Under the pieces are notes generated by a model. That model made no database searches. It was not told where the DNA came from and saw only the letters and a program-made list of their open reading frames with translations. A DNA stretch of 64,000 bases from Marchantia polymorpha subsp. ruderalis (Eukaryota > Streptophyta > Marchantiopsida > Marchantiales > Marchantiaceae), in assembly GCA_037833965.1 (NCBI GenBank), contig AP031355.1, positions 11,495,501 through 11,559,500 of the forward strand, in the 5' to 3' direction. Shown here piece by piece: positions 1 through 64,000 of this stretch; the stretch's first letter is position 1, and every line of letters starts with the position of its first letter. Made by a program: the position numbers and the translations under genes.

Positions 1-2765
1 ATCGGTAATGAACTGACTCATTCAGCAAATAACGCTTCCACATGTAAGTGTGACCAATTTGCCAAAGTATGGCCAGCTCGAGGACGAAATTAGAGAACTA
101 CCTTTGCTTCTCCTTTATTCACTACACCATGGATAATGGGAGAATGGGATCCACAAGAAAACATGAGCATCTTCAGGTTCGCTCCTGTGTCTGCAGAACA
201 ATGACACGTTTGAATCGGGGAGGCTACTAACTACTGAGCTCTGTTTCCTTCAAAAACGATGCGGGAGATGCTCCATGCCGACTCCTCTTGACACACTTAT
301 GCTAATTCAAGCTGAGAACGAATAATCATTCAATTTGTTAGTTATACCCACCAGCTTCAGCGGTCTATGCGCAAGGCTCTATCTAAGGAACATTGAGAAT
401 ATAGAGCTTGTTATCGGGAGCATTGAGTCTCCATTTACACCAAATGTCGGCATCTGCAGCTGAGCTGTGAGTATCAATGTAGAGCTCAATCAGGCCATTA
501 GCAGCCCGTCTTATACGGTGGAACGCTACAGTTTCTGGTGGGGAAGTCTTCACTTACGGAGATCCTCTTCGTATCTGTCACTGATGATACTCATATCATA
601 CCAGACAATGTGTTATACAAACAGCGTCCTCCAATTCGTGCTGCTCTGTGGATCAATAGCCTGCGCTATAGTAACTATTCAGAAGTAACCGAAATGAATG
701 CATTTTGCAGTTATTATATAGGAATGCTATTCTCCAATTATTGGAAAGCAATTCCTTCTCTTTATAAGAGCCAATGCACTTACATAATCAGTCATGCTTT
801 GCAGAATTGAGGCTCTGTGTTGAAGCCTCTCACTGTTACAAGTCATGTGCTGCCAGTCTCAGAAAAGAATTTCATAACTGAGTTGCAGGCGGGAGAGCTC
901 CACCACTCTGTCTGCCTGATACATCGCAGATGTAGGTGGGCAAGGCCTCAGGACATGCAAAATGTCGTCTGCGACCTGACTCTGCGGACGCTGTTGGTGC
1001 CGTAGTGTGTGAAACCAACCTCCTCATGCTGCTGAATATTTTGAGCTCCTTAATTGCTCGCAAGTGGCTGCCTGTGGAATGCTAAACCACAGCGGCACTC
1101 ACCTGCACGTTCAGGAGATCGTGATGCTGAATACGGAAGCCTGTACTGGGCCGTTAGGGAATGCGATATATGGCTTGCATTTTGCTCCATCAGAAGCTCA
1201 TCTGCATGCAGCGGCTGTCTTTGCAGCGAAAGAGATATATTTCTGATCTCGATGGGCAAGAAGGTCAAAATTGTAGACTTCAAACATAGATTCACTTCAC
1301 TGTGCAACATTCCATGTGGAGGTGGGAACAGTCCATGTTTCTCCTCGGGTCCCTCGACCTGCATGCTAGCAGGATACAATTTTCTAGTGTCAACGATCAC
1401 TTCGTGCTCATCACATTCGGTTCCTACTTTCCTGCCTTTGATCAGGCTCCTCGTCACTTCGAACTTTGATTCGACCGTAAAAGCACCACCACCATTCCGC
1501 TTCAGAAGATTCTGCTTCCAGATCTAGTCAAAAGTACGAAAAGAACCCGTATATTCGCGCCTCATGATCTTCCCGGGACGATGGCTGCATTCAGGGCTCT
1601 CGTGAGAAAAGAGGAACTTATTCCACTTTGGTCTCCTTTCATCTGAACAGAATGCGGAGCGTCAGCTGAGTGTGTCGTCGGTGTCTCTCATCACTGACTT
1701 TCATATTCCAGGAAATCGTCAGTTCACTTTATTACGTGGAAAGTGTCACCGACCACAACCGAGAGAAGAGAAGACTGCATATAACTTATTAATTGGTTAT
1801 TGATTTCCTCTACGTTCCAAAACAAGAATGGGTGACATGTTATGGCATGCATGACTTCTGAAAATGCATCGCAATGCACACGTCCATGCTTGCCTTACTT
1901 GGAAAGCCTGTGCGATATGGAATAAACAACGGAACAAAGATGTGGGGGACTTGAAGACCACGTTCCTGGTGGGGCTGGAGACACATACATGACATGAAAT
2001 CGTCGGACACAACATGGAAAACCCAAATATCGAAAATTTGTGGGCTCGAGAGATTGATGCAAATGATGAGAATAGCCTGACCAGAGAGTACACGAGTATC
2101 TTGTGAGCTCGGTGCCAGCTCAGGCGCGCTCTTGAATAAGCCCAAGAGCCCGAGCATCTGCGGGGGTGAACGTCCATGTCCATGTGGTCAGATAATCCTG
2201 ACACAGAGCTAAATTTGTGGTGTGGATGCTGGACCTGGCGCATCAATGGTCCGATACTGTTACGGAAAACAAAACACGAGTGTGCACTGGATTGTAGTTT
2301 CGCAGGGATCTGTGCACTGACGCGACAGGAAAAGTCAACCTGATGCCCGTATCCTTCACGTGTCAGGGGCCTGGGCAGAACCCTTCTGACTCGAATCGAG
2401 GTGCAACCAGTTTTCTCCTGAGCCGGTGCTGCGGAATGCGGAATCCGGAATCACGAATCTCGAAGCGGCCGCGCGAGCTCGTGAATATGTAGGAGATGGA
2501 GTCGCAGGCTCTGCAACTTGGCCCTTGTACATACAAGAGAAGTTCAGGGCTAAGATAGGCACTGGTCTACTGATGAAAGAGCCCAGAGGCCCGAGGTACG
2601 TCAGTGCCTGTCTTAGCCTTATGGCCGGCAGCAGGCAGAAAAAAAAGCCAGCCAGCACCAGGATGGTGAATCGGGATCGGACAATGTGAGAAGCAGCCAA
2701 GCTGAACAAGGATCGAGCTTGAGAATTTCGGACTTCACTTCATGGGAACCGGTTGACCAGCTGCC
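1..2765. other. Intergenic, no gene recognised
   Basis: No reading frame here shows a recognisable domain or a convincing exon chain. Open frames up to about 150 codons occur on both strands (for example near 1054-1527 plus and 1797-2246 minus), but they overlap each other and lack motifs. The right end, from about 2350, is more GC-rich and should hold the promoter and 5' leader of the receptor kinase starting at 2766. I see no clear TATA box. Confidence 0.6.
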
Positions 2766-5700
2766 ATGTCAAACATGTTGACTCGAAAATGCCATCGGAC
2801 GTTGTCGGACTTCCACCTCTTGGTCGGGAGCTTCTTGCTCGCTGCTGCTGCGCGAGCTTACAGCTATGGCGACACGATACCAGATTTTAATTGGGAGAGA
2901 CTTAGCATCATCTGTACCAACATGGCCACGGGCGTGCAGTGCGATACAATGGACATTAGGTCCTTGAATTTTGGGGGCTTCACCGACACCCATCGCAACA
3001 TCATTTCAGTCGATATCGACGGCTACTATGCCTTAGGATTCCAGCAGATCACTCGCGGCGAATTCTTCCTCTCCATCTATCCCTTCTATCCTACCGACGA
3101 TTCTGCCGGGCCTGCAATTTGGACTGCCAACCGCAACTGGCCAGTGGATGAAAATGGCACGCTGGGATTCTTGTCGACGGGCACGCTCGAGCTTCGAGAC
3201 TCGAGAGGAACTGTGGTAAGAATCTGCACTCCTGTCCCCCTTCCCTGCATTGCCATCGTCCTACGACCATTAAGAATGTCGGTCACGTTGCACGAGATCT
3301 GGGACCGCAAAAACCCCAGAGCTGCGCCAGTAAACCAGTCCTTCGATTAGAATGTGTTTCATTGTGATCTCAGTGGCTCAGCTGCATCAATGCTGGTGCT
3401 CAAACTTTGATAAGCTTATGACAATCAATTTATCGTCGTAATCTCTCGGATGCTTGCTGGACCTGCCTGCGCAGATGTGGTGCACGAGAACACATAATAG
3501 AGGGGTTGAGAAATTTGTATTCTCTCCCGAGCACGGAAAGATCGAGCTACTAACTGCAACCAATGACAGTATATGGTCGAGCTTCGACGACCCCTCGGAC
3601 ACAGTGGTGGAGAATCAGGTCCTGAGCTACATGGGCGGCGCGGTGGTGAGCAGCGAGACTCGAGAAGGGCGAGGCACGGGAAGGTACAGCATGGTGGTGA
3701 AGGCCGGCGGCCTCGTGCTCTACGCGAGGAGCGAGAATGGCAGTCAGTTCCAGCCGTACCGAGCATTTGGACTCAATGGCAGAGACGACCTGCAGTCGGT
3801 GCTGCACACTTGCAGATTCGCCTCGTCCGTCGCATTCCTGCTGCCGTCGTCTCGATTCGTCGCAATCCTGCGCGAGAAGAATTCCAGCGTGCACGCAGTG
3901 CTGGGGCGAGACGTGGATCCCGAGCTGTGCGCGGAGGAATCGTTCAATAATAATGGCAGCGAGCGAGGCCTGTTTGATCTGGACACTCTGATAAACTCGA
4001 CGTGGCCGAGCCGAGTGGCGCCATCGCTCACCAAAGCGCTCAAGCTCGAGTACAATGGCACTCTGACGCTCTACGCGTGGAGGCGGGGCGTGCAGATCTC
4101 GCCCACCGCGACGGATGCGGTCGATCTCTTCGGCTCGGACGATGCGTGCAGTTTTCCCGATCGCTGTGGCCCTTTCGGTGTGTGCATCACGGATCCTCTG
4201 CAGGCGGCGGGCTACTCGTGCTCCTGCCCTCGGAGCCCCGACGACGACGATCAGCTGCCGAGCTCGTCGTCGTGGCCGTGGGAAGAGATTGAGCCCGGAG
4301 TCCCCAGCCATGGCTGCAGGCTGTTGGCCGGCACGCCGACGTGCAAGCAGGATCGTAAGGTCGGTGGCGGATCCGAGCTGCTCGAGCTTCGGAACGTGGA
4401 TTATTTCGCCAACGATTTTCTCACACCGATGCTGGTCTCACAAGACGCATGTCGGCAGCAATGCCTGCAGGATTGCTCGTGCGTCGGTGCGTTTTACCGA
4501 TCGTTTCCCGAGGGCCAGTGCTTTCTCCAATCGCAACCCTTTCACTCGCTGCGAAGCGCCAATCTGAGCTTCACCGCATTCATCAAGGTGAGCTCGTCGA
4601 CCGCCGAATTCTCCACCACGTACGCCTTCTTGCTGATCATGGGCACTCTGGCAGCCACTCTGCTCGGGGCGCTGGTGGTGTGCGCATTTTGCATTCGGCG
4701 CCGCCAGCAGCGCAGGTGTTACAATGTGAGTCAGAAGTTCTTCAGCCTGCAGGAGGATTTGTTCCTCGACACGCTGTCGAGCTTGCCGCCGAGACTGCCT
4801 CTGAAAGTGCTGGAGAAAGCCACGAAGGGCTTCCGAGACAAGCTGGGCGAGGGGGGATTCGGCGCTGTGTACAATGGATTGCTCCCCGACGGCACTAAGG
4901 TGGCCGTCAAGAGGCTCGAGGGCCCAGGGCAAGGAGTCAAGGAGTTCCGGGCCGAGGTGGCCACCATCGGCAGCATTCACCACAAAAATCTCGTGCAGCT
5001 CTGCGGATTCTGCGTCGAGGGAGCCGAGCGCCTTCTCGTGTACGAGCACATGGCCAATGGATCTCTGGACAGTCTTCTCTTCTCAGACACCAGCACCAAT
5101 TCTCAGAGCAAGCTCGGCAAAGACGGATGCATCCTCGCGTGGGCGACGAGGATGAGTGTGGCCAAGGACACGGCTCGAGGGCTGGCGTATCTGCACGAGG
5201 GCTGTCGCGAGAAGATCATCCATCTGGACATCAAGCCGCAGAACATCTTGCTGGATGAGCACTTCCTGGCCAAAGTGGCGGATTTTGGGCTGTCGACTTT
5301 GGTGAAACGAGACAAGCAGAGCTTGGTGGTGACGCAGATGCGAGGGACGCCCGGCTACCTTGCGCCCGAGTGGCTGCACATGTCGGCTGTGACGGAGAAG
5401 GCAGACGTGTACAGCTATGGAATGGTTCTGCTGGAGCTCGTGAGCGGGCGCAGGATTGTGGAGCCCGACAAGGTGTTCTTGCCGGCATGGGCGTTTCAGA
5501 GGTTCAAATGCGGGCAGCTCCAAGAGCTCATCGATCCCAAAATTGCTGACTCTGTGAACATGGACGAGGCGCATTTGATGATTCGGGTGGCGTTCTCGTG
5601 CATCCAGGAGAATCCCCTGGAACGACCGTCCATGAGCTTGGTCGTTCAGATGCTGGAGGGCCTCGTGGCCGTTCCCCAGCCCCCGCGGTTCGGCCAGATG

Positions 5701-5907
5701 CCGAGAATTCTGAGCATGTCCACGATCAGCTTGTCATCCTCGAGCTCAGATTCTTCGTCGCCCAATCAATCTTGTACAGATGACTCCAACCGATTGGGGC
5801 ACTCCTTCAATGGCCTGGGCCAGCGGGCCACCGATCGAGGCTACTCGTACCTGATGGAAGGTGGACTTTCTACTGCCTACATTCATTCTATCACTGCTCC
5901 TAGATAA
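2766..5907 (+). CDS. G-type lectin S-receptor-like Ser/Thr kinase, copy 1 (960 aa, 2 exons)
   Basis: A plasma-membrane receptor kinase of the S-domain family. Exon 1 is 2766-3215 and exon 2 is 3475-5907, separated by a 259-nt phase-0 GT-AG intron that contains stop codons. The ATG is followed by a signal peptide (about residues 1-31). A bulb-type lectin domain follows (about 70-165, with IWTANR near 118), interrupted by the intron. Next come an EGF-like segment (cysteines about 375-401), a PAN/apple domain (about 438-522), a single transmembrane helix (about 532-556) followed by Arg-rich sequence, and a kinase domain (about 605-880). The kinase has the glycine loop GEGGFG (608-613), Lys629, catalytic Asp735 and DFG at 753-755. 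The catalytic loop reads HLDIKPQN, so it is a non-RD kinase. The tail ends in a GGLST motif shared with the paralogue at 10817. The ligand is unknown. The family call is firm; the start and the intron are inferred from alignment to the paralogue. Confidence 0.92.
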
Positions 5908-8900
5908 CTGGATAACATTTCGGATCATGGTCACAGGCGATCATTGCAACTTTAGTGGATTGTACAGGAAAGTTGAACGTACCCTAACCTTTGCAACTGA
6001 GTATCATCGAGCGCATCATCGAGTATGTTAGCACGGTAGCTGACCTAGTTATCACCCCGTAGACTAAAAGATTTCATCGTTATAGAAAAAGGGGAAGTCC
6101 TTAGATTCTTGTACAACAGAGAGAGATGGATTGAACACTTCAGTAGAGCGAGCGAGCGCAGCAGCGGTGGTCGAAGGCTCAAAATCTCAGTGTGTCAGTG
6201 ACACTGTCCATGTAACATTAGTAAGTTCCCAAGTCCTGGAATGGTTTGTGCGGCGAGTGGTGGTTTATGCACGACGGTAGATTCAGAGAAAACCCTGTAA
6301 ATTATGTCGAGAGCCCAGTGTATGTTGTCGTTGCCTCAAAAGGCCGATCAGCTTTGTGAGCAAAATTTCTCCAAGAGAATTGGTTATAATCGCATAGTGA
6401 TCAAAATTTTGAACATTCTGAAGTAAAAGCCTGCGGGCGAAAGTACGTTCACCTTTTAGCTTTTCGTTTCCACTATCCTTGATCCCGAACTCTGTGAATC
6501 TTCCTGAATAACTTCTGTGGTTCGTTGTACTGGACATCTGGACCTTTCGGAGAGCTCCTCGAGCCTGTCGGTCTCGAAGATGAGCTCTCGCTGTCTCGGT
6601 CTGGCTACTGCTTGGTCTGTGCATGCATCTGCCTCGGAAGATTTGACTCAGACAGGCACGAGAAACACCACCTGACGGGATCTGTCTGAATTTCAGACAG
6701 ATCGGTCCTCATCTCATGAATAGCATGCGACTCTCATTTCCACTGTTCTTGTTCATATCTTGAAGGAGAAACGAAGAAATGCATCGTGTGTTCAGAGCTT
6801 CAGAGCTTCAGAGCTTGTGGACCGGCGACGGCGGCTGCTCCTGTTTTCCAGTCGAGGCCAATCGTGCTAGAACTGTGTTCAGAGAATCTTCGGTCCCATG
6901 GACGTAGATGCCATCGTACACGGCAAAAGAGTGTAGTACACATGTTTTCGGTATCGTATGTGGAATGTAGAATGATGACGTCCGGCATGAGCCCACGCAG
7001 ACTATCACATGTGATTAGGATTGGAAGCACAACAAAATTCAGTGCATGCCCATGCCCCCTTTCAAGATCAAAAGGTATGCCGCATGGCCCCAAACATATC
7101 CGTATTAAAATATGTACATTTCATCGTATCAAAAATATACATATACGGAGATAAAATACTAAATAGTATCAATCAACACAAAAATGAAAGTTTAAAACCC
7201 AAAACAGCTACAGCAGAATCTCCAAGTGAAAACAGTTTTATTCTTCATTTATCCCACAGTTTATAACTCTAAAATATACATTTATAATTCTAGAATATAT
7301 ATATAAATTTGTTTATACATACAGGCATATTGGTATAGAAAATGCATGCCCGTGCACTCGCCCCGGGTCATGCCTTTTGAGGTTGTGCCATAAACTCTAC
7401 ATGTGAAGCTCGATGTGAATAATGAATGCTCATTATTCTCTTAAAGGAATAAAATATCAAAATAAGGCTAAATTTCTAATCTAAATTATATAAATGTAAG
7501 ATATAAATGTAAGATTACATCAAAGTTATCAATCTCCTTAGAATTATGTCAACTCAATTTGAAATCAAATGCAAACTCCTTTAAAATTACATATCCTGGC
7601 AAAGTTTTTCTTATGGATTTTCTTTACATGACAACTACATTTATTTGTAAACAGAAGGTGATAACTTTGTGATAACTTTTAAAATGGCACATTCATTAAA
7701 TATTTTAATATTATGAAAATATCATTTTTTATATTTGAATTATATATATGGATAGTAAAATAATAACTATTATGATATTAAATTATCATAATATGAATAG
7801 TTATAATATTTCATTTTATTATGATAAAAAAAATTATATACAAATGAATCATACAATAACGAATATGACAATTTACTGAATGAATAAGACAAAGTTAGCA
7901 ACTATGATAGTAAGGTTTTGGGAGTTGTTTATGCAAAAATTTAATTCGATAAATGAAATTTCTTATTTCAAATATATCTGAGTGAATAATGAAATTCAAG
8001 TAAAAAATGTATTTATAAGTGAAAAGTTGTGACATATATCATTATTATATGCTGAATTATTCATTTCGATTTCAACAATTTTTCCCTTCATCCAATCATA
8101 GTGTTTTAATATGCTTAATATTATGTTTAATGTACTTTGTGAAAATCAAATATTCTAAAATTAAAAGTTGTACACTTTACATTTAATAAGCAGAATTTTG
8201 TGACATCATGTTTATGAATCATGTGAGATTTGCATCAATGAAATTAACTTTAAATCCATCTTTGGATTCAACTTGCACCTTTTTAAAGCATTTGCATAGA
8301 TTAAAATATTTTCTTAAAATAACATGTGTAGATTGTGGTGGGATGTGTGTTTCAAATGTATGAATTAAGATTCATAATCTTATAAATCATTTCTGTAGTT
8401 ATCAATCAAAAATTTATCCTATGCAGATTCATGAAATTGTATCAATGATGTCTTTCAAAATCAAATTCTGTTACTTTTAGTTTTTTTTGATCACATAAAT
8501 CAAATAGTTAATTAATGATAATCAAAAGGACCTAGCATAGAAGATGTATATGTCACATTTCAGTATTAAAATCAATAATTCAGTTTATCTGGTATTCGCA
8601 GGCTTCTAGAATTTTCTTTAGTCTACATTGACGAATGCTTCTCATTTTTTATAAAAATAAATACATGCATTATGTAGAATATTAAGAGATGCAAGTCGTA
8701 TAGAATATGAATACATTACAAACATGAACTATATGACAATGAAACTCGATATTTAACTTGGTGTAAGCTTTTTACACTTGATGTGTATATTACAGATTGA
8801 TATTCTGTGAAAAAAATTCATTTTTTGCCATGTAGATGTGCTAGAGACGTGATCGAAGATGAATATATAAATGGAAGTAGCAGTAATTGGATGTATTCAC

Positions 8901-9192
8901 CGACAAATAGACATAATCCAACGTAAAATGATTGCTCAATGCTGGTTCGATTCATGTCATGACAACAAAGACAATCCAGGAGATTTTCGTTTATTTTTCT
9001 CATTGCTGTTCGCATGATTTGGAGATAATCCCATCATCGGAGATTGAATTTCTCTTCTACCAGGCTCTGGATCTTGGTGAGTGGTGGTGGTGCATGCCAA
9101 AACGTCACAATAATAAAGACTCCAGCATATGAAGAAAGCAGGAACATTGGTAGTAGATACGAATGCCATGCTATCAGACCGAAGAAGAGTCA
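5908..9192. other. Intergenic, AT-rich from about 7.1 kb
   Basis: This separates the two receptor kinases. The first kilobase is of mixed composition and should include the 3' UTR of copy 1. From about 7.1 to 9.2 kb the sequence is strongly AT-rich, with many short A/T runs and an AT-rich inverted repeat near 7762-7803. I see no coding motif, transposon protein or RNA gene. The short open frames do not look coding. Confidence 0.6.
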
Positions 9193-9457
9193 CAATGATG
9201 CACGATATGCTTATCTGCATGTCGAAATTGGTCACATTCGCAATAATACAAGATTAAGAAATTAAAAGTGTGTTAGAATAAAATAAAGTGAAAAGAATAA
9301 TCAAACCCAGTGCTCTTTCATGGACAGAAGGTAAAATGATGCACAATATGCTTATCTGCATGTCGAAATCGGTCACATTCGCAATAATACAAGATTAAGA
9401 AATTAAAAATGTGTTAAAGTAAAATGAAATGAAATGAAAAGAATAATCAAACCAAGT
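9193..9457 (+). repeat. Two-copy tandem duplication of about 120 bp
   Basis: Copy 1 runs about 9193-9311 and copy 2 about 9333-9457, separated by about 20 bp. Both contain the run gcttatctgcatgtcgaaat and end in a similar AATAATCAAACC stretch. They differ by point changes and a small gain of AAATG units in copy 2. The duplication sits at the border between the AT-rich block and the GC-richer upstream region of receptor kinase copy 2. Confidence 0.85.
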
Positions 9458-10733
9458 AGCATGTAAGATAGGACTAAAAAATATGAAAGATGTGAATCAA
9501 GTGAATTAATGCAGCGAAGGAAGTGGGAGCCATGGGGATTGTGGGTGCACGAATGAACAAGGGCCTCGAAGAATTATGTCCTGAGAAGAGCGAGCACAGC
9601 ATCGACAGAGGGTGATGTCGCGCTGGAACGATTCTGCCCCCAGTGGATCTGATAATCTGATTTCCGATGCACATTGCTCCACGACAAGCAGACGTACTAT
9701 GTCGATCCGGGCCAGCTAGCGAGCGCTCGTCTGGTTCGGCCTTGGGGCTGCTCTGGAAGCTCCTCTGTAGCACAATCCTCCGAAAGGAAATCCCTCATCT
9801 GAGAGTTGGGAATCTTGCCCGGGGTCGCAAGGTTTCGTAACCCATGAGCATGAGAGAGAGGTGCACTTGTGTTCGTGCGGCCGAATTGGATTCGGATTGC
9901 CCTCCCTTGACCTTGAGAGCGTCGAACGATTGATTGATTGATCGATGGATCGAATGGGGGATAGTCCCACAGGGTTGCACGGATGCCGAGATTGGCGCCA
10001 CGATTGTGGAAGAAGGTGCTGGGCCTGAGAGGCTGGCCAGTGGATGACACACGTGCTTGGCTCAAGGCGTGCTGCACGGATCAGATCAGAGTCGACAGCG
10101 CTTGGTTATGGAACTGTGGGGCGATCTGGAAACTCCGCCAAGAATGGGTCAAATGCAGAAACCTGGAATCCTGTCGGACAGTGGCCGAGCAGAGGGCCGC
10201 GAGAGCGGGGGCGCCGAGAATTCGTAGTCGGTGCTGACTTTTATAATGTTTGCGTGCTCTGTCGCTGATGACAGCAGCGGGTCTATTTGTGGATTTGCCG
10301 TCCAAGCTTGACAGCTGCACAATCGGTTTGCCGGATGGCTTCGCAGCCATACTACGCGGCAGCCAGAATCATTATTGGGAAGTGCACTAATGATTGCATG
10401 AGTGATTGCTTGATGCAACCCGATCAATTAGAATGTGCAGCATTGCTCGTCCATCTCCGATCAGGGCCTCTCCCCTCCCTACAAGAGTCCGCAGGCACTC
10501 GCAATTTGCCGAGATCCACGATCCAATCCAAGAGAGATTGGCTGAAAATTTCGAATTCCAAGTGGACCACCGCAGCAGCAGACATTGAATAGAGAGAAGA
10601 GTTCAGACTAGCACGCGATCGGGCTAAATTTCCTTTCCCTTTCATCGGTCTAGAAAATTCAGCAGCAGCCTCAGATTGCTGAGCCACAAATTCCACCCTT
10701 GTAGATATTTTGAAAGCTTTAGAAAAACCCATC
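9458..10733. other. Upstream region of the second receptor kinase
   Basis: A GC-richer stretch just upstream of the kinase at 10817, and the natural place for its promoter and leader. It holds a short GATT-type repeat near 9930-9950. Overlapping open frames occur on both strands (for example minus 9697-10077), but none has a recognisable domain. I could not place a TATA box with confidence. Confidence 0.5.
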
Positions 10734-10782
10734 GAGAGATAGAGAGATAGAGAGATAGATAGATAGATATAGAGAGAGAAAG
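10734..10782 (+). repeat. GAGA/GATA microsatellite in the presumed 5' leader
   Basis: An imperfect run of GAGATA, GATA and GA units ends 34 bp before the start codon at 10817. Purine-rich GAGA tracts are common in plant core promoters and leaders, so it may be length-variable and could affect expression. That role is inference. Confidence 0.85.
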
Positions 10783-10816
10783 ATTGATTGTGTGCAGCAC
10801 CATCGACAAGTTTCAG

Positions 10817-13800
10817 ATGTCAAATCCAAAATGCGTGAAGTTGTGTCTTGTTTATTTGAGTGTGGTGCAGTTGGCGACGGCAGCAGCGCCAAATCAGGGG
10901 CGGAGCAACAAATTCGACCGCTTCACTCTCGGCAATGTGAACATAATCTGCACGAATTTGGCCACGGGCGTGCAATGTGACTATCCGATTCCGTCGGCCG
11001 GGACCACAGCGACGGGCAATTCGATGCATCGCAACATCATCGCGTACGACTCGGACGGCATTTACGCGCTGGGGTTCCACGAGCTCGTGCGCGGCGAGTT
11101 CTATCTCTCCATTTACCTCTTCTACCCGAGCGACAGCTCCGCCGGCCCCCCGGTCTGGACGGCCAATCGCGACAACCCGGTGGATGAGAACGCCACCATG
11201 AGCTTCTTGACGACCGGATCCTTGGAGCTTCGAGACTCGCAGGGCAATGTGGTACGCCGACTCCCAACCTTGCGCTCATGCTGTCTCTCCCATCGCATCG
11301 CATTCTCATCAATTCTCTGCATTTCTCGCATTGCATTTCGAATTCGAATCTCGAATTTATTACAATTTCTCGAATTGCCATTGACGAGTCGTGCATTCGG
11401 TTGGTGCTCCTCATGCTCGAAGAAATGGTCGTCGCGGACGGAGACGAAGGGCGTGAAGAGCTTGGTGTTTCTGAACGACGTGGGCAGTCTGGAGCTGCTG
11501 AACGAGGCGAATCTGACAGTGTGGCAGACGCTGGACGATCCGTCGGACACCGTGGTGAAGAACCAGGTCATGCGATTCGACCCCGCAGGGCAGAAATCCG
11601 TGGTGAGCAGCAGCACGCCCGACGGGCGCGGCAAGGGATTGTACTCCATGGCCATGGGCGCCGGCGGCCTCGTCCTCTACGTGAGCGCCGATCGCAGCAG
11701 CACTGCTGCGCTTCTGCCATATCGCACCTACAGCTTCTACGGCCAATCCGACCTTCGCTACGCCTTGCGCACTTGCAGGCATCCCACCTTCGCATCCTTC
11801 TTCCCGCCTTCGTCATCCCGATTCGGCGCAATTTTGCAGCAGGACAATTCGTCGATCGCCCCGGCCTCGGTCGTCGACCCCGCCCTCTGCAGCAGCAGCC
11901 TCGGAGCTGCGAAGGGCATCTTCGACCTTCAGAGGCTTGCGAATTGGTCCTCCGAGGTCAATGACACCAAGGCCTTGCGGCTGGAGCACGACGGATCGCT
12001 CAAGCTCTACTCGTGGAAAGCTCAAGCTCGCACTGCCTCCAATCCGCTGGTCGTCGACTTGTTCAGCGACGACGACCCGTGCAGCCTCCCCAATGTGTGT
12101 GGGCCTTACGGGGTCTGCACCAGAAGCTATGGCGACTCGACTTACTCCTGCACTTGCCCATCGACGTCTCGAGACAGGCCCAATCGCTTCTGGGATCAGG
12201 TGAGCTCGCAAGACGCCAATCAAGGATGTCAGCTTCCCGGAGACCGACCCGTCTGCTCGGTGGGACCTTCGTCCATCCGCACCGACTTCATCGAATTAGA
12301 CAGCGTAGACTATTTTGCAAATGAGTTTGCCACAGCCCAATTGAGCACAGCCGAGCAATGTCAGCAGCAATGTTTGCACAATTGCTCGTGCCATGCCGCT
12401 TTCTATCGAACGAGCTCGGGCCAGTGCTTTCTCACATTCCATCCTCTGCTCTCGCTGCGTGGCGAGAACTCGTCCACCTTCGTGGCCTATGTGAAGGTCG
12501 TCAGGCCCGACTCGAGCTCGTCAGCAGCCACGGGCTTGATCGTGGGCGTCTCGGTGGGGGTCGCAGGTGCAATTGTGGTCGGGCTTTCGATCGCTGCGTT
12601 GTTGTGCATCTGGAGGCGACGACGACGAGAGATAGGCTGCAAAGAGGCGAACCTGTTTCTCAATTCGCTGCCAGGATTGCCGCCGAGGCTGCACCTGAAG
12701 GACCTCATGACAGCCACGCAGGAATTCAGTCTCAAGATCGGCGAAGGGGGATTCGGGGCGGTGTACAAGGGCAATCTGCCCGACGGCACAGAGGTGGCTG
12801 TCAAGAGGCTCAAAGGTGCAGCAGGTCAGGGAGCGAAGGAATTTCGAGCGGAGATGGCGACCATTGGCAGCATCCACCACATCAATCTCGTGCGCCTCTA
12901 TGGGTTTTGCGTCGAGGGCGACCATCCTCTGCTGGTGTACGAGTACATGGCCAATGGATCGCTCGACAGTCATCTCTTCATGGACGACACGGCCAAGAGC
13001 GCCAAGAGCTGCTTGGACTGGCAGACGAGGATGAGCATCGCCTCCGACACTGCCAAAGGTCTGGCGTACCTGCACGAGGACTGCCGCGAGCAGATCATCC
13101 ATCTGGACATCAAGCCGCAGAACATTTTGCTCGATGAGCAATTTCGTGCCAAGGTTGCTGACTTCGGGCTGTCCAAGCTCGTCAAACGCAACCAGAAGGG
13201 CCAAGGCCAGCAGGGCGTGACGCATTTGCGAGGCACCCCGGGCTACATTGCGCCCGAGTGGTTGCACATGCCCACGGTCACCGAGAAAGCTGACGTTTAC
13301 AGTTTCGGCATCGTGCTCTTGGAGCTCGTGAGTGGCAGGAGGAATGCCGAGTTCTCTCTGAGACCCGAGAGGATGTTTTTCCCCCGCTGGGCCTTCCAGA
13401 GGTACAAGCACGGCAAGCTGCAGGAAATTTTGGATCGTCGGCTCGACGAGTTTGTCAGCACGGATGAGGCGACTCGCATGCTTAAGGTGGCCTTCTGGTG
13501 CATCCAGGAGGATCCTCTCTTGAGACCGGCGATGGGTGGCATTGTTCAGATGCTGGAGGGGACATTGCAAGTCTCGGAGCCTCCAGAGATTCATGGATAT
13601 TCAGAAGCCGAGACCATTGTCGACATCAGAGAATCCGAATTCGTGTCTCCATCTTCGAATGGCATCTCCTCCGCTGCTGCTGCTCCTCCTCATCATCAGC
13701 TGGGCCATGGAGTCAATGGTGTCAACGGGGTCGACCAGAGGGCTGGAACTCGGTCGTTTTCCAAGGCTCTAGAAGGTGGACTGTCCACATCCCATGAGCT

Positions 13801-13822
13801 ATCGATAGTAGAAGCTAGATAA
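10817..13822 (+). CDS. G-type lectin S-receptor-like Ser/Thr kinase, copy 2 (944 aa, 2 exons)
   Basis: Tandem paralogue of the gene at 2766, with the same domain order. Exon 1 is 10817-11251 and exon 2 is 11423-13822. The intron is 171 nt, phase 0, and lies at the same position as in copy 1. It is a multiple of three with no in-frame stop, so reading straight through gives a false longer protein. The ATG at 10817 starts a clear signal peptide (about residues 1-26). A lectin domain is followed by an EGF-like segment (from about 365), PAN domain (about 423-505), transmembrane helix (about 516-541) with a run of arginines after it, and a kinase domain. The kinase has GEGGFG at 585-590, Lys606, catalytic Asp707 in HLDIKPQN (non-RD) and DFG from Asp725. 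The C-terminal GGLST motif is shared with copy 1. A TTG codon 33 bp upstream is in frame, but I see no reason to prefer it. Confidence 0.92.
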   Translation: MSNPKCVKLCLVYLSVVQLATAAAPNQGRSNKFDRFTLGNVNIICTNLATGVQCDYPIPSAGTTATGNSMHRNIIAYDSDGIYALGFHELVRGEFYLSIYLFYPSDSSAGPPVWTANRDNPVDENATMSFLTTGSLELRDSQGNVVRRLPTLRSCCLSHRIAFSSILCISRIAFRIRISNLLQFLELPLTSRAFGWCSSCSKKWSSRTETKGVKSLVFLNDVGSLELLNEANLTVWQTLDDPSDTVVKNQVMRFDPAGQKSVVSSSTPDGRGKGLYSMAMGAGGLVLYVSADRSSTAALLPYRTYSFYGQSDLRYALRTCRHPTFASFFPPSSSRFGAILQQDNSSIAPASVVDPALCSSSLGAAKGIFDLQRLANWSSEVNDTKALRLEHDGSLKLYSWKAQARTASNPLVVDLFSDDDPCSLPNVCGPYGVCTRSYGDSTYSCTCPSTSRDRPNRFWDQVSSQDANQGCQLPGDRPVCSVGPSSIRTDFIELDSVDYFANEFATAQLSTAEQCQQQCLHNCSCHAAFYRTSSGQCFLTFHPLLSLRGENSSTFVAYVKVVRPDSSSSAATGLIVGVSVGVAGAIVVGLSIAALLCIWRRRRREIGCKEANLFLNSLPGLPPRLHLKDLMTATQEFSLKIGEGGFGAVYKGNLPDGTEVAVKRLKGAAGQGAKEFRAEMATIGSIHHINLVRLYGFCVEGDHPLLVYEYMANGSLDSHLFMDDTAKSAKSCLDWQTRMSIASDTAKGLAYLHEDCREQIIHLDIKPQNILLDEQFRAKVADFGLSKLVKRNQKGQGQQGVTHLRGTPGYIAPEWLHMPTVTEKADVYSFGIVLLELVSGRRNAEFSLRPERMFFPRWAFQRYKHGKLQEILDRRLDEFVSTDEATRMLKVAFWCIQEDPLLRPAMGGIVQMLEGTLQVSEPPEIHGYSEAETIVDIRESEFVSPSSNGISSAAAAPPHHQLGHGVNGVNGVDQRAGTRSFSKALEGGLSTSHELSIVEAR

Positions 13823-16800
13823 ATACTTCACTTCACAGAGAAATGAAATCTCTGATCGGCGTTTGGATCTTAATTTATTTCTTTCCAGATTAGACGTAAC
13901 CAGCCGAATCGAGCATTCACATGGTCCACGATACCGATTCCTACATTGGAGAGTTCAAAAGCTCGAGATTCTTGTTTGTACATTACCTTTTTGCAAGGAT
14001 CGAAGGGCAACAGACTGGAACTTTTTTGCTCAGATCGCATCTGAGCTGCGCAGTTCCTCAAAGGACGACTCTCTGTAAGATAGGCACAGGAAAAATCCCA
14101 CAATTTTACACCTTCAAAGCAGTTAGCAGCTTCTCGCAGACCCGATGGGCCGGAAGCCATATCCTGTATACTCCTAAGTCCACTTTAGACCGGCCCATCA
14201 CATCCTTTGTATTCCAGAGTTCATTACAGACTTTGACTCATGTTCAGAGAATCTGAGCGAGATCAACCGAGAAGTAAAACGCGAGAGCTGAATGCTGCAG
14301 CTAACGTTTGGTACATTCTTGTGGACTGTGTGACGAGGGATCACACCTCAGACTATGAATGACGAGAGGCTCTTCGTCAAAGATGTCATGGAGCCCGCGC
14401 TTGAGATATACTTTGTTTGGATCTCTTACGGTCTCACTCTGTGTACGTGACCATCAGGACGAGGCAGAGCAGAGCTCGCAAATGAAGATGGTCCACAGAT
14501 ACATGACTGATAAATGCGTTATATCCTCTCCTAATTCATGACGATGAAAGAATTCAACAGAAGCATCTGCAATCTCGAACTAGACTCCTCAAGATTCTGT
14601 GTCTGAAGCAAGATTGTTCGTCCTGTACATTATAGGTTAAAATAATTGTTGCTGTCGACGTGTGATCCTTCGGTTATGAGGCGAAAAGAGCAACTTCTAT
14701 TTCGCACCGATAGTACATCAGTGTCTCTCCAGCGTACAACCTTCAAACATTCGACGGCAAGACCTTTGCCTTTAAGAAGATGCGTACGATTTCTCGAAAG
14801 GCTTGGCACAGAAGTTGTGGCAAAAGTGTACAAGCAACATTCCGAACCCAGGGAGGGAACTTTACTCCCCAAAAGTACCACCAGCGCCGACGGCTTACCA
14901 GGTGTAGCTTTTTTCCTCAAAAGGTGGAGTAGCAAGATGCATCTTGCTGATGGAAAACCCCTTGCTAGCTACAGGGGCTCCGACTGTCACTCAATGAATG
15001 AATGATTGTCGAGAATGCAGATGATGGCGAGGAATATGTGCTCAAGCATCTTCTTACTTCGATGTATACAGTGATGATGCCTGAATGTTGTATACATGGC
15101 TGAAGGTAATTTTGGCGAGCGTTTCCACATTTGTATTGGCTATTATTAATCCAGGGAATCTCACAATCGGAGAATGGCTGAAGATCTGTTATCCACTACA
15201 ACGAAGCTTGTCGTTGACATTTCGAATGCAGACAAGTAGGCAACAGCAATCTCGCCCGTTTGCCGTGAGAATCAGTCATCTGGCAAAGTATCAATCGATG
15301 GGGCTTATATGCAGATGCCAATACTAAATCTGTCATGCACAAGCGGGAGAAGAGTTCCTGTGAGGAAAGTTTCAGTTCTCTATCATGCGCAGCTCGTGCA
15401 CTGAAAATGATTTTTGCTGCAATTCTAAAGACGACGATTGGGGACAAACATTACAATAATAATAAACAGACCGAACCTGTTTCAGTTTTCAGGATGTGGT
15501 ATAATCATTCCAGTTACATAACTCAGAATGTAATTCACGCCGAGCACAAACCTTTCTGACCGAAAATGCTGGACCGTCTACTGGGGTTCAAATTGCCAGC
15601 GTGGGCTAGAAGCACATGCTCTGCCAATTACGAGGTCAGAAGCACCCCTCACCCTCACCCTCTCCCTCTCCAGTACCACGTGTTACGGGCAGGCTTCGTC
15701 AATCCTTTCAGGTATGCGTGATTTGTCGCTTGTATATCGACTCCGTTTCCTCGGACAATTCACCTTTTTATCAGGGCACAAACAGGAATCCAAAAACAAT
15801 AGATTATCAAATTGCGCGTCATGTGGAACCGGAAAGTAATTAGAGGCAATTTTCAGAGTCCGATTTCTTGATTGAAAGCGATGCAGTGCTTCACTCGGTC
15901 TGACCGCCGTGAGGATTCGGAGTATGAAAATGGCAGATCTTGTGCCCAGAGCCAATGTAGCAAGATGTGTCCTGCACACTTACACGTGGAAGATGAAGCT
16001 CGGAGTGAATCTTCCGGTGAAAGAAAGGCATGAAAGAAAGTAGAGCTCGACAGTTTTGGAGGAAACGAGTAAAGAATGTGGTGAATGTCTTACAGAAGAC
16101 CTTTCTCCTGATTCGCATTGGTCCCACACACATTCGATTGACTGAAGCCTGAAGTATAATCTAACCTCGCTCGTCTGTACCTATCGATCTATCTCAATAG
16201 ACATCCGAGTTTTGTTTTAAGCAGCCGTGGACGTCACCTTCAGCATCTTTGGACCCTCGTTTGTACACTCATGGACACCAGTGGATTCCAGCTGCTGCTG
16301 CTGCCACACCAAATCCTGGCTCCATGAACTGCACATGCCAGTAATTAGAACCTCATTTGTTTAATCCTGGAGCATTCAGACAAGCATCCGAGGGCCCTCG
16401 GCAAGAGCTTCAGCAGAGCACTTTGCCTAACCTCGCACCGCCAGCCAGCCAGCCAGCCCAGCTTTTCACCATGTCCTCTGGCCGTGCCTTGATCTTGTGT
16501 ATCTGGCCTGGCCGACAAATGGACACCAGACACTTCGTGATCGCTCTACTTTTCGCAGGTTTCCCGATCGATCCGTTCCTCCAAGCCGAGAGCATTACAA
16601 TTTCATCGGCTATGGATTGAAAGTATTATCTTGACCGAAGCCTCGGATCGCGGAAATTTACCATCGCAGGTCCTACTAGCCACGATTCGATTGGTAGGAC
16701 CTCGGTCTCAGTCTCGGTCTTGGGCTTCTGTTGGGGGCTCGGCTCCTCGTAGGGGCAAACGGAATTGTCAGCTAATTTGCGCCGCTCCGGTTTCGATGTG

Positions 16801-18711
16801 AGAGAAATCCGCCGATGCGCTGCTGCTGCTAGCCCTGTTGCGCACAGAGGATGAATCTGATGCCCATGTTGATTTCGACTCCCGATGCTCACGCTTTCCC
16901 ATTTCCGTGAGGTCTCATGGTGCCAACCGAGCTCACAGGCTCTGTGCAGAATTTACCATGGATTGACCAGATTATCAAGCTACGTCTATTGAATTATGCT
17001 GCCGAAAGATGATGTCAACAAGTGAATCGAGTCGATGTACTAATGATTTACGGAAGCGATTGAGCATCTGGTACGACTGACAATGATTACGCTGACGCTT
17101 TCACAGCGGGTTCGGGAATTTGGACGACGTGGTTTCGATTGTGGTCACTTCAATTTGTGCGGTACTGTAATTCTGAAGTCGTCATTATTACGCAATCAGC
17201 AATTTGCAGACGACAACTTGTTGCCGAAAGCATGGCCTGACTGTCTGACTGACGCAAGTGGAGAAAGTTGCCGGACACGCTACCAGCGAGCGAGCGACGG
17301 GAAGCGCGAATCCGAATCCGACCGAGAGATTCGAGAAGAAGAAAAAAGAATGTCGTGCACGCTTCACGCGCTTTGATTCGCTCGAAAACTCTCGTCGTTG
17401 TCACATCGTGGCGAGCCTGAGTGGGTGCAACTTTCGGCACGGCTCTCGGGCAATCAATCATTCTCTCGCAGCTGCTTCTCGGAAGCTGGGTTCTTATTCT
17501 TATTGCTATTGGTTTCGATCCTCCGTCTATTGCTTGTGGAAATCATGCCCAGGTCGAGCATAGCAGCAGCAGGCCTATAAAGCTCTCGTCCTTTGCGCGC
17601 TCATTCTACTGCCGACGATGCTGATGCTGCTGCTGCTGGCTCCCTTTACAATTCTGAATCGAACAGTTCTGATTTTCAGAATCTGATCACTGACAGACAG
17701 AAGTTGCCAGTTTCACCAGCGGACAATGACATCAGAACCTGGTTACCAAAGCTTGTGCGCTCCTAGGCTCGACAGGAAGGTGTCGGATGGGCTCGAGGCG
17801 AGGGACGGACGGACGGACGACAAGTGCTTCGGATTCTTCAAGATTGCAATGTTTGAGAGGAGGTTCTTTCTACTCGTAGATGTATGAATCGCCATCCCCG
17901 CTTTGCAATTGCATAAACGAGCACCATCACATCGGTGCAAGCATGGACATGGTGTACAGCGAAGCAGCTCCTCAGATTGTACGAGGACAACACGCACGAC
18001 AAGACATTCTCCGCTCCAACCAACTTTTCAACATATGATTCGTCACTGGATTGATCAGCGGATTCAGTCACACACCGCGCCATGTGATTCAATGCTTGGT
18101 TCACCACTCACATCAAGCACTTGGCTGAATTAGGGCCTACAATGCAAATCGTTCGACCAGTGGTCGCAATTTCATCATTTACCCGACGGCAAATTAAATG
18201 GAATTCTGAAACAAAATTTGGCATAACTATACACCTTCTATCTGTCTGAACAATCCTTCGAATTATACAATCGAATTTTCGATTTCGCTGGACCGATCAA
18301 GGAAGTAGACTGAATTGCCAACTATTCTCAGTCCATCCAGATGCTGAAACTATGTACGAGGCATTCATTGGTGTACAGAGCAAGTCCGAGCCCTGACCAA
18401 CGAGAGCTTAGCTTCTCGCAAGATGCAATCTCCATAATCAAAGAATTGGTCGCATGAGAATTAAGCAACTGACTGCATGGACGGAGTTCAAATCGGCCAT
18501 AGATTACGCGTAATAAAGGACCTGTCTCACGCGCACGCCAGATAACTCCAGATCCTTGTCGATCCGAATACAAGTGGACAGTCTCCTGCGCAAACCTCTC
18601 CTTCGACATCTGCTCGATTCATCTGCTCGACCTCCTCCCTGTCGGAACAAAAGAACACACAGAGATTTCGATTACATCACAGATCAAATTTCGCGCAATA
18701 AAGAAGAGCCA
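13823..18711. other. Intergenic, no gene recognised
   Basis: The first few hundred bases should hold the 3' UTR of receptor kinase copy 2. The rest has only short overlapping frames without motifs. Simple repeats occur: CACCCT-type units near 15646-15676, CCAG units near 16441-16460 and GACG units near 17806-17820. At 17575-17582 there is a TATA-like CTATAAAG, 36 bp before an ATG that opens a 22-codon Leu-rich frame. That is too short to call. Confidence 0.55.
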
Positions 18712-19125
18712 TCAAACGAAGTGGGCGATTGCTTGTAAATCACTCACATGTAAAATCTTGAATGGATCTTTTCTCGGTGCTATGACGGAAGCTTTGGTGG
18801 CCTTGAAACAGAACGTGCCTCCGAGACATTTCGAGAATTCTGTTCTCTCGCGATGCACTGTCTGCTGCTGCTGCTGCTGCTGCTGGGGGTGGCTGGCGTG
18901 ACGCAATTGCGTGTGTGGAAGCAAGCAGCGTTCTGGGTCGTCGAGCTCGTCCATCACCATGGCGGCGGAGTCTTGCGACCCGAGAGACTCGAGCTTCGTG
19001 AGCTGCGTGGCTTGATAATGGTCGCCGAGGGGCGATGCGGATTTACGAGGCGACGACACAAGAGCAAAGCTGCTCAGAAGGTTGCTCACGCGGCTCAGAG
19101 CAACATGAAGCAGTGCAAGGCCCAT
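18712..19125 (-). CDS. Doubtful hypothetical ORF or first exon (137 aa)
   Basis: An open frame from the ATG at 19125 to a stop at 18712, with a hydrophobic N-terminus, GC-rich codons and a run of eight Gln (CAG repeats). Near its end it reads PFKILHVSDL, which resembles the first metal-binding strand of metallophosphoesterases such as plant PAP28/29. However, a near-perfect splice donor (CAT|GTGAGT) sits exactly inside that motif, and I found no downstream phosphatase motifs (GDN, GNH) on the minus strand. It could be a first exon, an isolated gene fragment or chance. Confidence 0.25.
   Translation of the reverse strand: MGLALLHVALSRVSNLLSSFALVSSPRKSASPLGDHYQATQLTKLESLGSQDSAAMVMDELDDPERCLLPHTQLRHASHPQQQQQQQQTVHRERTEFSKCLGGTFCFKATKASVIAPRKDPFKILHVSDLQAIAHFV
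18862..18885 (+). repeat. (CTG)8 trinucleotide repeat
   Basis: Eight perfect CTG units. Read on the minus strand they are CAG codons and would encode polyglutamine in the doubtful ORF at 18712-19125. Confidence 0.95.
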
Positions 19126-22100
19126 CACACCCCAACAGGACGCAATTATTGCAGCGACGATATCTTCTTCTTCGCTCGAGCTGCTCTCCAGCGCGAGACA
19201 TGTTTCAGCCTATTCTACACTGACTCCAGATGACGAGCCCCTTCGAGCTCCGACTCTCTTTCTTTCTGTGACCATGTCGCCAAAGCTTCGAGCGCGTGGC
19301 CCCAAGACTCGATTCCACCCAAGCGCCAGCCTCCAGCTCGTCATGGATATTACATGAATAACTGAATCGACCCAAGCTTGGAACGGCCACGTCCAACCTT
19401 CGAGTGCCGTGCGCAGTCTTTAAGCTATGGTGGCCGAGCAAGAGAAGAGCAGTACGTAAGGGTGATGGTGGTCATGGTCCTCGGGGCCAACGAACCTCAG
19501 CGAGACACGAGAGTACAACCAGCGAACGAGGCTGAGGGGGGCATCGAGAATCTCGAGTCCTGCAAGTAAATTCAGCAATTCGGGCTCGCGCTGAAAAGTT
19601 AAAACGTGGCTAAAAAGGAGGAATCGGAATTAGTTGTACAAAAAGAAATAAGCGCATTTGATTGATGCATATGATTTGATTTGCGAGAGCAGGGCGGCGT
19701 ACGCTGTGGACACCTTGCATGCTGCTGTAGTCAATTGTGTGGGGGCCGAAACATGCAATCCGGCAGGTCTAGTGCATGGTTACAACAACTGCTTCGGCAG
19801 AAAGATGGAAAAGGTGAAATTTGGCAGGATCCTCTCTCTCGAGAGAGAGAGAGAGAGAGAGAATGTTGCAAAGCATGAGTGCGAGATGTCTAACCAACTC
19901 CCTTACGTCTTCAACTTCCAGCGCAAGTACAACCTTTATCGGCCACCACTCCAAGCAATTCCGCGCTGACAGTCGTGACGAAGTTGACCACGCTTTATAC
20001 ATCCCTTCGTCATGTACAGCAGACTTCACCGACAGCCATCGTTTGTATGCTACGCACTCTTCGACCTGTAGAGCCAGGTTTGGACAGATCGTGAACTACT
20101 GGTGCTTCTGCTGCTGCTGCTGCTGCGCCTGCGCCATGATTGTTTTGTTCCTCCTCTTTACTGTTTCTCCGAGCCTACGTATGAGAAATCGGTAGAGATT
20201 CAACGCCGTGCAAGATTGGATGTCCGGGTGGAGGGAGGGTTGACACGCTACGTGCTACGGATTTGGTCTCCATGTGCTTATAACGTGACGAAATACGATG
20301 ATGACAAACCAAGCCTTTTATTGTAGCTACAAAGTGCCTTGGTCCCGCACTTCTTCACCACATTATGCTCATCTTTCGTGGCAAGCCTTCGAGGTTGACA
20401 ACAGTTCGTGGAATGTCAAGTTGAGGAAAGTGTGGTAATGGATGGATGATGTACACTTTTTTCCATTGCCATCGTCCTTGTGGCGCATCGACGAGAACCT
20501 CTCATTTAAGGGAAGGATCAATCATCATGAGATTGCGGCTCAAAGCCTCTGGCCGTATGAAACTGCAGTCCAGTCAATAATGAGCTACAAGCCTGCTAAA
20601 CTAGCAAAGTATCTGTACATGCTTCTCAATACTTTCCTGGTGGTGGTGAAGTATCGGTATCCCCTAGACTTCGCTGCTGATTACATAGTTGTAAGTTTAC
20701 ACGCTGCATTGACCTGGACCTCCCATACGGGACGAAGACTTGCTGTACAGTATATATTTATGTATGTACGCAGCTGATTCTGCTACTATCTACGATGTGG
20801 TCCATGAACTTGTTGGGTCCCATTACCGCAATGTTAAACTCCCACTTTCGAACACCTTTCAAAGTGCATGAATTCATTGATTCCTCTTCAACCCTCATAT
20901 TTCTTGTTACATCACACATGAGCACATGAGGATGCTTTTCAGGTCTTGCAGCTCAGCACGTGTTTCGGATGCTGAGATTTGCCACAATCGAATTCTGTGC
21001 TTTTGAATGGATCCAACTTACACGTAGTGCTTCGACACAGTTGACTACCTTCACAGTAGGGTCGAAACCTGGACTTTATTCTTGAAGGAATAGGTGGGAA
21101 GCTCACTTCAGGTTTGGCCAGTAACGGATGCAGAAACCAAAATATTTTCCAGAGAGCCATTTGAATATGATTCTTTGCGCGAATCCGAGAAGACATGAAG
21201 GTCCCGTTTGGAACTTGGCCTCCCTAGCTTCGTCCCTGGTTTACAGCAACGGCTAGAATGTGACGAGTCGCTGCCGACTGCGACAGTCTTGCAAATTAGA
21301 CACCAAATTCTGCGCGCAGCTTTTTCAACTCGAATGGCCAGAAATTGCAGCGTGGTATCAAACCTCGTGCCGAAGAAACCTCATCCTGAGCTCATATTGC
21401 CAATGGTTTTGTTGGCCACTTCTGGAGTCTTCCGTGGAAGATATGGTTTCCACAAACTCCTCATTTCCTCACCTTGGAAAGCGATGGCACCACTCCGTAA
21501 GAAATCTCCATTTACAGACTGGTATCGCCATAGCTATGCCCACACTTAACTGGACACCACACCAAGTCCTTCAGCCAAAGAGCTGGCACAAACACGTGAC
21601 TACTGTAGGTGAATATTCAAACATGGTGAAGTGAAGAGCTTAACTTGCTTCTACTTGCTTCTACTGCGAATCAACTTCAGATGAGCTGGGCGGCTTTTGT
21701 CGCGGTGCGAGTGGGTGGCACCATGTGCGTTGAAACAGTATTTAGAGAATGTTCGACTGGCATTTGCTCTCCAAACCCGCCCTTGAATAGGGCACATCTC
21801 CTGTCCATTGCTTGCTCCATCTTTTGTTTTCTGGAGTATCTTTTGTTCTTTCGGAGTATCTTTTACCGTCGAATGAATGAGTTTCGAAACTGATGTCTAC
21901 CTTCAGGCCTTCGTCCAAAAGTTCACTACGTCTGCGTCTGATTGAATTTCAGGCAATCCGTAGAGGACAATCCGGATTCTGCGCTTGAAGAATCAGTCCT
22001 CTCGTCGATCGGTGATTAGACCTATACGTTCGATGACTGTTCCCTACACCATCATATTGAGGAGTGTCACGAGTACCACTGTAACTTCCGCAGTGAATTG

Positions 22101-24204
22101 TGCAGAGACTATGAATCAAGCTCGATTGCGAATTGGGGGTTAAATCCCAACTTATATTAGAATGAGTGCACTCAGAGATGAGTAGAAGAAGGCAACTGAA
22201 TATCTTTAAAGTTTTTGTCACTGGGCACTGAACACATATGGCGAGTTTAGGAGCAAGTTGAATCTCATGAAAAATGAGAGCAACCCTGGATTTAAGGCTA
22301 ATTCAATGTTGCATTGAGTAGAATAAAGTGCATCATGCGCGTCATCTCTTGAATTAGTTACAAATGCAGAAGTAAGTGTGTTTTGCAAACAGAGTAACAG
22401 AGTACAGGTGCTTTATTCTGCAGATCAATATGATTTGCAATTGCAGGGTTCGACATCGACCCTGATAGCAGGAGCAGACCTTGCTATTTACTTGAGGCTC
22501 TGCTGCAACAGATCTGAAAGAATTCACCAACTCTTCGGTTCTTGCGTTGTTGCAATGTTTCTCTTCCAGGAGAGAAACGAAAGGAAGTGATACCGAACAC
22601 TCTTGTTTGAGATATTGGACGTGATGCTTTTGAATCGCCAGTCATTAACTGTGAGGCCAAAGTTGAATGAGACAGAGGACGGACTGTCCCTGCAACATGC
22701 ATCTGTAGAGCCTTCCTTCCTCATATAAGCAAATTGAACTTAGCTGACGCGGACCTGGTGCATGTAGCTGCTTTAGAGATATGTGACGAACTAATCTACG
22801 CAATCTGCTGGGAACAGATTAAACTTCTGGGGCCGTGCCCAATCTTATTTCTTTGATATCATATATGTACGACTTGATAGGCTCTTCCTGTCCTTCTTGC
22901 CATGTTACTTGGTTCACTTCGAAGAGACCAAACGTTTCTTAAAATTTGACGAATTCATGCCTCGTCAGATCCGGAAAAGGCACGAGGTCGAATATGCAAG
23001 ACTGACCAAAATATATTCCAGTGCTAGACGTCCTTTGTCACAGGACTTCCAATGGAACCTTCAGAGGCTTTATTAAGCTTGCAGACAACCGTGACAGTGA
23101 CAAGAACACATCGTCAATGTGCTATATCATTTAACCTGGTTACAGCTATTTGCAGAGCACGAATCTGCATAATTCCATCGCTTACTCTTCTCTACAAGAG
23201 CTCCTCTTGTCAATATTGTGCCTACAATCACTTGTGTCAACATCATGAGCTTTCAGCTGGAACCTGACTCGGTAAGGACCGACTTCTGTTGGACATAACT
23301 GGATCACGCCAACTATAGAATACTTGCTGTGACTTCAGCAAGCTGTTTTTGCAGGTTATCGATGCTTATACGTAAGCAGCTTTGTGGTTTATTCTCAGCG
23401 ACTCTGTACATTTTTTATGTTGTTATGGCTCATGCCAGTTCGTAGTAACTTTTCTTATCTGATTGCTTGATTACAAACAGTACTCGCCCTTGCACATGTA
23501 TGCACTCCTCACAGTTGATGTTTCTTGTTGCCAGATTAGGGACATGGTTAGATAGACCTTGGCATACTGCGCTCTCTTGCATGAGAACAAACCAATGGTA
23601 AGGGACATTGCAAATGCCGAAGCGATGGAAGCCCCCAAAAAACAAACAGCGACTCAGTTTGCGGCTTTAGAACAAAGCGGCAAAAGGCTTCTCTGTCGTG
23701 CTACATATCTTCGTTGACTGCTCATTATCTGCAGATGCACATTTGAAAGAGGAACAAGGCCTTGTCAACCAGGAGATTTCGAGTTCCTCCCATGACTTAA
23801 CCAGTAGGAGATTGGAATGGAGTGCAGAACCTGCTGTCGACAACGACGACTTTTCTGGACCAAAACGCAACAAGCAATCCGGAATACGAATGTTCCAGAA
23901 CTCATTGGAGACACGCTACAAGAATACTGGACCATAAATGTTTCAGAACGTAAACAACTGCTCTAATCGGTTGACTATACTTCTTAAAACAGCAGGTTTG
24001 GGCCAATACACTCACAAGTAGGACAGATGTACGCACGTAAGACTCGGTCTGTTTGACTATTGTGACACAGTCAGATGTGATTGTTGTCAATCTTGACGAG
24101 ACCCAGTTTCGAATCATGGACGTGCTCATAGGGGTGAAAAGAATTCTCTAAAAGGAGTAACTATGGTTCTCGATTAATGGGTGATCATTGATCACTGATC
24201 AACG
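19126..24204. other. Intergenic, no gene recognised
   Basis: Mixed-composition DNA with many short frames on both strands. The longest plus-strand ones (20442-20777, 21208-21549, 21260-21634) overlap one another in different frames and show no domain. A CTG-rich patch lies near 20108-20125. I see no RNA gene or transposon motif. Confidence 0.55.
19832..19861 (+). repeat. CT/GA microsatellite with palindromic centre
   Basis: CTCTCTCTC runs directly into a (GA)n tract, so the left half is self-complementary with the first part of the right half. A simple slippage-prone repeat. Confidence 0.95.
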
Positions 24205-24242
24205 ATACAAAAGAACTTACTAAACAGTAAGTTCTTTTGTAT
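24205..24242 (+). repeat. Perfect 17-bp inverted repeat, 4-nt loop
   Basis: Left arm 24205-24221 (atacaaaagaacttact) and right arm 24226-24242 are exactly complementary around the loop AAAC. Just to the right, a second inverted repeat of 12 bp (tttacatgaatt, 24261-24272) has its complement at 24311-24322. The cluster sits at the left edge of an AT-rich block. It may be a small foldback (MITE-like) element or a hairpin transcript. There is no poly-T run to support a terminator role. Confidence 0.85.
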
Positions 24243-24879
24243 GAGCCCGGTTCCTGCACTTTTACATGAATTATATTTCAGAATTATATTTAAAGTACTA
24301 CAAAGTTGTGAATTCATGTAAAGGAGCCATTCATTCATTCGGAGCGCTCATTCCAAAAATATAACACAACCTTATTCACCTTTGCGTAATATACAATAGT
24401 ACAGTAAACACTTTATTAAAAACCATCAATCGTTCAATGAAAAATTAACTCATTTAATTAACTTTACTTAATTAATAAATTTTTGATTATAATTTGATTA
24501 AAAATAAATATTCAATTGACTAAAAATTTCTTCAAAAAATAGTTACTGTTTTAGAAAAGAGAAAATTTTATTTCATTATTTTTGTTTGTGTTAACTTATG
24601 CTCTAGTTGAAATATTGTCTCAAATTCTCAGATTCTTTTGCAATATGTTGGGAATTTTGTGCAAATGTGATATTTCCAATCTTGAGATTTTGGACTGACA
24701 AATTTTATTTACAAAATCAAGGTTTTATATCAAGTCTTCCTTTGTAATTTTGTAAACGCCTGCATTGAGCTTGCACAAAAGTGGAAAGATGTTTACTATT
24801 TTTACTCAGAATCTCTTTGTGTGCTTTATAGAAAACTTAATACAAGTGGAAATATCTCGTAATGCAAACTGGCAGTGAA

Positions 24880-24880
<1 letters not shown>

Positions 24881-24910
<30 letters not shown>
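24881..24910 (+). repeat. GA microsatellite
   Basis: GAGAGATA followed by about eleven GA units and then an A run, within AT-rich intergenic DNA. Confidence 0.95.
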
Positions 24911-26251
24911 AAAAAATGTAAATCAAGAAATTTCGAGTTTCAGGGTAACTAGTCTTTTGACAATTATTAGACTTCGACAAAAAAACTTAAATGATGCACG
25001 TGAATAAAATGTATCTCCAACGGTAGCCTTTACCAGTGGAGGTTACACTTTACTGTAGAAAAGGAAAGTTGTGTACATTTATTACCCAAGGTACTAAATC
25101 ATGGAGCAGCACAGTATCCTTTATCTTTCGGATGTGACGGTGTGAGCACAGCTTGCCTTGAAACAATGCTCAAACATTTACTGTTTCTATATGGTTCTAT
25201 CAGAATGTCGCACACAATATATATTGCAAATTCTTTTCCACCTCACCATTCCACAGAGGTTGTTAGTAGCTCTCCATGTATAACTTTTTCACTTAATATC
25301 TCATTCCTGTCCTTCTTCCCTTCGATATGGACCTCATTTTGAACACACTTACGGTTGTTGTACACATGCAGATAAAACACATTAAGGTACATTGATCAGT
25401 TGGCACTAGAAGTTTATTAGGGTCAAATCAAAAAGTATGGACTATATGTAGTAGATGTTTGACTTTCTATATGTTAACGTGTTTCAGTAGAGCTTTGGCT
25501 TCATTTGAGAGAGATCACAGACAGTACAATACAGTGGTAAGTCTCTAGAGTTTCTACCTAAAATCTCCAAAGTCAACATGCAGTGAGAAGGTTAAGGGAA
25601 GCTTGGTGGTGTCTATGGTACTTCCTGTGCAGCTTCCATGTGCAGGTTTACTCGAGAAGGTGAGGACGGATTATTGCTTCTATGTCATGGACATTTGCCA
25701 ACAACTACAAACATTAATCTGCTTGTTGCAGCCATGCAAAATGACGCAACCCACGATCGTCCAAATGCTCCTTCTGGAACAAGTGAACTGAGTTTCCATA
25801 AAGGTGAAAGTCCATAGGTTGTTTTCAATTTGTGTGTGGTGTCAAGGGTTTCTGCTCATATATTTTTTCTGGCTTCTCAGGTGTGCTCTGTTGCACCTTT
25901 GGTGGCCTCTTTCCTAACTATTTTCGATCCTCTGTCTCGATCCTGATTTAAAGAACAACATAATGTGTTGATAACTCTATCATAGAGCAAGAGTTGCTCT
26001 GGAATCTTAACAGAGATGTTCCAAACTTTCGCATGGGACTTGATTGGATGACATACCATCCGTGTATAAAAAACTAATCTGGACGAGATTCCGACATGCA
26101 GGCTCCCATCATGGCAGGCAGCAAAGGCCTTTTGAGCAATGCAACCGCTTTCTCGATTGCGAAAATAGTTCTAACAAAATCCGGCCTTTAGATTTATAAG
26201 ATTCTGGTGGTAGATCTGCATGGGATCGGATAATGCACGGTAGGTCCCTAT

Positions 26252-26288
26252 ACTTCATCCATTCATTGCACAATGAATGGAGTGAAGT
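26252..26288 (+). repeat. Near-perfect hairpin with 2-nt loop
   Basis: Left arm 26252-26268 (acttcatccattcattg) pairs with right arm 26271-26288 apart from one bulged base. The loop is CA. No gene or transposon is adjacent. Confidence 0.8.
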
Positions 26289-28426
26289 TGGCAGTGAGTT
26301 GGCCTCCTTAGATGTATAAAAACATTTTCAAACTTACATGCTGAGTTGTGAGCATGAGAAGACAAGGTGCCCGAATAAATAATGTATGCAATCAATCGGA
26401 AATTAACCACCTGAAGATGGGCACAAACAAATGATTTCTTCTGTATTTTGAACGTGCAAGAGGCTCAATTCCTGGCAATGTAAATTACAATTTGCCGTAA
26501 AACATTCAAATCTCAATTCGTATGTTGTGCTATCAGTTGCTAAAGTAATCTCGTGTGACATGATGTCTGAATGCTTCCAGGTTTTGCAGTATCTCAATTC
26601 TGTCTCGCTCTGATGGAACGCAGCTCAGAGGGAAGGAAGTTCAAGGAGCTGAAGGATTGTGGTGCACTTCAAGGACAGTTCTCCCCTCTCCTAAAATGGA
26701 AATGGAAATGTGACCATGACCATGTAGTGGACTCGAGTGGGATCGGACTTACTGACCGATGTCAAAGCTTGATCGGTGAGCATGTTTGTCATATCTACAG
26801 GATTAACAACTTTTCGTCCAACGGGTCAGCTGGTCAGTATGTTGGAAGCCAGCAGACCCAGAAGTCTATATCACCAACTAGTTCCCTAACATTGGTACGT
26901 GCGTTCATGTGTTGATAGAAAAGGCTGGAACTAGTAGTTTCAATCTTCAGCCTTTGAACAACATTCACACCAGCCGCCAAAAGCCTGAAAAAGTTTGTCC
27001 ATGAGCAGGATTCGTGCCATGAAGTCATTTCCAGTGTTGCTGTATCAAATTGCTGATGGTGTCAAGAGAACGAGACTTTGGAAACCTGTGCAGCCCGACC
27101 TACTAGTAACTAACTCCATGTATCTAAAGATTGTCGAACATGTCAATGATCACATTTTGTTTTGGATCTGGTATTATATCATTTACTTGTAATCTTGTTG
27201 TGTAGAATGACACTTTAGCCCTGGGAGAGGTTAGTTATTCTCCACCCTACTATACTATATAGAACACAACTTTGTGATTGGTCAGAGCTATCATATGTTT
27301 ACTAGAATTATATGATATAGTCACTGCATGGGAGCAGTGAGCGATAATTGGAGGTCAAGGTCTAGATAAAGGGATTGTTGGAACAATTCCTTTATCATAC
27401 TGCACTTTGCTTTACTCTTTCCAGATCAGGCTAGTATTTGCAACCGTAGGGTTCATGTGAACGCTTCCTCCGCCACTAGGCTGGTGTAGTTGGTTTTGTC
27501 TCAACCGCGCATTCAAAGTTGACTAGACAGTTTACTTTTCTCTATACCATTGACTTTCCAACTTCACATGGTTTATTATGTGTCGATATTTTATTTTATC
27601 ACGTGTAAATGGCATACTTATTTATGATCCAATCTATGTTCTATAACTCATAATTAATCTCAAGTATAAACGTCACTATAGATGAAATGTTTCTTACAGT
27701 AAATCAGAAGGGATATTTCGAGGAGTGAACATTGATGTCGTCTGATGTAGTATTGGAGGACTGAAGTAAGACCGTGTTACAGATTCATACATCGGTGTTT
27801 TCTACGAAATGTAAATCTTTATTGGTAGGTGCGAAATGGAAATGTGACAACCAAGTTCTTGGCTACGCAGGGAGGTCACATCTCTCTCTCATTTAAAAGT
27901 TCGTATTATGAAGCTTATATACTCTAACTATATAAATAGTTTTTCCAATAATATTTTAGAATGAATTTCTATCGCTATACATAGCCATGTATAGCATCAT
28001 TACTAGAACTTAACTTGTACTAGGAAAATTTCTCATAGTATTATAATTGGGGTCTAGCCACTTGTCAAACTTAATTTCATGCAATGTGAAGCTCGATGAC
28101 ATTCGATGCAGAAGAGTTCAGTTCTGGCGATGGACCCGGTCGCGCAAGCACTGTAACTCAGGAAGTAATCCGAATGGCACGGCAGCGACTTTTACTCGTG
28201 CACGCAGCAGCTGCAGTCGTGGCCGCCAGAGGTGGACTTCTTCTATCAGAGGCAGAGCGGTGCTCGCGTGCTGCTCGCCACTGATTCTCGTGCTCTGCGG
28301 CCTCTGCAGAAACGAGAACGGCATTTGGTCGATTGACACCGAGAATTGCCATCTGCGTGCCTCCCGATCTCGTCGTAGTCGCAGGGAATTTGTGGATCTG
28401 CTCGGTTCAGCATTTGTAGTATCACG

Positions 28427-29884
28427 ATGGGGGTCGCTGGAAAGCAGCTGCGTGTGAAGCTGAATAATGGCCAGTTCATGCCCGCAGTAGCAACCGGAAC
28501 TGCTCCGATGAAGGAAATGTCGCCCGAGTTCGTGATCGAGGCCATCGAGGTTGGCAGGCCAGGCTAGTCTCGATGATTATGTTGGTTGTGTTCTAATCTG
28601 CATCGTATGTTGACAGAGCTTGTGTGGCCATGGAGTTTCCTGACTTCACACTGCGCTCGTCGATCAGGTTGGTTACAGACATTTCGACACCGCCGCCATG
28701 TATGGAATCGAGGCAATTCTGGGCAAAGGTCTTCAACAAGCGTTCACCCAAGGGCTCGTGAAACGGGAGGACATTTTCGTCACGACGAAGCTCTGGGTCA
28801 CAGATCTCAACGCGCCGGACATCGTTCCCTCGCTGAAGAAATGCCTCAGGTAAGACTCCATCTCTGGCACTCGATGAGTCGTCCTTGTCATGCTTGTTCC
28901 TGGGACCTTCACAAAGCCTGCAACTGCGGCAAGGATGTGTCCCGAGAGACGCATTGGAGCATGATCTGCTGGAAATTGAAATGGAAGAGAAGGGAAATCT
29001 GACTTGCACATGACGACATGTTCAGTGCGCTGCAGCTCGAGTACGTGGACATGTTCGTGCCGCACTGGCCCGTGAGAATCCGCCCCGGATCGATGTGGTT
29101 TCAGCTGGCACCGGAAGATTTCTTGCCGCTCGACTTGCCAGCGTGCTGGAAGGCCTTCGAAGAGTGTGTGCATCTCGGATTGACGAAAGGCATCGGAGCG
29201 GGCAACTGCGGCATTAAGAACCTCAAGTTACTCATGGCCGACGCCACCATTCCGCCTGCAATCAATCAGGTCCGCCCAATGCTTTTCCTGAAACTGCTTG
29301 CAACGCTCGGAATTAGTGAAATTGGAGCGAAGCACAGATTGGGGGTAGTGCTCGGAGGCCTGACGGTGTGCGTGTTGTAGATAGAGCGCCATCCGGGTCA
29401 CGAGCGACGGGAGATTGTAGAATTCTGCCAGAAACACGGAATCCACGTTCAAGGCTGGGCGGCGTTAGGAGCTCCGAATTACGGCGTTCTGCCACTCGGA
29501 GCATACGGCACGAACGTCGTCCTCGAGAGCCCGATCCTGATCAAAATTGGAGCCAAGTACGGCAAAACGAGCGCCCAGGTTGGTCCCGATCTCCCATTCT
29601 CGCAATCATCATTCCGCTCGATCGATCCTCCATTGATCGACTCTCATAATTGTGTGACGCAGGTGGCTCTGAGGTGGAATTTGGACCAAGGCTGCAGCGT
29701 GGTGGTCAGGAGCACGAAGCGCGAGAGGATGGCGCAAAATCTCGACCTCTTCGACTTCTCGCTCACGCCCCAAGAGCTCGTCGACATTCGAGGCGTCGAG
29801 CCCAACATCATCGATCCCGGAACGTTCTTCGTCTCCGCCGGCAGTCCTTACAAGACGCCGGCAGACATGTGGGCCGAAGACTGA
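28427..29884 (+). CDS. Aldo-keto reductase (322 aa, 5 exons)
   Basis: A NAD(P)H-dependent cytosolic carbonyl reductase of the AKR superfamily, most like plant AKR4-type enzymes. Exons are 28427-28549, 28668-28849, 29026-29269, 29381-29578 and 29663-29884. All junctions keep the frame, and the total is 969 nt including TGA, the usual family length. The catalytic tetrad is complete: Asp48 and Tyr53 (FDTAAMYG), Lys82 (TTKLW) and His115 (VPHWP). Other family signatures are NQIERHP, the GWAALGAP loop and VALRWNLDQG in exon 5. Two places differ from the usual plant consensus: GAGNCG where GVSNF is common, and VVRST where the cofactor-phosphate loop usually has a Lys before Ser. The substrate cannot be deduced. 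The first intron's donor (GTTGGC) is weak, and the same AGGTTGG occurs at both ends of that intron. Confidence 0.93.
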
Positions 29885-30977
29885 CTGACATTCCGGCGAC
29901 CGCGAGAGTTCGAACCATCCCGAGCCGGCCGGTGCGCTTCCTACCACGTAGCAGAGGCACGCACACTTGTCACCAACCGAGTTGAGAACGCGGTTGCTCC
30001 GCACCATCGCCCCAGTACATAGCAAGGTGACGGATTCCGCGAGCCCTCCACACAAACCTTCGCCTCATCGGAAGGGAAGGGGAGATGTTTTCGTCAGAGA
30101 TCATCGGCATCTCTATTGATACGATATTGTTATCCTGGATTCATACCATGCCAGGCATTCTTCGAGCCCGTTGCTCCAGCAAGAATATGTTTATTGCGTC
30201 ACACTGTGATTTCTAGTCATGTAAACTAGGCACTGGAACTACTTCCAGGAGTTTAATGAATTGGGTTGCAAGGCGGTGCGTCTCACCAGGGAGAAATTGC
30301 TGGTAAGATTTTGGGTCAATGAAGTTGATGACACTGACAAACTTTGTTTCCATCGCGATTATGATTTCGTGAGTGGCAGGATATGGTTTTCTTACTACCC
30401 AATGATGAAGAAAGAAAGGTCATGCAGGTTGAGAGATCTCGAGGTGAGTGGGTCATGATATGGAAGATAAGTTACTTTCTATCTCATGCATATAATGAAG
30501 TCAACATCAACGTTATCAACAAATTTATGAAAACCTGAATCTGTGAAGACTGAAAATCTCGAGAGTTCTTTTGTAAGTGAAGAAGATACTCAGTACTATT
30601 CCGTCAAGTGGTAATTGGTGGTATTTAAGTTTACATCTTTTTCAAGGTTCTGCTCATGTGATAGATACCTCCACTTATATTTTCCAGGGTTGAGTCAGAG
30701 TCATCGTACACAAGCAATTTGACTTTCTAATTCTACAATAAACTGGAAACTCGAATTAGGCACTGATTGTCGGGTCCGAAAGAAAATTGAGGTAATTTAT
30801 ATCTGTCATTTTCTGATTACTTAGCATGTAAGTATGAATCTTGCCACAAATCTAATGACTCTTTGTGTGTTTAGATGCGTGTTGATCATGATATGCGACT
30901 GGTGCTCGTCTCTTTGATTTGACTGTCTCGACAAACATATGCATGATCATGAAGATTTTATAACAATTTACCGTCTT
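29885..30977. other. 3' flank of aldo-keto reductase and intergenic DNA
   Basis: The first part should be the 3' UTR of the reductase. No further coding region is supported. The open frame at 30261-30458 starts without an ATG and shows no domain. Confidence 0.55.
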
Positions 30978-31220
30978 CAGGTTTGTGTTGGTAGATGCTG
31001 TGTGGACTCACAGAGGTAGGCTTTCTTATATGACAACAAACAGATGGCACATTTCATTTCAGGTTTGTGTTGGGAGATGTTGTAAGGACTCGTGGGTAGT
31101 TTTCCTTATGTGACAACAACCAGATGGCACATTTCATTTCAGGTTTGTGTTGGGAGATGTTCTAAGGACTCGCGGGTAGTTTTCCTTATGTGACAACAAT
31201 CAGATGGCACATCTCAATCC
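30978..31220 (+). repeat. Three-copy tandem repeat, period 82 then 80 bp
   Basis: Units start at about 30978, 31060 and 31140, each opening with caggtttgtgttg and ending in gatggcacat. Copies 2 and 3 differ by only a few bases; copy 1 is more diverged. No coding frame is kept across the units. Confidence 0.9.
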
Positions 31221-31390
31221 ATCGTGCGCTCTTATGTGAAACGAATGACTACATCTGAGATGGATTTCGGAAGTGTAGAATCTTCCAACAATGTCAATTT
31301 CATTTGATCGTGTGCTCTTTTGGAGAAACGAATAACTACATCTTTGATGGATTTCGGAAGTTTAGAATCTTCGAACAATGTCGATAGGTT
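31221..31390 (+). repeat. Two-copy tandem repeat, period 86 bp
   Basis: Begins directly where the preceding 80-bp array ends. Units start at 31221 (atcgtgcgctctt) and 31307 (atcgtgtgctctt) and share ggatttcggaagt. It is a second, unrelated repeat family abutting the first. Confidence 0.88.
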
Positions 31391-33746
31391 CATGACATGA
31401 CCACATTATTTTCTCATCATATGAATGTTTTCACTTATTCCTGAACTTGGAACATCTAAAGTATTTCCAAACTTTGTATTTTAACAATCTTACTATCTTA
31501 CAATATTTTGACCAGATTTCTTGTCCTGTTTGTTCAAATCTTCGATCTATAATTTTTTGACTTTAATCTGTTAAGTTTAGAATATTATATCTATATCATG
31601 TGAGATTTTATCACTTTTTGATTTTTATTAATAAAATAAATTTGATTTCTGTATGAAAAGATATCAATTCTCACCATTAACAATGTCAATATATATTATA
31701 TAATTTACCTTGGTATTGTATGTAAATGTACCTAATGAAATACTGAACTATCTTGTAACGTGCGATATGATATATGTATTAAAAAAATCTCAGTATTAAT
31801 GGATAGTTTAAATCAATTATACTTAAATAGAATCTCCATGGATATAGATTATGAAATAGTTGATTCGTTCTATGTTCAAAGAAAGTTTAATTAAATTAGA
31901 GAGATGTAAATTTATTGTTCTTGGATGGAATTGATTTATTTTTAATTATATTTTCTCTGTATTTTTCTAGATAAATATAAATTTCATATTATTCATTTTA
32001 TAATTTTAAGATATATGTATAGAATATATAAAATTTTATAAATTAAAAATTATTCGAAATATAAGTACATTGATATTAATTTAATTATATACAAGTAAAT
32101 TCAATTTTAGTTAACTTCAAAAACAATTTCTTATTTATATAATTTAAAGAAAAATCGCATCTTAAAATGGAAAAACATTTATCACAAATGAAAGTTTTTT
32201 TTTCTAAATGTTCAATCATAAAGCTCGATAACAATTAACTTTAAAAAATTTTGTCATATTTTGTCATTGCTAATATGCTTAAAAAAATTATTATTTTCAA
32301 AATCAAGATAACAACACATAGTTTATTAGATTTACGAAAATTGTGAATTTTATGTACATCATATGATACAAGGTGAACTTTGAATAGGTTATTTTTCCAA
32401 ACATATCTAGATTTATAAATTGAAGTATCAATCTCCTTGCATTTTTTTAAGAACAATACGATATGTTACAACATATCTAACATATTTGAAATTTTTCTTC
32501 ATAAATTATATATAAATTTAAAATACATGTGTTTGTTACTTACTATTTGTAATTGGATTAAAGATGACACCTTTTAATTACATAAATATTTTATTTTACA
32601 TCAATTAAATTAACGTAGAATTTTTAACAATGATGTGAGTATATAAGTATGATGTTTGTAGATTATTTTCATATTTATTTTTTTAATTTCAAAAATAATT
32701 CCTATTAATTGATATTTCAATTTGTGTGAATTTATTTTTTCATATAAAATTTTTAAATTCCAAGTTGAATTTTTTTTTAGGTAATTATAAATAAATTATT
32801 AATTTTTTTGTTTAGAAATTAATGTATAGAGCATGTTATTTTTACCTCACCAAGTATTATACTTTGTAACATAATGTTAATTATACAAAACTCAATTGAA
32901 AAGTGTTGAATGCAATGCAAAGCAAACTCATTCATTTTAGTTACTACAGCAAACTAAAGCTACTATAATCATTTTGTATATGCTAAAGCTTTCTCCTTGA
33001 GATGCATTTCATTTATTGACATGTTTGAATTTTATCAAAAAAGCAAAATCAATTATCATTGTTTAAAATATCTTGTTATATTATTTATATTTTCAGGTTG
33101 AAAAAAAATATAAAACTTAAGATTACGTCTAAGCATTAATATTTTCCGATTTATTACCTGAATACTTTATCATAGACTATGATAATCTATGATTTGTGTA
33201 ATTTTTTTTGAAATATACTATTAAAAAGTTATTTGATAATATTTCTAATTTAATTATTTACGTATTGTATGTCAATGACAATTACATCGGGAGAAAAAGA
33301 TCAATCCAACATTGACATGTGCAAAAAAATCAATCGAAATTTGATTCATGATAAACAAATTTAAAAACATTTGGAAATCTATTAGATATTTATGTTTGTA
33401 TAGACTTTAAGAAAGCTAATCACATGATCAAGTCAAGTCAATCACATTCTATGAATGATTGATAGAATAAACATTAATACTATTGTTCAAAGCCATTACT
33501 AGTGTCATTTTACAAGTTGTTTGGGGTGTGAGGTGATTGTTTTTCTAGATAGAAAAAATTGTAATAGATTTTTTGGTTTTTTTTGCAAAGAGGTTCTATT
33601 AGAATAATATAAATAAAATCAATCATAGTAAAGTCCAGATTTGTATAGTTTATTCACTATTGGACTACCGATTATCTTCCCATATTAAGCTAAACAAAAG
33701 TTTAGGTTTTCTTTCCCGAACGGGAACCATTCTCGCCAAACACAGG
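31391..33746. other. Very AT-rich block, no gene
   Basis: A long, strongly AT-rich stretch rich in A/T homopolymers. There are no domains, RNA genes or transposon proteins. The only open frame of note (minus 32241-32456) is Lys/Ile/Asn-rich, as expected from composition alone. Confidence 0.65.
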
Positions 33747-34474
33747 ATGGCGGAGCCAAGGAAATCTTCAAGTGCTAGAGGCAATCAGCAACTGCAGCAG
33801 CTTGAAAACTATCGAATGAAAGTTAGTTTTGAGAGATTTCAATACCAGTTCCAGTACCATTATACGACAGATGAAAATTGGTAGGTTGACATGAATGTTT
33901 GAAGCGGAAATGGAGAGCTTGGATTAACAATTGGAAATAATTTTGAATTTCTCTAGTAATTGATTTTACATATAGTTGCGAATTTTACATTGTAAATTTA
34001 AAAAATATATACCGTGTGCTTGAAGTCTTCTGAACAGAGACTGGATTCAGAAAGGGAAGACGTCAGAATGAGGATAGATAGGGAGTTCAAGAGGATAGAA
34101 GAGCCTATGTTTTACCTTGCAAGTCTACACACCGCAAAAAAAAAATTTAAAAAATTGAGAATTTCATACCTGAGAAAATGATATTCACCAAACAAGTGTT
34201 CAATTGAAAAAGCAGGGAAATTGAAACAAGTTCTGATCATAAAAGGAAGATTGAAGCAACTTCTTACCATTGGAAGAAAATCGAAGCAAGTTCCGATCAC
34301 AAGAGGGAGATTGTAGCAAGTTCCGATCACGAGCGTGAGATTGTAGCAAGTTCCGATCACGAGAGTGAGATTGCAGCAAGTTCTGATCATGAGTGGAAGG
34401 TACTTTGGCAATTCAACAATACTCATGCCTACAAAGAGTTTCTAGTGGTATGTAGCATGGTTGAGGACGACTGA
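33747..34474 (+). pseudogene. Possible remnant of a charged, repeat-bearing protein gene
   Basis: Three open pieces lie in line on the plus strand within AT-rich surroundings. The first is an ATG frame at 33747-33884 (45 aa, Gln-rich), ending beside a donor-like TTG|GTAGGT. The second is a charged, coiled-coil-like stretch near 34039-34110 after a CAG acceptor. The third is an open frame at 34208-34474 containing six in-frame decapeptides (EIVASSDHER-like), ending in a TGA. The splice phases do not join cleanly, so I cannot offer one working protein. The family is unknown. A copia LTR lies about 110 bp downstream. Confidence 0.25.
34217..34396 (+). repeat. 30-bp minisatellite, six units, exact period
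   Basis: Units start at 34217, 34247, 34277, 34307, 34337 and 34367. The consensus has a core of agcaagttccgatcac. The period is exactly 30, so a frame stays open on both strands. On the plus strand each unit gives a decapeptide such as EIVASSDHER. The first two units are the most diverged and units 4 and 5 are nearly identical. Confidence 0.93.
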
Positions 34475-34582
34475 ACAGCCAAAAGTATCAAATATGTTTG
34501 GTGGTATCAGCTTGGATATAGTATCAAATATCAGATTGTCGAGTAGTGATAGCATCAAGCAACTCAAAGTTCTTGACAAGGA

Positions 34583-34784
34583 TGTTGGAATTTCTGATTT
34601 GTTATAAGGAAGACTTTGTACATATAGTAGTAGTGTGACATATAGACTAGTAGTGATTATACATATAGTGTAGTGTCGACTACAACGGTAATCTATAATG
34701 GTAATGTAATGGATAACAAATAAGGTGTGTCCACTGCTTTTGGACACTGTATTTAGCACTCAGAGTATCTAACTTATTCTAACA
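34583..34784 (-). repeat. 3' LTR of the copia element (202 bp)
   Basis: Bounded by TGTTGGAA and TTCTAACA, that is TG...CA ends as in plant LTRs. It matches the LTR at 40364-40531 over most of its length. It has about 34 bp more, from a duplicated stretch around acatatag. A purine-rich tract (AGTAAGGGAG on the minus strand) adjoins it inside the element, as expected for the polypurine primer. Confidence 0.9.
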
Positions 34785-34855
34785 AGCTCCCTTACTCTAG
34801 AGTGCATAAGGTAGATTCTAAAAAAAAAAACTACTTCTCTACATCTAATTCTTCT

Positions 34856-35461
34856 TCATCTATCGACTAAAAGAGATTTTTTAGGTGGCGTTTCCAGACT
34901 TCGTAGTCCAAGATAATGTTTGTGGTGATTAAACTTCAACCTAAAAAGAGCCTTGGTCAGCATATCTGCTTGTTGTAATTTTGTGGAGAGGAATAGAACT
35001 TCAATCTCCTTCAAAGCTATCCATTTCTTTATTAAATGATGTTGCATGCCAATGTGCTTGCTCCTTGCATGAAATACTAGATTTTTGGCAAGTTTTATAG
35101 CACTCTCATTGTCAGAGTGAACTATTGTGCATTTAGTTAGTGAACTGGAAGTGGGAAGTGCAGAAGTGATCTTGATGTCCTTGCAGGAGAGAGGAGTTGG
35201 TGTCATTGTGACTGTAACTGGGTTGATTTCATGTAAAAGTTGATGTAGCCAAACAGCTTCATGTGCACTAAAGTACAAGGCTTTATATTCACTCTTTGTA
35301 GAAGAGAATGAGATAAGATTCTGCTTCTTATAACACCATGATACTGCTCCTCCAACGAGTGTAAATATGTAAGCACCAGTACATTTGAATGTGTCCTGGC
35401 AAGAGCTCCATGTGGCATCTGTATATCCCTGCAATTGTAATGAATTTTCTCGTTTGTACAA
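34856..35461 (-). pseudogene. Copia RNase H domain
   Basis: A still largely open minus-strand frame with the copia RNase H signatures: YTDATWSSC at the start, SSTKSEYKAL in the middle, and DNESAIKLAKN followed by a KHIGMQHH-type stretch and ADMLTKAL at the end. This is the best preserved part of the element's polyprotein. Confidence 0.88.
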
Positions 35462-35522
35462 TATCCCGTGGTCTAAGGTACCCTTGAGTCACAAGGTTTG
35501 GAAGCCAATATCTAGATGAGAC

Positions 35523-36417
35523 TCATGAGATGCTGTCATAATCGTGAGAGTTATCCACAGCAAAACAAATATCAAATCTAGAGTTAGTAGCAAACATCAA
35601 TTGGCCAACTAATTTTTTGTAAAATGTAGGATCTACAAAGGGAGTGTTAGTATCTTCTTTCAAGTAATGTCTAGCATTGATTGGAAAAGTAAAAGGCCCA
35701 CAGTTAAGCATATTAAACTCCTTAAAAAAATTTGTGATATATGACTTTTGATGAAGTAATAACTCTTGTGATGATCGAGAATACTCAACTCCTAAATACT
35801 TCTAAATTTCACCTAAATCACTCATTTCATACTGACGCATTAGATCCGACTTAATCTCAAAGATTTTTAATTGATTGTTCCCTGTTATGTACATGTTGTC
35901 TACATAAAGCAACAAAATAACAATTCTTCCTTAAAACATAAAGATTAGGATCTGAGTCACAACGTGTTCAACCTGCTACTCTTAGGTATAAGTCAATACA
36001 TTTGTACCAAGCCCTTTGAGCTTGTCTCAAACCTTAAAGTGCTTTGTTCAATTTACACACAAAATTTTCAAAATCTTTTCTAATAAAACCAGGTGATTGA
36101 TGTACATAAACGTTTAATGAGATAACACTGTTTAAATAGGCGGTTTTGACATCTAGATGATAAATTGGACATTCGCATGCACCTGCAATGGCGGATACGG
36201 ATCTAACCGTCGATCACTTCACGACATGTACAAAGGTGTCGGTGTAGTACTTAATTTCTTTTTCTTGGAAGGCTCTTGCTACAAGACGAGATTTAAGACA
36301 AGGTGTAGGACCGTTATGGGCTTCTTTGACTCGAAATACCCACTTGCATGTAATTGCCTTTGTTCCACGTGGTAGTCTAACCAGGGTCCATGTACGGTTT
36401 TTATGGATTGAGTTCAA
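35523..36417 (-). pseudogene. Copia reverse transcriptase, broken
   Basis: Fragments in several frames. Near 36417-36214 the N-terminal part is recognisable (WTLVRLPRG, CKWVFRVK). At 35895-35906 lies the catalytic box, reading YVDN where YVDD is required, so one catalytic Asp is lost. At 35711-35523 lies YKKLVGQLMF before the RNase H. Stops and frameshifts separate the pieces. Confidence 0.85.
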
Positions 36418-36654
36418 CTCATCAATTATCGACGCGTGTCATTCAGGTGTCTTACAAGCTTTGTCGAAGATGAGTTGCTCTCCCATATAGTCGATAAGCT
36501 CGATTTCATTACAGTCAAATGTATTTCTAGTAATCTTAGCAGTAAAACTTACATAGTCCTTCTAGTAAGCAGGCGGACGTCTAGAGTGAGATATGACGAG
36601 CCGACTTTTCGGCATATTTTCTATAATAGGATCTGAACTAGTTGGTATGTTTAT

Positions 36655-36976
36655 TGTTAGGTTAAATCTATCTTGGATTAACTCCAATTAGTGGTAACCA
36701 TGGTTAGGAAGTTAACTTAGGTTAAGTTAGGTATTATCTGCACCTTATCTCTTCTCGTATAGAAGAGAGAAGGTGACTCTCTCTGCGTACAGTTCAGGAT
36801 AGCATCGAGAGAGCGAACAAGTTAAAGTAGCGCTTGGACATAGAGGCCGTGTAATCATCCGTGCTTTAGTGAAGTTCTGCTCTTGCCCGTGGACGTGATC
36901 TGTGAAAGGTGAGCCACGTTATCTCGGTGTTGTGACTGTCGTGCGTGCTGGTCGATCTGGATGAGGGGGTCTTTCA
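36655..36976 (+). mobile_element. Nested LTR of a second copia element, opposite orientation
   Basis: A candidate 322-bp LTR, starting TGTTAGG and ending TTTCA. Two bases later comes tgatatcagagc (36979-36990), which differs from the standard copia primer-binding site by one base. About 500 bp of leader-like sequence follows, then the host element's integrase resumes near 37.5-37.7 kb. No matching second LTR is seen, so this is a truncated insertion. The LTR boundaries are inferred from the TG...CA rule and the primer site. Confidence 0.6.
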
Positions 36977-37494
36977 ATTGATATCAGAGCTCGTTCAATA
37001 CACGCTGATTTCTGATTTCCACATTTTTGAAGAGTAGGGAGGCGCGGAAGCGCTATCGGAGATTGTACTCGCCATTTGAGAGATATTATTGGCTGATTCT
37101 CTATAAAAGAGTAGTCAGAGGCATCAATTTCACTTTGATGAAAGAATTAGAAAGTTTCATCGAGTGATTAGAGAGATTTTTCGGAAATTGAAGCGGAAAG
37201 CTTCCTTACAATCTATTGTGAGAGAAACCGCTTTGTTTTTCCAAAATCTGAAATTTTGGTTACCAAATTTTCCAAATCTTCATAGATAGTATTGATGTAT
37301 TGTTCGAGACGATCATTTTGACCTAAAGCTCATTGAATTTTGATGTAGTGTCTACAAATGATATAGTGGATTCCTGAATGTTTGGAGCTATTATCTGAGA
37401 AGGTGTGGTCTGAGTAAATGAGTGAGATGTAGCGTAAGTAGGTAGAGCATTCTCAAAGGTAACGGTATTGCCCGTATTTATGGTCTTGATAAAG

Positions 37495-38490
37495 TTATGG
37501 CAGGTGAATTAGTTGAATTTGAAGATGGTACAGTAGGACAGATGGTAAGATGGAAGTACTTGACTGAGGTTTTATTTTCTTGGGAAGTAGTATATCAAAA
37601 TTGTCAACAAGTTCAGAATCATGTCGAGTTGTGAGTCCAAAAACAGACTCGTTAAATCTTACGTTTTGACAGATATACACTTTTTCATTAACAGCATCAT
37701 ACACGCGGTAGGCTTTTGACTGAGTATCATAACCTATAAAAGTAAGTGGTATGGATCTAGCAAAAATTTTGTCGAACCTAGTTGTAAGGAGTACGGAAGC
37801 TGCACATCCAAAGACTTTAAAGACCTGTCAACCGCTAAAAGGGTGTTGCCATCTATACTGCCTTTGTTGACAGCCAATTTAAGATATAAACAGCTGTCCT
37901 TGCTGCCTCCTCCTAGAGAGAGCCTTAGATAATTGAGCATAAAGTAGTATGCTTCGGGCCATCTCAAGTACAGTCTTATTTTTTTGTTCAGATAAATCAT
38001 TTTGATGTGGAGTGTAAGCACAAGTTAAGTCATGATGAATACATGATTTTAGGCAGAATGCATGATATGCCTTGGAGAGATATTCTTCCCCTCTGTCCGT
38101 CCATACTGCCGCGATCTTGTGAGTGTAACTATTCTTCACCTTAGCTTTGAATTCTTGAAATTGCTGTAGTGCCTCATCTTTAGTCCTCAAAAAATAAATC
38201 CAAGTATACCTCGTAAAATCGTCAGTATATATCGTTTCTTTGTTAAAGATTCAGAATGGAGAGGCCTGCATAAATCAGAGTGCAACAATTGTAATGGACG
38301 GGTTGTTTGAGTCTGAGAGTGTTTGGGGATACGATCTCGACTTTGCTTTGCTTTCAGACAAGTAGCACACAAATATCTAATGTGACGTATCTGAGGAATT
38401 CCAACAACCAGCTTCTTAGAGTCCATCAAATGGAGTTTTTGTTGGTTTGCATGATCCATTCTACGATGCCAAAGTTCTGCCTGAGAGAAT
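37495..38490 (-). pseudogene. Copia integrase, broken
   Basis: The zinc-binding head is near 38480-38340 (LWHRRMDHAN, then CATCLKAKQSR). The catalytic core follows in a shifted frame (WTDRGEEYL for the second Asp and HQNDLSEQKN carrying the Glu). The C-terminal part near 37704-37495 reads YDAVNEKVYICQNVRF. At least one frameshift lies near 38190. Confidence 0.85.
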
Positions 38491-38873
38491 GAACAGGTTT
38501 GAAGATCGAGTTTAGGTTCTTCTATATTTCAAAATTCAGTGAAACGAAGAAGTTGTGTTGAAGAAGATGGCGTTGTGATGGCCGATGAGAGACCTACAGG
38601 CTTAGTTAGCTTGTATAAACTATTGTGTGGATCTCGTTCTCCCTGCAATAGTATGCTACGTGGAATTACTCTATCAAATACATAACAATTCTTGGAGTTA
38701 AAGAGTGATATGTGGCCTAAATCAGTCAAACGTCCTATAGACAACAAATTTTGCTTCACATCAGGCACGTAGAAAACATCAGACACCTTCTGATTTAATG
38801 TAAGTGAGCTCTTTCCACAAACTGGAAGAACCAGATTGCCTGCAATTCTAACTGAGATATGGTCATCCTGATT

Positions 38874-40254
38874 TTAGATATTAGTAAGAAGTGAACTATC
38901 TCCAGTTAAGTGTGAGGAGGCTGCACTATCAAAATACCATGAATGTTTTTCTTCTACTTGACTCAGAAATGCAGAAAGTACATTTGCTGCATCGTTGGCT
39001 AGTGTACTTTCTATCACATGAGCATCGTCATTATCAAGGAACACGGCATCAGCTTCCTCAAAAGTAACCTTGCGATGGTCATCATGGCCATCGAGGTAAA
39101 ATTCCATGTTGTTTGCCTCGGACTGCCTAGAGTTCTTCAAAGTGTTGTAGGAAATCTGAAGCACTTTGAGCTTGATCTAAAGTTGATGCCGACGGCATTC
39201 GTACGACCAATGTCTCACCTCTCCGCATTCATTGCAATTGCTGGGTTTCAGGCTTGGAGAAGCAGACTGTGAAGAGTTATAGTGTTGTAAGATCTTTCCT
39301 GAAAACGCCAAGGGGGAGCACGATTGTTAGTGTATATTTGAGGAGAATAATTTTGAGAATAACCATGAGATGCATGGCGATTGTGAAACTCAATTTCATC
39401 TCGGTTACTCGAGCTTCTTCGGTCAGATCCGTTGTAGTCACGATCATTATTGGATCGCTAGAATGATATAGATCTCCTTTTATCTTTATGATATTGTTGC
39501 TTGTCTTGCCTGCTGCGCTGGGTGGTGGCAATAAGAGACTCGGCTGATACGCCGGTTCAGTTAGATATGACCTCTCGGCTCATTTCTTCATCAGTCCGAA
39601 GAGTAAAAAATTATGAAAGTGTATAAGTATTATGAACAATGCTAGGTTTAGTGGAAGAAGCAAATTCTGACCAACTGGTAGTCAAACTCATCAGATGAGA
39701 GGTATAAGTTCTGAGTCTTTGACTGTATCGTTGCAGTTTGACAGTTGGTTAGTGAGGTTTCTCACAGCGCATATGTGAGTTTCGATAGACTGACCCTCCC
39801 TCATTGAGAGATTGGACAATTTTTGTCGCAAGAGCTGGCGTCGATACTCACTAGCGGACGCAAATAGTATCTCTTACTCTTCCCACATAATATGCGGATC
39901 AGACATTGTAGAGATATTATGATGAACAATGTGCTCGCGCACATTCATCATAATGTGATACACAACGTCATCATGCTATTCGAGAATGATGTCGATTTTC
40001 TCCTGAATTTCTTCATTGGCAGCCTTTTGTTCTTGCTTGGCCGTGATTGTACTTTTACGTGCCTGGTCGGATAGTCCTTCGGGAACTTCAAGTGCAGGTA
40101 GTAACATCAGTAAAGCATTGCTACGTTCGATTGTTGCATAGCATTTCTTCTTGCGTAAGATGGCTCGCATTTGCACAGCCCAAGCAATGTAGTTTTTGAT
40201 GTTGTTCAACTTCTGTGTTGAGTCGATGTCCTTCGCTTCCCTCGAGAAATCCAT
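38874..40254 (-). pseudogene. Copia gag and protease, broken
   Basis: Gag starts at the ATG at 40254, 98 bp after the primer-binding site. Its N-terminus contains NYIAWAVQMRAIL, typical of copia gag. A CCHC zinc knuckle (CNECGEVRHWSYEC) is encoded near 39190-39235. The protease active site reads YFDSAASSHLTGD near 38900-38940. Several frameshifts and stops separate these parts. Confidence 0.82.
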
Positions 40255-40351
40255 GATACCGAACGGAAGAGAAAGAGAAAAAAAAAACTTCAAATACTGA
40301 GGTCACCAAGGCATTCGCAATCTTAACTAGAGGATCAAAGAGAACAACTTG

Positions 40352-40363
40352 GCTCTGATACCA
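40352..40363 (-). other. Copia primer-binding site
   Basis: On the minus strand this reads TGGTATCAGAGC, directly after the 5' LTR. It is the usual plant copia site complementary to the 3' end of initiator tRNA-Met. Confidence 0.93.
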
Positions 40364-40531
40364 TGTTGAAATATCTCCATTTGTTATCAGGAAGACTTAT
40401 TACTCAGAATTAGTGCTTGTACATATAGTGTAGTGTTGTCTATAACGGTAATGTAATGGATAACAAATCAGGTGTGTCCACTGCTTTTGGACATTGTATT
40501 TAGCACTCAGAGTATCTAACTTATTCTAACA
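40364..40531 (-). repeat. 5' LTR of the copia element (168 bp)
   Basis: Starts TGTTGAAA and ends TTCTAACA on the plus strand. It aligns with the LTR at 34583-34784, sharing for example ggtaatgtaatggataac and the last ~80 bp nearly unchanged. The divergence between the LTRs shows the insertion is not recent. Confidence 0.9.
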
Positions 40532-43500
40532 GAGGAGAACAAAATTCTCAGTTTCCGCATTTGTGGAGTAGAACATAGATTGCAAAACTACACTCCCATC
40601 AGAATCCATATTCTTTCACTGGACAAAATTGCGACCATGGAGCAGCGAGAATCATCACAACCTTTGAATCCAAGTTTCAAAGCTCCCAAGGCAATCTAAG
40701 GAATATGCAAGATATTCTTTCCATGAATGAAAAAACCTGAAGAAACTTCAGTTTTGAATAGACTGCATTTATACTTAGATTGCAAAGGTTTTTTAAGGAT
40801 ATATGGAAACAACTGCTCTGATGCTTGAGTGGGAACACAAGTATCATTAGTTTGTCTTTGTTCCTATCTCGGAGGAGTTCAGGGATCTGATGTTACTACT
40901 GCGAGTGAACGTGACTAAATATAAATGGCTCCAAGGCCCGTGGAAAACAGAAGGAAAGATAAGGCAATCGAGGAAGGAAATCAACAAGAAGTACTAGCTG
41001 TCCAAGGAAGAAGACATGAAGAAAGAGGATTTACACCTGCTTGTCCACATTTAGACAATTGAACATTTTACCCACGACAAAAGCGACAATATTATTGTGA
41101 CTATGCCTACTCATAAGTACTAGGTTTTCATGCTCATTCTTCGACAAAGCAAGCAGTGTATTCTTAATCCTAAGAGGGCACACAATCCTCTATGTCTCTC
41201 CGGGTACGTAGAACTTTAAAGAGTCAAGTTAGCAAATGGACCTTGAATCACAGGAGAAGCAAATGAGGTCACTATTTTATATTAGAAGTAATAATAGATT
41301 GAAATTTTTATTAGAAAAAAGGTATCCTTAATCTTGAGGTAGGATAGGGGTATTTTTTTCTTTTTAAGGAATGTCTTGGACTCTCGTGTTGCGTGGGTTG
41401 ACTTTGTGTGGATGCCAAACCACCCTAGTAGCTAAAAAGTTATGATTTTGAAGTGTACAAGGGGCACTTGCCTCATAAAATTTTCCACTTTGAATTGAAA
41501 AGTAGTTTTTTTTTATCTTTTCTAATGTCAAGGTGATGTAGTTTATTCGGCAAAGGCCAACACTCACTGATTTTCTCATTTATATTAAACCTTGCTTATG
41601 GTGCGCCCATAAGAGTTAGACTAGAATGTAGTGAAAAAGATCTAGTGTTTTAAGTTTGATTGATCTAGGTGGGAGGTGAAAGGCCCGAGAGACACCTTGA
41701 TGACAGCAAGGTGTTAACTCACTTGGAGTGGAGTGAATGCAGAGGGATCGACGGCACTTCTAAGTTAGATTTGCCTTTTTGGTGACGCAATCAAATATAT
41801 CGGCTATAAGTTACGATAATTTAAGGTGTTATAGCATGGATGACTTACTTCTTTTATCTCAAGGAGCATCTTTCTTGTAGAGAAACTTCATGACGAGATG
41901 AATTCCTCTACAAGGCGTTCCACCTTCCCTTCATGAGTACTTTCATCTTGCGCCCATAGGGATCCCATACAAGCCCATATAGACATCTATTCCATAATAC
42001 ACTTCATAATACACTTCTCCCACTACCGCACACGTCTTTCATCCATTCAGGAACACATAAAACACCAAGTGGAACGTAATTGGTGTTAAACTCCAAGACA
42101 AGTTCCTGACACCAAGATTAATACTTATATTAGATAGTTTGTTAAACAAGCATGCAAAAAGATTACCCAGTGAAATGATGTTTTGTCAACAAGAATGAGT
42201 TTAACTATTTGGTTTGACACTTAAGAATATAATTTGGATCTCATCTGTCGTTGTTTGATATTTTCTTCACAATCCCTTCTATTGGATGAGCCCCCTATAC
42301 GGTTGTTCATTTGCTAGTACAACATCTTCTTCTTTGAACATAAATTTCTGCGTTCGGATTCCTCCTATTTGAGATTCTTAACCTTCTTCTCTACTGTGAC
42401 CCCTTCATCAAATTAAGTGCGATTTGAAGTAGAGCATGTTCATTACTTATTTCGTGTAGTCAACCGAAATATGTCAATCAACTCTTGGGGTCACTCTAGT
42501 AACTCTTTTGTAACTCTAGTGCTCGCTCCTATAGAGATCTTTGGTTTACTTCTACCTACCTATAGGAGGGATTGCAAACCTGATCTCTTGGGCAAGGAAT
42601 TGCTTGCCCGCAATGTGAGTATGTCAAAAGCTCATATGTCATTCTTTTTGAACGATGTATGAGGATTGTAGTAAACATGTGGCTTCATAGAAAGTTTCTA
42701 ACGACTGGTAACTTTGCGTCAGAAACTTCTACTGTAACCACTGGACGATCACCACTTCCAACCACACAAATTGATCAGACTCACCTTCCTGCAGAATGCC
42801 ATGGGCTCGGAGTTTAGCAAAGAAATTTGGAGCTGAAGTGCATTCTGGATAGATTATCGCCGACAACGCAAACATATATGAAATAATGGATTAATAGAGT
42901 TTTTTAGTGGCAATTTTTTTCGATCTGGACGCTCCGAACACTCTCTTTAGATTTTCAACGCGCAGAGTGTTCAAATCGCAGGGTTTGTTTTCAGATGTTT
43001 TCTTCCGTAATGCCTCCCTTGCACGCATCCTTCCTGGTCACATGACCAATCAGGTGTCTTTCATCTTGCCAGACTGAGTGTAGGGAGATATCGAAATTAC
43101 ACATGCTTGGATTTAACGTCAACATGAGACAGTCAGCTTGCTCTGAACTCCAAGCCTTGAGTAATACACTACCATACTTGCAGTTTTAGAACTCGATGAA
43201 ACAGTCAAATTATGGATACACATTATTTTGTGCACCAGCCTTCCACCCTTTAGCTAAGTATTCATGGATTCTAGCTGTGCTGAAAATCTTGAAACTCAGC
43301 ATGAGGAACTCTCGAGATCCACGTGAAGGTATCCACGTTGACTTCGGCCTCTCATGTATCACACCAACAGCGCTGGGCGAATCAAGAGCAATCTACTCTG
43401 AGACATAATGTTTGTCATATATGAAACTTTTTGCAAGGCTTTTAAATCGGTCGTAATGCATACGTATGTATTACTTATCACTGCGACCATACTCGTCCTC

Positions 43501-45058
43501 ATGCATGAGGGCACTCTACTGGACAAGTTCACTATGGCACCTTTTCTGAGCGTCTCTACAATTTCCAGGGACTGAAGGCGCCGATTCATCCATGGACACT
43601 GAATCCCCTGATACGTTCGACACTCGGTGCCCTCGGACGCCACCACACGGCACCTTCGAAATCGACATCTGGACATCGATACTTGGACCCGTGGACGAAC
43701 TAGGGACTACTGGAGCAGGATGTGCCGCTCTTCTCGATACTCAGGGTCTGGAATCTGTAATCAAAGCAGTGCAAAAGCTCATATTCATTCTAGACGAGCC
43801 CGGATAGGCAATGATCAAATTGGGTTCCACTCCTGCGCTTGAGTCGTGCAGCTATAGAAGACATCATCGAACCCAAGTATCAGATCCGTGATGCAGAATT
43901 ACGGGCTTTCCCAATTTCTGTAAGTTGCAGGAAGTGGACATAGGATCTCACTATGGACAGCTTGATTAAGATAATTTTTTCATTGACGATTTTTTCATGT
44001 AGAGTAAGCATGAAGACTGAGAATCTATGGTCCACTTTGAAACGAGTTATTAGTATGTTGACGTTTCTCAAGCATAATTTTTAGTACAGATTCATTTACC
44101 ATTTTTGGTGGGTGTAGATACGACTGGGTTAGATGACTCGCATTCCTTATATGATAGCGAGTCCAAGGTTGTGACTAAATTTTCAGTATGTAATAAGAAC
44201 ACGCTCCATGATTCTCAAAGCATTCTTGTGTAGTGCAGTTTATAGGCACTCCAATCTGATGACATTCACCTGTTTGAATTTTCGAGATCGATGTCTATGG
44301 CATTGTAGATCTACACGGTGAAGTTGTCAGGAATGTGCTGTGTAGGAAGAAAAGAAAAATGTGATGCAATCAGAGAATTATCATTCCATGAAGATTAATG
44401 TCTATAAAACAGAAGTACAATGTTTCAAATAACTCTGATCTTTTTCTGACCTTTGTTGCACAGAAGTTATTCTTCAGACTTGTTTGTTGGGACAGGAAGA
44501 TAACCCAGTTTGTGAGCGAAGCTCTCGGTTTGCTTATTCATTTAGAAAGAGAAAGTGGGATAACGTGACTATTCTTATCTAAAGCAAAACCAATACAGCA
44601 TGTTAAAAACAAGACAAGCTCCAATTGATCCATTAAAAAGCTTATGGATCTTCGGCTAGCTGCTGTTTGAAGTCCTTTGCAATGTTTTAGCACTATGTGC
44701 TAACTTACGCACTGTGATGTTATACTTTGCTCGAAATCATCACGTCCTATGTATGGACCGCATAGACACTGGGATTCAACACTATACTTGGACTTCTTTG
44801 AGATGAACTGATATATTTCTTCATATGGAAGACATTCACAAGATTTCTGATACTCACGGGAATTATCATTTTGGAAGAAAATTCTTAAAAAACTGCACTT
44901 TGTTGGTGCTCCGTCTTTCTTTGACTTGTCTGCGTCATGCGGGGCTATGTAAGATTTCAAGATTGACTGTAAATCAACTGTGGCGGCGCAGCAGCTTTAT
45001 TACCGGTTGTCGACTTACGCCAAAGGATTTTAACTTTCTATGGAGAAGCTAATACGCT
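40532..45058. other. Intergenic, no gene recognised
   Basis: Mixed DNA to the right of the copia element. A short ATG frame at 40925-41062 (45 aa, charged) and one at 42417-42662 show no recognisable domain. Parts of 41.7-42.7 kb have a degenerate-retroelement feel, but I found no protein motif to prove it. No RNA genes are seen. Confidence 0.5.
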
Positions 45059-45576
45059 GTGGTAGAACATATACGGATTATGCAGGAGGCAGAAGCTAAT
45101 ACGCCGAGATTCTGGTTACAGTTCAGAAGTATGCGTAAAAATTTTCTATGGTAGAACTTATACGGATTATGCAGGAGGCAGGAGTTTCAGACGATGGGGC
45201 TCTTGATCTTCTCACAGTTAGATATGGGTCTGCAATAAGTGTTTCAGAAATAGCTAGTCAACTAGTCAGGCTTTAGATAGTACGCTGGACGAATCAATTC
45301 TTGCACTGTACTGTAATTTAAACTCAAGACGTTTTTTAATATTCTTTATGACTAGACCATAGACGATGGGCTTCTTGTTCATCTCACAGGTTTGCAATGA
45401 GTAGTTCAGGACTAGTTACTCAACTAGTCAGTCTTCAGACAGTACGCTGGATTAAATATTAAGTTATTGTCTCAACTCATCACGGCAGGAGTTTCAGAGA
45501 TCACTGTTGGATTTCGTTCTGCAACAAGTGTTTCAGGAAAGCTACTCAACTAATTTCTCCTCAGACTGTACGCTGG
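45059..45576 (+). repeat. Cluster of degenerate direct repeats
   Basis: One pair (about 45059-45093 and 45150-45182) shares tacggattatgcaggaggca. A second family has three diverged copies at about 45191-45288, 45361-45450 and 45481-45576, each with CTCAAC/CAACTA-type sequence and ending in gtacgctgga. The cluster lies just upstream (on the plus strand) of the tRNA gene. Confidence 0.75.
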
Positions 45577-45725
45577 ATTCATTCTTTTATTCTAATCTGG
45601 ACTCGATACATTTTTTTATAATATTTTCAGACTGCTGGTCACAGGGGCCGAATTAGAATATCATTGGAAAGTACAGGAGGACCCCCAACCAGACTCCCCG
45701 CCGAAGAACAAATGCAAAGAGAAGC

Positions 45726-45730
45726 AAAAA
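45726..45730 (-). terminator. RNA polymerase III terminator
   Basis: Five T residues on the minus strand, starting eight bases after the 3' end of the tRNA-Ile gene, as expected for Pol III termination. Confidence 0.85.
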
Positions 45731-45737
45731 CATAGCA

Positions 45738-45811
45738 TGGCCCATACAGGTCTCGAACCTGTGACCTTCGCGTTATTAGCACGACGCTCTAACCAGCTGA
45801 GCTAATAGGCC
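45738..45811 (-). tRNA. tRNA-Ile, anticodon AAU
   Basis: A 74-nt intronless cloverleaf. The acceptor stem GGCCTAT pairs with ATGGGCC (one G-U), followed by discriminator A. The D arm contains GCTCAGCTGGTTAGAGC, which also serves as the A box. The anticodon stem TCGTG/CGCGA carries loop CTAATAA with anticodon AAT. The T arm ACAGG-TTCGAGA-CCTGT contains the B box. There is no encoded CCA. It decodes AUU (and AUC/AUA after A34 is changed to inosine). All features look functional. Confidence 0.96.
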
Positions 45812-48142
45812 ACATATTCATATCCTTACATTTTTAAAATTTATAATAATAATTTTAATTCAAGTCAGCTCGGAACGACCTTCTGTACATGACATCTCTG
45901 TTCATAGAGTAGTGCATTGCAAAGACGAAAGGAGCCAAAGATAGAATCAAAAGCAGTCACCAATTCCAGTTGAAACAGGATGAAGGATCTACAAGGACCT
46001 TGCAAAAGTAGTGTAATTATAGTTTATGTAATAAAGCTAAATAACTTTGTATCTTAGATATATGAAATGTTTGTCTTATACCTCCTATATAATCCTTGTG
46101 GAAAAATGTGTTATGTCAGAAACCTAATATCATTATTTGAAATAGAAATCATTTGATCATTTGTAATTCAAGCTGTCATCCAAGGCCACCTTGCCGATCT
46201 AGAGTCCGTCGGAAGTCAGATACTTCCAAGACCATATCGGGTACTTCGCCAACTAACATTCTATTGAGCAGGCCAAGATATCACCCAAAGAAGGGTATCT
46301 AAACGCACATCTGTAAGGAAACCATTTTTCTCTTCTAATATTTGTTTTTCCGTGTCCTGGTTCCACTAACACAAAATTCGGTTATGATTGATTATTGATA
46401 CAATTATTTCAAATGAATTTTATGCTACTGTACTTATCAGAAAGCATTCATCAATGAATATTCCATATTACATTCATGGCCCGAAATACACGTAAGTAAG
46501 CTACAGATCAGGTTACTTTCAAATATATAATCTCGTTGTATCGTTTGCATCAAAAAAATGACCAGAGAATATAGACCTTATATCTACACTAATTTTTCAA
46601 ATTAAATGACACAATGCCTCAATCTCATGTAAGCCCAAGCTGTCTATAAATCCTCTTTTAAAAAAAGATATACCATCGAAATAAAGCCCAAGTAATTATT
46701 GCGTTTATCTGTATGTATTGGAAATCAAGTTTCTTCGAGAATGAAGACAATATAATTTTTAAAACAGTAATTTTATAATGAATTTCGAATTATGTATCAT
46801 CAACATGACTACAAATCAACATCTTAAAAACATTTCAAGCGAATTTATCGAACTTTATATTGAAATTACCCTATATTCCTACTTCTCAGTTATCCATCCA
46901 TAGAATTTTTATAGTGTAGAGTTTTAGTAAAAAAAAAATCTCAATTATAATGTTCCTCTTCTGTAGCTGTTCTAATTTATGACAATTGTTAAAATTTACT
47001 TGAATATAGATAGCTTAGGAAAAAAATTCCATTTCCCTCAAAAGTCAAAACAGTGTTTTGATTAAGAACTCCTGCATTTTCAAGATTTATTCATGCAACA
47101 CGAATAGATTAAATATTTTCATTCATTGATTTGGATATAAAAAAATTATCTCATTAAATATATATACACTATCAAGCTTATATGAAGAAAAATAGAAGGT
47201 AAAACCAATATGAACAAGAATAATTTACTGTCAAACTTCGTGATAATAAGGTTTCTCCAAGATAAATAATATTCCTGCTAGCTTGGGAATCTTGACATAA
47301 TGTACTCCAAACATGTAAAAAATGAACAAAAGGGAAAAAAAATTGGAAGTGAGGACTCTCCAAGCTTCTTTATCAAAGATGAAAAATCTAAGTTCATTAT
47401 AAGCTATTATGAAGTACAGATAGTTCGCGTTATCATGAAATCGTTTATTCCTACATGCAAGTCTGATATTAGCAAAATAATGGATATATTGATTATTTCA
47501 AAAAGAATTATTATTAGATTGCCATGAGAAAGATTCCAAGCAACAATCAAACAATTTGGACAGGTCGGAATAAAGATATCAGTTTTAATCCGACGTGTTT
47601 AGAATATCATTTTGTGTAGCAAGTTTCAGTTTTAATTAATTATACGCCAACATTTTTTGTTCGGTATCTGAAATTATGCAAAAAAAAAATCAATAAGATA
47701 GTAAAATATTAGTAAAAATAATAGATAAATGACCTTTAAAAGTGATCATTCTGTTTGCCAATTACAATCTCAACTTATGAATTAAATTCAAAAAAAAAAA
47801 GAAATCTCGGATTTGATATATAGACTTTTATAATATTGATATGACAGAGAATTTTTCAAGTCTTCTAAACAAAAAACTGAGTTTAATTCTGTCAGAATCT
47901 CATACTCAATTTTATGAAATATTTAATTTCACTCAAAATACTAATAATTTCGAAGACTGTGTTGCTTGATCTCAACAAATGTAATCGATCTAAGAAATGA
48001 TGGGGTCAAGCCCTGTACCTTGTAATACACCTCACATTACATATGCAAGAGGTTCTTTTCTTTTCCAGTTCTTCTCAGGTTCCTTCAATGACGCCTTCGA
48101 ACGCTTCTGTGCATGCACTTCTTCCCCGTCAAAAGGTTGCCT

Positions 48143-48601
48143 TCAAAACACAAAGCGATGCAAAGTAGGCCAAGTCAGAGTAGATATTCGTTGGGTCCGG
48201 AGTCCGGACTTCGGTAAGTTTGTGAAGAGTCCGAGTCTTCTCCCGAAGGAATGTCGGAATAATGAAGTTCGACGAGAGCAAAAGTGAAAGCGAAATCGAG
48301 CAGAAGAAACGAGCTTATACAAGGCGTTGATCTTGTGCAATAATGTCTGGTCTAAATAAAGTCTTGAAAACATAAAGTACGCATATGGAGAAGAAGAAAT
48401 TGAATTCATCATGGAAGTTTGCTTTTCGTTTTGAAGGTGCAGAAAGAGCGAAGCAGAGAGCAACATGCCGAACAGAACACCACTACTCACAATGATTTTC
48501 TCCACCCTTGTCGTCCATTTTCTTGTGTGGGGTTTCACTCTTCCTAACCCCTTTGCTCCATGAGTGCTCCGAGTATCAAAATTCAACGTTTCCGCTAACA
48601 T
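48143..48601 (-). CDS. Doubtful hypothetical membrane protein (152 aa)
   Basis: An ATG frame on the minus strand with a basic N-terminal half and a likely membrane helix at about residues 39-54 (VSSGVLFGMLLSASLF), followed by a polar stretch. No family is recognised. Upstream on the same strand, two copies of a duplicated segment (48643-48893) encode similar short hydrophobic stretches ending in QEGQE, which could be exons of the same gene. Coding potential is uncertain. Confidence 0.22.
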   Translation of the reverse strand: MLAETLNFDTRSTHGAKGLGRVKPHTRKWTTRVEKIIVSSGVLFGMLLSASLFLHLQNEKQTSMMNSISSSPYAYFMFSRLYLDQTLLHKINALYKLVSSARFRFHFCSRRTSLFRHSFGRRLGLFTNLPKSGLRTQRISTLTWPTLHRFVF

Positions 48602-48642
48602 TCTGTCCCGCAGATTCGTTCTTTACACTTTCTTTCTTTATT

Positions 48643-48893
48643 AGGTCTGCAATCTCTTGACCTTCCTGGTCGTTCATCCTTGCAAAACACACAATTATCA
48701 TGACCAACGAAAACCTGCGATCTCCGGACACTTGTTCCACATCCAACAGTCTGATGTGCAATCTATGCTCCGCTAGAGCATCATCATTCTGTTAAACCCC
48801 GTCCTCAGATGGGTCTCTACTTCTTGACCTTCCTGAACCTTCAACCTTGCAAAGTACACTACAATCATGACTACCGAAAGAGAGATCTGCAAT
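48643..48893 (-). repeat. Direct duplication of about 84 bp, offset 167 bp
   Basis: Copies lie at about 48643-48726 and 48810-48893. Both contain cttgaccttcctg and a similar ATCATGAC stretch. Minus-strand translations are alike (VMIIVCFARMNDQEGQE and VMIVVYFARLKVQEGQE), and the changes between copies are mostly conservative. Confidence 0.75.
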
Positions 48894-50615
48894 GCAAAGC
48901 CAAAATCTTGACCTTTCTTCCCTTTACTCGTCGATTCGTCGTGTAGAAACCACTTGCAAGCCCTGCAAGGCAAGTGCAGAATACCCACTGAACTTGATCC
49001 TCGGCATGAGGGTTTCTTCTCAGTCTTCACTACGTGGACCACCTCTTCACGGGTCAGCTTTCCGCCGTGGCAGCTGCAGTCGGTGCCTTTCTCCGGGGAA
49101 AGCAGGTAGTCATTGGCCCATCTGAACAGCGGGCAGACCACGCCGATGACTCGGCATGTTGGTCGTCGAATGTGCAAGATATTGCGTATCGAATCAAAAT
49201 ATTTAAATATTCTTTAAAAAATAACTTTAAAAATAGTCCACACTATAAAAAAATTTATGTTATTGTTTTTGTGGATGGCATAACGGAAATAAAAAAACAG
49301 GTTGTGATACGCGAAGTCTGTCTTGATAGGAAAGTGTGTAGCGAGAAATACTTTCATCCACCAAAAAAAGCCCTATCACAAAATAATTGTAGCCTGACAT
49401 TCGAATCCCTCGGATCGGAGGTCATGTGGATTTGGAGTGGGTGAAGATGTGCATCAGGAGCACCCAGAAGCTCATCTTGTTTCCTCAAGGACGTTGGTTC
49501 AGAAGTGTCCAGTTTGATAATTTGGTGTTTAGCTGCCAGCGATCATAGACAACTCCGAGAAAGCTATTTACTTTGAAAACCTGTTTGTCATGTAGTAGTG
49601 TTCCTTTACTGGCTATCTATTCAATTGCTTATACATGTCACCTCTATGGATAATTCTCTTCCGCGTGGAAGTACAGTCTTAAAAGATGATAAAATATTCA
49701 TTATAGTTAAAAATGGAGGTGTTTACTTGATGGGACCCATCAGAACCTAAATTGTTTATTGGTATATTTTAAGTTTCGTTTTACGCTATGAACCCCACCG
49801 ACGGTACACTCATGCATGTTTTACTATCAAAGACATAGTAGGAAATAAAAGTCTGTCGCAACAATCTTCTTCGGCACTTCGTTTCCTTGTGTGTCTATGA
49901 ACTTTCTGCACTTACAACATTGAATAGATGGAAAAGGTCAAGCCCAAGACTTTTCGCATACTGAAGTGCAAAATCCTTGCAGTGAACTGCAAACTCTACT
50001 TGTTCTGCTGACATTATATGTCAATGTCAGCTACATTATAAATTTAGATGTATACATAGAATTGAAAAGTTTTCTAAATCATCTTCAGCTCTCGGGAATT
50101 TTTATCGAGATGCAAAGATGTTCAGCCTGTTGTCTCAAGAAGGACAATCGCACAAACTCAGGACTCTCAATATAAAACGTTATCTCTTCAACGTTAGACT
50201 TCAAGATATCCATCAGATCAGGAAGATCTGTACACGACCCTCCCTACTTCAATCCATATCTGTCCGGTGAATCATGTCGCTGGACTCGCAAAATTTCGAA
50301 GATTTATTCATGGTCATCACAAAATTATAATATGGAAGAAAAATAACTTCTCTGCTGTTTCGGGCAGATTCAAACTTTTTCTTTTCTGCTCTTGTTCAAA
50401 AGAATGCCCGCATGTTTCGTGATTTTAGTTTCTTGTCCACATTGCTTTTTCTACATCTCACGTGTGCTAATGGCCAACTTGATTCTTGTTTCCGCCCTTG
50501 CTCATCATGTCAACACACTGGATTCTCTTAAATGAAAGGATCAATAATTGTCTGGAATCATGCATGTTCTCGGTTCTCACCTAAGGCACGAATTCCTGTA
50601 AGAATTAAGAAACTC

Positions 50616-50661
50616 TAACCTCGCTTCAAGCATCGTTTTATAATGCTTGAAGGCGAGGTTA
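50616..50661 (+). repeat. Foldback: 18/19-bp arms, 9-nt loop
   Basis: Left arm 50616-50633 (taacctcgcttcaagcat) and right arm 50643-50661 (atgcttgaaggcgaggtta) pair with one bulged base. The GC content of the arms makes this the most stable of the window's hairpins. No T run or gene adjoins it. Confidence 0.85.
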
Positions 50662-53523
50662 AGATTATTTTTCGAAAATCTGCAGGGTATATTTTCCTAT
50701 ATTTGTATAATTTTATTAAGAGAGGAATTTAATAGTTTACTGACCTCTTCTGGCCCAAAAAATACTATCCTGAAAGCGCTGACAAGACAAGACCGAGATA
50801 AATAAAAGGACAATAATCACAGCACTTGTTCGAGACCTCGGAGCCGATGGATGTAAGGTTCACGAAGAAGATTCTGGAGCAGGTTTCGGAACGAGACGTC
50901 GGCCGTTTCTTTCTGCCTCTCCTTTACGTTGCACAATCAACTTGCCACGTGATTTTTGAGGAGTTAGGGTGGAAAAGGTTGTCTTTAGAGGACTGATGAA
51001 GTGACGTTGGACATGGCATTTGCCAAAGACTTGTGTCGTCGAGATTTCCACGCTTGGCAGTCTTCGGGGCGTCTTTTCTTGTGCAGGTGGTGTGCATCGT
51101 CCGTTCCAACCTTCGGATTTGATCGCACGCTTTCTCTTTCTTCTTTCTGAGAGTTTGCAGATTCTGATTCTTGTGACGAGGATCGCACCGAGACGAGAAG
51201 AAGTGTCGAGAGCATCCGACATGGACTCGCTCGCGGATCACTTGAGAGTCGAAGGCCTAGCGCTTCCGCTTGCGGTTCTCCCATGCCACTGCAAGGGAAT
51301 GATGTAAAGAGTTTTGACTCTGTCTCTTTCGTAGAACGAAGAAGGCAGCGGGCTGCAGCAAATGTCCTTTTCGAAGATCAACTCATACTGTTTTGGTGAG
51401 TCGAGCTTCCGAAATACGCTTCAAATCATGGCTATGGAATTACATTTTTTGACGTTTTGTTTCATTGACAAGATACAAAAGTGCAGTCATTGAAGTTTCA
51501 GTGGAGTTTCTAAAATTGCATGATGGCTTGAGTATAATATCTACTTATACAAATGACACACGTAGACATTAGCGTCGTATGATGATGATGAAGTTCGTTG
51601 AAACTTCTTAATTTTCCTTCCAATGTGCAAATATACTCAGTAAATTGCACAAAGAAATTTGTGTACATTTTGTTTGATGTTGCAGCTAAATTTGAAACTT
51701 TCTTATTTTGTTACCCTTTTCTTTGGCAAACCAAGCCAAATAATCGTTTCAGAGATTCTTGTTTTGGTTAGAGTCACATCATCCATCGTTCGAGTCTGAA
51801 ACAAATTATGATGATAATTTGATGTTTGATGGTTTGTGAGAGTAAGTTGTATTTAACGAATACTTTCACATGATTCACTAGTGTACCACAACTCACATAA
51901 TAGTGAGGTTGACTTGAAATTGTCTAATTCTCAGGTTACTAGCAGTCGCGTTACGATAGGAGGCATTATATTAAAGAATGTATCTTCTCTATAGATAAAA
52001 TAATTTATGACCAAAGCTTTAACATAAATAGATGTAGACTTTAGTTCGAAAGTAATATGGCGACAACATCTCCATAAAAGCACATATGAAAACCATATCA
52101 ACCGTATGAAGATCACTCATCTGTCAGATGATAAAATGTATATTGCATATGTTTTGTTCAATAGTTTAGGACCTGTGGACAAGCTAATGCAAAATTAGTA
52201 GGGCTAGCTGGAATTTTGATTTGGTTTTCAAAAGTTGCAGATCGAAGAAGTGTACTTATTAATCTTTATTTTAATTGTAAAGGTTTTATGTGGCGAAGAT
52301 GTTCATTTCATAATATGATTGTAAATTTTTCCGAAATTTTGTTCTAGTGTTATAATTGTATCTAAAATTATCTGGAGACAGTGGCGAAACATGCATTTCT
52401 GTTGGTACTGTTGTGTGGAACAGTTATTGTTGAAGATGTTATTGAGACTTTAACTTCACACATCCTGTTACACAGTGTTCAACCTGACTGCTACTGACAT
52501 CAGACTATAAGGGAGTTTCTTTCAAAGAGGTGTAGAAAGTACACAGGTGTTCACTGACGGGCTTTTGGTCATCTCACTTTAATACGAAAGGCCAGAAGTG
52601 CCAAGAGCAAGTGCCACTTACGATTAGATGACGCAGGATGGTACGATCGATCTTTACTCTACGGTAGAGTGCGACTTTTGATATGTACATTACAACATCC
52701 TACCATCCAAAAAGTAGTTTTACTTTCCGCTACGACATGTGGAACATGAACATCATCTGATGTCAAGGGTTAAAGGCCACAACCACGCATACCATTACGT
52801 AGCCTTGTGCATGATGACGATACATCTCTAGAGTTACGAAGCATTGATAGGCCGAAAAATTTCGACAATGGAGACAACAAAACATTCATGCGTGTTCGGA
52901 TGTTGAGAAAAGTGTCAAGCGTGGACAGAGTGGTTTAAACTTCCTTTATACAACTTAAATTTGGTACACCAGACATTCCACTCTATAGATTGAACGTTTA
53001 TCTCATCAAATATCATGCTCAGAACCAACTCCCTTCGCACGGGGTTTGTACATCCCTCCGTCCAAACGAGAAAAGAGCACAATATTCTTACTAAGCTGAC
53101 TTGAGGACTTGCTTAAGGCAAAACCGCACTCGCTAACTACCCGCCTTCTACCCTTACTACACTAGACAGGGCCACAGTGAGATGGCATGTAAAGTGGTAG
53201 TACCAGGTATGATGAATCAGTTAACTCTGTTCGATCAAACTAAAGTTATTACTTCTTGTGAGATAATACCGACCACAACAGCAGCTCACTCTCACCCCCT
53301 TTGACAAATAACAGGCATTGTTATCTTCCAATATGAATTAAATTGTTATGACAGATTTTTGTTCTTTCGCTATATATATCTATTGCAGACTTTCGTTGAA
53401 GACTACAAACCACAGACGACATGGTTTAGTTTGACTGAAAAGAGCTCTCTGAGGTTGACTCCGTGATTTATGAGGACATTCTGAGTAACTTTACATGTGG
53501 TAGCAAAGACGGCTACTCTGCCA

Positions 53524-56500
53524 CTAATCTTCAGAAAGCTTTTCAGCAGGCAGGGTTTTGAAGACTTTGTCCCACGTTGTCGTGGTGATTCCGTATCCGT
53601 TTGTCTGATCCTTGAAGTGGTGGTTCAAGTGGTATCTCTGCGGGACACAATGTTGAACGGATTCATATTGATTAGTTGAAACTGGTCGAGGAGTTACAAT
53701 GACAGCATGTAAGTTTCACTCGCAAATGTGATACCCACCTTCATTTTCCGTGTTTGATCGCTGAAGGCAGTGCCGAAGTGAAGGAAGTAGTGCGTTAAAT
53801 CGTATGCAACGTAGGTCAACAGAGCACCGCCGTATAGTGCGAGCTTGATAGGGTACGGCGCAAACCACTGGCCGAGCGCGACCCAAATCTGGCGGATAAA
53901 TAGACAGAAAGGTAAGACAGTTGTGACTGTACATACTGCTGACACCTTTCTAGAGCTCGTGTAAATAGCACCATTGAGAGGAAAAGATAGCATACAAGAG
54001 GGACCGTGAGCAGCGTCGAATCAACTGACTTACAATTGTGCAGATCACCGAGGTGAAGGCTGGAGGGAAAACCAAACGAGCACCATCCATCGGATGCTTG
54101 TGGTGAAAGCCATGAATGACGTAGTGGAATGTGTTACCCCTGCATGTGCAGCTCTTGGGTAAGTAGACTGCCTCAAAAAGTGCACGTGCTTGAAATGTAC
54201 AAGACTTCGATCGACTAAAGCCAGCAATCGAGATGTTGTTGGACATTTACCAAAAGCTTGAAGTCTTCATGTGAAAAAGGAACCGGTGCAACATATACTC
54301 CAGGAAGGTCCATATCATGGCCCCGACGATCATAAGCACGGGAAGTTGGGTATAGGTGACTCCATTCTTGACCGCCAAGACTTCCATGGCCAACGCAACA
54401 GGAACCCATATCAGGGGGATCACCCACCAATGCGTCCTTGTGAAGAACTGCCAATCAACAGTGACAACGAATGTTAATTGGAGTTCGTATTCATTTCAAG
54501 AAAATTAGATCAGATATCGGCGGTATCGACGCTCGTGACATGAAATACACGTGGTGGTCGAACAAGCCGGCACTATGAAACTATCCTTGTCCGTTGTGGA
54601 CCGAATCATCTGTAAGAATTGACTGACAAACATTTTGAAAAGATAAAACTTGGTATGGCAAGAATTTATCGTTGTCAGATTACGAGCAACAAGATATTCT
54701 AACAGTCTGACACGTTTACACACTAGTACTTTTCACTACTGTGTCTCAGGCACCTCTACCCATGTCAACAAAAGGTGGGAAACTCCTCAGATGTCTTCTG
54801 GCACTAAAAGACACATTGTTAGATTGCACGCCTCCATCACCTCTTCAACTTCTACGACCCAAGAAAGCCAGACCAGGCAGATGCTTAGAAATCATACGCT
54901 ACGATGTACGCGGAAAACGATAGTAGAGGGTGATTGGCCAGTGGAAAAGAAAAGCGTGTGTGGTGATTAGTTTCCGGCACCAGCCTATGTGTAGGTCCGT
55001 AAAGACCCACATTTTGGGCACACTCGCCGCCTATCGCTCATACTAAAAACATTCTTTCTGCAACACAAAAGCTTTCTTTCGGGCACGCTCGTCGAGATCA
55101 TCTCTAGCTCCTTCGCGACGATCGAAGTAGAGATTCCAAAGTATATTCACCCGTCACGGACCATACTCATCGAGTAGCGTAGACATCGATACCGGGGACC
55201 CAGCGACAGCTCTACAACAGCACTTTAGCTACGAAGCATCCTTGTGCGGTCATGGTGACGATCGAACATCATCACGGACACCATTCTCCCCTCAACTGTA
55301 TAAAGTACGTGAACATTGGCCACGCATTGTTCTCCACCGGTTTCGAGGTTGGAGATTGACGCGATTGCTGTGCCCGTCCTTTTCGGTGTGTCCGGGAGCC
55401 GGCACGCCCATTGTCCCATCCACAACTGAACACATACTGCTACTGCGGCTACGTGTACAGGGGTACATTTCTCCACTGTTAGTAAGAGCTGCTCACTAAG
55501 TCAGTCGAGGTCAGCACTCATCATTTGCGTGATGACTCACAGCATTATTGGCCGAGACCCGTCTTTCACTACCACGTCAGGAATAGGCTCGGAAAAGAGG
55601 CATTAGCCCCACACTCTGCTGCAGTCTACTCGGATGTAAGTTCTACAGCGAAGAGAGCAAACTGTTGATCTTGGTCCCGTCATCCGTGCCTGACATCGAC
55701 GCCTCGTGCTCTCAACACTCACTGCGAGAGTCATCCATTCGAATGGCTCCTTCTCGCGCCCATTGAAGTCAGGAAACTTCGTGGGATGATGAAATCCCAT
55801 TTACCTCCGGTCTGTCTGGGCTTGGCCGTACGTACCGGCAACGTAATAAAGAATTGGGCCATGGACACTAATCCACTCAGTTAAGTTCAATGCAAAGCTC
55901 ACAACGTGGAAAAGCCTAGCGGGCGGAGGTAATGGCCGTGACCAATCCGAGCATCAATCAATTTCTCAGGCCCATGGTAGATGGCGATAATGTTCAGATC
56001 CTCAGAAGTGACCAAGCGCTCCGTGCAGGATAATATCAGCCACCACTCCCTCAACCGTTCGCTAGAGTCTTGTGGAATAAAATATTCGAGCGTCGCATGC
56101 AGATAGCGTAAAGCCGGTCTGCGTGCCCTGCCCAGCCCTGGCCTTGCCTGGCCTCGTCTGCCGCGGCGAGTACAGGAAGAATGCGGCAGACTTGCTCATG
56201 GACTGGCACCGCGGCAGAGCGTTTTCTTGGCCCACAGCTGATTGGAAGTTGGTTGATGCCTTTAAATCCCACAAGAGGACCTGTACAGACACTCAGGATT
56301 TTGGCAGGTCCGATACACAGCAATTAAAGCGCTCAAAACAGGAAGCTCTGGGCATCAAGTCTCGAGTGGAACTTACCGAGCTGGGAAGGAGAACAAGCTT
56401 CCGACAAGTGGGGAAAAGCGTTTCATTACGGGTCCAATTCGGAAGAGTATCCAAACGAGAGGAGTTTCCGCGCTGAAGGAAAGCACTGTCCCGAGCCCGG

Positions 56501-59500
56501 AGGGATGAATAATCCTGCGGCCTACACAGTTCTCGACATCGTACTCTTCGTGGCGGGTAATCACTAGTAACTGAGCACGATGATTGCCCGGGACTTCGAC
56601 TCGATTGGCAGAGTCGGATCAAGGAATAGCGCGTTGGCAGCAAAAGAAAATAAAGAATGATTTCGGGTCTAGGGTTCGTACATTCCAGCTCATGCAGCCC
56701 GATGTCCAGTCCCTAGACCATGCGCAGAGATCAATACCTGTAGGAAGCCCAGCCTCGGAGCCAGTCCCGAGGAACCAACCAGAGCTCAAAAGAATCTGTC
56801 TCGATCAACAATTCATGGCGGTTCTAGACTCTCGCACACTCACTCATTGTTGTGAGAGAACCACCACACAGACGACCATCAGGTTGTCAGGTCCACCGCT
56901 TGCGCGCACATCATGAGCGATGGCCTCGCAAAATAGTTGAGACCCGTGAAGTCTGAGCCCCTCGAGGCCATGAACTTCGCGCGTTATAGTAGCAGCCGCA
57001 AGATGTTGGAGAATTGAGGCACGTCGTAATAAGGCCGACTTGCAGGAGTTTGTTGGGGCCTTAATCGCTGTAAGGAAGCCATGGCAATGATGTACTTCTC
57101 GCAGGCATACAGTGACGAATCGAAACTGCGTCGAATCTAGACGAACGTAAATCGACGGTTACGCCTCCTGACCATTACGAGCCAGAGGGTATGGGGTCCG
57201 ACTTCGGAACATGGACGTACTCGTAAAAGCCTGCATGTGGCAGGTATCCTGTACACCACCCATTGACACATTTATGAGGACCCTCCGCGATTTCAGACGA
57301 CTGCAGGCCGAAGGTAGGGACATAAATTTCGGCCGGACTCGAAACGAATCCTCCAGATGAATTCTCTAGGCGCCTCATCCCATTTGCGGGCATGAATGCA
57401 GAAAATTTCAAAATGACATCATTCGCGTGGAGCCTGACCGATCGGCAGCACCGCAGCAGCGCTCGTCGGATCTACTAGTTCCACTGCCCGTAACCGAGTT
57501 AGTCTAGTGGAAAGGTTTCGCAAATCAGTTGAGAGGCAATTTTATCGCAGCAGAAGAATTGCAGACAGCAACACCGGAATTATGGACACATACTACGGTA
57601 GTCTGCGCAAGTTATCTCCTGGGGTTGCCTCAGATAGGCTAGACTGCTCAATGTTGGGAGCACCTGCCCTCCCAATCTGTACCAGACGACCGGAAATTGC
57701 GGCGTCATGTGGGAGTTCCAAATTTTGAAACCGACAAAATTGGCCTTGGACGGAATCACTGCGCCTGGAAGCTTCTGCTAGTATTACGGGATCAAGTTTT
57801 TGCCAATCGTGCGCGATGATATTACGACATGCTGGAGATGAACACAACAATCTCAGCAGACATAGGAAAGACTGACTGTTCCCCTGACCATTAACCTGCG
57901 GACTCGTCGTCAACTAACAAAGTCTCACACCACAAACCTGAGTCACTCGGAAGTCAAAACAAATTCGAAGTTCTACACCAGCACATTGCCGCCGTCGAGA
58001 AGCTCGAATTCGAGAACGTCGAATGTGCTACACGGTAAGAAGAAGCGTGGGCGAACTTCAAGCAGTGAATCATTCTGAACCCGTGAGAGCTGTAAAACCT
58101 CAACCCGAGCCATTTAGAAAACAGCTAAGAGAACGACACTTGCGAAGCGTGCATTCCGTACCTCTGAGATGTCACTCTCGAAGAACCGAGGACTTTCCCT
58201 CGACACAATCGGATCATGGACCCACTCGTCGTAGTCGGCTCCCAGATATCCAACCTGCAGAAAGATCCGGAAATTAGAAGGACGACAACCGGATGAATGC
58301 AGTTCAGACCTACAACGCAGAAAGCAGTTACGATAACACTCTTGCAACCTAACGGTTCGGACACGCGCCACGAGTGTAACGTCACCGAGATCATGTAAAC
58401 GAACCTGTCCAACAATTGGCTTCGATAAATCGACGGTGTATTTCTTCGTATCCGAGTTGCTCTTTTTCATATTCTCTTCGGTTTGGAGCCTGCATCAACC
58501 CACATGTAACTGGCTTTGACTTCTGCTACGTAACTGCTGCTACTGCCCATTAGAACTTGGCATGTGCACGTAGTTTCAAAAACCTGGTACAATGCCATGA
58601 CTTGGACTAACAAATGTCTTCTTGAACAGCGGATGGTATGCCAAGAAGTCCAAAGGCGCACTGGACTGTAGAGAGATAGATTGAGTTCCACAGCACCCCA
58701 TAAGACTCGAATAGTTTCTTGCCACTCTCGCCCCCAACTGAAATTCAAATGTTGTCTACTGATACCGAACAAAACAATGCGGTTTGGAGCTGCGAGGCAA
58801 GGGCGAGCAGGTCGAAATTGACGAGAGCTTACCCACGGTGGTTTTCCACTGATCCGATTGAGAATTGCTGCAACATCTTGAACGCAGCTTTGCTGTGGCT
58901 GTGTCCATCTTCTTCTTCTTTGCCTCTCATCAGATTCCCGGCATCACGTACGTGCAGGTGATCAAGTATCAACTGTTCGAAAAGCCAAAGCACGCGAAAG
59001 GGTCAGGAGATTCAGTTGTGCTAAAGCAAATATTGCAGGTCGGCTTCACGTGGGGATCTGAACTCGTCGCTGAACACCGTCTGACTCAGGTAACTGCCAG
59101 GCCACACCTTTCGCTAGAAAGACGAAGGGAGAAGCCAAGTCCAACTGGGAACGTGGGTTCTAGGGGGACTGATGGACCCCCAGAAACGTAACCGAGCTTC
59201 AGAGGGACTTCAGCTCACCTCTTGACCACCAGGATGAGTCTCGAGAAAGTACGTCACGTCGTACACTTGGCCATCCACGACAATCCACGCATCGTCCACG
59301 CTCCTGTGCTTGGCAATCTCCTCATAACTGAAAACTTTCTTCTCCACAGCTTCAGGAATCAGCAATGGCTCCGTTGGAGTGGTCGCCTTGACAGAGGTTG
59401 CAAGCCCAATTGGAGCTGTAACGGAGCTCCTCTTCTGCTCTGGACCAAAGCTTCGTATGACGGACTCATTTGAAACCTGGGGCGTGATTCCCATCAGTGG

Positions 59501-59527
59501 CATGGACGCCATTGAGGGAGGAGCCAT
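53524..59527 (-). CDS. Cytochrome b5-fused fatty acid 2-hydroxylase (397 aa, 8 exons)
   Basis: An ER membrane enzyme that 2-hydroxylates fatty acyl chains of sphingolipids. Exons in transcript order are 59527-59219, 58972-58833, 58489-58405, 58254-58162, 54447-54251, 54139-54034, 53888-53739 and 53637-53524. All have GT-AG borders and joined phases, totalling 1194 nt including TAG. Residues 65-149 form a cytochrome b5 domain with heme ligands His98 (HPGG) and His127 or His129 (GHSHSKAA). The linker leads into KKYTVDLSKP, then GYLGADYDEWVH, typical of plant hydroxylases. The di-iron histidines are all present: H263/H268 (HRFLFH), H284/H287/H288 (HGFHHKHPMD), H343/H347 (HYFLH) and H363/H366/H367 (HLNHHF). 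About four membrane segments are visible. Intron 4 is 3.7 kb. Arabidopsis FAH1/2 lack the b5 domain, while yeast Scs7 and animal FA2H have it. The ATG at 59527 is the first in frame. Confidence 0.93.
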
Positions 59528-59873
59528 CGAGTGTGCTCTAGAACGGAAGAGCGTGTGGAATTCGAGGATATGGTGGCGAAAGCACAAAGGAAGTAGACTT
59601 CTTGCCCGGCGTGCACGCGGATCGTACCCGAGCACTGCAATCAAAATGAGAGACGAGAGTAAGAAGCGGACGATAGATATATTTAATTGGACTCCGAGGG
59701 CAGGCTACGTGCTTGAATCACGGTAGCGCTTATTCAAGGCTCGGAAGGGGATATGATGCAGAAGAGCAAGAATGAATGAAAAGCTGCAGAGAACTTTAGA
59801 CGGCAGGCGCTTAGAACGGAGGTGGCAATTGCTGTTCAATAAACGAGTGATCAGATCAAGGCAAATGGTGGAC

Positions 59874-59903
59874 AGGAGAGGAGAGGGGAGGAGAGGAGAG
59901 GAA
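59874..59903 (+). repeat. GGAGA purine tract
   Basis: An imperfect GGAGA repeat, read as a CT-rich tract in the presumed 5' leader of the hydroxylase gene. Pyrimidine-rich leaders are common in plants; an effect here is not shown. Confidence 0.85.
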
Positions 59904-60114
59904 GCGAGGCGCAAGAGGCAGAGCCAGGCGGGCGTCAGAAGGCCAGGCCAGGCTTTCCGCGACTACGGGTGCCAACAGGCCGACCCGCCCGCAGAGCCAC
60001 AAACAAAGGGCGGAGGCTTGCCTGCTGCGTGCGTTCCCACGGCCGAGGAGTACGAAATTGAGATATGAGAATGTGGAGTAATTCTCTGACTGCACTCTCG
60101 GCGACGTTGACGCC

Positions 60115-60122
60115 CTTATAAA
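60115..60122 (-). promoter_or_regulatory. Candidate TATA box of the fatty acid hydroxylase gene
   Basis: On the minus strand the sequence reads CTTTATAAG, about 590 bp before the start codon at 59527. Initiation about 30 bp downstream would give a leader of roughly 560 nt, which might contain an intron. A single motif, unsupported by other evidence. Confidence 0.3.
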
Positions 60123-60124
60123 GT

Positions 60125-63100
60125 CTGAGAATAGTGGACTTCTCACGCGCGAGAATCTGCCTTTGGCCTGGTAGGAGGGCGAGGGCCGACGAGGAGCGGG
60201 CGCCGGGACGGGGTTGGTCTGATTGCTCTAACTACCAGGATGCCATCGCTAGCACAAATCCCACTTTCTTGACCAGCTAGTTTCGCCGCTGCACAGAGCT
60301 CTCGTGGGCGCGCGGGGCCCCGAATATCAACAGCGCAGGCTCGCGGCTGCGGCTGCAGCTCATCCCGACGACGAGACGAGGGCGGGGGCGAGCGCGAGCG
60401 CGAGGGCCTCCTCCTATTGTAGAGTGGGTTGGTGATGAGAACGAACGCCAAGGACCCCGGGCATTAATTGCATGTCAATCCTCGCGCTGAAGATTTGACG
60501 TGCAGCCGCGCTGCCCCGTCCGCGCCACCTGGCACCCGTCGTCGCGCGGCCCACCAATCCGCCTCCACATTTGGCGAAGGCTCATGATGGCCATCATGAG
60601 CGCCCTCGGACCGCCGCTCCCGAGCCCGCTTCCGGTCGCGGCCGGAATCGAAGGCTCCGAGTCGCCACTCTGGACGATGTCCTCCAACCGTAGCGAGGTA
60701 GATCGGCCCACTCCACGTCGCTTACCTCGCAAGCGACGACGACGGTCGACGGGGCTCGACCGGGATCGACCACAGTAGCCCAAGAAGCTCGAATGAGGGC
60801 TCACGGGGCCTGGTCGCAACAACCGTGCAGGCAGCGCCGCCCCATGCCGCAGCGCATGGGCGCCGGGCCACCGGCACGCGGACCGGAGCCGCAGTGCACC
60901 AAGAAACGAACGCAGTTCGAACTGGTCAACGCGAACAACATCATCAACTGCTGGAGCCCGAGCTTAACTGCACCGAGTGCGATTCAAAATCGCTGCTCTT
61001 GCCATTCAGCAACAGAATCCATCTCCCGGCCGCCTCATTGGCGCTATGCTCCTGACGTGGATGCCACGTACGCACGCCTTGCGCGACGAACTCGCCAACG
61101 TGGACGGGCTTACGACGAAGAAGCTCGATCAGAACTCGATCACCGATCACCGATCACCGGGGTTCTCATCCAGATTCGAAACTGGGCTCCAGAGATCCAA
61201 GGCGCTCCAAGAATCCCTCGTGGACGCTCGCCTTCGGCCTCGCTTTCACAGCTGGCGTCTTTCGGGGAGAGTAGGCCGCGCTAAGCCGCTTTCGTGTCCG
61301 CTTTGTCAACCCTATCCATCATCGGGCTTGCACCTTTTGTCCCCCGCCCTGCGTTCTCCCTTCTTGTAGATGTCCGGCGCTGTAGGGACGCGGTGTAGGA
61401 CCGAGGACCTGGAGGTACGAGCCCTCCCTCAGGAGCAATAGCGATGCCGGCTGGTCCTTCCCTTCCTGACCGCAGCATTTTCCTGTATCGTCCCATGGGC
61501 CACTTGTATTCACGCGCCGTGACGGCAGATATGTGCTGCAGCACTCTTCATCAAGTTCCACCAGCTGCGGGACGACATAGAGCGCGATTAGGGAGCGGTC
61601 CATCGGGTTTCGGCCACGTTTCTCCGTAATTATTGAATTTTCAACCCCGGCTTTAAGAGGCTTTCTACGGACTCGCTTCGCGCTCGGTACGGTTGGGGGG
61701 TCATGTTGAACGAAACTCTCATCTGCAATAAAATAAAGTGTCGACTTTGCAGTGTCTTGCACATGAAGAGAAATCAGGGATATGGAAGGGTAGGACCTTC
61801 GCATCACCTCACAATCAAATGTCGAAGAAAAGAAATCTCACTGTCTTCCACCTTCTGTGACATGCAAGAACTACAGAAGATCCTTCTACGCTGCCAGCTG
61901 CAGATGTCACAGAAAGAGTGAACGATTGGGTGAGTGAGGGAACAGTGCGAGGATCAATGTCTTACGTCGTAGCAACTTTGTTTTGGCCTAATCTGGGTAT
62001 CTTGACAGAAGGTCGTCACTGGATCCACTCAGTCTCTTTCGTCGTTCTACATTCGACTCAAATGTCTCGGGGCAGGGAAGCACTGTTCTGGAACTCTACT
62101 CCTAATGACGATTTTCGGGAACGCTTAAGAATGTGCATCTTGTAATAGCCAATCCAGTCGGAGTTAATATCGGAAGCTGCGTTTCATGGGTCCAAATGCT
62201 CATTAAGTAGCAGCTGACACAGTCCCTGCGTTCCAGACAAATCAATCTGACTGATTTCGCAAGCGCAGTAGGCATGACATAAACAGCCGAGTCAAGTGTG
62301 TGGGGTTTTCTTATACCTTAATCCTAAGTGGAATGGGTAATCAGTGTGTCGCAATCGGACAAAATGAATTTATGTCTGAGTAGATAAGTGCACAGTTGCC
62401 ATATGTGTGATTCTTTGACGTGCCCAAGTGTACACCTGTGTAAAACCACGAGATTTTCCAGGCTCACACCGATGTCACTCGCGGTTCTGCAATGGATCGA
62501 GATTTTTCTGTGGAGAGGCGCTGATCTGGCAGACCTATGGCATGCTCGAATGCAGAGTAGCCTTCTTCCAGCTGGCCATGGATGTGGTGCACAAAACCGT
62601 CGTGGAATGTACACTGTAGCCGCAAGTTGAGATGTTGTGCGCTTTTAATGATGACAGGACTCCATCTGTGTTGACAAAGTTCGAAATCACATAACTTTTA
62701 CTTTCGCTGAGATTGATATTCTTGGAGCAATGGAAAGAACGCCTCGCTCGAGAAAATGAAAACGAGCAAACCACACATGGCTCCAAGCTTTGGACCCAAC
62801 TGGAACTGGAATGAATAGCACAAGTGCGCCTCCTCCTCGTTTCTGACTCCGAGGAGTAATGCAAAGTGCTTGGCGAAGTCTGGTTAGCTAGTTTATAGCT
62901 TCTCTCATTTGACTCGACCAGGGGAGGGAGCCTCGGACTATGTCGATCATCATTGATGGCTGCTTCACGGGTCATCCTCCCGGAGGTACCGTCCGAGTAT
63001 TGGCCTCCTCCATATGTTGTACTTGGCAATCTTCTCCCAAACAACTCCGAGTCAAGGTCTTTCTCGTGGGAGCACCTGATGGCAAGAAGAACCTTCAGGA

Positions 63101-63933
63101 ACCACCACACAGATCGAGAATCTATCGAGAATCCTTTCCGGGATAACTCAAACGTACAGTACTTTGCCCAAATCGAGGATCGGCATTATTTGCCCGATGC
63201 ATCAACAACTCAAACCTGCTGAAATTCCTGGCTCCGGCTTCTCCCATGTCTGCTGTTCATGGTAAACGAAGACACCACTCGGTAAGTGTATTTATGTGCG
63301 TAAGACGTACATAAATACATGACTACAGTCTGTCGACAACAGTTAGTCTGGAGGACCTGCAGGTTTCCCTTGAGATCAAATGTTTCATCCAGTCAGACCT
63401 CACAAACAACCTTCACACAGCATAGATCATGTGTTGCAGAGCATTCCCACTGGATCTCCACGTCGAGTTCAAGGGCTGCTCTATCGTACTATATGATTTG
63501 ACTAGTTGGTATGTGGAGATGTTTTCTCGCCGCTTCCAGACAAAATGATCCCCTCTTGTATAATACACTAAGCCATATTATTTTGTAAACAGGATTTGGT
63601 CACTTGACTTTGAACGAAAGAACATATGAAGTGAAAAGAATTGCCTTTGTGTTTCATCTTCCCGCCTTCTTCGGGTTTTACCTCGATATCTCAAGACTAG
63701 TTGAAAGCATCAACACTAATCGTAACAACGAGCTAAGTCCAACCTCTCGTAAGTGAACTTTTTGATAAGATCTTAAGCTCTCTATGTCGGACAAATTTAT
63801 ATTGGTAGTTCATGACGTCTGAAACTGTAGTTATAAAAATTGAAAAAGAAACAATTAGTTTTCCTTGTATAGAGTAGCTTTCGTCCATGAATGTTGAAAT
63901 AAACATATGTTGGAGGATAAAAGCTTTAATCGG
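60125..63933. other. GC-rich then mixed stretch, no gene assigned
   Basis: 60.1-61.7 kb is GC-rich, with frames open on both strands at once (plus 60793-61284, minus 60475-60822 and 61319-61807), as high GC alone would cause. No domain is recognised. 62.4-63.2 kb also has overlapping frames, the longest on minus (62535-63110) and another on plus (62956-63222, Pro/Asn-rich). I cannot choose between them. A gene on either strand could be hidden here, especially near 61.0 and 63.0 kb. Confidence 0.4.
60580..60601. repeat. Perfect 22-bp palindrome
   Basis: The left half is gctcatgatgg and the right half is its exact reverse complement, with no spacer, in GC-rich DNA about 460 bp beyond the candidate TATA box of the hydroxylase gene. 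It could be a dimeric protein-binding site; that is a guess. Confidence 0.85.
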
Positions 63934-63965
63934 ATATCACTTATTAATTAATAAATAAGTGATAT
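63934..63965. repeat. Inverted repeat with 12-bp arms
   Basis: Arms atatcacttatt (63934-63945) and its complement (63954-63965) are separated by 8 nt of AATTAATA-type sequence. They lie within an AT-rich patch at the window's right edge. Confidence 0.8.
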
Positions 63966-64000
63966 TAATTAATCGCAAAACTATATTCATTAAATTTGGT

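Follow-up and report, generated by a model that had tools for sequence, protein, structure and literature searches.

Yeast Scs7 (Fah1p; 4zr0 and 4zr1) combines an N-terminal cytochrome b5 (b5) domain, a linker, and a hydroxylase with four histidine boxes, and its b5 domain has an HxHS motif. A review describes the animal enzyme FA2H as another N-terminal fusion of b5 to a hydroxylase (PMC10002949). In Arabidopsis, the fatty acid hydroxylases (FAHs) FAH1 and FAH2 lack a b5 domain and bind separate CB5 proteins, according to three sources (PMC10002949, PMC9539407, PMC2738916). For plants in general, reviews describe FAHs that have no b5 domain and rely on CB5 as a separate protein (PMC10002949, PMC10865788).

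Here we examine a gene from Marchantia polymorpha subsp. ruderalis that joins the two domains. It lies in a window of 64,000 nucleotides from contig AP031355.1. A preliminary description of this DNA had proposed an eight-exon fusion of b5 to a fatty acid 2-hydroxylase and had contrasted it with Arabidopsis FAH1 and FAH2 as enzymes that use separate b5 proteins. Among the literature matches listed, we found no report of a b5-fused FAH in a bryophyte.

A gene for a b5-fused hydroxylase

The gene is on the minus strand (53524-59527), and its eight exons splice in frame to give 397 amino acids and a stop codon. Each of the seven introns begins with GT and ends with AG, and no stop interrupts the frame across the joins as modelled. 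Exon 1 (59219..59527) contains the start codon, an unconserved N-terminal extension of about 62 amino acids, and the first half of the b5 domain through HPGGQE (with H98); its frame alone scores 46.4 bits against Cyt-b5, and its donor is GTGAGC. Exon 2 (58833..58972; acceptor CAG, donor GTAAGC) holds the second half of the domain with HSHS (H127 and H129) and the start of the linker, which is followed in exon 3 (58405..58489) by more linker and the motif TVDLSKP. Exon 4 (58162..58254) carries VGYLGADYDEWVHDPIVSRESPRFFESDISE. The first hydrophobic stretch and the first histidine box (HRFLFH) are in exon 5 (54251..54447). The other boxes are HYVIHGFHH in exon 6 (54034..54139), which also contains RLVFPP; THYFLH in exon 7 (53739..53888); and YHLNHH in exon 8 (53524..53637), which ends with the stop codon.

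The exon 2 donor and the exon 3 acceptor fall within the unconserved linker; splice consensus and an open frame, rather than homology, determined where they were placed. The stop right after the donor of exon 2 simply follows from a GTRAG-like donor in phase 2 and carries no weight on its own. Intron 4 (54448..58161) has 3714 bases, while the corresponding introns of the two paralogs described below have 123 and 114. An insertion or nested gene within this intron was considered, but a DNA search of the genome gave intron 4 itself as the sole match, and the one ORF that we scanned there (56296-56712) had no Pfam match.

The protein contains both Pfam domains: Cyt-b5 (PF00173) at residues 68-145 (E = 2.4e-16, 59.9 bits, cut-off 23.7) and FA_hydroxylase (PF04116) at residues 249-388 (E = 1.4e-16, 61.5 bits, cut-off 31). 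In a PDB search, the best-matched solved protein was yeast Scs7 (4zr0; E = 2.6e-48), with a match that spans both domains, and Scs7 (4zr0 and 4zr1) was the only hydroxylase among the 59 matched PDB sequences. All 11 histidines of the four boxes are identical across Scs7 and the three Marchantia copies. The boxes and the match to Scs7 uphold the proposed assignment to the fatty acid 2-hydroxylase family. Scs7 is 36% identical over the hydroxylase part, the Marchantia b5 loop is four residues longer, and the Marchantia protein has its long unconserved N-terminal extension. A search of NCBIfam assigned no family. Narrow patterns made from the hydroxylase part and the three-row alignment (against IMG/VR and prokaryote genomes) or from a four-row core with Scs7 (against IMG/VR) found no relatives in these non-plant collections, a result with no bearing on plants.

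The hydroxylase body had been described as plant-like because of TVDLSKP and DEWVH. TVDLSKP is indeed present in exon 3, but DEWVH is a weak plant marker, as animal FA2H has this motif too. For comparison we used a provisional Arabidopsis FAH1 sequence. Over the hydroxylase body it is 51% identical to the window gene's protein, and 60% and 49% identical to the paralogs on C3 and C5. The provisional sequence also shares HHKHPMD with the Marchantia hydroxylase, and its start aligns within exon 3 of the window gene.

As modelled, splicing places HPGG and a second axial histidine in one frame with the hydroxylase. HPGG and GHSHS had been proposed as the heme ligands. H129, the second histidine of GHSHS (in HSKAA), aligns with the axial histidine of ordinary b5 proteins (GHSxxAxxxL). 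The most probable ligands are therefore H98 of HPGG and H129. H127 is an extra histidine that is present in Scs7 too and is invariant in the three Marchantia copies. We considered whether the extra residues after HPGG might be an artefact of a wrong acceptor, but both paralogs have the same length here, so the residues are real. The b5 domain of the C5 copy is diverged and lacks the usual tryptophan. Past the donor of exon 2, the b5 frame reaches a stop within two codons, and by eye there is no hydrophobic tail or tail anchor. The domain in the window gene lacks this hallmark of free b5, a C-terminal transmembrane tail; a free b5 gene on C2 does have a C-terminal tail anchor (by eye).

Three copies with the same layout

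In the 241-Mb, nine-contig genome, we found two further FAH loci, on C3 and C5, so the three loci are on three contigs. In both of these, the b5 exons (counterparts of exons 1 and 2) come first, the same exons follow in the same order, and both Pfam domains are above their cut-offs. Two more loci with this exon order exclude chance. The b5 domain is in all three FAH loci found, and our search of the genome found no FAH locus without it. Eight PF04116 loci did not coincide with any match of the FAH search.

The intron phases are 0,2,0,0,2,0,0 in all three genes, although the agreement at intron 2 is partly built in, as the exon 2-3 join was chosen in each gene so as to keep the frame open within unconserved sequence. 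Six of the seven introns are at identical aligned columns; intron 2, which is in the unconserved linker, is within three columns. Between copies, dN is 0.41-0.58 for b5, 0.35-0.40 for the hydroxylase, and 1.20-1.35 for the N-terminal extension. Thus, the b5 domain is nearly as conserved as the hydroxylase, and the extension and the linker are not conserved. Because all three copies share this layout, the fusion predates these duplications. The open spliced frame, both Pfam domains, the match to Scs7, and the two paralogs together bear out the proposed eight-exon fusion gene.

Unlike Arabidopsis FAH1 and FAH2, the three Marchantia FAHs found carry their own b5, and we did not see the seed-plant type of absence. 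These predicted genes contradict the published statement that FAHs of plants have no b5.

We consider it very likely that the window locus is one gene, encoding an Scs7/FA2H-family fatty acid (ceramide acyl) 2-hydroxylase whose b5 donor is fused at the N-terminus. The fusion was more likely retained from the common eukaryotic ancestor than formed anew. By analogy with Scs7 and FA2H, the b5 domain would bind its cofactor and take electrons from NADH-cytochrome b5 reductase. The electrons would pass to a di-metal site that is held by the histidine boxes in the ER membrane, and this site would hydroxylate sphingolipid acyl chains at C2. The likeness to FA2H is to its N-terminal b5-hydroxylase layout.

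Was the fusion kept or regained?

The preliminary description left it open whether the fusion was kept or regained. The main alternative is that this lineage regained the fusion by joining a free plant b5 to a plant FAH that lacked one, ahead of the duplications that gave the three copies. Printed surveys describe plant FAHs as b5-less (PMC10002949, PMC10865788), which would fit such a gain. In a b5 tree of 10 rows (the three FAH b5 domains, Scs7 b5, and six others), the FAH domains group with Scs7 b5 (support 81/86). AU tests did not reject the alternatives to this grouping: p was 0.093 for the plant's own b5, 0.183 for three free b5 rows, and 0.208 for all of this genome's b5 rows in the set. 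Free cytochrome b5 type B ranks above Scs7 b5 in a single-sequence PDB search (51 vs. 40 bits), and the best free b5 and Scs7 b5 are about equal in a profile search (59.3 vs. 58.5). In the hydroxylase tree, the provisional Arabidopsis FAH1 sequence falls outside the three copies (81/86), which permits a single gain.

Other features argue against a regained fusion. Like Scs7, the fused b5 domains have the HxHS motif and an extended loop, the domain is at the same N-terminal place as in Scs7, and the introns are sited elsewhere than in one tail-anchored b5 gene of the same genome (by eye). The genome also encodes b5-fused desaturases (C7 and C8; named by eye), which similarly have an N-terminal b5 and a membrane enzyme of the di-iron type, but they belong to another enzyme family and their b5 domains are across the 81/86 branch from those of the FAHs. 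The comparison of loss and gain involves few rows, one of them the provisional sequence. Overall, the sequences lean towards a retained ancestral fusion, which we favor but do not consider proven, and regain seems unlikely. Inferring the direction of change from this, the b5-less FAHs of seed plants more likely would have lost exons 1-2.

Somewhat less likely still is that the gene makes two products, the fused enzyme and a b5-less form from an alternative start or promoter, and so captures the loss of the domain partway. An ATG precedes TVDLSKP in exon 3 of the window gene, and intron 2 of the C5 gene contains ATGs in frame, so alternative starts may give shorter forms without b5. Such a start is not conserved, however. 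The C3 gene has no ATG in exon 3 and none in frame between exon 3 and the stop that precedes it by 8 bases; for a b5-less protein to start there, a further 5' exon would be needed.

It is very improbable that exons 1-2 form a small b5 gene of their own, directly upstream of an ordinary b5-less plant FAH that starts at the exon 3 ATG: although that ATG, the unconserved sequence around the exon 2-3 join, and the start of the provisional Arabidopsis FAH1 sequence at about exon 3 would fit, the same layout and conserved b5 at three loci on three contigs, the early stop without the tail anchor seen in the C2 gene, and the missing start codon in C3 all argue against it.

Implications for plant FAHs

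Returning to a retained fusion, we lean slightly towards a broader scenario, in which early land plants inherited b5-fused FAHs from the eukaryotic ancestor; exons 1-2 disappeared in the line to seed plants, with the electron supply passing to shared free CB5 proteins; and the Marchantia genome shows the state before this loss. As all three of the FAH genes found in one plant are b5-fused, it is too broad to say that FAHs of plants have no b5, and such genes offer a way to date the loss of the domain. Marchantia is also a single plant in which to test what a built-in donor does that a free b5 cannot. If the scenario is true, the loss of b5 would have opened FAH to control by partners of CB5 such as BI-1.

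A cytochrome b5-fused fatty acid 2-hydroxylase gene

The fatty acid 2-hydroxylase (FAH) gene of the window lies on the minus strand (59527 to 53524), and its eight exons join into a single open frame of 397 codons. All seven introns start with GT and end with AG; in order, the joins have phases 0, 2, 0, 0, 2, 0, and 0. The exon 2 donor and the exon 3 acceptor, which fall in an unconserved linker, were set by the splice consensus and the open frame; the other exon ends are supported by homology on either side. Pfam's Cyt-b5 matches residues 68–145 (59.9 bits; cut-off 23.7) and FA_hydroxylase matches residues 249–388 (61.5 bits; cut-off 31). The open frame, the GT-AG introns, and the two domains above cut-off bear out the eight-exon fusion of b5 and hydroxylase put forward in the preliminary description, and the gene model is sound.

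Among 59 PDB matches to the protein (E ≤ 0.001), the sole hydroxylase is the yeast enzyme Scs7 (4zr0 and the shorter 4zr1), and the match to 4zr0 spans both domains. The four histidine boxes have all 11 histidines identical in the window protein, two paralogs, and Scs7. Intron 4 of the window gene (54448–58161) is 3.7 kb long, versus 123 and 114 bases in the paralogs, and no second copy was found.

Three loci in the genome, all with the fusion

We searched the 241.47-Mb genome (nine contigs) with the whole window protein, in six frames and exon by exon, scoring only the best candidates. This gave 28 matches at E ≤ 1. Hydroxylase matches were confined to the window locus, C3:1440761–1443780, and C5:19061266–19063444 (C3 and C5 are other contigs). 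At C3 and C5, b5 matches lie directly upstream of the hydroxylase matches, in the same order as in the window gene, and the modeled proteins (381 and 394 amino acids, with GT-AG introns) each exceed both Pfam cut-offs. Thus, all three FAH loci that we found are b5 fusions. Because only the best candidates were scored exon by exon, and because a PF04116 family search of the genome picked up none of the three known loci, there may be a fourth copy that is split and very diverged.

Intron phases are equal at all seven joins across the three genes, although the C3 exon 3 acceptor was selected to keep the frame open; agreement at that join therefore carries no independent weight. Six introns are at identical alignment columns (118, 193, 224, 290, 325, and 375), and intron 2 is at columns 165, 162, and 164.

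The preliminary description had raised the possibility that exons 1–2 are a b5 gene of their own, apart from FAH. This is improbable because the identical arrangement recurs at three loci on three contigs. An additional form that lacks b5 is another matter. Exon 3 of the C3 gene has no methionine, and 8 bases upstream its frame runs into a stop; a b5-less protein could start there only with an extra 5' exon. Exon 3 of the window gene does contain a methionine, and intron 2 of the C5 gene contains in-frame methionines, so a b5-less product is possible for those two.

Among the three copies, amino-acid identity is 42–51% in b5 (dN 0.41–0.58) and 53–59% in the hydroxylase (dN 0.35–0.40). It is 20–27% in the N-terminal extension (dN 1.20–1.35) and 10–27% in the linker (dN 0.64–1.38), two regions where the alignment is unsure. 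Synonymous sites in b5 and hydroxylase are saturated, so we claim no dN/dS ratio. The b5 exons are thus conserved nearly as well as the enzyme part, while the flanking regions drift. By eye, the C5 b5 (exon 1 at 2284–2598 of L046, which is C5:19058800–19065800) has lost the usual tryptophan and is diverged in its first half; HPGG and HxHS are kept. Its heme binding may be reduced.

Was the b5 domain kept or regained?

Like the b5 of Scs7, the fused b5 domains have HxHS and a loop longer than in free b5. Counted on alignments from the histidine of HPGG to the second histidine, the loop is 31 residues in the fused domains, 27 in Scs7, and 24 in the free b5 3ner. In a tree of 10 b5 domains, the three FAH copies and Scs7 are separated from the other six with support of 81/86. 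Three alternative groupings of the FAH b5 were not rejected by AU tests: with the b5 of the plant itself (p-AU 0.093), with every b5 row of this genome in the set (0.208), and with three free b5 rows (0.183). A single-sequence search scored free b5 type B above the Scs7 b5 (51 versus 40 bits), and in a profile search the two were nearly equal.

The five-row hydroxylase tree includes a sequence that we take to be Arabidopsis FAH1. The three copies form one group with this presumed FAH1 beside it (81/86), and the window and C5 genes are sisters (98/97). This fits duplications that came after the divergence from seed plants. Of the three copies, C3 has the highest identity to the presumed FAH1 (60%, versus 51% and 49%), and grouping these two was not rejected (p-AU 0.147). 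The hydroxylase tree permits either a single loss of b5 in seed plants or a single gain here.

In the free b5 gene on contig C2, introns are, by eye, before VYDV and inside the AxG-KDA stretch, with none after HPGGxE; this different placement argues against capture of that gene. By eye, two tail-anchored cytochrome b5 genes that seem to form a tandem pair lie side by side at C2:15139103–15148801; no first exon was found for the second.

Other features of the window and genome

Two receptor-like kinase open frames are on the plus strand, at 3442–5904 (Pkinase and PAN, no B_lectin) and 10763–13819 (Pkinase, B_lectin, and PAN). The end of an aldo/keto reductase domain, probably a single exon of a gene, is at 29381–29881 (plus strand). 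Tandem arrays with 80- and 87-base units (30976–31382 and 32001–34000) lie close to sequence that is very rich in AT (GC 0.235). A minus-strand open frame at 34859–35488 resembles, by eye, a copia-type RNase H fragment, with no Pfam match at E 0.01. A tRNA-Ile (anticodon aat) is at 45737–45812 (minus strand). A LEAFY gene is present in the genome (SAM_LFY, E 1.6e-35; found in 0 of 14 control genomes). Together with the two kinase frames of the window, it is consistent with a streptophyte plant.

Relation to known enzymes

The b5 domain is described as present in animal, fungal, and protist enzymes and absent from plant enzymes (PMC10002949), a published tree has b5 in the fungal and mammalian enzymes but not in plant FAHs (PMC10865788), and each of the five Arabidopsis CB5 proteins is a binding partner of AtFAH1 and AtFAH2 (PMC9539407). 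Yeast and Arabidopsis are also contrasted in PMC2738916. Bryophyte or land-plant sphingolipids are treated in PMC9113257, PMC12619088, and PMC8318264, whose available text does not name a b5-fused FAH; nor does that of PMC4928187. In moss, the main sphingolipids have alpha-hydroxylated acyl chains, and no b5 domain is fused to the sphingolipid delta-4 desaturase (both PMC8318264). Our literature search found no report of a bryophyte b5-fused FAH among the matches listed, and protein databases may well list such a model.

Both domains and the candidate ligands can be seen in the sequence. The electron route, substrate, and location we infer from the family, and most likely the window FAH works as Scs7 does. 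Its b5 domain, on the cytosolic side, would accept electrons from b5 reductase and supply them to the di-metal center, which would hydroxylate C2 of ceramide acyl chains. The biochemistry would then be the already known fungal and animal design, and the gene is a real exception to the rule stated for plants at large.
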